Of a DNA stretch of 64,000 bases, positions 1 to 64,000 are shown piece after piece. Under the pieces are notes generated by a model. The model had not been told where the DNA came from, did no database searches, and saw only the letters and a program-made list of their open reading frames with translations. A program made the translations under genes and the position numbers. Positions within the stretch are counted from its first letter, which is position 1. Each line of letters starts with the position of its first letter. Source of the stretch: an uncultured Lachnospiraceae bacterium (GTDB lineage Bacteria; Bacillota; Clostridia; Lachnospirales; Lachnospiraceae); contig CAMNCY010000002.1 of NCBI GenBank assembly GCA_946534785.1, positions 1 through 64,000 on the forward strand, written 5' to 3'.

Positions 1-175
1 CGCACCTGCAAGGCAGGTTTTGAAGTGTTGTGTCTTAGTGACGCAACTCATTTAGTATATCTCAGTGATATTCGCTTGTCAACAACAATTTTAAATTATT
101 TTAAAACTTTTGTTTGTGAAGCTTCTCCACTCGGCTGTTTCTCTGACAGCAAATGGTATTCTATCACCGAATCAT

Positions 176-206
176 TTTATTTGCAAGTGGTTTTTCTGCA
201 AATAAA
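176..206 (-). terminator. Possible terminator of tRNA-Ser
   Basis: Ten-base inverted repeat (TTTATTTGCA and its complement) separated by an 11-base loop, just downstream of the tRNA on its own strand. The stem is AT-rich and the T-tract after it is poor, so termination is inferred from position. Bases 1-175 further left hold no gene or RNA that I recognise. Confidence 0.4.
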
Positions 207-210
207 AAAC

Positions 211-299
211 GGAGAAAGCGGGATTTGAACCCGCGCGCCGGTTTTAGCCGACCTACACCCTTAGCAGGGGCGCCTCTTCAGCCACTTGAGTATTTCTCC
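211..299 (-). tRNA. tRNA-Ser (anticodon GCU)
   Basis: The complement begins GGAGAAAT and ends ATTTCTCC-type pairing (GGAGAAA/TTTCTCC), with a type II cloverleaf: a D-arm, anticodon arm CCCTGCTAAGGG with GCT in the anticodon position, a long variable arm, and the T-arm GGTTCAAATCC. The long variable arm and GCU anticodon identify serine, decoding AGC/AGU. The CCA end is not encoded. It is 89 bases long and has its own strong promoter. Confidence 0.95.
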
Positions 300-341
300 T
301 TACCTGCTTATTAAAGCATCGCTTTTTAGCAAGCATTTAAA

Positions 342-370
342 ATTATACCGTCGGCAAAAATGTTTGTCAA
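342..370 (-). promoter_or_regulatory. Sigma-A promoter of tRNA-Ser
   Basis: On the minus strand TTGACA (370-365), a 17-base spacer and TATAAT (347-342) match the sigma-70/sigma-A consensus exactly. It lies about 40 bases upstream of the tRNA and overlaps the last codons of the fumarase beta gene, so the tRNA is transcribed independently. Confidence 0.85.
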
Positions 371-921
371 TCGCTAGATGTAGTGCCTTCGAGGACCTCT
401 TTGTACAAATCGTGACCTTCGCTGTCGATCACGACAATGGCAGGAAAGTCTTTGACGGTAAGCTCGCGGACAGCCTCTGTTCCAAGATCAGGATACGCGA
501 TCACCCTTGATCCCGTGATCGCTTTGGACAGCAGCGCTCCTGCTCCGCCGATCGCCGCAAAGTACACCGCTCCGTTTCTGATAATGGCATCTTTAACTTC
601 CACGGACCTTTTTCCTTTGCCGATCATCCCGGTCTGTCCAAGATCAAGGAGCCGCGGTGCGTACTTGTCCATACGGCTTGCCGTCGTGGGACCGGCGGAC
701 CCGATCACGGCGCCTTCTCTGGCTGGTGAAGGTCCCATATAATATATGATATTATCCGTAAGATCAAAGGGGAGCGCATCTCCTTTGTCAAGCGCTTCGA
801 TCATACGCTTGTGCGCGGCATCCCGGGCAGTATAGATCGTACCGGTGATAAAGACCATGTCGCCTGCCCTGCATTCCCTTGCTTTTTCTTTTGTAAGCGG
901 CGTTGTTATATATCGGTTCAT
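367..921 (-). CDS. Class I fumarate hydratase, beta subunit
   Basis: Beta (C-terminal) half of two-subunit [4Fe-4S] fumarase/tartrate dehydratase, which interconverts fumarate and malate in the cytoplasm. The protein starts MNRYITTPLTKEKARE and carries the family's GDMVFITGTIYTARDAAHKRM segment near residues 20-40 and GPTTASRMD around residue 95. I chose ATG at 921, not the longer track start, because AAAGGAA lies just before it and the longer version would overlap the alpha subunit stop. The alpha subunit lies 28 bases upstream, so the two form one operon. About 184 residues is normal. L(+)-tartrate dehydratase is the close alternative. Confidence 0.9.
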   Translation of the reverse strand: MNRYITTPLTKEKARECRAGDMVFITGTIYTARDAAHKRMIEALDKGDALPFDLTDNIIYYMGPSPAREGAVIGSAGPTTASRMDKYAPRLLDLGQTGMIGKGKRSVEVKDAIIRNGAVYFAAIGGAGALLSKAITGSRVIAYPDLGTEAVRELTVKDFPAIVVIDSEGHDLYKEVLEGTTSSD

Positions 922-949
922 ACCTGTTTCCTTTACGGTATTGCAGCTT

Positions 950-1792
950 TCAGAGCACGCAGCTCTCATGCCGGTTAACATGACAGCAGATATTCACACC
1001 GACGGGAAGTCCTGCTATATGCGTCGGATACGTCAGGATCCTGACGGAAAATGCCGTTGTTGCACCGCCAAGTCCTGCAGGCCCGATTCCTGTCTGATTG
1101 ATCCTTTTCAGGATCTCATCCTCCATGGAAGCGATATGCGGAATCTCCGAGCGCGCCTCTGTATCAAGCGTAAGTGCCTTTTTCGCCAGCAGGGCACATT
1201 TCTCGAAAGTACCGCCGATTCCGACACCGATGCACATGGGCGGGCATGCATTGGGCCCGGCATCCCGGACCGCCTGTACCACGGCCTCTATCACACCCTC
1301 TTCACCGTCTGCGGGCTTAAGCATGAACACACGGCTCATGTTTTCGCTCCCGAAGCCTTTGGGCGCCACTGTGATCCTGACATTCTCTCCGGGAACGATC
1401 CGGACATGCAGGACAGCCGGCGTATTATCCCCGGTATTCGTACGGATAAGCGGATCGCTTACCACGGATTTCCGAAGATAACCCTCCGTATATCCCAGGC
1501 GGACACCTTCATTGACCGCTTCCTCCAGGTCTCCGCCCGTAAGGTGCACCTCCTGGCCCAGTTCCAGAAAGACCACCGCCATTCCGGTATCCTGGCAGAT
1601 CGGGATGTTGTCTTCGCCTGCTATCCTGAGATTCTCCCTGAGCTGGCCGAGAATCTGTTTCCCCAAGGCAGAAGTTTCCGACTCCTCCGCCCTGTCCAGA
1701 TTGCGGCACATATCTTCTGACAGGCCGTAGTTCGCTTTGATACACAGGTCTCTGATTTTTCCGGTTATAACTGCAACATTCAGATCACGCAT
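950..1792 (-). CDS. Class I fumarate hydratase, alpha subunit
   Basis: Alpha (N-terminal) half of the two-subunit oxygen-sensitive fumarase. Visible family marks are PICQDTGMAVVF with a cluster cysteine, the NACPPMCIGVGIGG segment, and the GPAGLGGATTAF motif near the C-terminus. The start at 1792 (MRDLNV) is preferred over the track's 1825 because AAAGGAAG sits seven bases before it. The gene leads the operon with the beta subunit downstream. A TATAAT-like -10 lies near 1890 on this strand but I see no convincing -35. Confidence 0.92.
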   Translation of the reverse strand: MRDLNVAVITGKIRDLCIKANYGLSEDMCRNLDRAEESETSALGKQILGQLRENLRIAGEDNIPICQDTGMAVVFLELGQEVHLTGGDLEEAVNEGVRLGYTEGYLRKSVVSDPLIRTNTGDNTPAVLHVRIVPGENVRITVAPKGFGSENMSRVFMLKPADGEEGVIEAVVQAVRDAGPNACPPMCIGVGIGGTFEKCALLAKKALTLDTEARSEIPHIASMEDEILKRINQTGIGPAGLGGATTAFSVRILTYPTHIAGLPVGVNICCHVNRHESCVL

Positions 1793-1928
1793 GAGGCTTC
1801 CTTTACTCTCTGAATTTGTGGTCATTCGCGGGAAGGCATACAGGATATGGTACCTGTTTCTTCCTATTTAAATACTTATACACGAATAAACATAATTATA
1901 CATCAGGCAGCACCTGTCTGCCGTCCGC

Positions 1929-2339
1929 TCATCCCCTGATCTCGTCCAGTACGCCGTCCAGTTCTTCCGCGGAAGGGCTTCCCGGTTTCCAACCGATCAG
2001 CTGCCCGTCATCAACATAGCGCGGAATGATATGGATATGAAAATGCGGTACTGTCTGTCCCGCTGCCTCTCCGTTGTTCTGAACAATATTCAGGCCATCC
2101 GCGTGAAGCTTTTCCTTCAGAAGTGCCGCTGCCTTCTTAGCAGTAACAATGGCTGCTGCCGCTACATCCTCCGGGATCTCGAAAAGATCCGCATAATGGT
2201 CTTTCGGAAGAACAAGTGCATGTCCCTTTGTGGCAGGGCCGTTATCAAGGATCACACGGAAACTGTCATCCTCATAAACAGTCCTGGAGGGAATCTCGCC
2301 GTTTGCGATCTTACAGAAAATACAGTTATCGTTTTTCAT
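1929..2339 (-). CDS. HIT family nucleotide hydrolase
   Basis: Histidine-triad protein of about 136 residues. The N-terminal CIFCKIANGEIPS segment carries the zinc-binding type cysteine pair, and the catalytic triad motif HFHIHII lies near residue 100, followed by PRY. These enzymes cleave nucleotide phosphoramidates and dinucleotides such as AMP-NH2 or Ap4A; the substrate here is not determined. The start at 2339 follows a strong GGGAGGAGG; the track's longer N-terminus lacks family similarity. It stands alone between the tad locus and the fumarase genes on the same strand. Confidence 0.92.
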   Translation of the reverse strand: MKNDNCIFCKIANGEIPSRTVYEDDSFRVILDNGPATKGHALVLPKDHYADLFEIPEDVAAAAIVTAKKAAALLKEKLHADGLNIVQNNGEAAGQTVPHFHIHIIPRYVDDGQLIGWKPGSPSAEELDGVLDEIRG

Positions 2340-2453
2340 AGATAGCCTCCTCCCGGCACGTGCTGTGTTAAGCACGCTCTTTCATGTATCCATCATGATA
2401 CCACAGATTACCGTCCGGGCGCGACGGCCATCACCGGCAGATTTATAAAAAAG

Positions 2454-3812
2454 CTATTGATAGTAAAAGACAATCTCCCCGATCTTCACCTCGTCTCCGC
2501 GCATGATGACAACCGATTCCTTCGGGATCAGCCTCCTGCCGTTCAGGAAAGTCCCGGCGGTGCTGTTCAGGTCCTCCATGCAGATCTTACCTTCTTCATC
2601 CTCGAAAAACCGGGTATGCAGACCGCTGACCGAAGGATCGGCAATTAAAAGATCACAGAACCCTTTTAAGGTCCCGACCGTACACGGAAGGTTTTCGAGA
2701 TCGACCCGGTATCTTCGTGCACTTCCCTGGCCATACAGTTTCCCGGGGCCTTCCGGTTCTTTTGCCGCATAGACCCCCGGTGTTTCTCCGATATACTCCG
2801 GCTTCGGACCGTCAGCATACCCCGGCAGGATACGGACGGCGGAGTATTCGTTTGTCAGGACCTGTCTGTTGCGGTTCCTGACCGTCTCCTGTCTCTCTTC
2901 CAGTTCATTCTCCGTCCGGTCTGTTTTTCTGCTCAGCCATGTTCCGTAAAAGGCCGTAATGATCGCAAAGGCCAGGAAAGAGACCATTCCGGCGCGGTCC
3001 AGAAGCTCTGTGGTCTCGTCGAGCGGCAGGACCCTGCGGATCACTTCCAGGATAATGGCAAGACACAGGAAAAATATGGAAAGGAACATGATCCTTCCCA
3101 GTTTTTTATGGCCCTCCTCCATTTCCTCGCTAAGCCGCTCAGAATCATCCGGAAGTTCCTCCTCATCTCCATAATCATCATACAGATCCTGCGCCGGCGG
3201 AAAATCATCCGCTTCCATACGTTTTCCTTCTCTTGCGGCATACGCCGGCTCCGGTTCCGGTTCCGGTATGGCACCCTCTCCTATCTCCCTGTCCAGGACG
3301 GATTTCGACAGAAGAAAATTGGGGTTTTCCGAAAGCTCGTACAGCCGGTAGATTCCGGCAGCCACCTCCCTGTCGTCCGGTTTTACTCTCCCTGCCAGAA
3401 AGCCCGCCAGTACATGAAATGTCGAAATATCCGTTTCTTCCGGATAATACAGGAAGCGGTACTGACCTGTTTCATAATTGAAAAAGATCAGTTCCGGATG
3501 AAGGAGAAGCCTGGAGGCATCCAGAAGATAGTGGGCCAGGGAATCCATCGCGGAAACAAGGCCGTAAAGGATCCCCCGCATCATCTGCGGATCGATCTCA
3601 CGGTCCTCGAACAGGGCATCCATGCTCTGATGGGACGTAATGTCATAATAAAGGAAGTTCAACCCGTCGATTGATCGAAGGCTGCAGGTTATAAGCCCCT
3701 TTATATGATTCACTGCAATCATTCTGTACTGGTAATCCGACGTATTCTCCGGGCACTGTATGATCAGGTAATTATGCTGTGAATCACTGTAATAACTGTA
3801 ATCTACACTCAT
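2454..3812 (-). CDS. DUF6382 protein with two membrane helices and C-terminal FHA domain
   Basis: 452 residues. Residues 1-165 look like the DUF6382 domain found in clostridial tad loci. An acidic linker follows (about 180-235), then two membrane helices (239-262 and 274-295), a charged segment, and a forkhead-associated domain at about 367-452 containing DPSVSGLHTRF and DLNSTAGTFLNG. FHA domains bind phosphothreonine; the usual SRxH arginine is glycine here, so phosphopeptide binding may be altered. It is the last gene of the tad operon and starts in an ATGA overlap with the TadE-like gene. A signalling or assembly-control role in piliation is inferred from context only; no Ser/Thr kinase lies in the window. 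Confidence 0.85.
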   Translation of the reverse strand: MSVDYSYYSDSQHNYLIIQCPENTSDYQYRMIAVNHIKGLITCSLRSIDGLNFLYYDITSHQSMDALFEDREIDPQMMRGILYGLVSAMDSLAHYLLDASRLLLHPELIFFNYETGQYRFLYYPEETDISTFHVLAGFLAGRVKPDDREVAAGIYRLYELSENPNFLLSKSVLDREIGEGAIPEPEPEPAYAAREGKRMEADDFPPAQDLYDDYGDEEELPDDSERLSEEMEEGHKKLGRIMFLSIFFLCLAIILEVIRRVLPLDETTELLDRAGMVSFLAFAIITAFYGTWLSRKTDRTENELEERQETVRNRNRQVLTNEYSAVRILPGYADGPKPEYIGETPGVYAAKEPEGPGKLYGQGSARRYRVDLENLPCTVGTLKGFCDLLIADPSVSGLHTRFFEDEEGKICMEDLNSTAGTFLNGRRLIPKESVVIMRGDEVKIGEIVFYYQ

Positions 3813-4321
3813 TCGACCCCCTGGTGTTCTTTGATGTACTGTGCCGCCTTGCTTACAAGAAAGACTCTCCGCCGGAATGCCCGGATATTGAAGGGCGGGT
3901 CCGAATATCTCGCACTGCTACCGAAGCGCATCAGCCATATATTCTCCGGCATCAGGAAATAATTCCCAAAGACCGGCGGCAGTGCCGAAGCACTCCCCTC
4001 GATCCGGACCCACTCCCTGTCCGCGGATGAGGAGACGGAAACATTCCGCGCCGCAAAATATTTTGTCCCGAACTGGCGGTTCTTGCCTTCCAGCGCCTTC
4101 TGCGGATCGGGTCCCCGCACCGTTTCCTCATCCTTGCGGATGCTTTCCCGAAAGCACAGGATATAGGTATCCTGATTAAAACAGCACCTGTCATACAGAA
4201 AAAATGCCGCATAAATTAGAATAACGAAGATGCACAGGATCATGGGAATGATCAGGGAAGCCTCGACCGTCATATATCCGTTCATTTCCTGCTCCTGTGA
4301 AAATAGACTGTTCTTCTTCAT
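3809..4321 (-). CDS. TadE-like minor pilin / pseudopilin
   Basis: 170 residues from ATG 4321. The N-terminus MNGYMTVEASLIIPMI holds the TadE-type processing region (charged residues, then TVEAS and a hydrophobic helix at about 20-42). The rest is a predicted extracytoplasmic domain without a motif I recognise. I reject the track's 272-residue version because its first 100 residues are an antisense-like reading of the prepilin peptidase; the ATGA overlap with that gene's stop fixes the start. Likely cleaved by one of the two locus peptidases and incorporated in, or needed for, the Flp pilus. Confidence 0.8.
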   Translation of the reverse strand: MKKNSLFSQEQEMNGYMTVEASLIIPMILCIFVILIYAAFFLYDRCCFNQDTYILCFRESIRKDEETVRGPDPQKALEGKNRQFGTKYFAARNVSVSSSADREWVRIEGSASALPPVFGNYFLMPENIWLMRFGSSARYSDPPFNIRAFRRRVFLVSKAAQYIKEHQGVE

Positions 4322-4794
4322 TTCCATATACCACCGCAAAGCCATTCCGCTGCGCACGCACCTATGACGCAGACCGCTGCGAAAGGAATGAACGGGATCC
4401 TGCGGGAAAAGGATGCCCTGCGGAACATGATAAGGATTCCGCCTGCAATACCGCTCAGGAACAAGGCCGCAAAAAGGACTGCGAACGTCCTCTCCGCGCC
4501 AAGCAGCATTCCCAGGATCAGGAATACTGCACCGTCCCCGTACCCGATCTTCTCTCCCGTAACAAATGCCGCAGAGATAAGAAAGCTTCCGGGCAGAAGC
4601 CCTGCCAGCAGTTCCGTCACAGGCCAAAGCCCGAAGATCACGGATAGAATATCCAGCACCGCCCCCGCTGCGGCACCCGCCAATAGGAGCCTGACGGGAA
4701 TACTCTGCCTTTTCATGTCAAAAATACCGTACACTGCACTGAACAGACAGGCGGCCGCCTGCAGGATGACTTTCAAGATCAGCGTTCTAACCAC
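4318..4794 (-). CDS. Prepilin peptidase, A24 family (second copy)
   Basis: 158-residue polytopic membrane protein with the two aspartate sites of A24 aspartyl proteases: GIFDMKRQSIP near residue 25 and EKIGYGDGAVF near residue 85, the latter a good GxGD motif. It lacks the N-terminal methylase domain, as TadV/CpaA enzymes do. Such enzymes remove the leader of type IV prepilins at the cytoplasmic face. It overlaps the gene before it by eight bases and the TadE-like gene after it by four. A second A24 peptidase starts the same locus, so the two may split the work between Flp and TadE-like substrates (inference). Confidence 0.9.
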   Translation of the reverse strand: MVRTLILKVILQAAACLFSAVYGIFDMKRQSIPVRLLLAGAAAGAVLDILSVIFGLWPVTELLAGLLPGSFLISAAFVTGEKIGYGDGAVFLILGMLLGAERTFAVLFAALFLSGIAGGILIMFRRASFSRRIPFIPFAAVCVIGACAAEWLCGGIWK

Positions 4795-5731
4795 CTCCGC
4801 ATTTTGAACAGGCCTTCATGTGATCTTTGACAGAAGAAAGCGGCACCTCGAGGACCGTCCTCTTTATGGAAGAACAGGATGATGAGCTGTGATACCGGTT
4901 TCCTTCTGTCGTTATGACCACAAGGCCCGACCTGGACGGGCGGCACTGTTCGCAGGGATAGTATTTTCCGCCCCCGTTGTTTCTTGCACTGCCAAGCAGT
5001 TCTGCCGGAATGACCTCTATGGAAGGCTTAAGATAGGTACATTGCCGGGTTTTGTGATACACAGTCCCTGTTGGCGTAATAAAAACAATGGGCTCGTCCT
5101 CACTGCCGCTGCTTCCCCCGTCACCCCCTTCATCAAAGCCGACCCAGGCATGTGCCACGAACCGGCTCTGCAAGGAAAAGCCTTCCAGATTCCCCATCGG
5201 GATAAACGGCTTTACCCGGTAATCCGCGACCAGGCGGATCATGTCATCCCCCGCCAGGATGGAAGAACGCAGATAGGAGATCCCGCCGCTCCCTCCTTCC
5301 AGACAGGAGTGACTAAGATACCCGTCACCGAGAAATTTGCTGACCTCGCTCCTTACATATCCTTCCGACATGATAAGAGAAATCGCAATGGAAGCCGCAT
5401 CGCCGGGCGTGACCGACATGTCGCCGCCCCCGCCGGGAATACCGTCATTTCCCAGGACAGCCAGGTCCGAAAGTCCGTACCGGTAGAAATAGGCATACTC
5501 CGCCATCCTGGTCCCTGTCTCATGAAGCGCGGAAAGCATGTTGCTCTGCAGCCGTATCATTTCAAAGATATACAGGACATTCGCCATGAAAAAAATGAAT
5601 ACCGGAAGGACCAGTGCCGCCTCCAGCGTCATGCTTGCCCTGAGGAAAAAGGAAGAAGGTGATGCCCCTTCCGACACTTTCTCCCGGAGAGGATCTGTTG
5701 TATTTCTGACTGTACGCATCAAAAGGGGCAT
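4787..5731 (-). CDS. TadE-like protein with tandem Cys/His C-terminal modules
   Basis: About 314 residues. A TadE-type N-terminus (ASMTLEAALVLPVFIFFM, helix at 36-60) is followed by an extracytoplasmic region rich in Gly. The C-terminus holds two related modules at about 217-264 and 271-313, each with YHxxxxC followed by CxxC (CEQC, CSKC); this resembles metal-binding Ada-like modules. Two pairs of Cys plus His suggest metal binding or disulfide links outside the membrane, which is inference. ATG 5731 is preferred to the GTG 5734 in the track; AAGGAAGAAGG precedes it. Eight-base overlap with the following peptidase gene. Confidence 0.78.
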   Translation of the reverse strand: MPLLMRTVRNTTDPLREKVSEGASPSSFFLRASMTLEAALVLPVFIFFMANVLYIFEMIRLQSNMLSALHETGTRMAEYAYFYRYGLSDLAVLGNDGIPGGGGDMSVTPGDAASIAISLIMSEGYVRSEVSKFLGDGYLSHSCLEGGSGGISYLRSSILAGDDMIRLVADYRVKPFIPMGNLEGFSLQSRFVAHAWVGFDEGGDGGSSGSEDEPIVFITPTGTVYHKTRQCTYLKPSIEVIPAELLGSARNNGGGKYYPCEQCRPSRSGLVVITTEGNRYHSSSSCSSIKRTVLEVPLSSVKDHMKACSKCGGG

Positions 5732-5743
5732 CACCTTCTTCCT

Positions 5744-7228
5744 TCAGTTATAGGTAACCGCTCTCCTGATCTCATAAGAGTATCCGAAACTGCTCCGGAC
5801 CTGTGCCGCAAGTTCAAAAGCATCCAGGCAATAGTCCATCCGGAACGCGTTGTTGCCGGACGCCTGCCGGACATCCATCTCCATGACATCCATCAGCCTT
5901 TCATTTTTGATGCTTCCGCCTTTCATATACAGGAATATCCGGAGGTAATTCTCATAGCTCAGGCCTTTTCCGCCGGTACGGGGCGTCGTCGCAGCCGCAG
6001 GCGTCAGGATCCCCCATATGGAGGTCTTCCATGTGCTGTCATCCTTCATAAGCGGGACCCGCCCGCCCGCAAACAGGTCCTTCAGGTCCTGGATGCTCTC
6101 CAGATAGGCCCAGGCAAACAGGATCGCGATCTTGAATGCTTCCGTAAGTTCCGGGTTTAGAAGGACCGTCGCGATAACGGCGGCGATCATCCTGGCAAGC
6201 TCCCCTTTTCCGGCATCCCCGAACAGATAGATACAGTTTGCCGCTTCTCTTACCGCAAGAAGCGCTGCTGCCATTTTTTCAAGGTTTCCTTTGTCGGAGC
6301 CGTCCCCGAAAAGGATGTATTCCGCCTGGTATTTCAAAAGGTTCTTCTTTTCGTTATGCCGGTAATTCCCGCATTTTTCCATGACATACTGGTCAAATAA
6401 AAGTGCATCCGCACGCTGATAATGGTGAGAATTTTCCGGATCCAGCGCACTGCCGGCATGAATACCGCGATTCGATAACAGCGTCCCTGTGTCCACATAT
6501 GCTTCCGATACATTGGACGTGCTTCCGAAGATCTGGTAGAGAAGAGGTGCCAGACGATATTCGTTCACCTTATCTCCCGGATTTCCGACCGGAACCTCTT
6601 CTTCCTCTTCCTCGTCTTCTTCCCCGTCCGTGTGCCCCGCATCCTTCGGCGGCGCCGTCGCATTGGCAAGGAACTCGTCGTTCTCTTCCTTTTTTCTGTG
6701 CCACTCGGAAACATCAAAGTCAAAACCGTTGAAGGTATCGAACATCTGAAGAAACCCTGCTGCCAGTTCACCGATCGGCTCTGCGGACATATAGGCGGTT
6801 ATCTGCTCCCGCAGTGCCCCGGCATCTTCATCTGCCGCAAAACGCGTGCCGGTGATCTCCAGGGAAGAGACCGAAAGATTCGTAAAGTCCCGGCGGCTCC
6901 CGAAAAGACTCAGTTCTCCCCGGAAGTTCTTCTCCATATACTCCTGCAGGCGCCTGCGTGTATTCTCCTCATCCGCATTCTGCGTTCCGTAGGATGTATC
7001 TACGAAAAACAGGTCATACTGTGCATAAAGCTCCCGGTTGAATTCCGCCAGAACGGAGTTTACGGCAGCATCCGTCACACATTCGATCTGCATCCGTATC
7101 GCATTCATCCTGGCGCCTTCGATCAGCACAAAGAACAGCGACAGGATAACGGGAAGCGCAAGGCCGAGGAAAACCGTCAGGTAGCCGCCGGTCCTGTTTT
7201 CAGCTTCCGAGTACCGTATTCGTTTCAC
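5744..7228 (-). CDS. DUF5702 family TadG-like pilus locus protein
   Basis: About 494 residues. A basic N-terminus is followed by GGYLTVFLGLALPVILSLFFVLIEGARM, a TadG/TadE-like membrane anchor, then a long extracytoplasmic domain with an acidic low-complexity stretch (EEDEEEEEE) around residues 215-225. I recognise the family as DUF5702, usual in clostridial tad loci; its exact role is unknown. The track begins at TTG 7258 inside the Flp gene; GTG 7228, giving VKRIRY before the anchor, is more plausible, although neither start has a strong ribosome binding site. It overlaps the flp gene by 29 bases. Confidence 0.75.
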   Translation of the reverse strand: MKRIRYSEAENRTGGYLTVFLGLALPVILSLFFVLIEGARMNAIRMQIECVTDAAVNSVLAEFNRELYAQYDLFFVDTSYGTQNADEENTRRRLQEYMEKNFRGELSLFGSRRDFTNLSVSSLEITGTRFAADEDAGALREQITAYMSAEPIGELAAGFLQMFDTFNGFDFDVSEWHRKKEENDEFLANATAPPKDAGHTDGEEDEEEEEEVPVGNPGDKVNEYRLAPLLYQIFGSTSNVSEAYVDTGTLLSNRGIHAGSALDPENSHHYQRADALLFDQYVMEKCGNYRHNEKKNLLKYQAEYILFGDGSDKGNLEKMAAALLAVREAANCIYLFGDAGKGELARMIAAVIATVLLNPELTEAFKIAILFAWAYLESIQDLKDLFAGGRVPLMKDDSTWKTSIWGILTPAAATTPRTGGKGLSYENYLRIFLYMKGGSIKNERLMDVMEMDVRQASGNNAFRMDYCLDAFELAAQVRSSFGYSYEIRRAVTYN

Positions 7229-7376
7229 TTGTGATCGTCTCGAAGATCTTTTTGACAAGGTCGTTCAACTGTTTCTTGAAGATGATGACCAGACCGATCA
7301 GGACAACGATGATCAGAATCACCTCAACGGTCCCCATGCCGTCTTCATCTGAAATAAAATCCTTTATCAACTGCAT
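7200..7376 (-). CDS. Flp1-type type IVb pilin (58 residues, not in ORF track)
   Basis: Reading the minus strand from ATG 7376 gives MQLIKDFISDEDGMGTVEVI, then a hydrophobic helix, ending ETNTVLGS and TGA at 7200. GMGTVEVILIIVVL is the class IVb prepilin signature: glycine before the cleavage site, Glu at +5 type position, and a hydrophobic stretch. AGGGAG sits seven bases upstream of the ATG. It is too short for the ORF track, which shows only shadows here. As the main pilin it would be secreted by TadA/B/C after cleavage by an A24 peptidase. Position between TadC and the TadG-like gene supports this. Confidence 0.88.
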   Translation of the reverse strand: MQLIKDFISDEDGMGTVEVILIIVVLIGLVIIFKKQLNDLVKKIFETITSETNTVLGS

Positions 7377-7448
7377 AATTCTCTCCCTGATTTCTCATTC
7401 CGCGGAAGCCGGAACTGCCGGCAAGCCGAAGAAAGATATTTCGTGTAC

Positions 7449-8939
7449 CTACATTGAAAATCCGTAATATGCCGGAACAATAATGATCAGCAGCGTTACC
7501 GAAAGCATCATGATCATGGGAAGAAGGAGCTTCGTTCCCGCCTCCTCTCCGAGCTGCCTTGCAAGGTTCTTCCGCTCATCAAAAGCCCGTTCCGCTTCTT
7601 CCTGCAGGGCCGGCAGAAGACTGCTGCTGCCCTTTCTCAGATTCTGCGTCAGGAGCGAACACAGCTTGATATACTGCCGGCTCCTGCATCTTTCTCCAAA
7701 ATGGGTATATGCATCCCATTCCGATACGCCGCTGTCCAGTTCATGACAGACGAACAGAATCTCTTCATATGCATATCTTTGTTTCCCCCCTTCCTTTGTT
7801 ACCTGTGCATAATCACTCCCAAGCTTATAAAAAACATTCCGGATACTCATGCCGGCCCCTATGAACAGGACCATTTTGCTGATGATCTGCGGATAGTCAA
7901 TGCTCAGTTCCCGGCTTCGCGCATCGATCCTGGCATGAAGCTGCTGATCCTGCAGAAAACTGCTGAGCACACCTGCTGCCGCAAAAAGCAGAAACAGCGG
8001 AAGACTCTTATCCCTGACCGGCGCCGACCAGACCAGGCTCTGCCCCTCTATTCCGGACGGAAGTTCGAATACTTCCTTATTCCTCGTACTGCTCTCCTTT
8101 TCAAGGATCGCCTCCTCGATCCTGCGCCGGGTCATCTCCTCCTCGGTCCGCTGCGGTCCGGTAAGCCCGACGGAATAGTTTTTCTCAAAGCGAAGCTCTC
8201 CATAGGTAAGGATCGCCGTCAGTACCACCTCCCGGGTCTCCTCCTCTTTCAGGCCGTCTGTCATAACGCTTCCGTCCGAATCAAGCATTCCGTAGCTGCT
8301 GCTCTCCCAGCGGATCCGGAACGGATACCCCTCGACTTTGGACATCAGCTGCAGGGGCCTGCTGACCTTTCTTATGGACGGATTGTCTCCCAGTATCAGG
8401 TGCGGAAGACGGGCGAAAACCTCCTCCGACAGCTTCCCCGCTTCTTCTTCGGTATATTCCTTCTCTCCCACCGAGACCGAAAAGTCTCCGAAGTTCTCTT
8501 CCCTGACCGTCAGGTCAACCGGACTTCCGTTATAGTTCTCCCGGTCCACATACAGTCCGTCCCGCAGGAGCACATCGTTCTTCTGGGAAAAAAAGACACT
8601 GATGGCAAGAAAATCTGCCGCAAAAACAAGACACAGCGCTGTCTGCCATTTGCCGATATAGTATTCCGCCTCTTTTCTGGCGTTATATCCGGCCGGTTCC
8701 AGTGTCTGCAGGTCCCGCCTTACCGTTTCCTTCTTCAGAAGGAGCGTCAGAAAAGAAGGACCTCCCGGATGCTTTCTCCTGAAAACAAGCAATTTCCGGT
8801 ACAGGCGGACGGCACATCTTCGGAAAGGCCGCATGAGAAGACCGGGGTCTTCCGCAGAAACGAGCGGTTCCCTGCGGGACAGGATGAATTCCGCCAAAAA
8901 CAACGCGAAAACAAAAACATACAGGACTCCCGGGATCAT
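7449..8939 (-). CDS. TadC-like type II secretion F-domain membrane protein
   Basis: 496 residues with a membrane helix near the N-terminus, another around 120-140, a large soluble insert, and a C-terminal T2SSF-like half (about 320-496) ending in two hydrophobic helices (KLLLPMIMMLSVTLLIIIVPAYYG). The C-terminal fold and place after TadB fit TadC, one of two inner-membrane platform proteins on which the TadA ATPase acts. The long N-terminal half is larger than in classical TadC. AAAGGAGGG precedes ATG 8939. Confidence 0.85.
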   Translation of the reverse strand: MIPGVLYVFVFALFLAEFILSRREPLVSAEDPGLLMRPFRRCAVRLYRKLLVFRRKHPGGPSFLTLLLKKETVRRDLQTLEPAGYNARKEAEYYIGKWQTALCLVFAADFLAISVFFSQKNDVLLRDGLYVDRENYNGSPVDLTVREENFGDFSVSVGEKEYTEEEAGKLSEEVFARLPHLILGDNPSIRKVSRPLQLMSKVEGYPFRIRWESSSYGMLDSDGSVMTDGLKEEETREVVLTAILTYGELRFEKNYSVGLTGPQRTEEEMTRRRIEEAILEKESSTRNKEVFELPSGIEGQSLVWSAPVRDKSLPLFLLFAAAGVLSSFLQDQQLHARIDARSRELSIDYPQIISKMVLFIGAGMSIRNVFYKLGSDYAQVTKEGGKQRYAYEEILFVCHELDSGVSEWDAYTHFGERCRSRQYIKLCSLLTQNLRKGSSSLLPALQEEAERAFDERKNLARQLGEEAGTKLLLPMIMMLSVTLLIIIVPAYYGFSM

Positions 8940-8957
8940 GCTCCCTCCTTTTACAGC

Positions 8958-9755
8958 TCAGATACTGATCGCCGTGATCTTCTCGGACAGAAGAAAAGCT
9001 CCGCCGTATACGCAAAGGCACAGGCTCATGAAGAGTATGCCTGCCGGATTATGGTAGAGCACATTGAAAAACCCCTTTGATGTCAGGCGAATGTACAGAA
9101 TGATGAAAAACGGCACGACATCCATGATGTTCTGTTCCAGCTTCTTTGCGCTGATGAGGATCGTGATCTCATTCTCAATGTCGATCCGGTTCTGGATCAG
9201 CTGGATCGTACGCGACAGGATATCCGTCATGCTGCCGCCGCTTCTTTTGGCAATCGCAAAAACATCCGCAAATTCCTGTATCTCCGCCACTTCACTCCGC
9301 GCTCCGAATTCCTTCAGGAGTCTTTCCAGCGGAATATTATTGTCCAGGCCAAGCAGCAGAGTCTTCAGCTCCATGCTTATGAGGCTGTTCTTTCCATACA
9401 GGAAGCACATATCCTCGTAAGCTTCCTTTACGGCATTTTCCGCGGCGTATCCGGCTTTGAGCGCTGTCAGGAGGCTGGACGTCATCTCTTTGAACTGGAT
9501 CGTCAGCTCTCTCCGCCGCTTTTCCTTATTCCGGCTGCCGGCCCTTCTGAGGATGGGCATCATGAGAGGCAGCAGGAACGGGATCGCAGCAAGGCTCTGG
9601 TAGAACAGCATCGCTGCCGCGGCCAGTATCGCAAATCCCTCCAGGAGATTGATCACGGAAAGCTGATCCCTCTTCGGAAGCGATTCCCGCAAGAGAGAGC
9701 TTATATGTGTTCTTAAGCCCGTTTTCCTTCTTCCATTCTCCAACGATCCTGCCAT
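8958..9755 (-). CDS. TadB-like type II secretion F-domain membrane protein
   Basis: 265 residues from ATG 9755 (MAGSLENGRR). Two N-terminal membrane helices (about 38-72), a cytoplasmic T2SSF domain with the FADVFAIAKRSGGSM segment, and two C-terminal helices; this is the platform partner of TadC. The start is uncertain: the reading frame overlaps the end of the TadA frame by 230 bases, and a later GTG (VINLLEGF, before the first helix) is possible. GGGAG lies six bases before ATG 9755. TadC follows 18 bases downstream. Confidence 0.85.
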   Translation of the reverse strand: MAGSLENGRRKTGLRTHISSLLRESLPKRDQLSVINLLEGFAILAAAAMLFYQSLAAIPFLLPLMMPILRRAGSRNKEKRRRELTIQFKEMTSSLLTALKAGYAAENAVKEAYEDMCFLYGKNSLISMELKTLLLGLDNNIPLERLLKEFGARSEVAEIQEFADVFAIAKRSGGSMTDILSRTIQLIQNRIDIENEITILISAKKLEQNIMDVVPFFIILYIRLTSKGFFNVLYHNPAGILFMSLCLCVYGGAFLLSEKITAISI

Positions 9756-10935
9756 CCTTCTCTCCCGTCTCCCTGAAAGCAAACAGTCTCCTCAGACGGA
9801 TCTCGCCGTTCTCCATCCCGTCCAGCTCCGATATTTCCAGAAGTTTGCGGGATTTATCCCGGAGTCTTCCGAGATGGACGATGATATCGACCCCGGAAGA
9901 GATCTGTCCCCGGATCGCGGAGACCGGGATCTCCATTCCCATCAGAATCATGGTCTCAAGCCTTGCGAGCATATCCCGCGCACTGTTGGCGTGTCCTGTG
10001 GACATGGAGCCGTCGTGCCCTGTATTCATAGCCTGAATCATATCGATTGCTTCCGCACCCCTGACTTCTCCGACGATGATCCTGTCCGGCCGCATCCTGA
10101 GCGATGCCCTGATCAGGTCCCGGATACTGACCGGCTGGCATCCCTCCACGTTCGCATTCCTGGTCTCCAGCCGTACCAGATTGGGGATGTGCAGGATCTG
10201 AAGCTCCGCATTATCCTCGATCGTGATGATCCGCTCGTCCTTCGGAATGAAATCCGACAGTACGTTCAGGAACGTCGTCTTGCCGGAGCCTGTCCCGCCG
10301 CTGATAAAGATGTTATAGCCGGCAATGACCAGCTTCTCCAGAAAGGCGGCCGTCTCCTCCGATATCGAACCGAAGCGGATCAGATCCGAAATGGTGATGG
10401 GTTTTTCCGGGAACCGCCGTATGGTCAGGATCGGTCCGTTAAGTGCGACCGGCCGCAGGACCACGTTCACACGGGATCCGTCGGGAAGCCTTGCATCCGC
10501 CACCGGCGAGGATTCGTTTACCACACGGTTGCAGGATGCAACGATCTGCTGGATCACATCCCCGAGCTTCTGCCGGGATACAAAATGCTGCTCCAGCTTC
10601 CGGATGGCGCCCTCTTTTTCGATAAAGATGTTGTCCGTGCCGTTGATCATGATCTCCGTAATACCCGGATCGTCCAGAAGATCCTGGAGGATATCCAGCT
10701 TACGGATGGAATGGAAGACATCCTGCCGCAGGTGCTTGCGCAGCTCCAGAGAAACGCCTTTTCCACGGGTAAGCCGTATGATGGCGGCATCGATCAGATC
10801 CAGGACTTCCCCGTCGCCGACCTCCCGGGAGAAATCCAGGCTTTCCATTACACTGTCATAGATCCTGCCGCGGATCGCCCGGTAATCTTCCGGAAGGGAA
10901 CCTCCTCTTACCCGTTCCAGCGGTGCGGCGCTCAC
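9526..10935 (-). CDS. TadA/CpaF secretion ATPase
   Basis: 469 residues in the track. It is the hexameric type II/IV secretion ATPase that powers Flp pilus assembly. Walker A GGTGSGKTT lies at 213-221, the Asp box IITIEDNAEL at 236-245, the DRIIVGEVRG Walker B region near 284, and the GHDGSMSTGHANS histidine box near 306. GTG 10935 overlaps the upstream TadZ-like stop as GTGA. Family members normally end near NTYKLSLAG (about residue 417); the last 50 residues look random and lie inside tadB, so the C-terminal extension is doubtful. Confidence 0.95.
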   Translation of the reverse strand: MSAAPLERVRGGSLPEDYRAIRGRIYDSVMESLDFSREVGDGEVLDLIDAAIIRLTRGKGVSLELRKHLRQDVFHSIRKLDILQDLLDDPGITEIMINGTDNIFIEKEGAIRKLEQHFVSRQKLGDVIQQIVASCNRVVNESSPVADARLPDGSRVNVVLRPVALNGPILTIRRFPEKPITISDLIRFGSISEETAAFLEKLVIAGYNIFISGGTGSGKTTFLNVLSDFIPKDERIITIEDNAELQILHIPNLVRLETRNANVEGCQPVSIRDLIRASLRMRPDRIIVGEVRGAEAIDMIQAMNTGHDGSMSTGHANSARDMLARLETMILMGMEIPVSAIRGQISSGVDIIVHLGRLRDKSRKLLEISELDGMENGEIRLRRLFAFRETGEKDGRIVGEWKKENGLKNTYKLSLAGIASEEGSAFRDQSPGGICDTGRGSDAVLPEPCCDPVPAASHDAHPQKGRQPE

Positions 10936-11939
10936 AGGCTATGCTCCGTCTGCCGGCTTTCCTCGAGGATCCGGCGAACTGTTTCCGCAAACTCTCCCCG
11001 GTCCATGTTCTCCATGGAAGCCGGCAGTTCACGGAAAAGCGGCAGCGGACATTTGACCGTCCTTGTGAAGATATCTTCATAATGGGTCCTCTTCAGAAGT
11101 TCCTCGTAATCCCGGAGTTTTGCATTCGAGACACTGTCCTCTTTCACGATGGTATAGATCCTTCCGCAGCGCCGGAGGATATCAAAGAGGCCCCGGACCG
11201 CTTCCGAAAGGTCCAGCAGCAGGTACCGGTATTCCGTCACCTGGTCGATCATGTCAAAAAAGCCCTGCCACTGTGCGGGCCGGATCTCCTGGAGCTCTGT
11301 AAATCCGCCTCCGGGACAGATGACATCCAGACCGTTGACGCTCTGGACACAAAGCTGCAGACGTGAAGAGAACTTCTCCTTCGCACATTCGCTGTAGTAC
11401 AGAAGGTCCATGAGATTTTCCTTTCCGCCATCCAGAAAATCCAGGCCGGGATAGCATTCCATGTTGACGTAAAGAGCGCCCCCTGTACGGGAAAGCTGTT
11501 CTCCCATGGAGAAGGCCATCGTCGTCTGAAGACATCGCGATACCGGTGAATAAAAACCCAGGATCGTCAAAGGACTTCCGTGACGGATCGCCGCCGGCAG
11601 TACCGTGCCATGCTCCGCGTACAGCTTCACGATCATCTCCGCGATGGTCTGCATGGACTGGTACTTCGAAACATTCGGCACCTCGTCATCCAGGTATCTC
11701 TCGCTTTCGTTCAGTACAAGGACCGGTTTGTATCCTCTCTCCCTGATTTCCGGAGAATAGCATGACTGCGCGATGATCAGGATGGCCGCCTCCTCCGCTT
11801 CCACAAAGGACAGAAGCTTTTCCTCTCCCGAAAAGACACTGATGGGACTCTTCACGCCGAGATGATCCTTCAGATACTCCATTAAGTGACAGGCATAATT
11901 CATTTCCCTGTCACAGATCGCAATAACAGGTTCTCTCAT
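10932..11939 (-). CDS. TadZ/CpaE-like pilus localisation protein, Walker A degenerate
   Basis: 335 residues. An N-terminal receiver-like domain (about 1-120, beginning VIAICDREMNYA) is followed by a MinD/ParA-type domain. At the expected P-loop the sequence reads FYSPVSRCLQTTMAF, with no lysine where KGGxGKT or SGKT would stand, so nucleotide hydrolysis is unlikely. TadZ/CpaE proteins place the Tad machine in the cell. Location between a peptidase and TadA supports the call, though similarity to canonical CpaE is remote. Confidence 0.75.
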   Translation of the reverse strand: MREPVIAICDREMNYACHLMEYLKDHLGVKSPISVFSGEEKLLSFVEAEEAAILIIAQSCYSPEIRERGYKPVLVLNESERYLDDEVPNVSKYQSMQTIAEMIVKLYAEHGTVLPAAIRHGSPLTILGFYSPVSRCLQTTMAFSMGEQLSRTGGALYVNMECYPGLDFLDGGKENLMDLLYYSECAKEKFSSRLQLCVQSVNGLDVICPGGGFTELQEIRPAQWQGFFDMIDQVTEYRYLLLDLSEAVRGLFDILRRCGRIYTIVKEDSVSNAKLRDYEELLKRTHYEDIFTRTVKCPLPLFRELPASMENMDRGEFAETVRRILEESRQTEHSL

Positions 11940-11942
11940 GAT

Positions 11943-12410
11943 TCAGTAAAACCCTCCCAGGTGGATCATGACGGCAGCGGCGGCGGGAAGCGCCATATGG
12001 ACGCCCCTTCTGCTTCCGCGGTATATCTTAAGAAGCATCAGGGCAATAACGGCCGCTGCCAGAAAGGTCAGTGCAAAACATTTGAGGAAGACTTCCGGCT
12101 CCATCAGGACCGAAATGGCCATAAACAGCTTGATATCCCCGGCAGAAATCCCTTTATCGCGCATGATGCGTCCCCTCTTCCGGAAAGGACCGAGGAAAAA
12201 GACGGGAAGGGCAAGGCTGAGCAAAGCCCCTGCCGGCCGCAGGATCCCCGGCGGCCCGCTGCTGCCATACTGCAGGCAGCGCAGTAAAAATCCTGCCAGT
12301 ATTGCCGGAAATGTGATGAAATTGTAGATCTTGCCCTGTAACAGATCTGTGCAGACACTGCAGAAAGTAAGGACAGCCAGGATGATCCCGGCGGCAGAAA
12401 CGGTATGCAT
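11943..12410 (-). CDS. Prepilin peptidase, A24 family (TadV/CpaA-like)
   Basis: 155 residues, polytopic. Catalytic aspartates are in CTDLLQGKIYN near residue 20 and ISAGDIKLFM near residue 98 (GD motif with Lys, typical of the TadV/CpaA group). I prefer ATG 12410 because GGAGGTGA stands seven bases before it; the track start at 12437 adds nine unsupported residues. First gene of the tad operon, three bases ahead of the TadZ-like gene, with a promoter about 90 bases upstream. Confidence 0.9.
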   Translation of the reverse strand: MHTVSAAGIILAVLTFCSVCTDLLQGKIYNFITFPAILAGFLLRCLQYGSSGPPGILRPAGALLSLALPVFFLGPFRKRGRIMRDKGISAGDIKLFMAISVLMEPEVFLKCFALTFLAAAVIALMLLKIYRGSRRGVHMALPAAAAVMIHLGGFY

Positions 12411-12491
12411 CAGGGTCACCTCCATGATCCGATACATACAACAGATATGTCTCTCCGAAAACGGATCCGATGTAACAGATCCGATAAGTGA

Positions 12492-12519
12492 ATTATAGTT
12501 TGGATCGTACGAATTGCAA
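12492..12519 (-). promoter_or_regulatory. Likely promoter of the tad operon
   Basis: Minus-strand TTGCAA (12519-12514), 16-base spacer and TATAAT (12497-12492), reading toward the prepilin peptidase. The next suitable promoter for the whole leftward tad run was not seen. The remaining 12520-12646 stretch is AT-rich and holds the divergent rfbD promoter region with TATAAT near 12604. Confidence 0.6.
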
Positions 12520-12646
12520 CATTATTTCGGAATTTATTTGAATTTTGTAAACAAATAACAAAGATTTTTCCAAAATTTTTACACACCCGTTCTTCAAAAT
12601 GTTTATAATAGTATTTGTCGAAATGTACCGCATCAAAGGAGTATCT

Positions 12647-13513
12647 ATGAAAAATATCATTGTTACCGGCTGCCGCGGACAGCTTGGGATCGCTGTCAAC
12701 CGGCTGCTCGGTGCTTCCGAAGAATACAGGCTCATCAATACGGATGTCGAAGAACTGGATATCACGAACGTGGCGGAGGTCCTGAAGCTGGCCCGCGACG
12801 TAAAGCCTTATGCCATCATCAACTGCGCGGCTTACACTGCCGTCGATGCTGCGGAATCCCATCTTGACCTGAACTACCAGATCAATGCCATCGGACCGCG
12901 CAACCTCGCGATCGCGGCCACTGACACCGGTGCAAAGCTGGTCCACATTTCCACGGACTATGTTTTCCCGGGCAACAGTGAAGCTCCCCTTACCGAATTT
13001 GATCCCGTCGGTCCCCAGAGCGTCTATGGCAAGACCAAGCTTGCCGGCGAGAATTTCGTAAAGGATTTTGCGAAGGATTATTTCATTATCCGTACAGCCT
13101 GGCTCTATGGGGAGGGCAAGAACTTTGTCCGGACCATGCTGGGCCTTTCCGAGAAATTCGACGAAGTGAGCGTCGTCTGCGACCAGTTCGGTTCGCCCAC
13201 CAGCACCGCGGAACTTGCCAAGGCCATCGCCTGCCTTCTTCCCACGGATAATTACGGACTTTTCCACGGTACCTGCGAAGGATCCACCAGCTGGGATGAG
13301 TTTACCAGGGAGATCTTCCGCCTCGCCGGAAAGACAACGAAGGTGAATTCCGTAACGACAGAGGAATACACCGCAGCGCACCCGCAGTCTGCAAAGCGCC
13401 CTCATTACTCTATTCTGGACAACTACATGCTCCGTCTTACGACCGATTTCCGGTTCAAGGAATGGCCGGAAGCCCTGGACGATTACATGCAGTTCATGGG
13501 ATTTAAAGCATGA
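12647..13513 (+). CDS. rfbD: dTDP-4-dehydrorhamnose reductase
   Basis: 288 residues. NAD(P)-binding Rossmann motif VTGCRGQLG at the N-terminus, the ISTDYVFPG segment near residue 100, and the YGKTKLAGE catalytic Tyr-Lys near 128 identify an RmlD-type short-chain reductase. It makes dTDP-L-rhamnose for cell-surface polysaccharide in the cytoplasm. AAAGGAG lies before ATG 12647; the track's extra 16 residues are not used. The other rml genes are absent from the window. It overlaps the PAP2 gene by four bases. Confidence 0.92.
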   Translation: MKNIIVTGCRGQLGIAVNRLLGASEEYRLINTDVEELDITNVAEVLKLARDVKPYAIINCAAYTAVDAAESHLDLNYQINAIGPRNLAIAATDTGAKLVHISTDYVFPGNSEAPLTEFDPVGPQSVYGKTKLAGENFVKDFAKDYFIIRTAWLYGEGKNFVRTMLGLSEKFDEVSVVCDQFGSPTSTAELAKAIACLLPTDNYGLFHGTCEGSTSWDEFTREIFRLAGKTTKVNSVTTEEYTAAHPQSAKRPHYSILDNYMLRLTTDFRFKEWPEALDDYMQFMGFKA

Positions 13514-13980
13514 CGTACCTTACCGACCTTTTCGCCAACCCGCTCGCCGTTTCCGCTGCGCTCGGGTGGTTTTCCGCACAATTCATAAAGACGGTCCTGT
13601 ATTGCATCATCAACCGGGAATTCAATGCGGAGAGGATCTTCGGGAGCGGCGGCATGCCCAGCTCCCATTCCGCGACAGTCTGCGCCCTGGCAGCTTCGAC
13701 CGCCTGCATTTACGGAACTGCCGGATTTGAATTTCCCATGGCCTTCTTTTTTGCCTTCATCGTCATGTACGATGCGACAGGTGTAAGAAAAGAGACCGGC
13801 GAGCAGGCCCGCGTCATCAACGAGTTGGTCGAGGAATGGCGGGAGATGGGCAGGACCATCGAGAGTCTGGAGCCTATGGAGCAGCTGAAAGAGCTTGTCG
13901 GCCATACGCCTCTCCAGGTTGTGGCAGGTGCTGTTCTCGGCATCGTAACTGCCCTTATCGTTTGCTCGGTCATGACATGA
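13510..13980 (+). CDS. Divergent PAP2 family membrane protein
   Basis: 156 residues with four hydrophobic segments. GSGGMPSSHSATVCALA near residue 47 is the phosphatase-like motif of the divergent PAP2 (YuiD-like, DUF212) family, followed by YDATGVRKETGEQA and GHTPLQVVAGAVLG. The family is related to lipid phosphatases but its substrate is unknown. ATGA overlaps with rfbD before it and with the glycosylase gene after it suggest one transcript. Confidence 0.9.
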   Translation: MTYLTDLFANPLAVSAALGWFSAQFIKTVLYCIINREFNAERIFGSGGMPSSHSATVCALAASTACIYGTAGFEFPMAFFFAFIVMYDATGVRKETGEQARVINELVEEWREMGRTIESLEPMEQLKELVGHTPLQVVAGAVLGIVTALIVCSVMT

Positions 13981-14540
13981 CCCCGGCCACGGAACCTATG
14001 ACCTCTATGACAGAAGAGACCTTCCTGACACATCCGTTCGGCCCGCTTTATGCGCCGGATGCCCGGGTCCTGATCCTGGGAAGCTTTCCATCCGTAAAAT
14101 CGCGGGACCAGAAATTTTTCTACGGACATCCGCAGAACCGTTTCTGGAAAATAGCGGCCGCCCTTGCGGATCCTTCCGTGATGGAAGCGGGACTGTCCGG
14201 GGCGCCCATCGAGCCGCCGAAGACGATCGAAGAAAAGAAAGCCCTCATTTTACGCTCCCGCATCGCACTCTGGGATACCATCGGAAGCTGCACCATCACA
14301 GGCTCCTCCGACAGTTCGATCCGAAACGTACAGGTGAATGATCTTTCCGTGATCTTCTGCGCATGCGGGATCCGCCGCGTTTACTGCAATGGCACGGCCT
14401 CCTATGACCTGTACATGAAATATATGCCGGCGGAATACCCCCGGCCGGTAAAGCTTCCGTCCACCAGCCCCGCGAACGCTGCCTGGACGCTTCCAAAGCT
14501 TCTTGCCGCCTGGAAATGCGTCGCCGATGATCTTAAATAA
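13977..14540 (+). CDS. DNA-deoxyinosine glycosylase (UDG superfamily)
   Basis: 187 residues. LILGSFPSVKSRD followed by FYGHPQNRFWKI matches family 6 (HDG) of the uracil-DNA glycosylase superfamily, which removes hypoxanthine from deaminated DNA; the LPSTSPANAAW segment near residue 160 is the second active-site motif. The track's 234-residue form begins inside the PAP2 gene in another frame; ATG 13977, overlapping that stop as ATGA, is the likely start, with ATG 14007 as an alternative. Confidence 0.87.
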   Translation: MTPATEPMTSMTEETFLTHPFGPLYAPDARVLILGSFPSVKSRDQKFFYGHPQNRFWKIAAALADPSVMEAGLSGAPIEPPKTIEEKKALILRSRIALWDTIGSCTITGSSDSSIRNVQVNDLSVIFCACGIRRVYCNGTASYDLYMKYMPAEYPRPVKLPSTSPANAAWTLPKLLAAWKCVADDLK

Positions 14541-14591
14541 GACACATACGACGGGAACATGCTCCGCTGCGCATACCTGCAGACAAAAACA

Positions 14592-14650
14592 AAGATCCCT
14601 GTCCTGTACACCGCATGGATTAAACATGCGAAGCACAGGACAGGGATCTT
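14592..14650. terminator. Long bidirectional hairpin terminator
   Basis: A perfect 16-base inverted repeat (AAGATCCCTGTCCTGT and complement) encloses a further GCATG/CATGC stem. It sits between the convergent glycosylase and DUF1858 genes, so it probably ends both transcripts. Confidence 0.75.
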
Positions 14651-14677
14651 CTGTTTCCTTCATTCGTCGTCCGAAGC

Positions 14678-14899
14678 TCAGGCCAGCTGAAGCTCCTGGT
14701 TCAGATATTTTACGACTTCCTCTCCGTCGAGGCCGTGTACCATACATGCCTCGCTGAGGGTCTCCATAAGGGAAGCGGGGCAGCTGATGCAGCCCATGCC
14801 TATTCTCATAAGGACCTCTGCGGAATCGGGATATTCAAGAATCAGGTCGCGGATGATGATATCGGAAGAAATCGGCTTTTTGACATTTTCTTCTGCCAT
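14678..14899 (-). CDS. DUF1858 redox-disulfide protein
   Basis: 73 residues. The core IIRDLILEYPDSAEVLMRIG and GCISCPAS match the small DUF1858 / hybrid-cluster-associated redox disulfide family, with a CxxC motif near residue 38. The biochemical role is not established. AGGAGG lies nine bases before ATG 14899; another ATG at 14905 is too close to it. The gene is flanked by a terminator and followed upstream by copA's end, and looks monocistronic. Confidence 0.88.
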   Translation of the reverse strand: MAEENVKKPISSDIIIRDLILEYPDSAEVLMRIGMGCISCPASLMETLSEACMVHGLDGEEVVKYLNQELQLA

Positions 14900-15027
14900 T
14901 TTCATGTACCTCCTGCCAAAAGTAATTATAAGTGTATCAGATTGATGAAACGGATGCAATTTTATTTTGCTTCATTTTTCTGCCGCAGATCCTGCCGGAA
15001 TGGCCGGCAGATAAGCCCGTTTCCGGC

Positions 15028-15237
15028 TTATTCGATCCCGAGGACGGTGTAATCCTTATCCTCGACAGCCTGCCTGAGCACGTCGTCTGCAACGTCCGCG
15101 CTGAGTGTCACGACGGCTCTCCCTTCCGTATGGGAAACCTCTGCCGCTTCCACGCCCTCGATCTTCTCCAGCGCCTTTTTGACAGTCGCTTCACAGTGCT
15201 CACACATCATGCCTTCGATCTTCATGGTTTTTTTCAT
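15028..15237 (-). CDS. Possible internal start giving free CopZ-like chaperone
   Basis: Inside copA and in the same frame, AAAGGAG stands seven to nine bases before ATG 15237, an ideal translation start. It would yield a 69-residue HMA protein (MKKTMKIEGMMCEHC...) the size of CopZ. The sequence shows the signal; that it is used is inference. The alternative is that it serves only as the covalent C-terminal domain of CopA. Confidence 0.45.
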   Translation of the reverse strand: MKKTMKIEGMMCEHCEATVKKALEKIEGVEAAEVSHTEGRAVVTLSADVADDVLRQAVEDKDYTVLGIE

Positions 15238-17604
15238 AGTTTTCTCTCCTTTATTTTCTTCCGGCGCGGCGGGCTCTTCCAGAAGCCTTCCGTTATCGCC
15301 GGTAATGACCTGTTTTTTTCCTTTCCTGTCACGGGAAGGATCATACAGCCTGAACAGATTCAGCCGCAGTGCATTTGATACAACGAAGAAGCTGGACATG
15401 CTCATCGCGGCAGCGCCCCACATGGGGTTCATGGTAAGCCCGAATCGGGAATACAGGCCTGCTGCCAGCGGTATCAGCAAAGTATTGTAGATCAGCGCCC
15501 AGAAAAGGTTCTCCAGGATGTTCCGGTAGGTCTGGCGGGAAAGCCGCACGGCCGCGGCAACGTCCAGGAGGCCGGATTTCATCAGGACCACATCTGCGGC
15601 ATCGATGGCAACGTCCGTCCCGGCGCCGATGGCAATACCGATATCGGCTCTGGTAAGGGCGGGGGCATCATTGATCCCGTCACCGACCATGGCGGTCTTT
15701 CCTTTTTCCAGGAGCTTTCTTATGATCTGCTCCTTCCCCTCCGGAAGAACGCCGGCAACGACCTCGTTGACCCCGGCTTCCCGGCCGATCGCTTCCGCCG
15801 TGCGGCGGTTGTCGCCGGTCAGCATGACGACATGGATGCCCATATCCTGGAGCTGCCGGATGGCTTTGGCAGAGTCCTCGCGGATCGTATCCGCAACGGC
15901 AATGATCCCGGCAAGTTTTTCGTCTTCGGCAAAAAAGAGAGGTGTCTTTCCTTCCTCCGAAAGGCGCTGCGCTTCCTTCTCAAGGCTTTCGGGAACTCTG
16001 GCCTTTGTACCGATAAAAGCGGCGTTTCCGCCGGCAAGAAGGTGTCCGTTGAGAGAAGCCTTCAGGCCGTTTCCGGGAAGTGCTTCAAAGTCCGTGACCT
16101 CCTCCGGAACCCGTTTTTCTTCCTGTACATATTCCATAACGGCCCGGGCAAGGGGATGCTCGCTCTTCTGTTCCAGTGCCGCCGCAAGACGGAGCAGGTC
16201 ATCCTTCGTGTATCCGTCCGCCTCCAGGATATCCGTTACGCGGGGCTGTCCCGTCGTTATGGTACCGGTCTTGTCCAGCGCGACGATTGCCACATTTCCG
16301 GTCTCCTGCAGCGCCTCCGCCGTCTTGAACAGAATTCCGTTCTTCGCACCCACGCCATTTCCCACCATGATCGCAACAGGCGTCGCCAGTCCCAGCGCGC
16401 AGGGGCAGGAGACTACAAGTACGCAGATCCCTCTTGCAAGCGCAAACCCGACATCTTTCCCCAGAAGGAGCCAGACCGCGATGGTGATCACGGAAAGCAG
16501 GATGACCGCCGGCACGAAATAACCGGAAATGGTATCCGCCAGCTTCGCGACCGGTGCCTTGGTCGCAGCGGCGTCGCTGACCATGGAAATGATCTGGGAA
16601 AGAGTCGTATCCTCCCCGACCCTTGTCGCTCTGCATTTTAAGAAGCCGCTCTGGTTGAGGGTCGCGGAAGAGACGTTCATGCCCGGTTCCTTGTCCACCG
16701 GAATGCTTTCTCCCGTAAGCGCCGATTCGTTGACGGCACTGTTCCCTTCCAGCACGATACCGTCGACCGGGATATTCTCCCCGGGACGGACGACAAAAAT
16801 ATCACCTTTTTCCACTTCGTCTACGGGAACCGTCACTTCTTCGCCGTTTCTTACCAGGACTGCCGTCCTGGGCGCGAGCTTCATCAGGCTCTTCAGCGCG
16901 TCCGTTGTTTTTCCCTTGGAGTGGGCCTCCAGCATTTTCCCCACCGTGATCAGCGTCAGGATCATGCCGGCCGATTCAAAATAGAACTCGTTCATATACG
17001 GCATCGCTGCCGCGGATCCGCCCTTTGTCTGTGCCGCCGTCATGGCAAAGAGCATGACCGTGCTGTAGAGGAACGCCGCGGAAGCGCCGAGCGCGATCAG
17101 CGTATCCATATTGGGAGCGGCATGGAAGAGGCTTTTGAAGCCGCTTATGAAAAACCGCTGGTTGATCACCATGATGATCCCGGACAGAAGCAACTGCATC
17201 AGTCCCATCGCCACATGATTGCCCGCCATAAATGCCGGGACCGGCCAGCCCCACATGTGTACGCCCATGGAAAAATACATGAGCACAAGGAGAAATACGA
17301 GCGATGCGATCAGCCGCTTCTTCAGCTGGGGCGTCACCTTATCCTTCAGGGCTTCCTCCTCGGCCGCGATCTTATCGCCAAGGGATCCTTCCTTCTTTCT
17401 GCCGCCTTCCTTCAGGGCCGCGCCGTATCCGGCGTTTTCCACTGCCGCTATGACATCCCCTGCAGAGGCGCTTCCTTCCACGCCCATGGAATTGGTCAGA
17501 AGGCTCACCGAGCAGGATGTAACGCCCGGCACCTTTCCGACGGCCTTCTCCACTCTTGCCTGGCATGCCGCACAGCTCATTCCCGTTACCGTATACTGTA
17601 CCAT
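15028..17604 (-). CDS. copA: Copper-translocating P-type ATPase with N- and C-terminal HMA domains
   Basis: 858 residues. An N-terminal HMA domain (GMSCAACQ) leads to eight membrane helices, the actuator motif TGES, the CPC metal site (SCPCALGLATP), the phosphorylation motif DKTGTIT and the SEHPLA motif of copper pumps. It exports Cu(I) across the membrane. Unusually, a second HMA domain (GMMCEHC) is fused after the last helix at about residue 793. ATG 17604 has GGAGG upstream. csoR lies 28 bases before it, so both are copper controlled. An internal ribosome site before the C-terminal HMA may give a separate chaperone. Confidence 0.96.
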   Translation of the reverse strand: MVQYTVTGMSCAACQARVEKAVGKVPGVTSCSVSLLTNSMGVEGSASAGDVIAAVENAGYGAALKEGGRKKEGSLGDKIAAEEEALKDKVTPQLKKRLIASLVFLLVLMYFSMGVHMWGWPVPAFMAGNHVAMGLMQLLLSGIIMVINQRFFISGFKSLFHAAPNMDTLIALGASAAFLYSTVMLFAMTAAQTKGGSAAAMPYMNEFYFESAGMILTLITVGKMLEAHSKGKTTDALKSLMKLAPRTAVLVRNGEEVTVPVDEVEKGDIFVVRPGENIPVDGIVLEGNSAVNESALTGESIPVDKEPGMNVSSATLNQSGFLKCRATRVGEDTTLSQIISMVSDAAATKAPVAKLADTISGYFVPAVILLSVITIAVWLLLGKDVGFALARGICVLVVSCPCALGLATPVAIMVGNGVGAKNGILFKTAEALQETGNVAIVALDKTGTITTGQPRVTDILEADGYTKDDLLRLAAALEQKSEHPLARAVMEYVQEEKRVPEEVTDFEALPGNGLKASLNGHLLAGGNAAFIGTKARVPESLEKEAQRLSEEGKTPLFFAEDEKLAGIIAVADTIREDSAKAIRQLQDMGIHVVMLTGDNRRTAEAIGREAGVNEVVAGVLPEGKEQIIRKLLEKGKTAMVGDGINDAPALTRADIGIAIGAGTDVAIDAADVVLMKSGLLDVAAAVRLSRQTYRNILENLFWALIYNTLLIPLAAGLYSRFGLTMNPMWGAAAMSMSSFFVVSNALRLNLFRLYDPSRDRKGKKQVITGDNGRLLEEPAAPEENKGEKTMKKTMKIEGMMCEHCEATVKKALEKIEGVEAAEVSHTEGRAVVTLSADVADDVLRQAVEDKDYTVLGIE

Positions 17605-17632
17605 TGATTTCCTCCGGATCTGCCGCACCGCA

Positions 17633-17935
17633 TCAGCGCATCAGCTTCTGCAGCGTCTTTACCAACTCGTCTACCTTTTCCGTCCTGCCTTCCCGGATGT
17701 CTTCCGTCACACAGGTCCTTATATGCTCCGCCAGCAGCTCTTTGGTAAAGCTGTTAAGAGCACAGCCGGCTGCCGACACCTGCGTCAGGATATCCACACA
17801 GTAGATATCGTTCTCCACCATCTTCCGGATCCCGCGGATCTGGCCTTCGATCCGGTTGAGACGGTTCAGCAGGTCCTTCTTTTCACTTTCCATCCGGATC
17901 TTGTGTTCGCTGCAGCAGCAGGCCTTCTCTTCCAT
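17633..17935 (-). CDS. csoR: CsoR-type copper-sensing repressor
   Basis: 100 residues, all-helical DUF156 family. The Cu(I) ligands of CsoR are present as Cys46, His71 and Cys75 (YCVDI, EHIRTC). An extra N-terminal ACCCSEH cluster could also touch metal. CsoR is a tetramer that releases DNA when copper binds. Its own upstream region carries two GC-centred palindromes, one inside the promoter spacer, so it probably represses csoR-copA. Confidence 0.93.
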   Translation of the reverse strand: MEEKACCCSEHKIRMESEKKDLLNRLNRIEGQIRGIRKMVENDIYCVDILTQVSAAGCALNSFTKELLAEHIRTCVTEDIREGRTEKVDELVKTLQKLMR

Positions 17936-17958
17936 AGAATACTTCCTTTCCGAAACAC

Positions 17959-17975
17959 ATACCCCCTCGGGGTAT
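17959..17975. promoter_or_regulatory. Second CsoR-type operator
   Basis: ATACCCCCTCGGGGTAT is a 17-base near-palindrome with the G/C tracts typical of CsoR sites. It lies between the csoR transcription start region and the csoR coding region, about 24 bases upstream of ATG, and resembles the spacer operator centred about 36 bases away. Confidence 0.75.
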
Positions 17976-17989
17976 TACCTTACACTCCT

Positions 17990-18018
17990 ATAATATACCC
18001 CTTGGGGGTATTTGTAAA
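17990..18018 (-). promoter_or_regulatory. csoR-copA promoter with operator in the spacer
   Basis: Minus strand: TTTACA (18018-18013), exactly 17 bases, TATTAT (17995-17990). The spacer is itself the CsoR-like palindrome ATACCCCCAAGGGGTAT (18011-17995). A bound repressor would block RNA polymerase directly. Good match to sigma-A and CsoR rules, read by eye. Confidence 0.8.
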
Positions 18019-18040
18019 GGGCCGGGATACGTCCGCGGAT

Positions 18041-18203
18041 GGGTCAGGGGGCGAGTCAGGGGGACAGGTCCGCTGACTCATTGTGCACAATTAAACAACC
18101 CGCCAATTCAGTATTACACTGAATTGACGGGTCTTCAGAACTCAGGCATGAGTCAGCGGACCTGTCCCCCTGACTCGCGCCGCTGGCTCGCCCCCACTGA
18201 CTC
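18041..18203. repeat. Nested inverted repeat, REPIN/MITE-like
   Basis: Two perfect 28-base arms (18053-18080 and 18149-18176, beginning GAGTCAGGGGGACAGG) face each other. Inside them is a second hairpin (18098-18111 with 18119-18132, one mismatch). Outside them partial arms continue (GGGTCAGGGGGCGA / TCGCCCCCACTGACT). The GGGGACAGGTCC-type sequence resembles repeats mobilised by REP-associated Y1 transposases, which is recollection, not a search. No transposase is present in the window. Confidence 0.75.
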
Positions 18204-18208
18204 ACTGA

Positions 18209-18523
18209 TCAGCCGTGCAGGCCGTCGGTCTGTCTCTGCATATCTTCCACGACGATGTCATAGATCTCGCCCAGGGTCCTGCAGTAGGCAAGGACCAGCC
18301 ACGGCTCGTTCGTGTGGTAATGCAGCTTGATCGTTGCCTTTTCTCCACCGAAATCATCTTCTCCCGTGTCACCGGCAACAATGAGGCTGTCGCCGACGAA
18401 CTCGTCGATGATGTGATCGCGGATCTCATCTACAAGATCATCGCATTCGTCATCATCCATCCCGTAAACATCCAGGAGGAGCTGTGTATCATAGCGAAAT
18501 TCAATAACTTCCTTATGTTCCAT
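18209..18523 (-). CDS. Hypothetical protein, acidic
   Basis: 104 residues, not recognised. It is acidic with a DDDECDDLVDEI stretch near residue 25 and no membrane helix or signal peptide. ATG 18523 is chosen because AAAGGATAAG precedes it; the track's longer start reaches into ftsH. It follows ftsH by 38 bases on the same strand and may be cotranscribed. Its end abuts the inverted repeat. Confidence 0.75.
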   Translation of the reverse strand: MEHKEVIEFRYDTQLLLDVYGMDDDECDDLVDEIRDHIIDEFVGDSLIVAGDTGEDDFGGEKATIKLHYHTNEPWLVLAYCRTLGEIYDIVVEDMQRQTDGLHG

Positions 18524-18561
18524 ATTCTTATCCTTTCTATACCGTTTATCAGTGCTGCGCA

Positions 18562-20433
18562 TCAAAGCTCCGGAAGCGGAGGTGCGTATTTGGGACGGCG
18601 GTTCAGGATCTCCATGAACTCGTCGCCGGTGATGGTCTCCTTCTCATAGAGGAATTCCGCGATCTCATCAAGACGGTTGCGGTTCTCGCGAAGGATCTTG
18701 AGGGCTCTCTGGTGCATGGATTCCACCAGTTCCACGACCTCCTTGTCGATCATGGTCTGCGTTTCCTCCGAGCAGTCAAGGGATGCATCTCCGCCAAGGT
18801 ATGCATTAGTCACGTTCTCCAGTGCGACCATGCCGAAATTCTGGCTCATTCCGTAGCGTGTGATCATCTGCCGTGCAAGCCTCGTCGCCTTTTCTATGTC
18901 ATTGGAAGCGCCGGTGGAGACGGTGCCGAATACGACCTCTTCCGCCGCGCGTCCGCCCGTCAGGGTCGCGATCTCGTCCAGGAGCTCTTCCTTGCTCATC
19001 AGGTAATGGTTGCCTTCCTCTTCCACCTGCATGGTATACCCGAGGGCACCGGAGGTCCTGGGAATGATCGTGATCTTCTGGACCGGCGCCGAATGCTTCT
19101 GCATGGCAGCAACAAGGGCGTGGCCGACTTCATGATAGGAAACGATCTTCTTTTCCTTATCCGAGAGGATCGCATTCTTTTTCTGGTATCCGGCGATCAC
19201 GACCTCGATGCTCTCCTCCATATCCTCCTGCGTCGCGGCTTTCCTGCCGTTACGGACCGCCCGCAGCGCCGCCTCGTTGATGACATTGGCAAGCTCTGCG
19301 CCGGAAGCGCCCGCTGCCATCCGGGCGATCTTGTTGAAGTCCACGTTGTCCGTGATCTTGATCTTCTTTGCATGGACCTTCAGGATATCCACACGTCCCT
19401 GCAGATCCGGAAGCTCTACCGGAACGCGCCGGTCAAAGCGCCCCGGCCTTGTCAGTGCGGGATCCAGGCTTTCCGGGCGGTTCGTGGCCGCCAGGATGAT
19501 AACACCGGTATTTCCGCCGAAACCGTCCATTTCCGTAAGAAGCTGGTTCAGCGTCTGCTCCCGCTCATCATTTCCGCCGTACTGGGAACCGGCGGAACGT
19601 TTCTGCCCGATCGCATCGATCTCATCGATGAATACGATGCAGGGTGCCTTTTCCTTTGCCTGTTTGAATAGATCCCTGACCTTGGATGCGCCCATGCCCA
19701 CGAACATTTCCACGAATTCCGATCCGCTCATGGAAAAGAAGGGCACATTCGCTTCACCGGCTACCGCCTTGGCCAGCATGGTCTTGCCGGTACCGGGAGG
19801 GCCGACAAGGAGCACGCCCTTGGGCATGGAAGCGCCGATCTCCTGGTATTTGGAAGGATCATGCAGATAGGACACGATCTCTGCCAGGTTTTCCTTGGCT
19901 TCCTCTTCTCCGGCAACATCGTCAAATTTGATGCCGTCGCTGGACTTCACGTATACCTTCGCATTACTTTTGCCAATGCCGCCGAAGCCCCCGCCGCCGA
20001 ACATCATGGAATCATCGCCGCCGAACTGCTTCATCATGCGGCTGCGCATCACCCTGCCCAGATACATGAAGATCAGGATCGGCAGGACCCAGCTGATCAG
20101 AAAGCTTATGAACGGAGATTCCTGTTCGATGATCTGGCTCGAAAAGGCCGCACCGGAATCATACAGGCGCTGTACCAGATTCGCATCCTCCATCAGGCCG
20201 GTCTCGTAGATCTGCGTCTCTTCCTTATCGGTAAAAAGGATCTTGTTGGACCGTATCTCCACTTCCCCGATCTGCTGCTCCTGCGTCATCTGCATAAAGG
20301 TGCCGTAATCGACCTTTTTGATCGCCCTGCGGTTCATGAGCGGCATCACGACGAAATTGATTCCAAGAATGACGATCATAGCAATGATATACAAAATCAC
20401 AAACGGCTTTTTGGGTGTTTTTACTTCATTCAT
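18562..20433 (-). CDS. ftsH: ATP-dependent zinc metalloprotease FtsH
   Basis: 623 residues. TM helix at 11-31, an extracytoplasmic segment of about 75 residues, a second helix near 108-125, then an AAA+ module ([11 protein letters not shown] region [12 protein letters not shown] and RPGRFDR) and the zinc protease motif HEVGH. It degrades misassembled membrane proteins and short-lived regulators at the membrane. GGGAGG precedes ATG 20433. Divergent from trmB. Length and motifs are all normal. Confidence 0.97.
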
Positions 20434-20562
20434 ACATTTTCCTCCCTGTTTCGTAAAGCCATGGAAAAATTATATCACGCGGTTCCGATTCATGGTACAA
20501 TCGCAGGTGGTTTAGGCCTGAAAGGCGATAAAAGACGTAAGAAACGGAGGACATACGAATAC

Positions 20563-21213
20563 ATGCGTCTCAGAAATATACCGCGGGCAAGAGATGTTAT
20601 ACAGGAATCCGCATTCGTCGTGCAGGATCCCGAAGCGCAGCAGGGAAAATGGAGCGGGATCTTCGGCAATGACCAGCCTGTCCATCTGGAGATCGGGACC
20701 GGAAAGGGCCGCTTTATCCTGGAGCTTGCCATGCGCAATCCGGACATCAATTATATCGGACTGGAAAAATTTTCCAGCGTGCTCCTGCGCGCCGTGGAGC
20801 GGCAGGATGAATTACAGCTTCCGAATCTGCGCTTCATACGCGGCGAGGCGGAACTGATCGAGACCTACTTCGGCGAAGGAGAGATCGACCGGGTCTACCT
20901 GAATTTTTCCGATCCCTGGCCGAAAAAGCGCAATGCCAAAAGAAGGCTTCCCTCCCGGGAATTCCTGCGCCGCTATTACAGGATCCTTTCCCCCGATGGG
21001 ACGGTGGAATTCAAGACCGACAACCGGGAGCTGTTCGACTTCGGCGTGGAGGAGATCGAAGAAGGCGGATTTGAGCTCCTGGCCATTACCTACGATCTTC
21101 ACGGCGACCCTTCCATGAACGAAGGGAACATCATGACCGAATATGAGGAGAAATTCTCCGCAAAGGGAAATAAGATCAATAAGTACATAATCCGCAAAAA
21201 AGCTATGTTATAA
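20563..21213 (+). CDS. trmB: tRNA (guanine-N7-)-methyltransferase
   Basis: 216 residues. SAM-binding motif LEIGTGKGRF near residue 45, NFSDPWPKKRNAKRR near 115 and FKTDNRELFDF near 155 are diagnostic of TrmB, which methylates G46 of tRNA. The track ORF from 19861 includes 234 residues of antisense ftsH reading and is rejected; ATG 20563 begins the family-like MRLRNIPRA. The GGAGG is about a dozen bases away, slightly far. trxA follows 39 bases later. Confidence 0.93.
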   Translation: MRLRNIPRARDVIQESAFVVQDPEAQQGKWSGIFGNDQPVHLEIGTGKGRFILELAMRNPDINYIGLEKFSSVLLRAVERQDELQLPNLRFIRGEAELIETYFGEGEIDRVYLNFSDPWPKKRNAKRRLPSREFLRRYYRILSPDGTVEFKTDNRELFDFGVEEIEEGGFELLAITYDLHGDPSMNEGNIMTEYEEKFSAKGNKINKYIIRKKAML

Positions 21214-21252
21214 TAACGGTAACTGTTTATGTTCGTGAAAGGAGACCAGGAT

Positions 21253-21567
21253 ATGATCTTTACATCTGATAATTTCGAAGCAGAAGTCTTAAAGAGCGAC
21301 CTTCCCGTACTTGTGGATTTTTATGCCGACTGGTGCGGCCCCTGCAAGATGCTTTCCCCCGCTGTGGAGGAAATGGAAAAGGTTTTTGCCGGCAGGCTTA
21401 AGGTCGGCAAGATCAATGTGGATGACAACAGTGATATCGCGGAAAAATACGGCATCATGTCGATTCCGTCCCTGATCTTTTTCCGCGGCGGCGAAGCTGT
21501 CGAGACCAGCGTAGGCCTTATCCCCAAGCCGGTACTGCAGAATAAAATTGAAACATTCCTCGGTTAA
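21253..21567 (+). CDS. trxA: Thioredoxin
   Basis: 104 residues with the active site ADWCGPCKM near residue 28 and the cis-proline SIPSLIFF near 72. It reduces protein disulfides in the cytoplasm. AAGGAGACC lies before ATG 21253; the eight extra residues in the track are not used. No thioredoxin reductase gene lies in the window. Its end overlaps the start of the carboxypeptidase frame. Confidence 0.94.
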   Translation: MIFTSDNFEAEVLKSDLPVLVDFYADWCGPCKMLSPAVEEMEKVFAGRLKVGKINVDDNSDIAEKYGIMSIPSLIFFRGGEAVETSVGLIPKPVLQNKIETFLG

Positions 21568-23167
21568 GACAGGGAAGCTTTCCCGGCGCAGGGCCGTCCT
21601 GGGCGCTGCGTTCATCCTGCATATGACCCTGTTTTCTGCGACTGCTGCCGTTCAGGCGGCAGTCGTTTCTTCCGATGCCCGTCTGATTGCGGCAGAGACT
21701 GCGCCCGCCGATAATACCGGTGAGGCTGCTCCTTCCGATGGCACTGCCTCCTATGAGAACAGCTACATCCGTACGGAAGACGGTCACCTGATCAATCCGG
21801 ACAGGGCGATCTCCCAGAAAATGGAAGCGGTCCAGACCAATGAGATCGAAGGATGGCCCAAAGGCCCCGAGATCACGGCCAAGGGCGCCTATCTTATGGA
21901 TGCGGACACCGGGACTGTCCTGTATGCCAAGAACATCCACGACCGCCTCTACCCCGCAAGTACGACAAAGCTCCTTACCTGCCTGATCGCGGCACAGCGG
22001 CTGGATCTTCACGATACGGTGACCATGTCCTACGAGGCCGTCAGCGCCGTTCCCTATGACGGATCCAACATCGGAATGGACGTCGGGGAGACCATCACCG
22101 TGGAGCAGGCACTGTACGGGATCATGGTCGGCTCCGCCAATGAAGTCGCCAATGCCATCGCCGAGAAAACAGCGGGTTCCATCTCCGCCTTTGCCGACCT
22201 GATGAATGAGACGGCTGCTTCTCTTGGCTGCACGGATTCCCATTTTTCCAACGCGAACGGTCTTTTTGAAGAGGACCACTATACCAGTGCCCATGACCTT
22301 GCCCTGATCGCAAAGGCCTTTTTCGAAAACGAGACCCTGCTGAACATAGGGAACACGCCGCACTATCATTTTGAAGCGACCGCCACACAGCCGGATGATT
22401 TCTGGCTGACCAACAAGCACGAGCTGATCACCGGCGGCGTTTCCTGTCCCGGTGTGATCGGCGGAAAAACAGGCTATACCAGCCAGTCGGGAGAGACCCT
22501 GGTCACCGGCTGTGAAAGAGCCGGACGCCGGCTGATCTGCGTTGTCATGCGGGAGGATGATCCCGCCCAGTATCTGGATACGGCTGCTTTGTTTGATTAC
22601 GGCTTCTCGTCCTTCAGGACCGTATCGGCTGCCGAAAATGACACGGACTATGCGATCCGGGATGCTGCCTTTCTTACGGAAGGAAACGATCTTCTCGGAA
22701 CCTCCGCTCCCGGCTTCTACATAACGGATACCGGCAGCGTTTACCTGCCCGTTTCGGCGTCCTTTTCCGACCTGGAGGGCGTCGTCGATGAAAATAACAC
22801 GATCTCGTATTATTTTGCAGGCGAGGTGCCGGTGGGCTCGGCGCAGCTGAACATTACCCGGAATACGGCCAGGGAAGAGGAAGATGATACGGGCCGCCTT
22901 TCAGAACTCCTGTCCTATGTCGTCAGCAAAGGTCCCAGCGGAACGCTTTACATCGGTATCTTCCCGGTTCTTGCCGGTATTTTCCTGTTCAACGCCGTTC
23001 TCTGTTTTATTCTCCGCACGGCCTCCGTCATTACATCCTTCAATTTCGGTTTTGTACGGCACGGACGCAGAAGAAGACGGAAAAGACGCAGGGGATACCA
23101 GGATCGTTATGACGACCGGCGGTACCATTCCCGCTATGATGATTTCTATGATGACGGCGGATATTAA
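21548..23167 (+). CDS. Serine-type D-Ala-D-Ala carboxypeptidase (DacF-like PBP)
   Basis: 539 residues. After a basic N-terminus and signal-like hydrophobic segment (10-37), the S11 peptidase motifs appear: SxxK in PASTTK, SxN in GSANE and KTG in GGKTGYT. A second domain follows, then a C-terminal membrane helix (about 468-492) and an unusual tail of Arg/Lys then Tyr/Asp (YQDRYDDRRYH). It trims pentapeptides of peptidoglycan outside the cell. The start is TTG 21548, inside the last 20 bases of trxA, with no good ribosome site, suggesting coupled translation. Confidence 0.9.
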   Translation: MKHSSVKTGKLSRRRAVLGAAFILHMTLFSATAAVQAAVVSSDARLIAAETAPADNTGEAAPSDGTASYENSYIRTEDGHLINPDRAISQKMEAVQTNEIEGWPKGPEITAKGAYLMDADTGTVLYAKNIHDRLYPASTTKLLTCLIAAQRLDLHDTVTMSYEAVSAVPYDGSNIGMDVGETITVEQALYGIMVGSANEVANAIAEKTAGSISAFADLMNETAASLGCTDSHFSNANGLFEEDHYTSAHDLALIAKAFFENETLLNIGNTPHYHFEATATQPDDFWLTNKHELITGGVSCPGVIGGKTGYTSQSGETLVTGCERAGRRLICVVMREDDPAQYLDTAALFDYGFSSFRTVSAAENDTDYAIRDAAFLTEGNDLLGTSAPGFYITDTGSVYLPVSASFSDLEGVVDENNTISYYFAGEVPVGSAQLNITRNTAREEEDDTGRLSELLSYVVSKGPSGTLYIGIFPVLAGIFLFNAVLCFILRTASVITSFNFGFVRHGRRRRRKRRRGYQDRYDDRRYHSRYDDFYDDGGY

Positions 23168-23209
23168 GCCGTGTGCTTCTTCCTGCGGCCTTTTCTCTGA
23201 TGCCGGCCG

Positions 23210-23467
23210 TTATTTTCCGAAGAAAGAGAATCTCTTTTTCTCATACGGCTCTTCACTGTGGCCGGACAGGGTATATCCGGTGGCGCCGATCGCAGAAGCA
23301 AGGGCATCATAATCCACAGGCCCTTCCGCAACAAAGGACGTTGTGCCCTTTTTATGCGACGAGGAGATCTTTTCCGCGCCGGGAAGGGCTTTCCGTACGG
23401 TCTCATTCATGTGCGCCTCGCACATGGTACACATCATTCCGTCGATCTTCAGTGTGATTTTCTTCAT
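23210..23467 (-). CDS. HMA-domain heavy metal chaperone-like protein
   Basis: 85 residues with the ferredoxin-like HMA fold pattern and a metal site DGMMCTMCE near residue 10. The C-terminus adds a charged tail (EEPYEKKRFSFFGK). Such proteins bind Cu(I) or related ions. It lies downstream of the feo genes on the same strand, behind a hairpin, so the partner metal is uncertain. Confidence 0.85.
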   Translation of the reverse strand: MKKITLKIDGMMCTMCEAHMNETVRKALPGAEKISSSHKKGTTSFVAEGPVDYDALASAIGATGYTLSGHSEEPYEKKRFSFFGK

Positions 23468-23507
23468 TTTGACTCCGATACTTTCCAGATTTTTTCCCTG
23501 AAAATAA

Positions 23508-23533
23508 GGATCCCGGGACAGTTCCCGGGATCC
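23508..23533 (-). terminator. Hairpin between FeoB-associated gene and HMA gene
   Basis: Perfect GGATCCCGGGA / TCCCGGGATCC stem with a four-base loop, followed on the minus strand by TTATTTTC. It is placed after the Cys-rich protein gene and probably ends or attenuates the feo transcript. Confidence 0.65.
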
Positions 23534-23551
23534 TTTTTCCGACAGTGGATC

Positions 23552-23764
23552 TTAATTCTGCTTTTCCTGCAGGGCTTTGTGCAATCTCTTCCGGATCTCC
23601 TCCGCAGGAAGGCTTTCATGACAGCCCTTTCCGCAGCCGGAGCAGGAGCCGGAACAGCCGGCGCAGCTGTGGCCGCTTTTCGCATCACGAATGAGGCTCG
23701 CAGCGCAGACATATACCAGAAGGCCGACGACGATCCATGCAATGATCTCACCAGGCGATATCAT
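23552..23764 (-). CDS. FeoB-associated Cys-rich membrane protein
   Basis: 70 residues: one N-terminal membrane helix (about 6-25), then SCAGCSGSCSGCGKGC, a dense cysteine cluster, and a basic helix. This matches the small FeoB-associated Cys-rich protein family found next to feoB in Firmicutes. It is thought to assist ferrous iron uptake; the mechanism is not known. It follows feoB by about 62 bases. Confidence 0.9.
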   Translation of the reverse strand: MISPGEIIAWIVVGLLVYVCAASLIRDAKSGHSCAGCSGSCSGCGKGCHESLPAEEIRKRLHKALQEKQN

Positions 23765-23826
23765 GCATACCTCCTTTCCGCATCTGTGTACCTGTATGCC
23801 TTACTGTCATGAATATTTCCGTTTTA

Positions 23827-26109
23827 TCAGCCTGCCGCTTCCACGGAGGTGATGCTCTTTACGGATTCATCCGGCTGATAGCCCTTGCGGACCAGCAGAT
23901 AGATGATGCCGGCGATCAGGACGAAGCCGAGGATCGTTCCGAAGGTAAAGCCTGCTCCCGTGAACAGACCGCCCACGTTGTAAACAATGAATGCTACGAC
24001 ATAAGCCCACAGGCACATATATCCGATGGCAGCCCAGGTCCATTTTGCATTGTTCATCTCACGCTTGATCGCACCGATAGCGGCAAAGCAGGGTGCGCAC
24101 AGAAGGTTGAAGCACATGAATGCCAGAGCGGATGCCGGCGTATAATCCCTTGCGACCTTATCCCAGATCTGGTCGCCGTTTTCTTCCAGCTCTGCTTCAC
24201 CGTCCATGTCATCGTAGTTGTAAAGGACACCGAAGGTGCCGACGACCTCTTCCTTTGCCACAAGGCCGGTGATGGTCGCTACGGCAGGTCTCCACTTACC
24301 GAAGCCCAGGGGCTTGAATACGAAGGAGAATCCGTTTCCGACCTGCGCCAGGATGGAAGAGTCCATGGAAGTCACTTCGTCTTCCTCGATATCCATCTTC
24401 TCTGCGATCTGTGTAATAACAGCGGGATTGGCTTCCACTTCCTCCTCCCAGATATTGTCCAGGAATCCGAAACGTCCGTTCACGCTGCCGAAGCCGGAAA
24501 GGAACCAGATGATGATGGAGGAGATCACGATAACGGAACCGGCTCTCTTGATGAAGGACCAGCCTCTTTCCCAGGTGGCACGAAGAACATTGCCGACAGA
24601 AGGAATATGGTAGGAAGGCAGTTCCATTACGAACGGAGAAGGTTCGCCTGCAAATGCCTTGAACTTCTTGAGGATAATACCGGAAATCACGATAGACGCG
24701 ATTCCGATAAAGTATGCAGCTGTTGCGACATAAGGCGACTCGTTGAAAATAGCACCTGCGATCAGGCCGATGATCGGCAGCTTTGCACCGCAGGGAATGA
24801 AGGTCGTTGTCATGACGGTCAGCTTACGGTCACGGTCATTCTCGATCGTACGGGAAGCCATGATGCCGGGGATACCGCAGCCGGTAGCCACAAGGACCGG
24901 AATAAAGGACTTTCCGGAAAGGCCGAACTGACGGAAAATACGGTCCATAACGAAAGCGACACGGGCCATGTATCCGATGTCTTCCAGAATGGAAAGAAGC
25001 AGGAAGAGGACCAGCATCTGGGGCACGAAGCCGAGGACAGCGCCTACGCCGGCAACAATACCATCCTGGATGAGGCTGTAAACAACAGAGCCTTCCGTAA
25101 CGCCGATCGCACCGAGAAGCCCGTCTACAAGTCCGGGTACCCACTCGCCGAAGATCACGTCATTGGTGAAGTCCGTAGCTGCCGTACCGATGGATACGCT
25201 CCAGCCGCCCATGGCGATCGCATAGATCAGGAACATGACCACGAAGAAGATCGGAAGACCAAGGACACGGTTCGTCACGATCTGGTCGATCTTGTCGGAA
25301 ACGGTGAGCCGGTGCTTTTCGCCCTGCTTCTTAACGGCAGCGCTCACGACCTTTGAAATATAGTTGTATCTCTGGTTCGTGATGATGCTTTCCGCATCAT
25401 CGTCCATTTCCTTCTCCACAGCCAGGATGGAATCTTCCGCTGCCTGCGCCTCGGAAGAAGAAAGCTTTACTTCCTCCAGGACCTTTGCATCACGCTCGAA
25501 GATCTTGACCGCATACCAGCGAAGAAGATTGTCGGAGACCTTTCCTTTCAGGATGTCTTCGATCAGGCTGATCGCCTTTTCGACGCTTCCTTCGAAAACA
25601 GCAGGTACTTCTGCAGATTTCTTACCATTGGCTGCGGCAATGGCTCTGTTGGCCGCTTCCTGGATGCCTTCGCCCTTCAGTGCGGAGATCTCCACGACTT
25701 CACAGTTCAGCTCGCTGCTGAGCTTTGCGATATCGACCTTATCTCCGTTCTTGCGGACAAGGTCCATCATGTTGACGGCGATGACGACCGGGATCCCCAG
25801 TTCGATCAGCTGTGTGGAAAGATACAGGTTTCTTTCGATATTGGTTCCGTCTACGATGTTCAGGATCGCGTCCGGCGTTTCCTGGACCAGGTAAGTACGG
25901 GATACGACTTCCTCCAGTGTATAGGGGGAGAGGGAATAAATGCCGGGCAGATCCTGCAGAACGGCATCCGTTCCTTTGATCTTGCCTTCCTTCTTTTCGA
26001 CGGTAACACCCGGCCAGTTACCAACATACTGATTTGCGCCGGTCAAAGCATTGAACAGTGTGGTCTTGCCACAGTTGGGATTGCCGGCTAATGCGATCTT
26101 AACTGCCAT
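23827..26109 (-). CDS. feoB: Ferrous iron transporter FeoB
   Basis: 760 residues. An N-terminal G domain has GNPNCGKTT (G1), DLPGIYS (G3) and NMMD (G4); a helical GDI region follows, then a polytopic membrane core with two gate-like Nucleoside_recA repeats (for example ATGCGIPG). It imports Fe(II) across the membrane. GAAAGGAG precedes ATG 26109, ten codons inside the track ORF. It follows two feoA-like genes. Full length, no visible lesion. Confidence 0.96.
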   Translation of the reverse strand: MAVKIALAGNPNCGKTTLFNALTGANQYVGNWPGVTVEKKEGKIKGTDAVLQDLPGIYSLSPYTLEEVVSRTYLVQETPDAILNIVDGTNIERNLYLSTQLIELGIPVVIAVNMMDLVRKNGDKVDIAKLSSELNCEVVEISALKGEGIQEAANRAIAAANGKKSAEVPAVFEGSVEKAISLIEDILKGKVSDNLLRWYAVKIFERDAKVLEEVKLSSSEAQAAEDSILAVEKEMDDDAESIITNQRYNYISKVVSAAVKKQGEKHRLTVSDKIDQIVTNRVLGLPIFFVVMFLIYAIAMGGWSVSIGTAATDFTNDVIFGEWVPGLVDGLLGAIGVTEGSVVYSLIQDGIVAGVGAVLGFVPQMLVLFLLLSILEDIGYMARVAFVMDRIFRQFGLSGKSFIPVLVATGCGIPGIMASRTIENDRDRKLTVMTTTFIPCGAKLPIIGLIAGAIFNESPYVATAAYFIGIASIVISGIILKKFKAFAGEPSPFVMELPSYHIPSVGNVLRATWERGWSFIKRAGSVIVISSIIIWFLSGFGSVNGRFGFLDNIWEEEVEANPAVITQIAEKMDIEEDEVTSMDSSILAQVGNGFSFVFKPLGFGKWRPAVATITGLVAKEEVVGTFGVLYNYDDMDGEAELEENGDQIWDKVARDYTPASALAFMCFNLLCAPCFAAIGAIKREMNNAKWTWAAIGYMCLWAYVVAFIVYNVGGLFTGAGFTFGTILGFVLIAGIIYLLVRKGYQPDESVKSITSVEAAG

Positions 26110-26131
26110 ATTATCTCCTTTCGCAGGCTCT

Positions 26132-26353
26132 TCAGCCAACCTCTATCATTTCTGCATCCGCTTTGCGAACGGAAAGCTCATAGCCGCGGATATTCAGTTC
26201 CATGGGATCTCCCAGAGGGGCGACCTTGCGTACATAGATCTCCGTTCCTTTTGTGATCCCCATATCCATGATGCGGCGCTTTACGGGCCCTTCGCCGTGA
26301 AGCTTCGCCACCGTACAGGTCTCACCGACTTTAACGTCTTTGAGTGTTTTCAT
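26132..26353 (-). CDS. feoA: FeoA family protein
   Basis: 73 residues, an SH3-like fold with the pattern GExxxV, RRIMDMGITKGTEI and PLGDPMELNIRG typical of FeoA. It probably regulates or stabilises FeoB. The feoB start lies 22 bases downstream, so the two are cotranscribed. Confidence 0.92.
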   Translation of the reverse strand: MKTLKDVKVGETCTVAKLHGEGPVKRRIMDMGITKGTEIYVRKVAPLGDPMELNIRGYELSVRKADAEMIEVG

Positions 26354-26413
26354 TTATGCTCTCCTTTCGATGCTGAAATACAGATTGATCTGCTGAAGCA
26401 GAACTGCCTTTGC

Positions 26414-26626
26414 TTACCGTATCATTACCCGGTTCGCCATTTTGGTATCAATGGCGATCCTGGCGTCCTTTACCTGAAGGATCATCTGCCCGGCAATGTT
26501 GCTGATCACCATCACCTGCTCTCCGACCACGAATCCCATTTCCGACAGATGCTGCCGTACGGCGTCCGTACCTGTGATCCTTGCGATCGTTACGGTTTCT
26601 CCCGGTTTTGCCATCGTTATAGGCAT
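26414..26626 (-). CDS. Second FeoA-like protein
   Basis: 70 residues with the same SH3-like pattern (GETVTIARI, LSEMGFVVGEQVMVIS). It is more diverged from classic FeoA than its neighbour, lacking the PxGDP loop. Paired feoA genes before feoB are common in Clostridia. It is first in the operon and lies behind the metal-regulated promoter. Confidence 0.88.
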   Translation of the reverse strand: MPITMAKPGETVTIARITGTDAVRQHLSEMGFVVGEQVMVISNIAGQMILQVKDARIAIDTKMANRVMIR

Positions 26627-26681
26627 ACTTTCTACCCCGCTGTTCAGACTTTGCTGTTATTTTGAAAAAAGACATACCTTT

Positions 26682-26740
26682 GGTTAGAAGAATCTAACCT
26701 TGCAATAGGAAAGTTTAACGCAACTAACTTTTACTGTCAA
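26682..26740 (-). promoter_or_regulatory. feo operon promoter with palindromic operators
   Basis: Minus strand TTGACA (26740-26735), 17 bases, TAAACT (26717-26712). The near-palindrome AAGTTTAACGCAACTAACTT (26711-26730) covers the -10. A perfect palindrome GGTTAGA-AGAA-TCTAACC (26682-26699) lies just downstream of the start. The GTTAG...CTAAC form resembles DtxR-family (IdeR/MntR-like) boxes; the actual regulator is not in the window. Confidence 0.7.
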
Positions 26741-26778
26741 TACGTTTCTAAAATTTTTATTAACTGCCGATACCGCAG

Positions 26779-26825
26779 AAAAAAAGAACGGCTCCCCGCT
26801 GAAGCAGGATTCCGTTCTTTTCTTT
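26779..26825 (-). terminator. Terminator of the gyrase/lipoprotein transcript
   Basis: On the minus strand AAAGAACGG and CCGTTCTTT pair around a 20-base loop and are followed by a T-run. It lies 33 bases after the MORN lipoprotein gene. Confidence 0.85.
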
Positions 26826-26857
26826 ATTATAATAATTGTACGGTCTTATGTATTTTC

Positions 26858-28057
26858 TTACGGGATCAGTCCGGTAATGCCCTGGCCCCTGTTCTCACTT
26901 TCCTTCATCCAGAAATAGTTTCCTTCTCTCTCGATGTTTTCAAGGACCGGGATCTCTCCTTTGCTTTCGGAAGAATCTATCGGCGCTCCCTTGTTAATGG
27001 TCACCCAGGTCCCGTTGAAAGCGGTGCCTCTCCAGCTGATGATACCTTCTTCCTTTTCCAGCGTCGTGATATCCTGTGTTCCGTTATAGTATCCGCCGGC
27101 AAAGGTGCCGAGGACATTGGTAACGATCCTCTTTTTCAGGTAATGGATATCAATATCCAGATGCTCCTGTCCTATGCCGAAGGGAAGGTCATCCTTCCAT
27201 TCTCCGCGGTAGCTGTGTCCGTAGATTCCGTTATTCTCCTTGCAGTAATTTCCTTCCTTATCAAAGACCTGATACCAGAAGCCCTCTCCGGAACGCTTCC
27301 CGTTCACAAAATCCCCGTAATAATACGCATTTCCGGCATACGCCATCAGGCCTTTTCCGTGCGGGAGACCTTCCGCGTTCTCTTCTCCGACGTAAAAATA
27401 ATCGTTCGTTCCGGAAAGCATCTGGGAAAGATAACGGTATTTTCCCATACGGATCAGGTAATCCACGGCATCCATTTCATTGTTCTGCCAATAGTTGAAG
27501 AGGTCTGCCAGGAGACTGTCCACATCTTCCTGGGAATCCGGATACGAATTATCCTTCCAGACGACTGCTGCTTCCTTTACCGCCGTATTCTCCACGAACA
27601 TGACGGAATTTCCCGTTATGACAGACGGTGTTTCCACATCTTCCAGATCGGGGTACTGGATGTCTTTCTTCTTTTCAGAGGCCGGCTTTTCCGGTTCGTG
27701 GGGAAGTTCTCTGCGCTTGCCCGCTTCCTTTGCGGTAAAGGACTTTGCACTGATCTCTACCTCTTCACCGGCTTCTTCAGCCTCTTTGCCGTCCGGAACT
27801 TCTCCGGCCGTCTTTTCCTCCGCGGTATCTTCGCCGGCGGGCTCTGCTTCTGCCTCTTCCCCGGCTTCCTCACCGGTCTTTTCCGCTTCTTCCTGCGAAC
27901 CTGCCTCCGCTTCCTGCGGTGCGGGCTCAGCAGCAGGCGCTGCCGGAACGCTTCCGCAGGCTGTCAGGGCAAGCGCCAGAAGAACGGCCGCCGCGGTAAA
28001 GCCCTTTTTCCCCTTTCCGGATGTATGGCCTGACAACTGTACATAGCGGTTACTCAT
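26858..28057 (-). CDS. MORN-repeat lipoprotein
   Basis: 399 residues. A basic N-terminus, hydrophobic h-region and lipobox LTAC (cysteine near residue 34) mark a secreted lipoprotein. A Glu/Ala-rich, probably disordered linker follows (about 40-110), and then MORN-like repeats such as [11 protein letters not shown] and [20 protein letters not shown] 28057 is chosen because GGAGGTGA precedes it; it overlaps the gyrA stop by eight bases. The function is unknown. Its place at the end of the gyrB-gyrA operon is unusual. Confidence 0.85.
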
Positions 28058-30581
28058 CTTCACCTCCGGTTTCTGCATTCTCTGCGTGCTCTGCGGCTTC
28101 GGCAGTCTCTGCCTGGTCCGCGGTGTCCGTGTTGATCTCTGCTCTTACCTTTGCAATTGCCACTACCTTTACACCGTCATGAAGATTCATCAGCTTCACG
28201 CCGGAGGTCACTCTTCCGTGATCCCTGAGTTCGCTCATCCGGATCTGGATGATGATTCCGCCCGATGTGATCATCATGATCTCATGATCGTCATTGACCG
28301 CCTTGACGCCTACGACGCAGCCTGTCTTCTCTGTGATCCTGTAGCACTTGACGCCCTTTCCTCCGCGGTTCTGGATCTTGAAATCCGACATGGGCGTTCT
28401 CTTGCCCATTCCGTTCTCCGATACGATCAGTACCGAATCGCCCTGCATCTCCAGCTGCATGCCGACGACCTCGTCATCGTCGGTAAGCCGGATACCCATG
28501 ACGCCCTGGGAATTGCGTCCCGTCTTGCGGACCTGTTCCTCGCTGAACCGGATCGCCATACCGTTTTTAGTGACGATAATGATCTTGTCATCCCTGACGG
28601 TCTGCTTGACCTCGATCAGCTCGTCATCCTCCCGGAGCGCGATCGCGATGATGCCGGTCTTCCGGATATTGGCAAAATCCGCATTGCTGGTCTTCTTGAC
28701 AACACCCTTTCTGGTCACCATGAAAAGGTCCTTGCTCTCGTCATAATCCTTGAAGGGAATCAGGGCCGAGACCTTTTCATCCGGATCGAGCTGCAGAAGA
28801 TTGATGATCGCCGTTCCGCGGGAAGTACGGGAGGATTCCGGGATCTTGTAGGCCTTCATTTTGTAGACGCGGCCCTTGTTCGTGAAGAACAGGATCATGT
28901 CCTTGGATCCGGTCATGAGAAGATCCACGATATAATCATTGTCGATCGTCTGCATGCCGCGGATACCGCGTCCTCCGCGGTTCTGCGCCTTGAATTCATC
29001 CGCCGTCATCCTCTTGATATAGCCGAGGTTGCTCCTGGCAATGACGACATTCTCTTCGGGAATCAGGTCTTCGACCTCGATCTCCGACATATCCGCATGG
29101 ATATCGATACGGGTGCGTCTTTCATCCCCGAATTTTTCCGCAATGATATTCATCTCGTCACGGATCACGCCGAGAAGAAGCTTCTCATCGGCAAGGATCG
29201 CCTTTAATCTTTCAATGGTCTTTAAGAGCTCCTGGTGTTCCGCTTCCAGCTTGTCTCTTTCCAGTCCTGTAAGAGCACGCAGGCGCATGTCCACAATGGC
29301 CTGAGCCTGTACGTCATCCAGGCCGAACCGTTCGGAAAGGCGAAGCTTGGCCTGTGAAACATTGGCGCTGGTACGGATGATGTGTACGACCTCGTCGATG
29401 TTGTCCAGGGCTTTTAAGAGGCCCTGCAGGATATGATCCCTTTCCTCCGCCTTGTTGAGGTCATACCGGGTCCTTCTGGTAACGACATCCTCCTGATGCA
29501 GCAGATAATAGCGGAGCATGTCCTTGATGTTCAGGACCTTCGGTTCGTTATTGACAAGGGAAAGCATGATGACGCCGAAGGTGTCCTGCATCTGTGTATG
29601 CTTGAACAGCTGGTTCAGGACGATGTTCGCATTGGCGTCATGGCGCAGTTCTATGACGATCCGCATACCTTCTCTGTCGGATTCGTCGCGAAGATCGGTA
29701 ATGCCTTCGATCTTCTTGTTCTTTACAAGGTCCGCGATCGTCTTGATGAGATTCGCCTTATTGACAAGATAAGGGAGCTCCGTGACAACGATCCTGGACT
29801 TGCCGCCCGTCATCGGCTCGATATTGGTCACGGCCCGGGTAATGACCTTGCCGCGTCCTGTCAGATAAGCTTCACGGGCGCCGGAAAGACCCATGATGAT
29901 ACCGCCTGTGGGGAAATCCGGTGCCTTGATGATCTCCATGATCTCTTCGATATCGGTATCCCTGTCTTCCTCGATCCGGTTATCGATGATCTTCGTGCAG
30001 GCGGCAATGACCTCCCGGAGGTTGTGGGGCGGGATATTGGTCGCCATACCGACGGCGATGCCGGTCGTTCCGTTCACCAGAAGATTCGGGAAGCGGGAAG
30101 GGAGTACTGCAGGTTCCTTTTCCGTTTCATCGAAGTTCGGGACGAAATCCACGGTGTCCTTATTCAGGTCCGCCATCATCTCCATGGAGATCTTCGTAAG
30201 CCTTGCCTCGGTATATCGCATGGCAGCCGCACCGTCTCCGTCCACGGAACCGAAGTTTCCGTGACCGTCGACCAGGCAGTAGCGCATGGACCAGGGCTGT
30301 GCCATATAGACCAGAGCGCCGTAGATGGAGCTGTCTCCGTGGGGATGGAATTTACCCATGGTATCGCCGACGATACGGGCACACTTTCTGTGCGGCTTGT
30401 CGGGACTGTTCCCCAGCTCGCTCATGGCATAGAGGATCCTTCTCTGGACGGGCTTCAATCCGTCGCGGACGTCCGGAAGCGCTCTTGCCACGATAACGCT
30501 CATTGCGTAATCGATATACGAATTACGCATGGTCTTGTTCAGGTCTACTTCCTGTATTCTGTCAAATACCTTATCATCCAT
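28050..30581 (-). CDS. gyrA: DNA gyrase subunit A
   Basis: 843 residues. Winged-helix and tower domains with catalytic tyrosine in [10 protein letters not shown], followed by the beta-pinwheel domain with GyrA-box-like QNRGGKG. With GyrB it introduces negative supercoils. In the quinolone region the sequence is [13 protein letters not shown]: Ser at the E. coli 83 position and Gly at the 87 position. The C-terminal tail is acidic with repeated Ala/Glu. It lies 25 bases after gyrB. Confidence 0.98.
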
Positions 30582-30606
30582 AATATTTTTCCATTCTCAA
30601 TCAGAA

Positions 30607-33779
<3,173 letters not shown>

Positions 33780-33824
33780 ATTTGATTTCCCGGGAACTGG
33801 ATCCGCAGAACTTCGGCCTTCCGG

Positions 33825-34040
33825 TCACGCCATAAGAGAGCGCACCGTAAAAACATGGCCTTCGCAGTCCACGACATCTCCGTCTCTTAATTTTTTGCCG
33901 CGCCTTGTCTCTACAGCGCCGTTTACCAAAACCTTTTCGTCTTCTATCATGATCCTGGCTTCGATGCCCGAGCCGGCAAGTCCGGCAAGCTTAAGCGCCT
34001 GTCCCAGTTTAATGAATTCGTCTTTAATCGTGACTTCCAT
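33825..34040 (-). CDS. S4-domain RNA-binding protein (YaaA/RlbA family)
   Basis: 71 residues. The S4 fold is visible as FIKLGQALKLAGLAGSG, then MIEDEKVLVNGAVETRRGKKLRDGD. It is the small S4 protein normally lying between dnaN and recF in Firmicutes, linked in Bacillus to ribosome assembly. It follows dnaN by 13 bases. Confidence 0.93.
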   Translation of the reverse strand: MEVTIKDEFIKLGQALKLAGLAGSGIEARIMIEDEKVLVNGAVETRRGKKLRDGDVVDCEGHVFTVRSLMA

Positions 34041-34053
34041 AATCTTCCGGTCC

Positions 34054-35157
34054 TCAGTCGATGTTGATGAAATTGACGGGAAGGATCAGATAACAGTAGC
34101 TGTTCTCATCCCGGATAAAAGCCGGAGCCCTGGAGCTCAGCAGATAGATATCGATATCTTCCTCATCGATGGAACGAAGGGCGTCGATCAGGAACTTGGG
34201 ATTAAATCCGATATTCATGGTCTCCCCGTTCATATCGATCGGGATCACTTCATCCATGCTGCCGATGGTGGTATTGATCTTAAGCTCCACGTCCGTATCA
34301 TGGATCATCATGATGATCGGCTTCTTGTCCTCCTCCTTTACAAGAAGAGTCGCCCTGTCAAGGCAGGAGAGAAGCTCCTGACGGTTGATCCTGATATGGG
34401 TCTGGAAATCATTGGAAAGCATCTGGTCGACCTTGAAATATTCTCCTTCGATCAGACGGGATACCACGATGGTATCGTCGAACTCGAACAGGACATGCTT
34501 ATCCGTAAAATACAGCTTTACAATGTTCTCCGTACTGCCGCTTAAGATCTTGCTGATCTCGGAAAGGGTCTTTCCGGGAATGATCACCTTTTTGTTGTCG
34601 TAGGAAGTCTTCAATGCGACCCTGCGGATCGAGATCCTGTGTCCGTCCAGGGAAATGACGCGCAGATATCCGTCCTTAATCTCGAACAGTTCGCCGGTCA
34701 TCATTTTGTTGCTGTCGTTCGCCGATACGGAGAAGAGGGTGCGGCTGATAACATCCTTCAATGTGTACTGGGACATCTCGACCGCATAGCTTCTGTCGAT
34801 GGCCGGAAGATAGGTGAAATCACTTCCGTCCTTTCCCATGATATTGAAGTGCGCCTGTTCACAGCGGATGAATACCTTTTCACCCTGGGTGGAGATCAGG
34901 ACATCTCCGTCGGGAAGTTTTCTTACGATATTGGAAAAGAAATCCGCGTTGATGGCGATAATGCCGTGTTCCTCGATCGTTCCTTCCACAACGGTCTCAA
35001 TGCCGAGTTCCGTATCATTGGCGATCAGGCGGATCCTTTCCTGGGATGCATCCAGAAGGATGCATTCGAGAATGGACATGGTCGTCTTATTGGGAACGGC
35101 TTTGGATACGATCGAAACAGCGCTGATAAGATCCTTTTTATTGATGGCAAGTTTCAT
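34054..35157 (-). CDS. dnaN: DNA polymerase III beta sliding clamp
   Basis: 367 residues, three clamp repeats. The N-terminus MKLAINKKDLISAVSIVSKAVPNKTTMSI and the C-terminal ILPVNFI are typical. It forms the ring that holds polymerase on DNA. AAAGGAATG lies about eleven bases before ATG 35157. It has its own promoter inside the dnaA-dnaN gap, with a DnaA box at the likely start site. Confidence 0.98.
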   Translation of the reverse strand: MKLAINKKDLISAVSIVSKAVPNKTTMSILECILLDASQERIRLIANDTELGIETVVEGTIEEHGIIAINADFFSNIVRKLPDGDVLISTQGEKVFIRCEQAHFNIMGKDGSDFTYLPAIDRSYAVEMSQYTLKDVISRTLFSVSANDSNKMMTGELFEIKDGYLRVISLDGHRISIRRVALKTSYDNKKVIIPGKTLSEISKILSGSTENIVKLYFTDKHVLFEFDDTIVVSRLIEGEYFKVDQMLSNDFQTHIRINRQELLSCLDRATLLVKEEDKKPIIMMIHDTDVELKINTTIGSMDEVIPIDMNGETMNIGFNPKFLIDALRSIDEEDIDIYLLSSRAPAFIRDENSYCYLILPVNFINID

Positions 35158-35246
35158 GTGAAATACATTCCTTTCCGTAATGCCGGTGGCGTCCTTATAT
35201 AAGAAAAGTAAAGATATAGTAATCTTCGTAGTAATAGGTGGTTATT

Positions 35247-35292
35247 TGTGGATAACCTTGGTAATTATATCAATTTTTGCCCTTTTTTGCAA
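35247..35292 (-). promoter_or_regulatory. dnaN promoter with a DnaA box at the start site
   Basis: Minus strand TTGCAA (35292-35287), 17 bases, TATAAT (35269-35264). A perfect DnaA box TTATCCACA follows at 35255-35247, covering roughly the first transcribed bases, so DnaA could control dnaN. The box is within the palindrome GGTTAT...ATAACC. Confidence 0.7.
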
Positions 35293-35331
35293 CAAAAACG
35301 GGGCTTTGCGGTATGTGGATTGCAAGCCCCG
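35293..35331 (-). terminator. dnaA terminator
   Basis: On the minus strand CGGGGCTTGC pairs with GCAAAGCCCCG around a twelve-base loop and is followed by TTTTTGTT. It lies 36 bases after the dnaA stop and immediately before the dnaN promoter, separating the two genes. Confidence 0.82.
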
Positions 35332-35366
35332 TAAAATGCGGAAAAAAGACAATTTTCAACGATGTT

Positions 35367-36731
35367 CTAATTACTGACCAGGTTGAGTTTCTTCATTATA
35401 TTAGAGACACCCGCTTTCAGCTCGGGATTCGTCTGGATCTCCTTCTGGATCTTTTCGACACCGTAGATGATCGTGGAATGGTCCTTCTTGTTCAGAAGCT
35501 CGGCTATGGACTTGAAAGTAGCATCCGTATATTCCCGGCAGAGATACATGATGATCTGGCGGGGCAGCACGCATTCGGCATCCTTTTTTCTGGAGGCGAC
35601 AGCCGACATTTTCACGTCATAGTATTCACAGACGGCGGATGCGATCATTTTCGGCGTGACGGAGGCGCCCTTGTCCGGATAAATGATATCCTTCAGGGCT
35701 TCTCTTGAGCTCTCCGCGGTGATGGCGATGTTATTGAGCCTGGAATAGGCGATGATCTTGTTGAAAGCGCCCTCCAGTTCCCGGATATTCGATTTGATAT
35801 TGGAAGCAATATACTCCAGGATCTCGTCGTCCAGACGGATATGGAGCGTTTCGGCATTCCTGCGAAGGATCGCCATCCTGGTCTCATAATCCGGGGGCTG
35901 CACATCCGCAGTCAGTCCCATTTCAAAACGGGAGCGGAATCTCTCATCCAGCTGCCGCATCTCCCTGGGAGGACGGTCGGAGGTGAGAACGATCTGTTTT
36001 CCCGCCGCATGCAGGGCATTAAAGGTGTGGAAAAACTCTTCCTGTGTGGATTCCTTGCCGATGATGAACTGGATGTCGTCGATTAGAAGGACGTCGACCG
36101 TGCGGTATTTATCGCGCAGCCGTGCCATCGAGGCGGCATTACCGCTTCGGATCGATTCGATCACTTCATTGGTAAACTGTTCGCTGGTAACATACAGGAC
36201 CTTGGTATCCGGTTCCTGCTCCAGGATATAGTGCCCGATCGAATGCATGAGGTGCGTTTTGCCAAGGCCCGCTCCTCCGTATAAAAAGAGAGGGTTATAG
36301 ACAAGGCCCGGTGTTTCGGCAACGGCAAGACATGCTGAGTGCGCCAGCCGGTTATTGCTGCCGACGACAAAGGTATCAAAACGATAGCGGGGATTTAAGC
36401 CCGCACTTTCGGAAATCACGGTATTATAAGCCCGTTTCTGTGCTTCTTCTTCCTCTTTCTTATCCTCGTTTTCAAATACGAAGATGACATGGCACTCCTG
36501 GTCCATGATCTCGGAGAGAGTAGCCTCGAAAGGATCGAGGAACTTATTCTCATAGTAATTGCGCATAAGGCTGCTCTTGCTGGGAATGACGATGGTGATG
36601 GTATCTCCGTTTACGGGTCCCAGAAGAAGATCCTTGATCCATGTATTAAAGGAAACATCGGAAAGACCGTATTCGTTCCGGATGATCTCCTTGATATTTA
36701 TCCAGTTTTCCTGAAGTTTTGATGTATCCAT
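35367..36731 (-). CDS. dnaA: Chromosomal replication initiator DnaA
   Basis: 454 residues from ATG 36731 (MDTSKLQENW). Domain I at the N-terminus, a short charged linker, AAA+ domain with GGAGLGKTHL and Walker B VLLIDDIQF, and C-terminal DNA-binding domain with KDHSTIIYGVEKI. The track start 36770 adds 13 residues; AAAGAG is near the chosen ATG. DnaA opens the origin located just upstream. Its promoter lies between the gene and the DnaA boxes. Confidence 0.98.
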   Translation of the reverse strand: MDTSKLQENWINIKEIIRNEYGLSDVSFNTWIKDLLLGPVNGDTITIVIPSKSSLMRNYYENKFLDPFEATLSEIMDQECHVIFVFENEDKKEEEEAQKRAYNTVISESAGLNPRYRFDTFVVGSNNRLAHSACLAVAETPGLVYNPLFLYGGAGLGKTHLMHSIGHYILEQEPDTKVLYVTSEQFTNEVIESIRSGNAASMARLRDKYRTVDVLLIDDIQFIIGKESTQEEFFHTFNALHAAGKQIVLTSDRPPREMRQLDERFRSRFEMGLTADVQPPDYETRMAILRRNAETLHIRLDDEILEYIASNIKSNIRELEGAFNKIIAYSRLNNIAITAESSREALKDIIYPDKGASVTPKMIASAVCEYYDVKMSAVASRKKDAECVLPRQIIMYLCREYTDATFKSIAELLNKKDHSTIIYGVEKIQKEIQTNPELKAGVSNIMKKLNLVSN

Positions 36732-36775
36732 TGAGTTCTCTTTCATTTCCTTTTTCAAAAAGGCAAGCATGAATT

Positions 36776-36804
36776 ATTTTATAGTAATTTAAAGGGGTTT
36801 TCAA
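36776..36804 (-). promoter_or_regulatory. dnaA promoter
   Basis: Minus strand TTGAAA (36804-36799), 17 bases, TAAAAT (36781-36776). It lies 45 bases before the dnaA start. Degenerate and perfect DnaA boxes begin less than 30 bases upstream, which suits autoregulation. Confidence 0.75.
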
Positions 36805-37130
36805 ATGGCCGGTTGTCCACGGAAATCTGTGGATAAAAAAGTTTTCGACACTTATTTTGTGAAAATGTGGATAACTTCGTTTCACATTTTCCATATTGCC
36901 GCCTTGTCCGATAAGCATGGGGTGTTTACGGCGGTAAGCCGGGAGAGGAGCCTTCCTTTTTCCGACAGGAATCCACATTTTATCCACAAAATGTGGATTG
37001 TGAAAAACGTGTTATCCCCGGTTTTGGGAATTCGTGGAGACACTAAATGTTGGAAAAGAAAATTTATTTTTTCCATATTTTGCGGTATGGAAAAAATGCC
37101 GGAAAAGGCCGTAAATATAACGTTTTCGGC
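36805..37130. other. oriC: oriC region with DnaA box cluster
   Basis: Gene-free stretch between dnaA and rpmH. Perfect DnaA boxes TTATCCACA lie at 36828-36836 and 36866-36874 (minus strand) and 36980-36988 (plus strand). Weaker ones lie near 36813, 36970, 36992 and 37011. The plus-strand box sits at the centre of a palindrome CCACATTTT...AAAATGTGG (36973-36996). An AT-rich run at about 37055-37090 could be the unwinding element. Strand bias flips here: replication genes to the left, rpmH genes to the right. Confidence 0.88.
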
Positions 37131-37132
37131 AC

Positions 37133-37161
37133 TTGACTCGGAAAAACTTATCTAATATAAT
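37133..37161 (+). promoter_or_regulatory. rpmH promoter
   Basis: TTGACT (37133-37138), 17 bases and TATAAT (37156-37161), pointing at rpmH about 105 bases downstream. It is the strongest match to sigma-A consensus on the right of the origin. The long leader up to 37267 has no other feature that I recognise. Confidence 0.8.
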
Positions 37162-37267
37162 TAAAAAGCTGTTCTATCAGAACGATTATATAGCAATGCA
37201 TCTGTGATGCATTTGCACAGTGAGAAACAGACTGCATTGTTTTCTATTTATAAGGAGGTGTTAAGAC

Positions 37268-37405
37268 ATGGCAAAAATGACATATCAGCCCAAGAAAAGA
37301 CAGCGTTCCAAGGTCCATGGATTCAGGGCAAGAATGAAGACCGCCGGCGGACGCAAGGTCCTGGCTGCCAGAAGGGCAAAAGGAAGAAAAGCCTTAACAG
37401 TATAA
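37268..37405 (+). CDS. rpmH: 50S ribosomal protein L34 (45 residues, not in ORF track)
   Basis: ATG 37268 reads [20 protein letters not shown] and ends GRKALTV, stop TAA 37403-37405. The sequence is almost invariant in bacteria: highly basic, with the [16 protein letters not shown] signature. AAGGAGGTG stands seven bases upstream. It is a large ribosomal subunit protein and opens the conserved rpmH-rnpA-yidD-yidC-jag-mnmE-mnmG-rsmG order. A terminator-like hairpin follows. Confidence 0.97.
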
Positions 37406-37411
37406 AAACTT

Positions 37412-37439
37412 AAAGCCGGCTTACCTGCCGGCTTTTTTT
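37412..37439 (+). terminator. Terminator or attenuator between rpmH and rnpA
   Basis: AAAGCCGGC, a six-base loop, GCCGGC and a run of seven T. It ends five bases before the rnpA ATG. It would limit rnpA expression relative to the abundant L34 message. Confidence 0.85.
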
Positions 37440-37444
37440 GGCAA

Positions 37445-37795
37445 ATGGAATCAATTAAAAAGAACGAAGACTTCAGATCATGCTATAAGACAGGAAGATC
37501 CTGTGCAGACAAATACCTTGTTGTATATAACAGGAAGAACGGTCTTTCAAAATCAAGACTCGGGATATCCGTCAGCAAGAAGGTTGGGAACAGCGTTGTC
37601 AGGCACAGACTGACAAGACTTATCAGGGAAGCGGCAAGGCTTCACGAAAAACAGTTCGATAGCGGTTCGGACATTGTAGTAGTGGCGCGCAGATCGGCCG
37701 ACGGGGCCAGTTATCACGAGATCGAAACAGCGCTTTTAAGTCTTCTGAAAAAGAGCCGTATCTATCACGAGGATGCGGTAAAGGACGATGATTGA
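37445..37795 (+). CDS. rnpA: Ribonuclease P protein component
   Basis: 116 residues, basic. The motif [26 protein letters not shown] is the RNR signature of RnpA. It binds the RNase P RNA and aids 5' trimming of tRNA. ATG 37445 begins [10 protein letters not shown], as in homologues, but no ribosome binding site is visible because the rpmH terminator hairpin occupies that place. It runs into yidD. Confidence 0.95.
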
Positions 37796-37799
37796 TGCC

Positions 37800-38012
37800 A
37801 TGATGAAAAACCTTTTGATCGCGCTTATCAAATTTTACAGGAAATATCTGTCTCCGCTCAAGACAACGAAGTGCCCGTATATTCCGACATGTTCCGAATA
37901 CGGGCTTGAGGCAGTGGAGAAATACGGGGCCTTTAAAGGCGGATTGCTGGCTTTATGGAGGATCATAAGGTGCAATCCTTTTTCTCATGGCGGTTATGAC
38001 CCCGTGCCCTGA
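37800..38012 (+). CDS. yidD: Membrane protein insertion efficiency factor YidD
   Basis: About 70 residues. [23 protein letters not shown] and [18 protein letters not shown] are diagnostic. Small cationic protein with an amphipathic N-terminus, aiding YidC-dependent insertion. Starts at 37788, 37800 and 37803 are all possible; homologues suggest 37800 or 37803. It overlaps or abuts rnpA, and yidC follows 24 bases later. Confidence 0.93.
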
Positions 38013-38035
38013 GCACGGAAATTAGGAGGGACCAA

Positions 38036-39355
38036 GTGTACAGTCCGCTTATTCTTACCAAGGCAACAACATTCATTATCGGTCCGGTAGCCAGTCTTCT
38101 GGGCTATATCATGAATGGCATTTTCATACTGTTGAATTCGATCGGCCTTCCGAATATCGGCCTGGCCATTATCATTTTCACGATCGTCATCTACATGTGC
38201 ATGCTGCCTCTTACCATCAAGCAGCAGCGCTTTTCCAAGCTCTCCAATATCATGAGCCCCGAGATCCAGGCGATCCAGAAGAAATATAAAGGAAAAAATG
38301 ACCAGGAATCCATGCAGAGGATGAACGAGGAGACACAGGCGGTCTATCGCAAATACGGTGTCTCCGCTACGGGAAGCTGCCTGCAGCTTCTGATCCAGAT
38401 GCCGATCCTGTTCGCTCTGTACAGAGTCATTTACAACATTCCCGCATATGTCACACAGGTCAAGGATGCGTTTTTCCCTCTTGTAACAAACCTCATCAAC
38501 CAGGCCGGCGCTTCGGAATACCTGCAGTCAACAACTGCTGCCGCCCAGTTCAAGAGCAGCTTTGCAAGTGAGAATTTCATCAATAACGTGGGAAATACCG
38601 TTTCCAATACGTTCATTGACGTGCTGAACCGTTTTTCCACAGCGGACTGGAGTGCTCTTTCCGAGCAGTTCCCTGCCGTATCGGGAGATGTTGCCAATAC
38701 CGTTTCACAGCTCACCAGATACAATAACTTTTTAGGACTGAATATCGGAAACTCTCCTTTCTTTACATTCCGGGAAGCTCTTGCAGCAGGTTCCGTCATT
38801 GGTATCATCGCGGCGATCGTAGTTCCTGCCCTGGCTGCCGTTACCCAGCTGATCAATGTGGCGCTGATGCCGCAGCCCACCCGGGATGACCAGGAGAACG
38901 CCATGGCTTCTTCCATGAAGACCATGAATTACATGATGCCCATCATGTCTGCCTGGTTCTGCTTTACCCTTCCTGCCGGTCTTGGCCTCTACTGGGTCGC
39001 CGGTGCGGTCGTCAGAAGTGTCCAGCAGGTGCTGATCAACAAGCACATCAATAACATGGACATGGATGCCTATCTTGCGAAGACAGCCGAAAAGCAGAAG
39101 ATCGCGGCGGAAAAGGGCGGCGACAAGCCTTCCCTGATGCAGAAGCTGGTCAATTCCTCTGCGGCGCAGACACCTTCTTCCAGTGTCGGAACAGGCGCAT
39201 CGGCAAAGACAAGAGTCAGCGACAGCGAGAAGCAGAAAAAGCTGGAGCAGGCGCAGAATATCTATAAGAACGGTAAATATAAGGAAGGCTCGCTGGCTTC
39301 CAAAGCGAATATGGTAGACGCCTTTAACAACGCTAAGAAGAACGATAAGAAGTGA
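38036..39355 (+). CDS. yidC: Membrane protein insertase YidC/SpoIIIJ
   Basis: 439 residues. Five-helix Oxa1/Alb3 core: LPNIGLAIIIFTIVIYMCMLPLTIKQQRFSKL in the first part and later GLGLYWVAGAVVRSVQQVLINK. No large periplasmic P1 domain as in Gram-negatives; an enlarged loop around 150-215 is present. The start is GTG 38036 after AGGAGGG. A basic C-terminal tail suits ribosome contact. jag follows seven bases later. Confidence 0.93.
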   Translation: MYSPLILTKATTFIIGPVASLLGYIMNGIFILLNSIGLPNIGLAIIIFTIVIYMCMLPLTIKQQRFSKLSNIMSPEIQAIQKKYKGKNDQESMQRMNEETQAVYRKYGVSATGSCLQLLIQMPILFALYRVIYNIPAYVTQVKDAFFPLVTNLINQAGASEYLQSTTAAAQFKSSFASENFINNVGNTVSNTFIDVLNRFSTADWSALSEQFPAVSGDVANTVSQLTRYNNFLGLNIGNSPFFTFREALAAGSVIGIIAAIVVPALAAVTQLINVALMPQPTRDDQENAMASSMKTMNYMMPIMSAWFCFTLPAGLGLYWVAGAVVRSVQQVLINKHINNMDMDAYLAKTAEKQKIAAEKGGDKPSLMQKLVNSSAAQTPSSSVGTGASAKTRVSDSEKQKKLEQAQNIYKNGKYKEGSLASKANMVDAFNNAKKNDKK

Positions 39356-39362
39356 GGATAAT

Positions 39363-40403
39363 ATGGCTGAATACAGAGAATTTTCCGAAAAGACGCTGGA
39401 TGATGCGATCACAGCGGCCTGCCAGAGTTTTTCCGTTACCAGTGACAGACTGGACTATGTCATTGTCGATCAGGGCAGTGCAGGATTCCTTGGCTTCAAC
39501 GCCAGAAAAGCCGTTATTAGGGCAAGGATCAAAGAGGAACAGGAAGCTGCTGTCGCCGGGACCGTTGAAAAGACAGTTCCCGTAAAAGAAGAAAAGAAGA
39601 ATCATGTGCTTACGATGGAAGAGATCGAAGCCAAGGCAGAGGCGGCTGCCGCTGCCAGGGCAAACGGCGAGCTTCCGGAAGTCGTAAGAGAGGATTCCTA
39701 CGACCGCAGGGACAGATTCGACCGTAAGAGAGGAAACGGCAGGGACCGTTCCGGTAAGGGACGCGGTCAGAGAGGCGGAAACGACAGAAGAAGAGACCGC
39801 AGGAATGACCGTTTTGATGACAGCAGGGATTTTGAGACGGTCAGCAAAAAGCACGAAGAAGAGATCGCCGCTGCAGCACTTGCAAGAGAGAATGCGCAGA
39901 AGAAGAGAGAACAGGAAGTCCGCATCAATTATACGGATGAGCAGATTGCGGCTATTACGGAAAGATCCGTTGCTTTCTTGAAATCCGTATTCGAAGCCAT
40001 GCATATGGACGTGAATATCAATACCGATTTTGATAAGGAAGAAAACGTCCTGCTTCTGGATTTCTCCGGCGATGACATGGGCGTGCTCATCGGTAAGAGA
40101 GGACAGACACTGGATTCCATCCAGTACCTGGTTTCCCTGGTCGCCAACAAGGATGTGGAAGGTTATGTCCACGTCAAGGCGGATACGGAGAATTACAGGG
40201 AACGGAGAAAGAAGACCCTGGAGAACCTGGCAAAGAACATTGCGTACCGGGTCAGGAAGTCCAGAAGAAGCGTTGCTCTCGAACCCATGAATCCGTATGA
40301 AAGAAGGATCATCCATTCGGCGCTCCAGAATGATAAATATGTTACGACCTACAGCGAGGGTGAGGATCCTTTCCGTAAAGTCGTTGTCACATTAAAGAAG
40401 TGA
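39363..40403 (+). CDS. jag: Jag/KhpB RNA-binding protein
   Basis: 346 residues. Jag-N domain at about 1-55 (YVIVDQGSAGFLGFNARKA), a long Arg/Asp/Gly-rich linker (about 110-160) that looks disordered, then KH-type (MGVLIGKRGQTLDSIQYL) and R3H (MNPYERRIIHSALQ) domains. In Gram-positives KhpB binds RNA and affects cell elongation. Position next to yidC is conserved. Confidence 0.92.
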   Translation: MAEYREFSEKTLDDAITAACQSFSVTSDRLDYVIVDQGSAGFLGFNARKAVIRARIKEEQEAAVAGTVEKTVPVKEEKKNHVLTMEEIEAKAEAAAAARANGELPEVVREDSYDRRDRFDRKRGNGRDRSGKGRGQRGGNDRRRDRRNDRFDDSRDFETVSKKHEEEIAAAALARENAQKKREQEVRINYTDEQIAAITERSVAFLKSVFEAMHMDVNINTDFDKEENVLLLDFSGDDMGVLIGKRGQTLDSIQYLVSLVANKDVEGYVHVKADTENYRERRKKTLENLAKNIAYRVRKSRRSVALEPMNPYERRIIHSALQNDKYVTTYSEGEDPFRKVVVTLKK

Positions 40404-40547
40404 TCATCCATACCAGGATGTAAAAGTGCAGCTGCGAGCCGGTAAAATGGTCCGCAGCTGTTCATGTATACGGAAAAAGCCGGAAACGGCGGCGCTTTAA
40501 GACCAGCCGGAAATGCATATGGCCGGCTTGGCAGATGGGAGCAGTCT

Positions 40548-42062
40548 ATGGCTCTGGAATATGACAGATTAAATGATGATACGATAGCAGCGGCGGCAAC
40601 GGGGCTTGCCGAAGCAGGCATCGGGATCATACGGATCAGCGGTCCGGATGCGATCGGAATCGCGGATAAGATCATTATGCTGCGGCAAAGGAACCGGGAC
40701 GAGAGGGATCTGTTTTCCGGAAAGAAAAGAAAGACCCTGTTCGGAATGCCTTCCAACCAGATCCGGCTTGCCTATGTTGTCGATCCGAAGGACGGAAGGG
40801 TCATGGACGAAGTCATGGTCTCGGTCTTCCGTCATCCCTACAGTTATACGACAGAGGATACCGTTGAGATCAATACCCATGGCGGTGTGTATCTGATGCA
40901 GACGATCCTGGAACTGGTCATTCAGAATGGCGCGCGGCCGGCAGAGCCGGGTGAGTTTACCAAAAGGGCTTTTCTGGGAGGACGTATCGATCTTTCCAGA
41001 GCGGAAGCGGTCATGGATCTTATTTCCGCAGGAAATGAATTTTCCAGAAGGACCTCCATGGATGAGCTCAGGGGCAGTGTTTCCGATAAAGTAAAGGAAC
41101 TGCGCAAAGAAGTTCTCTATGAGATCGCCTTTATAGAATCCGCGCTGGATGACCCGGACAATTATTCCCTGGACGGATACCCTCACAAGCTGGAAGAGAA
41201 GGTGACCCGTATTGCGGATGAACTGAAGGAGCTGATCATCTATGCAAAAGAAGGAAGGATCCTGAAGGAAGGCATCAACACGGTCATCGTCGGAAAACCC
41301 AATGCCGGGAAATCCTCCTTACTGAATTATCTGTGCGGGAGCGAGCGCGCGATCGTTACAGAGGTCGCAGGGACGACCCGGGACACCCTGGAGGAAAAAG
41401 TACGTATCGGGAATGCGATCCTGAATATTACGGATACGGCGGGAATCCGGGATACGGAAGATGTTGTGGAAAAGATCGGCGTGGAACGCGCCAAGAAGGC
41501 CATGGAAAAGGCGGATCTGATCCTGTTCCTTCTGGACAGCTCAGCCGGGATCGAAGAGGAAGACCGCAGGATCGCCGATCTTATTAATAAGGAAATCTCC
41601 CGGGGAAAAAGATGTATTCTTCTTCTCAACAAAACCGATCTTCCCTCGAAGATCACACAGAAGCAGGCCCAGGATCTTTTCCGTTTCCCGAATCCGAAGC
41701 CTTCGCCGGAAAGCAGCGAGAAGCGCATCAATAATTACCGGAGCATCACCTTCCTTACCTGTTCTCTGAAGGAACGGGAAGGACTGGACCGGCTGAAAAA
41801 ACTGATCCTCGAAATGTTCCGTGCGGGCGAGATCATGGAGAAAAACGAAGTTTTTCTTTCCAATCTGCGGCAGATACACGAAGCAGAGAAGGCGGAAGAG
41901 GCGCTGCGCCTTGTGATCAAGAGCATACAGAACGGTCTCAGCGAAGACTTCTATTCCATTGATCTTATGAACGCTTATACCTTCCTCGGAAGGATCATCG
42001 GGGAAGCGGTGGAGGACGATCTGGTCGAAGAGATCTTCTCCCGCTTCTGCCTCGGAAAATAA
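40548..42062 (+). CDS. mnmE: tRNA uridine-5-carboxymethylaminomethyl GTPase MnmE
   Basis: 504 residues from ATG 40548 (MALEYDRLNDDTIAAAAT); GGGAG precedes it. N-terminal tetrahydrofolate domain, G domain with VGKPNAGKSSLLN and DTAGIRDT, and the C-terminal FCLGK cysteine motif. With MnmG it modifies the wobble uridine of several tRNAs. It is longer than the usual 450-460, with inserts near 45-75 and 390-415. The track's 28 extra residues are rejected. The hairpin at 40429-40460 lies just upstream. Confidence 0.96.
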   Translation: MALEYDRLNDDTIAAAATGLAEAGIGIIRISGPDAIGIADKIIMLRQRNRDERDLFSGKKRKTLFGMPSNQIRLAYVVDPKDGRVMDEVMVSVFRHPYSYTTEDTVEINTHGGVYLMQTILELVIQNGARPAEPGEFTKRAFLGGRIDLSRAEAVMDLISAGNEFSRRTSMDELRGSVSDKVKELRKEVLYEIAFIESALDDPDNYSLDGYPHKLEEKVTRIADELKELIIYAKEGRILKEGINTVIVGKPNAGKSSLLNYLCGSERAIVTEVAGTTRDTLEEKVRIGNAILNITDTAGIRDTEDVVEKIGVERAKKAMEKADLILFLLDSSAGIEEEDRRIADLINKEISRGKRCILLLNKTDLPSKITQKQAQDLFRFPNPKPSPESSEKRINNYRSITFLTCSLKEREGLDRLKKLILEMFRAGEIMEKNEVFLSNLRQIHEAEKAEEALRLVIKSIQNGLSEDFYSIDLMNAYTFLGRIIGEAVEDDLVEEIFSRFCLGK

Positions 42063-42105
42063 ACAGCCCGGCATGCGGTTATGAAATACGAAGGGAATAT
42101 GCAGA

Positions 42106-44028
42106 ATGAGCAATAATAACGCCTATCATATCCGGACGGATGTCTGTGTGATCGGTGCGGGACACGCGGGCTGCGAAGCGGCGCTGGCAACGGCGCGTCT
42201 CGGTCTGAAGACCGTCATATTTACCATGAATACCGACAGCATCGCCATGATGCCCTGCAATCCGCATATCGGCGGATCCTCCAAGGGACATCTTGTAAGA
42301 GAGATCGATGCCCTCGGCGGAGAAATGGGGAAAAACATCGACAAGACCTTTATCCAGTCAAAGATGCTGAATAAATCCAAAGGCCCTGCGGTACATTCCC
42401 TCCGGACGCAGGCAGACAAGGCAGCCTATTCCGCTTCCATGCGCCAGGTCCTGGAACAGGAACCGAATCTGGAGATCCGGCAGGCGGAGGTCATAAATCT
42501 TTTAGTAGAAGATAAAGAGGATGAGAGCGGCGCTGTTCATCCCGCGATCTGCGGTGTTGTCGTTCATACAGGTACGGTTTATGAATGCAAGGCTGCGATC
42601 ATCTGCACCGGGACCTATCTGAATGCCCGGTGTCTTGTGGGAGAATCGATCACGGAGACCGGTCCCGGCGGTATGCAAAGATCCACATCCCTGCGGGATG
42701 CCCTGGAAAGACTCGGCATAACAACACGCCGGTTCAAGACGGGAACGCCCGCCCGTATGGACGGAAGGACGCTGGATTATTCCAAAATGACGATCCAGAA
42801 GGGGGACGACGTCGTGATTCCCTTCTCCTACTCAACGGATCCGAAGGATGTCCAGATCGACCAGGTGCCCTGCTATCTTACCTATACGAATGAGGAAACG
42901 CACAGGATCATCCGGGAGAACATAGACCGCTCTCCCATTTACGCCGGGATCATTGAAGGGACCGGACCGCGGTACTGTCCTTCCATTGAAGACAAGGTGG
43001 TGAAATTCTCCGAAAAGGAAAGACACCAGGTCTTCATTGAGCCGGAGGGACTCTCCACCAATGAGGTCTATGTGGACGGTATGTCTTCCTCCATGCCGGA
43101 TGATGTCCAGCAGCGGATGTATCGGACGGTGCCCGGCCTGGAGAACTGCGTGATCGTCAAGAATGCCTACGCCATCGAGTATGATTGCATCAATGCGAAC
43201 ATCCTGAAGCAGTCGCTGGAGACAAAGGCAGTGGACGGGCTCTTCTGCGCCGGACAGTTCAACGGGAGCAGCGGCTATGAAGAAGCGGCAGCCCAGGGAC
43301 TTATGGCGGGGATCAATACGGCTCTGAAATTAAGAGGAGAAGAGCCGCTCATCCTGAAACGCTCGGAAGCCTACATCGGCGTTCTGATCGATGACCTGGT
43401 GAGCAAGGATAACCGGGAGCCCTATCGCATGATGACATCGCGTGCGGAATACCGTCTGATGCTCCGTCAGGACAATGCCGATCTAAGACTCCGTCACTAC
43501 GGATACCGGGCAGGACTTATCACAAAGGAACAGGATGAGTATGTTTCCTACAAAGAGGAGCACATCGCAAAGGAAATTGAACGCCTGAAGAATACCAAGG
43601 TGGGGGCTGCGGCTTCTACGCAGGAGTATTTAAGAAGCATCGGAACGAGTGAGCTGAAGACCGGCGTATCTCTGGCAGAGCTTCTCTGCCGCCCGGAGAT
43701 CACCTATGATATGCTCTCCGGAATCGATCCGGACCGGAAGCCGTTGGAAAAGGCCATCACGGAACAGGTCGAGATCGGCATAAAGTACGAAGGATATATC
43801 GAAAGACAGAAGAAGCAGATCGAGCAGTTTGAAAAGCTGGAAAACAAGAAGATCCCTGCCGGCATCGATTATGACGATGTACTGAGCCTCCGCCTGGAAG
43901 CCAGACAGAAGCTCAAAGAGATCCGGCCTTCCTCCATCGGTCAGGCGTCCCGTATGTCAGGAGTCACACCGGCGGATGTGGCAGTCCTTCTGGTATATCT
44001 GGAAAAGGTCCAGGTACCGTCTGTGTAG
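42106..44028 (+). CDS. mnmG: tRNA uridine-5-carboxymethylaminomethyl enzyme MnmG
   Basis: 640 residues. FAD-binding VIGAGHAGCEAALATARLG at the start, GGSSKGHLVREIDALGG and the CTGTYLNARC and GYEEAAAQGLMAG segments are typical. It works with MnmE on tRNA wobble uridines. The gene lies 43 bases after mnmE, and the first parS site follows before rsmG. Confidence 0.97.
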   Translation: MSNNNAYHIRTDVCVIGAGHAGCEAALATARLGLKTVIFTMNTDSIAMMPCNPHIGGSSKGHLVREIDALGGEMGKNIDKTFIQSKMLNKSKGPAVHSLRTQADKAAYSASMRQVLEQEPNLEIRQAEVINLLVEDKEDESGAVHPAICGVVVHTGTVYECKAAIICTGTYLNARCLVGESITETGPGGMQRSTSLRDALERLGITTRRFKTGTPARMDGRTLDYSKMTIQKGDDVVIPFSYSTDPKDVQIDQVPCYLTYTNEETHRIIRENIDRSPIYAGIIEGTGPRYCPSIEDKVVKFSEKERHQVFIEPEGLSTNEVYVDGMSSSMPDDVQQRMYRTVPGLENCVIVKNAYAIEYDCINANILKQSLETKAVDGLFCAGQFNGSSGYEEAAAQGLMAGINTALKLRGEEPLILKRSEAYIGVLIDDLVSKDNREPYRMMTSRAEYRLMLRQDNADLRLRHYGYRAGLITKEQDEYVSYKEEHIAKEIERLKNTKVGAAASTQEYLRSIGTSELKTGVSLAELLCRPEITYDMLSGIDPDRKPLEKAITEQVEIGIKYEGYIERQKKQIEQFEKLENKKIPAGIDYDDVLSLRLEARQKLKEIRPSSIGQASRMSGVTPADVAVLLVYLEKVQVPSV

Positions 44029-44088
44029 ATTTATATCTGCACCGGCTGAAACATCCTGATGATACAATGATATCGAATTCACACATAA

Positions 44089-44104
44089 TGTTTCACGTGA
44101 AACA
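44089..44104. other. parS: parS centromere site 1
   Basis: TGTTTCACGTGAAACA is a perfect match to the 16-base Bacillus-type ParB binding palindrome. It lies between mnmG and rsmG, about 7 kb from dnaA. Confidence 0.93.
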
Positions 44105-44122
44105 TAGAGTAAGGATACAGTA

Positions 44123-44857
44123 TTGAAGCAATCAGAAAAAATATTGATCGAGGGGATGAATATCCTCTGCCCCGGTTTCCAGTTAAATGAAAAGCAGCTC
44201 AGGCAGTTCGAAATATTCTATGAGAATCTGATCGCCTGGAACAATGTCATGAATCTGACCACGATCACGGAAGAGGCAGATGTCTATATCAAGCACTTTA
44301 TGGACAGCCTCAGTATCGTGAAAGCTCTGGATAAGAAAGATATACGAAATGCCAGTATCATCGATGTGGGAACGGGCGCCGGATTCCCCGGACTTCCCAT
44401 CGCGATCGCATTTCCCAAGGCAAAGATCACACTGATGGATTCCCTGAATAAACGAATCCGGTTTCTCATGGAAACGATCGAAAAGGCAGAGATCGACAAT
44501 GTCGTCTGCATCCATTCGCGGGCGGAAGATCTTGCAAGAAAAAAAGATCAGAGAGAGACCTATGATCTCGCCGTTTCAAGAGCTGTCGCGAACATCGCCA
44601 CATTAAGCGAATACTGCATTCCGTTCGTAAAGACCGGAGGATCATTCATCGCATATAAATCCGAAAAGGCAGAAGAAGAGATCCGCACGTCCGGAAATGC
44701 CATAAAAATCCTTGGCGGAAAGATCGCCAACCGATGCGAATTTAACCTGCCCGGGACAAACTATCATCGGGAACTGGTCATCATCCAGAAGGAAAAGACC
44801 ACACCGAATAAATACCCGCGCAAAGCCGGTCTTCCGGCAAAAGAGCCCCTGGGGTAA
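44123..44857 (+). CDS. rsmG: 16S rRNA (guanine-527-N7)-methyltransferase RsmG
   Basis: 244 residues. SAM-binding IDVGTGAGFPGLPIAIAFP near residue 77 and VSRAVANIATLSEYC near 150. TTG 44123 with AAGG upstream is the likely start, ATG 44156 the alternative. Methylates G527 in the 530 loop. A hairpin after the gene suggests the operon ends here, before parA. Confidence 0.94.
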   Translation: MKQSEKILIEGMNILCPGFQLNEKQLRQFEIFYENLIAWNNVMNLTTITEEADVYIKHFMDSLSIVKALDKKDIRNASIIDVGTGAGFPGLPIAIAFPKAKITLMDSLNKRIRFLMETIEKAEIDNVVCIHSRAEDLARKKDQRETYDLAVSRAVANIATLSEYCIPFVKTGGSFIAYKSEKAEEEIRTSGNAIKILGGKIANRCEFNLPGTNYHRELVIIQKEKTTPNKYPRKAGLPAKEPLG

Positions 44858-44901
44858 TCTGTCGGAATGATCCGTGCCTGGAACCCGAATCATGCAAATA
44901 A

Positions 44902-44917
44902 TGTTTCACGTGAAACC
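44902..44917. other. parS: parS centromere site 2
   Basis: TGTTTCACGTGAAACC differs from the parS consensus only in the last base. It lies between rsmG and parA, in the promoter region of the parAB operon. Confidence 0.88.
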
Positions 44918-44946
44918 AGAGCTTCTTTACGAAGTTCTGGTTTAAT
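44916..44946 (+). terminator. Possible terminator after rsmG
   Basis: CCAGAGCTTC and GAAGTTCTGG pair around five bases, followed by TTTAATG. The T-run is short. It overlaps the end of the second parS by two bases. Confidence 0.5.
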
Positions 44947-45036
44947 GTTAGTATTAATAGGCGTTTTCCGTTACTTGCATTTGTGATGGAATCGGCAGAA
45001 TGCCGGAAGCGGTAACAGAAAAGGAATGGAGTCTGA

Positions 45037-45798
45037 ATGGGAAAGATTATATCAGTAGCGAACCAGAAGGGCGGTGTCGGCAAAACGACAACGGCAATCA
45101 ATCTTTCAGCAGCACTGGCTGAAAAAGGAAAAAAGATCCTTGTTGTCGACATTGATCCTCAGGGGAATACAACAAGCGGCTTCGGAGTTGACAAGAACGA
45201 AGTAGAGAACACGATCTATGAGCTGATGCTGGATGACTGCACGGTTGCGGAAACGATTATTCACGATGTGATCAAGAATGCGGATCTTATACCCTCAAAT
45301 GTAAATCTGGCAGCTGCAGAGATCGAACTGATCGGCGTCAACAACAAGGAGTTCATTCTGCGCGATGCGATGGATTTCATCCGGCAGGATTATGACTATA
45401 TCATCATGGACTGCCCGCCTTCCCTGAACGTACTTACGGTGAACGCAATGGCGGCATCCGATACGGTGCTTGTCCCGATTCAGTGTGAGTACTATGCGCT
45501 GGAAGGTCTCAGCCAGCTGATCCACACGATCAATCTGGTCAGAGAGAGACTGAACGATAAGCTGGATGTAGAGGGAATCGTATTTACCATGTATGATTCG
45601 AGAACGAATCTCTCCCAGCAGGTCGTAGACAACGTCCGTACAAATGTGGAGCTGAGAGTATATAATACCGTGATCCCCAGGAATATCCGTCTTGCGGAGG
45701 CACCCAGCTTTGGAATGCCGATCACCCAGTATGATACCCGGTCGGCCGGTGCCGAAGCCTACAGGAAGCTGGCGGATGAACTGATCAGCAGCAACTGA
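45037..45798 (+). CDS. parA: Chromosome partitioning ATPase ParA/Soj
   Basis: 253 residues. Deviant Walker A QKGGVGKTTT near residue 11, DIDPQGNTTSG, and Walker B DYIIMDCPPSLN. ParA works with ParB-parS in origin segregation and can regulate DnaA. parB follows 52 bases later. Length is typical of chromosomal ParA without an N-terminal HTH. Confidence 0.96.
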   Translation: MGKIISVANQKGGVGKTTTAINLSAALAEKGKKILVVDIDPQGNTTSGFGVDKNEVENTIYELMLDDCTVAETIIHDVIKNADLIPSNVNLAAAEIELIGVNNKEFILRDAMDFIRQDYDYIIMDCPPSLNVLTVNAMAASDTVLVPIQCEYYALEGLSQLIHTINLVRERLNDKLDVEGIVFTMYDSRTNLSQQVVDNVRTNVELRVYNTVIPRNIRLAEAPSFGMPITQYDTRSAGAEAYRKLADELISSN

Positions 45799-45850
45799 TC
45801 GAACAAGGCCGGTCGAATATGATCCGGCAGATGTAATTGGGAGTTACTAA

Positions 45851-46771
45851 ATGGCAGAAAAGAAGAAAAGAGGACTCGGAAAGGGTCTTGACAGCCTGAT
45901 TCCGGCAAATGCTTCGGGAAACAGTGTATCCGTTAAGAAAGCAGATGTTTCCCGGGAGAATGCTTCGGATAAAGAGCGTGAAATAGAGGGCGTCGGTATC
46001 GTAAAAATGGTTCGCATCGCCCAGATCGAGCCTGACAGACAGCAGCCGAGAAAGAATTTTGACAAGGACAAACTGCTGGAGCTGGCACAGTCTATAAAAG
46101 ACCACGGACTTCTGGAACCGCTTCTCGTGCAGAAGGAAAACGGCAGATATATCCTGATCGCCGGTGAAAGAAGATGGAGAGCGGCAAAACAGGCCGGCCT
46201 CAAAGAAGTGCCCGTTATCATCAAAGACTATGACAGCGCCCAGAAAGCAGTCGTAGCACTGATCGACAATATCCAGCGCGAAGCGCTGAATCCGATAGAA
46301 GAAGCGGACGCCTACAACAAACTCATCGAGGAATACGGACTGACCCAGGAAGAACTTGCCGCAAAGCTTGGAAAGAGCCGCACGGCGATCACCAATACGC
46401 TGCGTCTTCTCAAACTGACGCAGGAAGTCAGAAAAATGGTGGCTTCCGGAGAGCTTTCCATGGGACAGGCAAGAGCACTGATCCCCGTCGAAGACGAAAA
46501 ACTGCAGATCGCACTTGCGGAAAGAATCATAAAGGAAGATCTCAGTGTCCGGGAAGTGGAAAAACTGATCCGGAACCTGAACAGTAAGTCTGAAAATAAA
46601 GAAAAAAAGAAGGATGAATCACTGGAACAGATCCTCCGGGATCTGGAATCCAGGATGAACCAGGCCCTGGGCATGAAGGTCGAGATCCGTTCCAACGGGA
46701 ACAAGGGAAAGCTTCAGATCAGTTATGAAAGCCAGAGCGACCTGGAAAAGCTGATGGATCTTCTGATGTGA
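45851..46771 (+). CDS. parB: Chromosome partitioning protein ParB/Spo0J
   Basis: 306 residues. N-terminal KKRGLGKGLDSLIP, the CTPase/ParB_N domain with GERRWRAAK, helix-turn-helix LTQEELAAKLGKSRTAI, and a C-terminal dimer domain. It loads onto the two parS sites nearby and spreads using CTP. It follows parA. Confidence 0.96.
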   Translation: MAEKKKRGLGKGLDSLIPANASGNSVSVKKADVSRENASDKEREIEGVGIVKMVRIAQIEPDRQQPRKNFDKDKLLELAQSIKDHGLLEPLLVQKENGRYILIAGERRWRAAKQAGLKEVPVIIKDYDSAQKAVVALIDNIQREALNPIEEADAYNKLIEEYGLTQEELAAKLGKSRTAITNTLRLLKLTQEVRKMVASGELSMGQARALIPVEDEKLQIALAERIIKEDLSVREVEKLIRNLNSKSENKEKKKDESLEQILRDLESRMNQALGMKVEIRSNGNKGKLQISYESQSDLEKLMDLLM

Positions 46772-46811
46772 TCCACCGGGCTTGCAGACCCTTCAGAAAA
46801 GAGGATGACAT

Positions 46812-47318
46812 ATGAATGCTTTGGATACAGGAGCGCAGGGAGGCTGGAATCCTCTTCTGCTGTTTTGCCTGGTTCTTCTGGTCTGGGTGGTTATATTGGC
46901 CGTTATACTGTTTATGGAGATCTCCAACCGGAAAAAGCTGGAGGAGCGCGTGAGCAGGCTGACGGAAGGCGCAGACGGGGAAAACCTGGAGAATGCACTG
47001 CTGAAGGTCTTCGATGAGTATTCGGATCTCCACCGGGTACTTGCCAGAAACCAGCAGGACATCAACGATATCTATGACAGAATGCGGACGATGGTGCAGA
47101 AGGTCGGCGTGGTCAAGTATGACGCATTCAGCCAGATGGGCGGACAGCTGAGTTCGGCGATCGCCATGCTGGATGATAATAACGACGGTTTCATCATCAA
47201 TACCGTACAGAGTGTCGACGGCTGTTACTCCTATGTGAAGACCGTCCGTGACGGAACAGCCGAGATCGATCTCGGTAAGGAAGAAGACGAGGCGCTTCGG
47301 ATGGCGCTTTCTCGATAA
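46812..47318 (+). CDS. DUF4446 family membrane protein
   Basis: 168 residues. One membrane helix near the N-terminus (about 15-36), then a coiled-coil-like segment (EISNRKKLEERVSRL) and a domain with VGVVKYDAFSQMGGQLS, which marks DUF4446. The function is unknown, but the gene is often located after parB in Clostridia. AAAGAGG precedes the ATG. Confidence 0.88.
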   Translation: MNALDTGAQGGWNPLLLFCLVLLVWVVILAVILFMEISNRKKLEERVSRLTEGADGENLENALLKVFDEYSDLHRVLARNQQDINDIYDRMRTMVQKVGVVKYDAFSQMGGQLSSAIAMLDDNNDGFIINTVQSVDGCYSYVKTVRDGTAEIDLGKEEDEALRMALSR

Positions 47319-47349
47319 AAAAGTTGCAGCATGCAGAAAAGAGGTAATC

Positions 47350-48636
47350 ATGATCGACATTAAGTTTTTAAGAGAGAACCCGGAAGCAGTCAAGGAGAAC
47401 ATCAGGAAGAAATTCCAGGATGAGAAGCTCCCTCTGGTAGATGAAGTCATTGAATACGACGCAAAGGCAAGAGCTGCCCAGCAGGAAGCCGACCAGATCC
47501 GCGCAGACAAGAAGAAGATCTCCAAGCAGATCGGCGGACTGATGGCACAGGGCAAAAAAGAAGAAGCCATGGCTCTGAAGGCCCAGGTCGGCGACAACTC
47601 CCGTCTGGAAGAGCTGGATAAGATCCAGAAGGAAGCTCTGGAGATCGTCCGCAATGACATGATGATCATCCCCAATATCATCGATCCTACCGTTCCCATC
47701 GGCGAAGACGATTCCAAGAACGTTGAGCTGCAGCGCTTTGGTGAGCCCGTCGTCCCGGATTTCGAGATCCCGTACCATACGGATATCATGGACCGCTTTG
47801 ACGGAATCGATCTGGATGCGGCAGGACGTGTTGCCGGAAACGGCTTCTATTACCTGAAGGGCGATATCGCAAGACTTCACTCTGCCGTCCTGACCTATGC
47901 CAGGGATTTCATGATCGGCAAAGGCTTTACCTACTGCATTCCTCCTTTCATGATCCGTTCCGCAGTCGTTACGGGCGTCATGAGCTTCGCGGAAATGGAT
48001 GCCATGATGTACAAGATCGAAGGCGAAGACCTTTACCTGATCGGTACCTCGGAGCATTCCATGATCGGCAGTTTTATCGACCAGATCGTTCCCGAAAACA
48101 AGCTTCCCCAGACGCTTACCAGCTATTCTCCCTGCTTCCGTAAGGAGAAGGGTGCGCACGGCATCGAGGAAAGAGGCGTCTACAGGATCCATCAGTTCGA
48201 AAAACAGGAAATGATCGTTGTCTGCCGTCCGGAGGAATCCAAAGAGTGGTACGAGAAGATGTGGCAGTATACGGTAGAGCTGTTCCGTACGATGGATATT
48301 CCGGTCAGACAGCTGGAGTGCTGCTCCGGTGACCTTGCAGACCTGAAGGTCAAGTCCTGCGACGTGGAAGCATGGTCTCCCAGACAGAAGAAGTATTTTG
48401 AAGTCGGAAGCTGCTCCAACCTCGGTGATGCACAGGCAAGAAGACTGCGCATCCGCGTAAAGGATGAGAACGGCAAGATCTATCTTGCACATACCCTGAA
48501 CAATACCGTTGTGGCTTCTCCCAGAATGCTGATCGCACTTCTGGAGAACAACCTTCGCGAAGACGGCAGCGTTGCCATCCCGAAGGTCCTTCAGCCGTAC
48601 ATGGGCGGTATGACCGAGCTGGTTCCGAAGCACTGA
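47350..48636 (+). CDS. serS: Seryl-tRNA synthetase
   Basis: 428 residues from ATG 47350 (MIDIKFLREN), which has AGAGGTAATC before it. An N-terminal coiled-coil arm (about 30-100) binds tRNA-Ser; class II motif 2 is SPCFRKEKGAHG and motif 3 is ASPRMLIALLEN. No T-box leader is visible in the 31-base gap before it. The tRNA-Ser at the left end of the window is one of its substrates. Confidence 0.97.
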   Translation: MIDIKFLRENPEAVKENIRKKFQDEKLPLVDEVIEYDAKARAAQQEADQIRADKKKISKQIGGLMAQGKKEEAMALKAQVGDNSRLEELDKIQKEALEIVRNDMMIIPNIIDPTVPIGEDDSKNVELQRFGEPVVPDFEIPYHTDIMDRFDGIDLDAAGRVAGNGFYYLKGDIARLHSAVLTYARDFMIGKGFTYCIPPFMIRSAVVTGVMSFAEMDAMMYKIEGEDLYLIGTSEHSMIGSFIDQIVPENKLPQTLTSYSPCFRKEKGAHGIEERGVYRIHQFEKQEMIVVCRPEESKEWYEKMWQYTVELFRTMDIPVRQLECCSGDLADLKVKSCDVEAWSPRQKKYFEVGSCSNLGDAQARRLRIRVKDENGKIYLAHTLNNTVVASPRMLIALLENNLREDGSVAIPKVLQPYMGGMTELVPKH

Positions 48637-48651
48637 TAAAGAGGAACATTA

Positions 48652-49587
48652 TTGCATAAGTATATGAGGGCGATCGGCTTTTCCGTATTGCCCAAACGCA
48701 AGGAAGTTTACAACTTAATAGAAGAAGGCGTACGGCAGCCCCATGCCCGCTCATATACGACCAGCGATGAGGACGAAGACAGCCTGCTTGCCCAGTTCGA
48801 CATTGAACTGGGCGACGGAATAGGCATCAGCGTATGCGGACAGTTCGATGAGTCGGACCAGTTCTACCCGGAGTACTATTATCCGTACCTGGATACGGAT
48901 ATCATCAGCACGGGAGAAGAAGTCACCGTCGACAGAAGGATCGATACCGACTCCTATGCCGGCATCTGTGATGACCTGCGGATCGGCGTTACGCTGATCT
49001 TCCGGCTCCGGAACTGTGTGGAATACCTGAAGAACACCCATAAGCATTTCCAGCCCCTGGATAATGCGACCTGTTCCCTGTCAGCGCTCTCGATCGAGGG
49101 CATGGTCATGATGCCGCTTTTCAAGAGCGATGCGGATAAGAAAAAGAAGAAAGACACAGAGCTCAAGAGAGGCCAGCTCCTGAATGCTGCCAGGAATGGG
49201 GATGAGAACGCGATCCGTGATCTTACGGTCGCGGACATGGATGTGTATGCCAATATCATGTCCCATATCCAGTATGAGGATATTTATACACTGGTAGAGT
49301 CCTATTTCATGCCTTACGGAGCAGAGTGCGATCTGTATTCCGTACTGGGGGAGATCCGTGCCATCCAGTCGGTCACGAACCGGGTCACGCAGGAAGAAGT
49401 CCTGATCATGACGCTGGATATCAACGGACTGTATCTTTCCGTATGTATCAACCGGCAGGATCTGTATGGAGAGCCGGAACCGGGACGCCGGTTCAAAGGT
49501 GTCATATGGCTGCAGGGAAAAATAAACTTTCTAATAGAAGATAACAGCATATCCGGACAGATCTCCGAGATCCATGACGTGAACTGA
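48652..49587 (+). CDS. DUF3881 family protein
   Basis: 311 residues, no signal peptide or membrane helix. I recognise it as DUF3881, a Lachnospiraceae-enriched family, by its N-terminus (MRAIGFSVLPKRKEVYNLI). A lysine-rich stretch (DKKKKKDTELKRG) divides the two halves near residue 165. The function is unknown. TTG 48652 has GAGG upstream; ATG 48664 is the alternative. It follows serS by 15 bases. Confidence 0.82.
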   Translation: MHKYMRAIGFSVLPKRKEVYNLIEEGVRQPHARSYTTSDEDEDSLLAQFDIELGDGIGISVCGQFDESDQFYPEYYYPYLDTDIISTGEEVTVDRRIDTDSYAGICDDLRIGVTLIFRLRNCVEYLKNTHKHFQPLDNATCSLSALSIEGMVMMPLFKSDADKKKKKDTELKRGQLLNAARNGDENAIRDLTVADMDVYANIMSHIQYEDIYTLVESYFMPYGAECDLYSVLGEIRAIQSVTNRVTQEEVLIMTLDINGLYLSVCINRQDLYGEPEPGRRFKGVIWLQGKINFLIEDNSISGQISEIHDVN

Positions 49588-49641
49588 GGACAGGAGAACG
49601 ACGCTGACGGAAGAATTACCGATAAACAACCGAAATACAGA

Positions 49642-49677
49642 AAGGACCGGAGGATCTTATACGATCATCCGGTCCTT
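49642..49677. terminator. Bidirectional terminator
   Basis: AAGGACCGG and CCGGTCCTT pair with a GATC inner stem. It lies between the convergent DUF3881 gene and ROK kinase gene; T-rich sequence follows on both strands. Confidence 0.8.
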
Positions 49678-49711
49678 GTTTCATCTGGATCGATATTTCT
49701 GGATGTGATTA

Positions 49712-50671
49712 TTATTTGTCAACGATCATGGACAGCGCGCCGTACAGGACAGAGTCATCGCCAAGCGCTGCGTTCTTGATCTCCACGGTATCACGGATGG
49801 AAGGCATGCAGTATCTGTCAACTTCCGCAAGGATCTTCTCCAGGAAAACATCTCCGGAGGATTCGATGATACCGCCGCCGTAAATTACGATATCGGGGCT
49901 GATGGCATTGATGATGCTGCCGGTGGCAATTGCAAGATAATGGCAGGCCCTGTCGACGGCTTCCGTTGCGACGGCATCCTTTTCCGCCAGTGCCTTCTTT
50001 AAGGCTTTACTCTTGAAGGTGCCGTTGACGATCTGGCCGTCCATCATGGTCTTCCTGCCGCGGGAGATCTGCTGCTGGAAATAGGAGGTCATGCCCTTCT
50101 TCGAAGAAAGCGCCTCAAGACAGCCTCTCTGTCCGCAGCCGCAAAGGGGTCCTTCGGGCTCCAGGACCATGTGTCCCAGCTCTGCGCCCTTGAACTTGTT
50201 GCCGGTAAACATCTTTCCGTCCAGGATCAGGCCGCCGCCCATACCGGTGCCTACGAAATAACCGACGACATTCTTATAGCCTTTGGCAACGCCGTATTTC
50301 CACTCGCCCAGGACGCCGACATTGACGTCGTTTCCGATATAGAACGGAACGCCGAACTTCTTTTCGATGGGCGTTCTGATATCATAGTTCCTCCAGGGGA
50401 GATTCGGGGAAAAGAGAACGATACCCGCATCGGAATCAATTACACCGGGCGCACCGGCTGAGATCGCATTGATCTGACTCTTTTTGATGCCGGATTCCTT
50501 GATCATCTCGTCTACGACGCTGATGATGACTTCTTCCACGTTCTGTGCGGAATCTCCGCCGGACTTGGTCTTCTTTTTCAGGCGATAGATGATCTTCTTC
50601 TTGCTGTCAAAGATCGCGCCGAGGATCTTGGTGCCGCCGATATCCAGGCAAATATTGTATTCTGCTGCCAT
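49712..50671 (-). CDS. ROK family glucokinase
   Basis: 319 residues. Phosphate loop LDIGGTKILGAIF at the N-terminus, the ROK consensus ELGHMVLEPEGPLCGCGQRGCLEAL with its zinc ligands near residue 165, and C-terminal IVIYGGGI. It phosphorylates glucose or a similar hexose with ATP. GGGAGGG precedes ATG. It is alone on its strand. Confidence 0.93.
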   Translation of the reverse strand: MAAEYNICLDIGGTKILGAIFDSKKKIIYRLKKKTKSGGDSAQNVEEVIISVVDEMIKESGIKKSQINAISAGAPGVIDSDAGIVLFSPNLPWRNYDIRTPIEKKFGVPFYIGNDVNVGVLGEWKYGVAKGYKNVVGYFVGTGMGGGLILDGKMFTGNKFKGAELGHMVLEPEGPLCGCGQRGCLEALSSKKGMTSYFQQQISRGRKTMMDGQIVNGTFKSKALKKALAEKDAVATEAVDRACHYLAIATGSIINAISPDIVIYGGGIIESSGDVFLEKILAEVDRYCMPSIRDTVEIKNAALGDDSVLYGALSMIVDK

Positions 50672-50795
50672 AATTCCCTCCCTGTTGAACGGTTCAATAA
50701 CGGATTTGCCAAACTGGCCCTATGAATCAATTATAACAAAGACGGCGCGTACGTTGGAAAAAAGATGAAGCGTATCCGGACATGCATTTCATTAT

Positions 50796-50824
50796 TTGCA
50801 GAAAATGAACGTATGTCGTAAGAT
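50796..50824 (+). promoter_or_regulatory. Likely promoter of the cupin gene
   Basis: TTGCAG (50796-50801), 17 bases and TAAGAT (50819-50824), 58 bases before the cupin start. Moderate match. Confidence 0.45.
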
Positions 50825-50882
50825 AGAATCACCTTATCAGGGTAGTGCCAATGATTAATGTTGGAGAAAGGACGGAAAGCTC

Positions 50883-51230
50883 ATGATTCGAAGAAAAGAA
50901 GATGTCATATCCATCACAAAGCCGGCACCGTTCAACGGAACCGGTGAGATCACGGTCAGAAGCCTTCTGGAGACACCGGAAGAAATGTATGACAAGGGCC
51001 GTGTGTTCGCACATACCACCGTGTATCCGGGCAGCGTGATCGGACTTCATCAGCATACAGGAGATGCGGAGACCTATTATATTATGTCCGGCAAGGGCAA
51101 ATACAATGACAATGGCAAAATCGTGGATGTTCATCCCGGAGATGTATATTTCTGCGGTGACGGCGAGAGCCATTCCATTGAGGCGATCGACGAGCCGATC
51201 GAGATGATCGCCCTGATCTTATATCACTGA
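50883..51230 (+). CDS. Single-domain cupin protein
   Basis: 115 residues. Cupin motif 1 appears as GLHQHTGDAETYYIMSGKG and motif 2 as VHPGDVYFCGDGESHSIE, giving the His/Glu metal site. The substrate is not deducible. AAAGGACGG precedes the ATG. A terminator follows. Confidence 0.92.
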   Translation: MIRRKEDVISITKPAPFNGTGEITVRSLLETPEEMYDKGRVFAHTTVYPGSVIGLHQHTGDAETYYIMSGKGKYNDNGKIVDVHPGDVYFCGDGESHSIEAIDEPIEMIALILYH

Positions 51231-51248
51231 TACATATGGATCCGAATG

Positions 51249-51277
51249 AAAAGGGGGCATGGCCCCCTTTTTATTTT
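51249..51277. terminator. Bidirectional terminator
   Basis: AAGGGGGC, three bases, GCCCCCTT and then TTTATTTT. It separates the convergent cupin and hydrolase genes; its T-run on the minus strand also suits the hydrolase transcript. Confidence 0.85.
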
Positions 51278-52071
51278 GGACCGGAGCCGGGAAGATCTTC
51301 CAGAAATCTTCTCACCTCCCGGTAAAACCGTTCCGGAAACATCATGATCAGCTCTGCGTGCTCCAGGCCTTTGAATTCGTGCAGAACGGTCTGCGGAAAC
51401 GCCCGGCATACGAATTCGATATCGTGTTCCTTTTCCCGGGCCTTTCTTTCCTTCTCCCCAAACCAGTATTCGATCTTCGTTCCGACTGGAGGTACCGGGT
51501 CCGGCATGGAATAATTGTCCGTCGACCAGAAGACGTTATAGATCGTCCGGGACGAATAATGCTTCTTATAAAAATCATGCAGCCTGCGGTAGTGCTCCCC
51601 GGGATCTTCGCCCGCAGGTGTCCAGCGCTTTGGCGGATATGCGAGCTTCATCAGCGGGAGGAACCTTGTCCCCAGCATGACCATGGCCCAGTCTTTGAAG
51701 GAGATCAGCCGGCAGACCGGCTTCGGGTAGGGATAGGGCGTGATCCCGGCATCGATGATGGCCTTTTCCACCGGGATATTCTCGGTCGCCAGAAAACGGA
51801 TGACAATGGCGCCGCCCATGGAAACGCCGTACATGGCATCCACATGACGGATCCCATTATTCCGGAGGAAAGCCGCGGCGTCGCGGACCGTCTTTTCTAT
51901 GGAAACAAATTCCGTTCCCAGTTCATCATGGCCGTCTGTAATAAAAAGATAAACGTGCCAGTCCTTTGCCATCTGTTCGGCGGAAGCCTTAAAGACCCAC
52001 CAGGGCTCGACGGCGCACTGGAACATCACAAAGGAACGGGGATTATCTGTACCGAATTCATACACTTTCAT
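51271..52071 (-). CDS. Alpha/beta hydrolase
   Basis: 266 residues. The nucleophile elbow GVSMGG near residue 83 and a C-terminal HAELIMMFPERFY with the expected histidine mark the alpha/beta hydrolase fold. The substrate is unknown. It has its own promoter 50-80 bases upstream and no operon partner. Confidence 0.85.
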   Translation of the reverse strand: MKVYEFGTDNPRSFVMFQCAVEPWWVFKASAEQMAKDWHVYLFITDGHDELGTEFVSIEKTVRDAAAFLRNNGIRHVDAMYGVSMGGAIVIRFLATENIPVEKAIIDAGITPYPYPKPVCRLISFKDWAMVMLGTRFLPLMKLAYPPKRWTPAGEDPGEHYRRLHDFYKKHYSSRTIYNVFWSTDNYSMPDPVPPVGTKIEYWFGEKERKAREKEHDIEFVCRAFPQTVLHEFKGLEHAELIMMFPERFYREVRRFLEDLPGSGPK

Positions 52072-52121
52072 GTCATATCCGTCTCTTTTATATAGTTAGC
52101 CTACACTAATCTGCTCCATGT

Positions 52122-52150
52122 ATTATACTGGTCGTACAGGCTGTATTCAA
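52122..52150 (-). promoter_or_regulatory. Promoter of the hydrolase gene
   Basis: Minus strand TTGAAT (52150-52145), 17 bases, TATAAT (52127-52122), pointing toward the hydrolase start at 52071. Confidence 0.7.
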
Positions 52151-52203
52151 GAGGCGGGTATGGTCCTGCTGCAGCCGGCAGCGGGAACGGCGCCGGCAGA
52201 GGA

Positions 52204-52314
52204 TCAGTTCTCCTCTCCCGCAAAGCAGTCCCTGTAATCGGCTTCGCAGGCGAACAGAATATAATTTCCGTTTACATAGCCCATATATCCGGCATCTGTT
52301 GTATATCCTTTCAT
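52204..52314 (-). CDS. Tiny aromatic-rich protein (36 residues)
   Basis: From ATG 52314 the minus strand reads MKGYTTDAGYMGYVNGNYIL and ends CFAGEEN. An almost perfect ribosome site AAAGGAGG lies seven bases upstream, which is stronger than for many real genes in the window. The track shows it only as the tail of a 134-residue ORF whose first part is antisense to the WYL gene. Five Tyr and three Gly-Tyr type repeats are present; no membrane helix. I do not know the function. I think similar short proteins are found in other Lachnospiraceae, but cannot check. Confidence 0.65.
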   Translation of the reverse strand: MKGYTTDAGYMGYVNGNYILFACEADYRDCFAGEEN

Positions 52315-52480
52315 GTTATTACCTCCTTTTGAAACGGTGCATCCGGACCTGCGGTCCGAATCGGTAATCATCTTTTCTGATTCATATTCTATAGAACAAT
52401 GTGTCCAATAAAACGCCCTGAATAGCCGGCTGCTGCCGGCGCGGGACAGAAGCACAAAGATTGTCACAGCGAGAGGGATC

Positions 52481-53488
52481 ATGGCGAAAAGCAGCAACCA
52501 GAAACTGAAACTCCTGTACCTGGCGCAGATATTTTCCCGGGAAACAGACGAGGAACACGGACTGTCCGTATCACAGATCGAAGAGAAGCTTTCGGCATAT
52601 GGCATCAAGTCGGAGCGGAAGACCCTTTATCAGGATTTTGAAGAGCTCCGCAGGTTCGGACTGGATATCGTGGGCGGGCAGAACGGCAGAAGCACCCGGT
52701 ATTATCTGGGGGAGCGGGATTTTGAACTTGCCGAATTAAAGCTCCTGGTGGATTCCGTGCAGGCCGCGAAGTTCATCACGGAAAGGAAGTCCGCGTCCCT
52801 GATCCGCAAGCTGGAGAACCTTGTCAGTAAAAGCCAGGCAGTCCACCTGCAGAGGCAGGTCGTCATGTCCGGCCGTGTCAAGACCATGAACGAGAGCATC
52901 TACTACAATGTGGACAGGATCCACACGGCGATCGGCATGGACGAACAGATCCGGTTCCGGTATTTCCAGTGGAACGTGAAGAAGGACATGGAGCTCAGAA
53001 AGGACGGCGCGTACTATACGGTAAGCCCCTGGGCACTGATCTGGAACAACGAGTATTATTACCTGGCCGCCTATGATGCCGGGGACGGCAGGATCAAGCA
53101 TTACCGGGTGGACAAGATGCTGCGCATCACACAGACCGGGGAAAAGCGCCTTGGAAAAGAAGCCTTCGCCGGGATCGACCTTGCCCGGTATTCCCGCTCC
53201 CTGTTCGGGATGTTCGGCGGGGAAGAGGAAAGGGTGCGGATCGAAGCCCCGAACCAGATGGCCGGGATCTTCATCGACCGGTTCGGCAAGGATGTCATCC
53301 TGCTCCCGAAGGATGAGGAGCGGTTCACCGCTTTGGTGGACGTTGCGGTAAGCCGGCAGTTCCTGGGATGGGTCTTTGCCCTGGGAAGCGAAGTCGTCAT
53401 AACCGGCCCGGAATCCGTCCGGGACATGATGAAGGAAGAAGCATGCCGCATTGCGGAAAAATATCGGGAGAACAGGGAACATGAGTAA
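52481..53488 (+). CDS. WYL-domain transcriptional regulator
   Basis: 335 residues. An N-terminal winged helix (about 5-75, with KTLYQDFEELRRFG) and a WYL ligand-binding domain from about 140 (YYTVSPWALIWNNEYYYLAAY). Such proteins sense small ligands or nucleic acids and regulate nearby genes. It overlaps the transporter gene downstream by eight bases, suggesting coupled expression. The tiny gene lies divergent to it. Confidence 0.9.
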   Translation: MAKSSNQKLKLLYLAQIFSRETDEEHGLSVSQIEEKLSAYGIKSERKTLYQDFEELRRFGLDIVGGQNGRSTRYYLGERDFELAELKLLVDSVQAAKFITERKSASLIRKLENLVSKSQAVHLQRQVVMSGRVKTMNESIYYNVDRIHTAIGMDEQIRFRYFQWNVKKDMELRKDGAYYTVSPWALIWNNEYYYLAAYDAGDGRIKHYRVDKMLRITQTGEKRLGKEAFAGIDLARYSRSLFGMFGGEEERVRIEAPNQMAGIFIDRFGKDVILLPKDEERFTALVDVAVSRQFLGWVFALGSEVVITGPESVRDMMKEEACRIAEKYRENREHE

Positions 53489-54365
53489 AAGACAGGATGC
53501 CATGATCCGGAATATCATATCCATGGCGGTCTTCGGAACGATCGGCGTATTTGTGCGGAGCATCCCGCTTTCTTCCTCTGCCGTCGCCCTTTGCCGGGCG
53601 CTTATCGCGGCGGTCCTGATCGGAGGGTATCTTGCGGTATCCGGAAAGGGGATCCGTTTCGGCGGTCCCGCCCGGGAGCTGGTCCTGCTTCTTGTATCCG
53701 GCGCTGCCATGGGGTTCAACTGGATCCTGCTGTTCGAAGCTTATAAATATACGACGATCTCCATTGCGACACTGAGCTATTATTTTGCACCGGTGATCGT
53801 GACGGTGCTCTGCCCCGTGCTTTTCCATGAAAAGATGACATGGAAAAAGTGGCTGTGCTTTATCATGTCGACGCTGGGAATCGTCCTGATCACGGGGATC
53901 GGGGATGTTTCCGCGCAAAGCAGTTCCTTCAAAGGGATCCTCTTCGGGCTCGGCGCAGCCTGCCTGTATGCGGCGGTCATTCTCCTGAATAAGTTCATCC
54001 GGGGCGGGGACGGAATCCACAGGACCTTCTGGCAGTTTGTTTCCGCTGCGGCCGTGCTCATTCCGTACGTGGCATGGAGCGGCGGCATGCAGCCCGGGGA
54101 CATGGATGCAAAGGGATGGATCTGTCTTCTGGTCGTGGGGGTCGTACATACCGGCATTACCTACTGCCTGTATTTTTCCTCCCTGAAGGAGCTTCCGGGA
54201 CAGGAAGCCGCGATCTTAAGCTATATCGATCCTTTGGTGGCGGTGTTTATTTCCGTTGCCGTCCTGGGGGAGAAGATGACGCTTATGCAGGCTGCCGGCG
54301 GGATCCTGATCCTGGGATTCACATTGTATAACGAGCTGTCACAGACAGGGGAAAACAGCGTATAA
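53481..54365 (+). CDS. EamA/DMT family transporter
   Basis: 294 residues with about ten membrane helices in two EamA repeats. Residues 50-60 and the second repeat (ILSYIDPLVAVFISVAVLGEKM) are typical. Likely exports a metabolite; the substrate is unknown. ATG 53481 (MSKRQDAM) overlaps the WYL stop; the track's ten extra residues are rejected. Confidence 0.9.
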   Translation: MSKRQDAMIRNIISMAVFGTIGVFVRSIPLSSSAVALCRALIAAVLIGGYLAVSGKGIRFGGPARELVLLLVSGAAMGFNWILLFEAYKYTTISIATLSYYFAPVIVTVLCPVLFHEKMTWKKWLCFIMSTLGIVLITGIGDVSAQSSSFKGILFGLGAACLYAAVILLNKFIRGGDGIHRTFWQFVSAAAVLIPYVAWSGGMQPGDMDAKGWICLLVVGVVHTGITYCLYFSSLKELPGQEAAILSYIDPLVAVFISVAVLGEKMTLMQAAGGILILGFTLYNELSQTGENSV

Positions 54366-54422
54366 TCTGAGAAACGGTGTATAATACAACAGAAGTATTT
54401 AAGCAAAAGCAAGGAGGCACCC

Positions 54423-54695
54423 ATGCCTGAAACAAGACAGGACCTGTTACACGATGCCATGACGGATCTGCAGAATTCCGTGGGGAATTACGGCAAATCG
54501 GGCACCTTCATAAAAATGGAGAATGCACTTCGTGATCTGTCCGTCTGTATTGATCAATATTACGGAAAAAACGGGGAGAAACCTCCGATACTTGGAGCGG
54601 AGGCACTTAATGAGCTGAAAGGTGCTTATACAAAGGCGCTGCTAAGATGCAGAACCTCGACAAATACAGACTTATCGAACCGGAGAAAAAGGTAG
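54423..54695 (+). CDS. Hypothetical protein A of overlapping pair
   Basis: 90 residues, unrecognised. Helical and charged (MTDLQNSVGNYGKSGTF, then DLSVCIDQYYGKNGEKPP). GGAGG precedes ATG 54423. The last 15 residues run over the start of the next ORF in another frame and look out of character (TSTNTDLSNRRKR). Confidence 0.6.
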   Translation: MPETRQDLLHDAMTDLQNSVGNYGKSGTFIKMENALRDLSVCIDQYYGKNGEKPPILGAEALNELKGAYTKALLRCRTSTNTDLSNRRKR

Positions 54696-54844
54696 AGGAT
54701 CTGGGCTTTGATGAGGCAGCCCTTAAGATCATCGGTGAAAACGGACAGAAGAAAGAGGAAAAGAAGAAAAAAGTACACCGGATCACCAAAGATTCAGTAC
54801 GGGAGGCCGGACAGAATTACAGACAGGGCCCGAAAAAGAAATAG
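54647..54844 (+). CDS. Hypothetical protein B of overlapping pair
   Basis: 65 residues, very lysine-rich (KKEEKKKKVHRI). It overlaps the gene before it by 49 bases in the -1 or +2 frame and has only a weak ribosome site. It may be a separate coupled gene or the C-terminal end of protein A through a frameshift. I cannot decide from sequence. Confidence 0.5.
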   Translation: MQNLDKYRLIEPEKKVEDLGFDEAALKIIGENGQKKEEKKKKVHRITKDSVREAGQNYRQGPKKK

Positions 54845-54899
54845 ATCGACGGTGCTTTCTGGATGACTATGTAACACTTTGGATGTAAAGGAGACAGTT

Positions 54900-55310
54900 A
54901 TGACGCAGATTTTTGATTTCGAAAAAGCAAAGGAAATACTGGAAGGCGGGACGCAGAAGGCGCAGGAACTGCTGCAGGATGCGCCCAGCATGGATGAGCT
55001 TCTGAAGCAGCTGGAGGTAAAGCTTTCGCAGATACCGGCAGCAGGCCCGTTCCTCGCGGATATCCCGCTGATGGTCGCCATGGTAAAAAGCTATATTACC
55101 AGGGAGTATTCGGTCGTATCCCCGAAGGTCATCGCCCTTTTAGTAAGTGCGTTCATTTACATCGTTAAGAAAGACGACATGATCGATGACAAGAATCCCG
55201 TCATCGGGTATCTGGATGATCTTGCAATCACGGCCGTCGCCATCTCCCTGGCAAAACCGGAGCTTGCCGAGTTCGCAAAGTGGAGAGAAGAAAACAGCAC
55301 GATCGCATAA
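54900..55310 (+). CDS. DUF1232 (YkvA-like) protein
   Basis: 136 residues from ATG 54900 (MTQIFDFEKAKEIL). A DUF1232 core with VSPKVIALLVSAFIYIVKKDD and the NPVIGYLDDLAIT signature, where D and GYLDD mark the family. The family is membrane-associated in part; its function is not known. AAAGGAGAC precedes the start. Confidence 0.88.
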   Translation: MTQIFDFEKAKEILEGGTQKAQELLQDAPSMDELLKQLEVKLSQIPAAGPFLADIPLMVAMVKSYITREYSVVSPKVIALLVSAFIYIVKKDDMIDDKNPVIGYLDDLAITAVAISLAKPELAEFAKWREENSTIA

Positions 55311-55329
55311 GAGTACCGGCAAAATGAAG

Positions 55330-55368
55330 AAAGCTGCCCTGTCCGAAGATAAGGACAGAGCAGCTTTT
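55330..55368. terminator. Bidirectional terminator
   Basis: AAAGCTGCCCTGTCC pairs with GGACAGAGCAGCTTT with one mismatch, then TT. It separates the convergent DUF1232 and PPC-domain genes. Confidence 0.8.
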
Positions 55369-55417
55369 GCGGGTGCGCCCGGCGGCGCCTGTTTCAAACG
55401 GGTGAAAGTCAGAAGGC

Positions 55418-55864
55418 TTATTCTTCGACCTCGAACAGGTTGACGCCTTCTTCGACCTTGATGCGGGACACCTTTTTGTCGAGTTTGAGTTCTGCGACTA
55501 CGATCTCCGCAAGGTACAGGATCTCGGTATCTCTTTCCAGATGCGCGATGATCGTGGTGTAATGGTCCTGCCCTGAAGCGTGCAGGTGCGCCTTGCCGTC
55601 GATGATGACGCCCTGGATGCTGGCGACTTCAAAAGCGCCGTTGGTCGTGCGGATCTCGTCGAACGGATTCTGATCCGCATTCTTTACATGATGGTACTGG
55701 AATTTCTGGAAGGTCGCGACACCGCTTAATACAACAGCGTTGCGGATCCCCTCTTCCGCGAGCTTTCTTTCGATCAGGTCGTGTACCTTTTCTCCGCGCC
55801 GTCCTGCGATCACAAGGATCCGGCCGAAACTTTCCGCTACAAAGTGGTCAGTGATCTTTCCCAT
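55418..55864 (-). CDS. PPC domain (DUF296) protein
   Basis: 148 residues from ATG 55864 (MGKITDHF). The DUF296/PPC pattern GVIIDGKAHLHAS and HYTTIIAHLERDTEILYLAEIVVAEL is seen. In plants this domain accompanies AT-hooks; bacterial members are trimeric and of unknown function. GAGGG precedes the start. Confidence 0.85.
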   Translation of the reverse strand: MGKITDHFVAESFGRILVIAGRRGEKVHDLIERKLAEEGIRNAVVLSGVATFQKFQYHHVKNADQNPFDEIRTTNGAFEVASIQGVIIDGKAHLHASGQDHYTTIIAHLERDTEILYLAEIVVAELKLDKKVSRIKVEEGVNLFEVEE

Positions 55865-56049
55865 GGTAACCCTCACTTCCTTTTCTTATAAGCTTTCATG
55901 CTTACAGTATGTTTCTATTATGAGGGTGCGGGCGTCAAACTGCAATGCTTTTCGCTGAAAGCCGACTGTCCCTCCGGCGCCGGCCGGCCCTGCCGTAAGG
56001 AAAAAGGGGTATAATGTAAGGAAAGTCTTAAAGCCGAAAGGATACGGTC

Positions 56050-56457
56050 ATGAACTATAAAAGATACCTGAAATCGCTGGAAGACCTGGATGATGAAGAG
56101 CTGGATGAGAGCTGGGAAGGCTGCAGCTATACAATCGAATACAAAGAGAAAGTCCTTGGCCCCGTGGAATGCGGAAGCATCGCCTGCACGGAGAAGGAGA
56201 CCGCGATCCTGCGTCTCCTTTCCAGGGTCCAGAAGCCGGAACTGTGGGATGAAGAAAAGGACGGAGACATCGAGGACTGCGCCCTGTTTGAAATGTCGGT
56301 CGAAGAGATCGAAGATCTCCGGAAATTCCGCGCCCGCGCGGAGGTGGAGCTGGAGGAACAGGTGAGCCTGGACCTTGAAGAATGCGCGGACCCGGAGCTG
56401 AAGGCCTGCATAGAAAGCGGCGATTATACGGTGAAATTATTTTTCGGCGTCCGGTAG
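56050..56457 (+). CDS. Hypothetical acidic protein
   Basis: 135 residues, not recognised; strongly acidic (for example LDDEELDESWEG, EEKDGDIEDC). No membrane helix. AAAGGATACGG lies before ATG 56050. Its end overlaps the convergent XRE gene by 21 bases. A TATAAT is seen near 56011 but no clear -35. Confidence 0.7.
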   Translation: MNYKRYLKSLEDLDDEELDESWEGCSYTIEYKEKVLGPVECGSIACTEKETAILRLLSRVQKPELWDEEKDGDIEDCALFEMSVEEIEDLRKFRARAEVELEEQVSLDLEECADPELKACIESGDYTVKLFFGVR

Positions 56458-56913
56458 GTTCCGGTCCATCCAGTAGCGAAGGGAATCGGCGGTCAGTGCG
56501 ATCTTTTCAAGCTTGTCGCGGATGTCCAGGAAATCTTCCATTTCATCGGGAGAGATCCGGCTGTCGGCCGCGATATCGATAAAGCGGTTGCGGGCCTTTT
56601 CGAGAGCGTTCAGAGTCGAAAGAGCTTCGAGCGTGATCTCGGAAAGGTTTTTTATTTCGATGGCAGGCACATATTCCCTGCCGATGGGACACTGTTCCGA
56701 GCAGTAATAGTTGCACAGCAGCGTATCATTATAGGCCTTTGCCATGGCCATCACGTCGTCGGGACCGGGGGAGATCCTCTCATTCTCGATCTTTTCTATC
56801 CGGTCTGCGGAAACATATTCCATCTTCTCGGAAGCCTGTTCGCGGGTAAGGCCGCTGGCTTCCCTCGCCAGCTGATAAGGCGTTTTGTTCTCCCTGACGG
56901 ATCTTTTTCCCAT
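56437..56913 (-). CDS. XRE family transcriptional regulator with Cys cluster
   Basis: 158 residues from ATG 56913 (MGKRSVRENKTPYQLAREASG). The N-terminal XRE helix-turn-helix (about 8-62, LTREQASEKM and ERISPGPDDVMAMAKAY) is followed by CNYYCSEQC, which could bind metal or an iron-sulfur cluster, then a helical domain. AGAGGTG precedes the start. Target unknown. Confidence 0.85.
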   Translation of the reverse strand: MGKRSVRENKTPYQLAREASGLTREQASEKMEYVSADRIEKIENERISPGPDDVMAMAKAYNDTLLCNYYCSEQCPIGREYVPAIEIKNLSEITLEALSTLNALEKARNRFIDIAADSRISPDEMEDFLDIRDKLEKIALTADSLRYWMDRNLPDAEK

Positions 56914-57043
56914 GTTATCACCTCTCTGAAGCAGAATTAACACCGCTTAAGACGCGGCAGCCGCCGTATATTCTCCGTTGATATTAGGATAAACTTAAAA
57001 CTGTCAAAAGAAAAGACGGCCCGGAAAGGTAAGGTGGAATACG

Positions 57044-57172
57044 ATGACAACGCCGGAGCGATTGCAGCTGATCAGGCTGCTGGACAGGATCAGATCAAAT
57101 CCCGGATATGCCGTAAAGGCCGGAGTCAGGGATGCTTCGTATATAAAAGAAAAGAGGAATAAAAATGTTTGA
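57044..57172 (+). CDS. Possible 42-residue peptide gene
   Basis: ATG 57044 reads MTTPERLQLIRLLDRIRSNP and continues to TGA 57170-57172. AAGGTGG stands before it. Basic, helical, and overlaps the next start by eight bases, as coupled genes do. Too short for the track and without known relatives that I recall. Confidence 0.45.
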   Translation: MTTPERLQLIRLLDRIRSNPGYAVKAGVRDASYIKEKRNKNV

Positions 57173-57389
57173 ATTCTTATTTGTGATATTTCTGATATGG
57201 CTCTTATGGGGCTTTGTGAAATTCTCGTTTACGGTCGCCTGGGGGATATTTAAACTCCTCGGCATACTGCTCGCGGTGGTCGCTTTTCCGATGGCGCTCA
57301 TTCTGCTGGTCGTCTCGGGACTTGGCATATTCCTGGCAGGACCCGTACTTCTGATCATGCTGGCCTTCGGCTTTCTGAAGGTCGCCTGA
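57165..57389 (+). CDS. Small hydrophobic membrane protein
   Basis: 74 residues, nearly all hydrophobic, with two or three membrane helices (FVIFLIWLLWG, LLAVVAFPMALILLVVSGLG). No polar tail. AGAGGAAT precedes the ATG. Function unknown. Confidence 0.65.
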   Translation: MFEFLFVIFLIWLLWGFVKFSFTVAWGIFKLLGILLAVVAFPMALILLVVSGLGIFLAGPVLLIMLAFGFLKVA

Positions 57390-57445
57390 TGATATGAAAA
57401 CTGACGAAGGAAACCCCTCCTGAAATAGAAATACCCCCTCAAAGG

Positions 57446-57475
57446 CATCAGCCCCGGCTTTCGCCGGGGCTGATG
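57446..57475 (+). terminator. Strong hairpin terminator
   Basis: CATCAGCCCCGGC and GCCGGGGCTGATG form a perfect 13-base stem with a four-base loop, followed by TCGTTGTT. It separates the small membrane gene from the AEC transporter. Confidence 0.8.
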
Positions 57476-57594
57476 TCGTTGTTCCGCGGCACTGCTGTCA
57501 GGCAGGCTGCGCAAATTCATGGTTGAAGATGTTCCGGGGCTGGCCCATAATCAGAAACAGGCAGGTCCGGCGGAAAGGAAACGGGAAACAAAAC

Positions 57595-58521
57595 ATGTCG
57601 ATGTCGATCATTCTTTCAACAATCCTAGTCATATTTCTGGAAGTCCTTGTCGGCTATATTTTCACCAGGCGGGGACTGATCACGGAAGAAAAGAGCAGGT
57701 TTCTTTCGACCATGGTCATGGAGATCTTCGTTCCCTGCATGCTGATCGCCACCGGCGGGACGCAGGTGGCGGAAGGAACGGTGGGAAAGATGATGCTCGG
57801 AGCGGCGCTTCTTCTTTTCTGGTATATCCTTTCGACGGCGGTCTGTCTTTTTGTCAGCAGGAGAAAAGGCCTGAATGAAGGAGATGAGGCGGTATTTGTC
57901 GTGGCGGCGGCCCTGCCCAACAGTGCCTTTCTGGGAATTCCCCTGATCACGGCGCTGATGGGAGAGGACATCGGAATGGTCTATGCCGCAAGCTCGCTGA
58001 TCGCCTTCAATATTTTCTTTTTTACCTACAATATCCGGAAGTTCCAGGGCGGCGGTGCTTTAGACCTTCGGAAATTCATCACGCCTGTGAACCTGTGCAT
58101 GGTCATCATGGTCGCCATGCTGCTTTCTGGGTTCCGGCTTCCCCAGCCGGTCCATAAATTCGCATCCTCCGTCGGCGCCTGTACGACGCCGGTCGCTCTC
58201 ATCATCGTCGGGAACATGCTGGCAAGAAGCAGCGTGAAAAAGCTGGTCAGGGACCCTTTCCTTTATGTGACGACCTTCCTGAAGAACCTGTTCTTCCCGG
58301 GGGCGTTCATGGTGTTTTTATATCTGCTGCGTTTTGACCCCCAGATGTCACTGGGGATCACGATCCTGATCTCCTGCCCTGCCGCAAGCTTTGCCGCCGT
58401 TGCCGCGGGACAGTACAAAAAGGGCGAACTTTTCGCAGGCCGGGCAATTGCCCATTCCACGTTTTTCTATCTTATTACGGGACCGTTCATCCTGGCGGCT
58501 GCAGGCCGCCTTTTCGGATAA
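57595..58521 (+). CDS. AEC family transporter
   Basis: 308 residues from ATG 57595 (MSMSIILSTILVIF); the 24 extra track residues are rejected. Ten helices in two halves, with LPNSAFLGIPLI in the first half, the AEC core motif. These proteins carry organic anions or auxin-like compounds; the substrate is unknown. It ends 15 bases from the convergent ABC gene, so no terminator separates them. Confidence 0.9.
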   Translation: MSMSIILSTILVIFLEVLVGYIFTRRGLITEEKSRFLSTMVMEIFVPCMLIATGGTQVAEGTVGKMMLGAALLLFWYILSTAVCLFVSRRKGLNEGDEAVFVVAAALPNSAFLGIPLITALMGEDIGMVYAASSLIAFNIFFFTYNIRKFQGGGALDLRKFITPVNLCMVIMVAMLLSGFRLPQPVHKFASSVGACTTPVALIIVGNMLARSSVKKLVRDPFLYVTTFLKNLFFPGAFMVFLYLLRFDPQMSLGITILISCPAASFAAVAAGQYKKGELFAGRAIAHSTFFYLITGPFILAAAGRLFG

Positions 58522-58536
58522 GGGCATATTCATCAT

Positions 58537-60315
58537 TCAGCTGAACTGGGAGTTGTAGATCCGGTAGTACAGGCCCCGGTTTTTCATCAGTGTTTCATGG
58601 GTCCCCTGCTCTACGATATCGCCGTGATCCAGGACCAGGATCAGGTCCGCACTCTGGATCGTGGAAAGCCGGTGGGCAATGACAAAGCAGGTCTTGCCTG
58701 CCATCAGACGACGCATGGCGCCCTGGATCTGTTTTTCCGTCGTTGTATCTACATTGGAGGTGGCTTCGTCCAGGATCAGTATTTCCGCGTCATAAAGAAA
58801 GGCACGGGCAATCGTCAGAAGCTGCTTCTGACCTTTTGAAATATTTCCGCCGTCTTCTTCGATCACGGTATCGTACCCTTCCGGAAGAGTCAGGATGTAA
58901 TTGTGGATATGTGCCGCTTTTGCGGCTTCAATGACATCCTCCCGCGATGTGTTTTCCTTTCCATAGGCTATATTTTCATAGACCGTTCCCTTAAAGACCC
59001 AGGAATCCTGGAGCACCATCGCGCAGGAACGGCGCAGGCTTTTCCTTGTGATCTTCTGTATATCATGTCCGTCTGCACGGATCGTGCCGCTGTCCGCGTC
59101 ATAAAAGCGCATCAGCAGGTTGATGATCGTGGTCTTGCCGGCACCGGTGGGGCCGACGATCGCGATAAGGGATCCGGCATCCGCCTGCAGGGAAAGATCA
59201 TGCAGGACGGTCTTTCCGGGAAGGTAGCCGAAACTGACATGGTCGAACTGTACATTGCCTTCCGGCTTTGTGAGGATGATGGCATCCCTGTCATCCGGCG
59301 GTTCTTCGGCATCGTCCAGAAGGCGGAAGACCCGCTCCGCGGCGGCGAGAGCCGAAATGATCTCGCTGAAGAGGTTCGCGATCTCATTGATGGGACCGGA
59401 GAATTTACGTGAATACAGGACATAGGAGGAAATCTGCCCCAGTGTAATGATCTTCCCCAGGTACAGGAGCGCCCCGAAGATCCCGATGAGAGAGAGGCTG
59501 ATGTTGCTGATGGTGCCGATGGAGGGGCCCATGACCATCCCGTAATACTCCGAGCGGAAGAAGGCATCGCTTGCCCGGCGGTTGATCTCATCATACGCAT
59601 CGGAAACGGTATCTTCGTAGGCATAGGAAAGGATCGTCCGCTGGCCGGAGAACATTTCCTCAACAAAGCCGTTCATCTGGCCGTAGATGACCGACCTTGC
59701 CGAGAAAAGAGGCTTTGTGATGCGTCCCATCCGCCGTGTGAACCAGATGGAAACAGGAATGGTGATAAGTGTTACCGGGATCAGCTGAGGGCAGATCAGG
59801 AGCATCATGATGAAGGCTCCCGCAACGGTGACGGTGCTGGCCAGGATCTGCACGAGATCGGTGGAAAAGGACGTGCAGATAACGTCAATGTCATATGAAA
59901 CACGGCTGATGATATCGCCCGCCTGGTTCCTGTCATAATAGCTGACGGGCATCTTCATAAGCTTGTCGAAAACATCCCTGCGCATTCTTCTGCCGAGTTT
60001 TCTTGCCGCCCGCATCATGCCAACGTTAACGAGAAAGCTGATGAGTGCGGAGAAGCTGTAACAGAGCAGCATCTGCTTTACATACAGGCGGACGGCGGCA
60101 AAGTTGACCCTGCCCTGCCCCGCCGCTGCTTCATTGATGGCTTTTCCCGCAAGGGACGGTCCGAACAGCGAGAGTGCGTTGCTGATCAGACAGAAAATGA
60201 TCACGAGAAGCAGGACCCACCTGTCTTCCATGGTATAGCGGATCAGCCTCAGAAGCGTTCCTTTTATATCTTTCGGTCTTTCCTTGACCGTATCCCGGCT
60301 TCCTTTTCCAGGCAT
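58537..60315 (-). CDS. ABC exporter half-transporter, catalytic-site partner
   Basis: 592 residues: six-helix type 1 exporter domain, then NBD with Walker A GPTGAGKTT, Walker B ILILDEATSN with the catalytic Glu, and H-loop AHRLST. Its signature is degenerate: NISKGQKQ in place of LSGGQ. GGAGAG precedes ATG 60315. It pairs with the gene 14 bases upstream as a heterodimer. The substrate is unknown, perhaps drugs, lipids or peptides. Confidence 0.94.
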   Translation of the reverse strand: MPGKGSRDTVKERPKDIKGTLLRLIRYTMEDRWVLLLVIIFCLISNALSLFGPSLAGKAINEAAAGQGRVNFAAVRLYVKQMLLCYSFSALISFLVNVGMMRAARKLGRRMRRDVFDKLMKMPVSYYDRNQAGDIISRVSYDIDVICTSFSTDLVQILASTVTVAGAFIMMLLICPQLIPVTLITIPVSIWFTRRMGRITKPLFSARSVIYGQMNGFVEEMFSGQRTILSYAYEDTVSDAYDEINRRASDAFFRSEYYGMVMGPSIGTISNISLSLIGIFGALLYLGKIITLGQISSYVLYSRKFSGPINEIANLFSEIISALAAAERVFRLLDDAEEPPDDRDAIILTKPEGNVQFDHVSFGYLPGKTVLHDLSLQADAGSLIAIVGPTGAGKTTIINLLMRFYDADSGTIRADGHDIQKITRKSLRRSCAMVLQDSWVFKGTVYENIAYGKENTSREDVIEAAKAAHIHNYILTLPEGYDTVIEEDGGNISKGQKQLLTIARAFLYDAEILILDEATSNVDTTTEKQIQGAMRRLMAGKTCFVIAHRLSTIQSADLILVLDHGDIVEQGTHETLMKNRGLYYRIYNSQFS

Positions 60316-60329
60316 ATCACTCTCCTTTC

Positions 60330-62051
60330 TCAGACAGAACCCATCTGGGATTCGTAGACCTGCCTGTAGTAGGGGGATGCTGCCAGCAGTTCTTCATGCG
60401 TTCCGGAAGCGATGATCCGTCCGTTGTCCAGGACAATGATGTTCGACATATCCTTGATGGAGCTGATACGCTGGGCGACGATGAGCATCGTGGTATCCGC
60501 ATAGTGATTCCGGAGATTCCGGCGAAGGGCCGCGTCCGTACGATAGTCCAGGGCACTGGAAGCGTCATCCAGGATCAGGATCCTCGGCTTTGCCGCGAGC
60601 GCCCGGGCGATCAGGATACGCTGCTTCTGGCCGCCGCTGAAGTTCACACCCTTTACCTGTGCCTTATGCAGGTAGGAGTCCGGGTATTCTTCAATGAAAT
60701 CCTTTGCCATGGCTGCTTCTGCGGCAAAGGAGATCCCCGCCTTATCCACGTCCCGCCCGAAGGATATGTTCTCGGAGATCGTATCGGCGAAAATGATATC
60801 GTTCTGAAAGACGACGCCGAACATCCGGCGGAGCTCATCCTTGTCATAACTTCTTACATCCCTGCCGTCCACCAGTACCTTCCCGCTCGTACAGTCATAA
60901 AAACGCATGAGCAGATGGAGAATCGTCGATTTGCCGCTGCCAGTGGGCCCGAGGATCCCCAGGGAGTCTCCCTCTTTTACCCGGAAACTGATCCCGGTCA
61001 GGGCGTTCTCGCTCTTTGTTCCCACAAAATAGTTGAAATCGACGTTCCGGAATTCGATAAGGGCACCGGTATCGTCGGAAGTACCGTCATCCGGCACAAT
61101 AGGCTGGTCGGGAAGGTCCGAAAGAACGGACTGCATCCTGTCGGCGGAGGCTTTGGCCTTGGAAAACATGACAAAGATCCGGTTCAGGCCCATGACGCTC
61201 ATCATGATCAGGTTGAAATAGGTGAGGAAGGCGAGGATGACGCCGGGACGGGTCTGCCCGCTGTTTACGCGGAGGGCACCGAAATAGACGACAAAGGAGA
61301 GCCCTCCGTTCAGGAATAGCTGCATGGAAGGCCCGGGAATTGCCATGATCGTGTTCGCGAGGATATCGCTTTGTGTGAGGGCATCGTTTTCCGCGTTGAA
61401 CCTGTCCCGTTCGTGATCCTCCCGGGAGAGTGCCTTTACGACCCGGATACCGGAAATGTTCTCCCGCATGATCCGGATCAGGTCGTCCAGATGGCGCTGC
61501 ACCTTATCGAAAAGGGGAACGCCCTTTAAGGATACGAGGATGACGATGGCAATCAGAAGAGGAACGAGCACGATCAGGATCAGAGAGAGGGAAGGGTCCA
61601 TGATCATCGTTACGAGGATCCCGCCGATCAGCATGATGGGGGTCCGGACGCCCATGGTCTGCATACGGGCCATGAAATTCTGGACATTGTAGGAATCGGT
61701 GGTCATCCGGGACTGGAGCGAAGGAAGGCCGAAGGCATCAAAGCGCGTACCGGAAAGGTGCATGGTCTTTCGGAAGAAGTCGCCCCGAAGATCATATATG
61801 GCGCGGCTCGAGACATCTACCGCACGGCGGTTCGCCGTTATATTGAGGACAGCGGTAACGAAAGCCATGAAGATCATCAGAAAGCCCCATAAAAGGACAG
61901 GGAAGATCCTTCCTGCAGGCACGATCCGGTCGATGATGTGTTCCAGGATATAGGGGATCGAAAGCTCCGCAAGCGTCCCGAAGAGCTTGATTATCATGCC
62001 GGCCAGGAGAAGCCGGCGGTATGGACGGAGATATCGGATGAATAATTCCAT
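60330..62051 (-). CDS. ABC exporter half-transporter with degenerate Walker B
   Basis: 573 residues, type 1 exporter fold. Walker A GPTGSGKST and a normal signature FSGGQKQR, but Walker B is ILILDDASSALD, with Asp in place of catalytic Glu. Thus one of the two ATP sites is degenerate, as in TM287/288-like exporters. No ribosome site is visible before ATG 62051. It starts 51 bases after lacI. Confidence 0.93.
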   Translation of the reverse strand: MELFIRYLRPYRRLLLAGMIIKLFGTLAELSIPYILEHIIDRIVPAGRIFPVLLWGFLMIFMAFVTAVLNITANRRAVDVSSRAIYDLRGDFFRKTMHLSGTRFDAFGLPSLQSRMTTDSYNVQNFMARMQTMGVRTPIMLIGGILVTMIMDPSLSLILIVLVPLLIAIVILVSLKGVPLFDKVQRHLDDLIRIMRENISGIRVVKALSREDHERDRFNAENDALTQSDILANTIMAIPGPSMQLFLNGGLSFVVYFGALRVNSGQTRPGVILAFLTYFNLIMMSVMGLNRIFVMFSKAKASADRMQSVLSDLPDQPIVPDDGTSDDTGALIEFRNVDFNYFVGTKSENALTGISFRVKEGDSLGILGPTGSGKSTILHLLMRFYDCTSGKVLVDGRDVRSYDKDELRRMFGVVFQNDIIFADTISENISFGRDVDKAGISFAAEAAMAKDFIEEYPDSYLHKAQVKGVNFSGGQKQRILIARALAAKPRILILDDASSALDYRTDAALRRNLRNHYADTTMLIVAQRISSIKDMSNIIVLDNGRIIASGTHEELLAASPYYRQVYESQMGSV

Positions 62052-62102
62052 TTGGAAGAAATACCGTTTCTGAAGAAGAAAAGCCGGGGTTACCGGGTGA
62101 GC

Positions 62103-63092
62103 TCAGGTGGATTCTCTTTCCCGGATGTCACACAGGAGCATGACCCTGTCGGGGAGCTTCTGTCCGCCAAGGAGAGCGATCATGATACGGACCGCCTCCT
62201 CGCACATCTCCACGGTCTTGTTGTCCAGACTTGAAAGTCTTGGCCAGGAAAGCTCGCAGAAAGAAGAGTTATTGGTACCGATGACCGAAATTTTATCCGG
62301 GATCTTAACGCCTCGCTCCGCCATGCGGCGGATGAAGCCCATGGCAGGGATGTCCTCGGAGAAGATGACAGCATCTGCTTCCGGGTGCTCCAGAAGAAGC
62401 CGGTCTGCCGTACGCGCGCCGTCCTCTGCCGTCAGGCAGTCCTTTTCCACGATCATATCGGAATCGGCCAAGCCGCTGTTGCGCAGTCCGTCCCGGTAGC
62501 CGGCAAGCTTGTTGAGACCGCTGGGCGTGGAAGAAGTCATGGCAAAGGCAATATGCCGGCGCCCTTTTTTCAGGAGCAGGGATACACAGTCTTCGATCCC
62601 TTTCTGTTCATCCACGAGGACGCCGTGAACATTCGGAAGATCGAGCCAGCCGTTGGCCATGACGACGGGGATATCGGGCATGTACGTGCGGATCAGGTCC
62701 TCCATGCAGCGGTTCTGGTAGGTCGAGCCCACCATGATGGCGCCGTCGATCTGGCGTGCGGCAAGAAGACGCATGTAGTCATTCTTTTTCTCATCGGTGG
62801 TCCCCGTGTTCACGATGATCCCGGCATAGCCGGCTGCGGTCAGGGCCTGCTCGATCGTGTAGGCGATGAGGGCGTGCTGTACGTTGCGGACATCCTCCAG
62901 AAGGATCCCGATCATACGGGTCTCGCTGGTGGAAAGACCCCTTGCGGCTTCGTTGGGAGCATAATTGTATTTTTCCAGGAGGGCATGGATCTTTTTCCTG
63001 GTCTTTTCACTGATTCCGGGTTTTCCGTTGATGACGCGGGATACGGTGCTTGCGGATACGCCCGCTTCTTTTGCGATATCGTAGATCGTCAT
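62103..63092 (-). CDS. LacI family transcriptional regulator
   Basis: 329 residues. Helix-turn-helix TIYDIAKEAGVSASTVSRVING, then a periplasmic-binding-protein-like sensor domain. ATG 63092 is preferred; GGAG lies before it. It probably controls itself, the two ABC genes after it and the divergent YhcH gene by the palindromes between. The inducer is not known, perhaps a sugar. Confidence 0.93.
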   Translation of the reverse strand: MTIYDIAKEAGVSASTVSRVINGKPGISEKTRKKIHALLEKYNYAPNEAARGLSTSETRMIGILLEDVRNVQHALIAYTIEQALTAAGYAGIIVNTGTTDEKKNDYMRLLAARQIDGAIMVGSTYQNRCMEDLIRTYMPDIPVVMANGWLDLPNVHGVLVDEQKGIEDCVSLLLKKGRRHIAFAMTSSTPSGLNKLAGYRDGLRNSGLADSDMIVEKDCLTAEDGARTADRLLLEHPEADAVIFSEDIPAMGFIRRMAERGVKIPDKISVIGTNNSSFCELSWPRLSSLDNKTVEMCEEAVRIMIALLGGQKLPDRVMLLCDIREREST

Positions 63093-63131
63093 GGTCACTC
63101 CGTGAAGGATCGATGCATTCGGGTTTTATGG

Positions 63132-63238
63132 TTGGAACGGTTACATTTTAACAATGTGAGAAAACGGTTGCAAGCCTGAATGGACGTCCTGAAAAGGGGT
63201 TTGCGGCGGATTCGGCAATATGAGCGCAACCGATTGCG
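63132..63238. promoter_or_regulatory. Additional LacI-type operator candidates
   Basis: Sequences resembling TGNAANCGNTTNCA centre near 63139 (TTGGAACGGTTACA), 63166 (AGAAAACGGTTGCA) and 63232 (CGCAACCGATTGCG). Each matches at least one half-site well. They lie upstream of lacI and suit autoregulation. The intergenic region 63093-63383 holds nothing else that I recognise except the YhcH promoter. Confidence 0.5.
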
Positions 63239-63289
63239 GAAATAACAAGGAGATGTTTTGGCGGTAAAGTGTGACAAATCAAAACATTC

Positions 63290-63338
63290 TTGCAAAATTG
63301 GGAAATCTGTGGTATGCTTTGTTATGCAATCGGTTGCA
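63290..63338 (+). promoter_or_regulatory. YhcH gene promoter with LacI-type operator
   Basis: TTGCAA (63290-63295), 17 bases, TATGCT (63313-63318). A palindrome TGCAATCGGTTGCA (63325-63338) follows at the likely start site and matches the LacI/GalR consensus. A bound repressor here would block transcription. Confidence 0.75.
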
Positions 63339-63383
63339 CTAAACAGTGCAAGGGTATATTTTAACTTATAGCAGGAGGGTCTT

Positions 63384-63839
63384 ATGTTTTTTGCCAACAT
63401 CAGCATAGCGGAAAAGTACAATTATCTGGATGAGAAATTCACATGTGCCTACAAATGGCTTGCGGAGACGGATATCAAATCGCTTCCGGAAGGCAGTTAT
63501 CCGATCAAGGGCGACGAGGTCATTGCCAACGTGCAGGAATACACGACCAAGCTCCCTTCCGAAGGAATGTTTGAAACACATAAGAAGTATTTTGACATCC
63601 AGTATATGGTCACAGGCGAGGAGCAGTTCGGCGTATGCAAGCTGGAAGGCTTGAAGCTCAAGGAAGCACACGAGGACAACGATCTGTATTTCTATGAAGA
63701 GCCCGAAGAGGCAGGCACGATCCTCCTCAAGGAAGGCGACCTGATCGTCGTGGAGCCCGAAGAGGCACACAAGCCCCGTCTGATCGCAGGCGGCGAGAAG
63801 AAGGCCGTCAAGAAGGTCGTAGTCAAGGTAAGGGTATAA
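63384..63839 (+). CDS. YhcH/YjgK/YiaL family protein
   Basis: 151 residues, DUF386-type beta-barrel. KYFDIQYMVTGEEQFGVCK with the metal-binding His and EEAHKPRLIAG near the C-terminus identify the family. Members act on sugar metabolism (sialic acid, ebg-type). GGAGGG precedes ATG 63384. It sits behind a LacI-type operator. Confidence 0.9.
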   Translation: MFFANISIAEKYNYLDEKFTCAYKWLAETDIKSLPEGSYPIKGDEVIANVQEYTTKLPSEGMFETHKKYFDIQYMVTGEEQFGVCKLEGLKLKEAHEDNDLYFYEEPEEAGTILLKEGDLIVVEPEEAHKPRLIAGGEKKAVKKVVVKVRV

Positions 63840-63895
63840 GGCAGTCCGGGGAAGAGGAAAGGCTTCCGGCCGGGATCGGAAAAAGGAGGAAACAC

Positions 63896-64000
63896 ATGAG
63901 AATAGCAGTAATCGGTGCGGGTGCGATGGGTTCCATTTACGGCGGACATCTGTCCCTGAAGAATGAGGTCTATCTTGTTGATACGAACACGGCAGTCGTT
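63896..64000 (+). CDS. Ketopantoate reductase-like protein, N-terminal fragment
   Basis: Only the first 35 codons are in the window. ATG 63896 reads MRIAVIGAGAMGSIYGGHLS, a Rossmann fold with GAGAMGS, typical of 2-dehydropantoate 2-reductase/ApbA-like oxidoreductases. AAAGGAGGA precedes it. It follows YhcH by 56 bases and is probably cotranscribed. The cut end prevents a firmer call; other NAD(P) dehydrogenases share this motif. Confidence 0.75.
   Translation, partial: MRIAVIGAGAMGSIYGGHLSLKNEVYLVDTNTAVV

Follow-up and report, generated by a model that had tools for sequence, protein, structure and literature searches.

The window analysed here comprises the first 64,000 nucleotides of a contig from an uncultured Lachnospiraceae bacterium, whose assembly is incomplete and fragmented (2.17 Mb in 230 contigs, 88% complete). 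Between a csoR-like gene and a short hypothetical gene, the two neighbours also named in a first-pass annotation of this DNA, lies a nested inverted repeat whose features are as follows:

17633-17935, minus strand: csoR-like copper-responsive repressor gene, the downstream neighbour, so named from its resemblance to CsoR
18041-18047, no strand: left outer partial half-stem (GGGTCAG), read from the sequence; half-stems are enriched outside copies
18053-18079, plus strand: left REP/TIR arm, with stem GAGTCA (18053-58), loop core GGGGACAGGTCCGC (18060-73) and stem TGACTC (18074-79)
18080-18091, no strand: palindromic spacer tag ATTGTGCACAAT, adjoining one arm, recognised by comparison with other copies and with the genome G016
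18098-18132, minus strand: inner hairpin insert ACCCGCCAATTCAGT / ACTGAATTGACGGGT, terminator-like on the minus strand
18150-18176, minus strand: right REP/TIR arm, with GAGTCA (18150-55), the loop core complement (18156-69) and TGACTC (18171-76)
18184-18204, no strand: right outer half-stems, TGGCTC (18184-89) and TGACTCA (18198-204)
18209-18526, minus strand: hypothetical gene, the upstream neighbour, YloV/FakA-fragment-like, with its stop just outside the element

The nested architecture of arms, inner hairpin and outer partial arms proposed in the first-pass annotation is borne out both by repeat detection and by folding. Repeat detection places the main arms at 18048-18081 and 18148-18181 (34 nt, 97% complementary) and the inner hairpin arms at 18098-18112 and 18118-18132, and finds an outer partial arm pair of 16 nt; the folding energy of 18041-18203 as single-stranded DNA is -64 kcal/mol, whereas shuffled sequences average -23.6 (z = -13; none of 200 shuffles equalled it). 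What had been noted as outer partial arms consists of additional half-stems (GAGTCA / TGGCTC / TGACTC), and outside the elements of 33 copies such half-stems lie in the expected orientation 23 times versus once in the opposite one, at a density of 4.9 per kb versus a background of 1.07. The inner hairpin looks like the ATAGTATAAAC insert type after a deletion, and a terminator scan scores it on the minus strand (18133-18097, 17 pairs, T-rich tail). On the csoR side, two TACCCC..GGGGTA palindromes of the CsoR-type copper operator kind (17960-17974 and 17996-18012) overlap the promoter of csoR; neither operator is disrupted by the element, whose near end is about 100 nt or more upstream of the gene.

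The arm core GGGGACAGGTCCGCTGAC occurs only twice in the window, as the two arms of this element (0.04 occurrences expected), in agreement with the single copy first noted there. In the whole genome, the same core has 76 + 80 = 156 matches at up to three mismatches, with none for the reversed control, and blastn with the element returns 110 pieces. The many dispersed copies by which the first-pass annotation had proposed to judge its reading are therefore present; of its suggestion that the element is a non-autonomous relic or a small active element, the non-autonomous character stands and the single-copy relic does not. The copy statistics are based on these genome searches and on 133 kb of fetched stretches, which yielded 40 complete inverted dimers and 29 single arms. 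Dimer lengths, measured arm to arm, cluster at 108-111, 205-213, 130-139 and 56-60 nt, and both arms are identical in 31 of the 40 dimers, though arm variants differ among dimers. Several copies lie at contig ends, as is expected if short-read assembly breaks in such palindromes.

By home-made gene calls, none of the copies lies inside a gene and all are intergenic. Neighbour orientation was counted by hand from the same calls for the 32 copies that have a called gene on either side: 17 are flanked by co-directional genes, 11 by convergent and 4 by divergent ones, so that 28 are downstream of one or both neighbours. Flanking sequences show no target-site duplication of 3-8 bp above the level of shuffled flank pairs, and no GTAG was seen in the flank composition of the arms. 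Several genes (L063:2825-2845, and at copies on contigs C5, C81 and C168) stop inside an arm at the TGA of GCTGACTC, such that their last residues are encoded by the arm.

The orthologous site in a relative of the same genus (G004) is empty: no arm separates the hypothetical gene from the csoR that comes after it (95% and 71% protein identity, respectively), and the locus has a CsoR-type operator (TACCCC..GGGGTA) and a plain terminator. With a sister species holding the same two genes without the element, a repeat unique in its genome and conserved in place, the outcome that the first-pass annotation had set against its own reading, is excluded. Since the gene pair is syntenic, either the window lineage gained the element or the relative lost it, and insertion is favoured because arms are rare in other genomes: any arm is present in 7 of 61 genomes searched, the host included, and the exact arm pattern occurs in the host alone among 392 genomes of the order. 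The sister genome G016 (L264-L271) carries 38 arms in compact dimers, and no Y1_Tnp gene was detected in it at 96% completeness; its repeats are apparently orphaned from their transposase, and either copies can persist without the enzyme or the gene sits in a gap.

An alternative to a mobile element at this locus is a host transcription terminator or attenuator between the hypothetical gene and csoR, given that the inner hairpin scores as a terminator in the direction of the upstream gene and that the relative has a plain terminator at the same place. However, a terminator needs no two near-identical REP arms, and the arms that enclose the hairpin recur over and over at unrelated intergenic places and are absent at the orthologous site. 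Dispersed copies refute a terminator as the complete explanation, which we consider highly improbable; a terminator role as a secondary function is possible.

A search of the host genome with PF01797 identified one intact gene, on contig C42 (L063:2825-3634, minus strand, 269 aa), the other match being a sub-threshold fragment with a stop; the TnpA_REP-like gene that the first-pass annotation had suggested looking for thus exists, with copies of the repeat around it. Its product matches Y1_Tnp (E = 1.7e-12) and C-terminal HTH domains and has the motifs NHVH, FQ and YILRNP; across 40 homologues NHxH, Y118, N122 and P123 are invariant and FQ is nearly so. While a sequence search of the PDB returned no match for the protein, a fold search with its AlphaFold model (pLDDT 89.7) did, the top PDB entry being 4ER8, the E. 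coli TnpA_REP bound to its REP hairpin (E = 5.6e-6). The NCBIfam equivalog REP_Tyr_transpos scored 49 bits against a cut-off of 80, and that identity is accordingly not claimed. One dimer overlaps the stop codon of the transposase gene, so that the last residues of the protein, GQVR, are encoded by a repeat arm, and in the nearest homologue (L164, 49% identity) the final residues are SRGQVP, which corresponds to an arm in the same register. A second dimer lies about 1.06 kb upstream of the transposase start, beyond another gene, and only the 3'-end copy adjoins the gene. Judged by its motifs, its C-terminal helix-turn-helix and its GGGGWSAS-type flanking repeats, the protein is a TIRYT, probably of TnpA_Y1 subclass 2.1 as assigned by motifs, and this single gene probably spreads the dispersed hairpin copies.

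The association between repeat and transposase extends beyond one genome. We compared the sequence preceding each homologous gene with that surrounding the gene's stop codon, and an inverted-repeat score of at least 20 was found in 42 of 93 homologous loci versus 1 of 186 mismatched pairs; this test was used in place of a bare count of GGGGWSA around homologous genes, which was weak because most homologous loci use GGGGACGGTTCT. Each arm is itself a hairpin in which the self-complementary stem varies freely between loci and the core is fixed, and a stem flanking the loop core (stem score of at least 6) is present in 44% of arms versus 5% when flanks are swapped between loci. Among about 100 Clostridia loci the loop is GGGGACGGTTCT in most and GGGGACAGG near the host's own protein, which forms a clade with its four nearest relatives (support 99) whose loop cores are all GGGACAGG or GGGACAGTCC. 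Over all groups, core class is clustered on the tree (FastTree) beyond any of 200 shuffles; the loop motif follows transposase phylogeny, and repeat and transposase are associated as cognates by both position and phylogeny. The host's own arms, GAGTCA - GGGGACAGGTMCGC - TGACTC, share the design of other RAYT-flanking Clostridia arms, and their GGGGACAG fits the GGGGWSAS-type motif. Searching the literature for the motif strings turned up nothing but unrelated sequence strings. One further genome (G062; L166, L190, L237) combines three TIRYT genes with two abundant repeat types, GGGGACAGGTTC and GGGGACGGTTCC, with about 60 matches per strand in all, and offers a natural case for examining one-enzyme-one-repeat specificity.

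What lies between the arms is more variable. In G016 the dimers span 44-54 nt (~52), with a near-palindromic spacer, for example ATTGCGCACAAT, between the two arms, and the tag ATTGTGCACAAT represents almost the whole spacer of this compact form; dimers of the host genome have the tag beside one arm together with an added hairpin of 55-160 nt. Type A inserts (GCCRCGARGC...GCYTCGYGGC), compared by position, occur 17 times, always adjoining arms. The 10 nt before the longest insert stem average 44% A and the 10 nt after it 47% T, the signature of a bidirectional intrinsic terminator. A one-way terminator was also considered and was dropped in favour of the bidirectional one, since the elements are not significantly oriented with respect to the gene upstream of them (about 9 of 14 co-directional cases). 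Both the arms and the inner stem have stayed paired where the two sides have changed (0 of 500 shuffles); in the arms, palindrome correction could account for the kept complementarity instead of selection for a hairpin used in transposition.

Within the long insert type is a structured core of ~100 nt (CGGGCACGCTCTCGCTC...GCTCGCNAAGGCCC), in which 32 of 43 pairs show both-side changes (13 aligned copies; 0 of 500 shuffles) and the basal stems are fully variable in sequence yet paired. Cores without arms also exist: two in the host genome, of which one is shortened, has a T-run and directly follows a stop codon, and others in nine further genomes of the genus. In all, 10 of 62 genus genomes have the core (L022:1545-1680; L273:505-640; L279, L281, L282, L284, L285, L286, L289, L290, L294, L295 and L297). 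In four genomes (G026, G008, G010 and G014) copies of the core lie inside a different, larger palindrome (ATGATGTTNAGGTCAAAAGG...). Rfam gave nothing credible for the element copies or for the long insert. One insert type is thus a separate, covarying structured element, perhaps an RNA, perhaps an element that lodges at the tips of hairpins, and its existence without arms indicates that the dimer picked up at least one pre-existing hairpin.

Such strong covariation in the inner hairpins, the long-insert core included, and the location of most copies downstream of genes would also suit a structured RNA that spread, or was retained, for a function in mRNA 3' ends, its association with a transposase being incidental. 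We judge this very unlikely: it is the arm, and not the insert, that is most conserved, the loop motif of the arm follows the transposase clade, and the compact, insert-free form is dispersed as well. A classical MITE moved by a DDE transposase is equally unlikely, for despite terminal inverted repeats, short non-coding sequence and many copies, the element shows no target-site duplication above shuffled pairs and each of its arms is a hairpin with a loop motif common to Y1/HUH transposase loci.

The near-identical dispersed intergenic copies, the strictly complementary arms, the empty orthologous site, the lack of target-site duplication, the copies at the transposase gene and the agreement of loop motif with transposase phylogeny instead lead us to conclude that the element is very probably a non-autonomous inverted dimer of a loop-tagged REP (TIR), REPIN-like in form, whose cognate enzyme is the TIRYT-type Y1/HUH transposase on contig C42. 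We infer that the element is mobile, and that the transposase binds, cleaves and moves it, by the following route. Each arm would fold into a hairpin in single-stranded DNA, with stem GAGTCA/TGACTC and loop GGGGACAGGTMCGC; the TIRYT would recognise the loop motif together with the hairpin and cleave with tyrosine Y118, and the dimer would move as a unit and insert between genes without target duplication, single arms being its presumed remnants. The spacer hairpin may be cargo gained between the arms, given the compact 44-54-nt form in the sister genome from which it is missing, and could act as a bidirectional transcription terminator. A terminator cargo would make insertions downstream of genes tolerable, which fits the preference for gene 3' ends, and in the window the spacer hairpin may replace the plain terminator that the relative has after the hypothetical gene. 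Should the inserts prove to be terminators, they would render a small mobile DNA harmless to the operons it lands behind and show how termination signals could move about a genome. More tentatively, and with somewhat less than even confidence, we propose a general scheme in which the transposases read a fixed loop motif on a stem of any sequence, leaving the repeats free to exchange their stems, and hairpin pairs capture and disperse host terminator-like hairpins and the unrelated ~100-nt element, thereby distributing terminators genome-wide.

In relation to known systems, the first-pass reading of a REPIN- or MITE-like repeat linked to a REP-associated Y1 transposase was essentially right and is refined here: the element is of the loop-tagged TIR type of TIRYT transposases and not a canonical REP, which has a fixed GTAG tag at the hairpin foot (PMC6006769, PMC3733652). 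As in REPINs (Bertels and Rainey 2011, PMC3116915), two inverted REPs with a short spacer form a hairpin, extragenic copies are many and dispersed, singlets occur as remnants, and a cognate RAYT has copies at its ends, here a copy over the stop codon. The GTAG/GTGG foot is absent, however, the conserved part lies in the loop, and the spacer has gained structured inserts of 55-160 nt; lacking the GTAG foot, the family is filed as REPIN-like, of TIR type, rather than as a strict REPIN. Target-site duplications of the DDE-type MITE kind are absent from the copies. E. coli TnpA_REP (PDB 4ER8) is the best structural match of the modelled transposase, but it shares 21% identity with it, and the protein described here has an extra C-terminal HTH and another recognition motif. 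A close precedent is the TIRtron, in which TIRYT genes are bracketed by inverted repeats with a GGGGWSAS-type motif, some TIRs occur in dimers and families are moderately abundant (Di Nocera et al. 2013, PMC3733652). Here too a Y1 HUH transposase with a C-terminal HTH is flanked by such inverted repeats, and the family is a TIR family of the TIRYT kind with REPIN architecture. The main text of that study names no Firmicutes, and differences in the present family are that the motif sits in a hairpin loop on a freely varying stem and follows the transposase clade, and that dimers carry terminator-like inserts. New details are the loop-motif rule, the bare versus the hairpin-carrying dimers and the separate ~100-nt insert element; the rule provides a direct way to the repeat family of each such transposase and defines an oligonucleotide substrate for binding and cleavage tests. 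Finally, most TIRYT genes have been placed in TnpA_Y1 subclass 2.1, near whose members no REP-like sequences were found (Quentin et al. 2018, PMC6006769). The contig C42 protein has the subclass motifs (NH[VYF]H, W[EQ] or FQ, and Y---NP; here NHVH, FQ and Y---NP), great length and an HTH_23/HTH_28-like C-terminal domain, but its cognate hairpin repeats are clear and numerous in its own genome; a transposase branch for which no such repeats had been reported carries them, and a fixed hairpin-loop motif identifies them.
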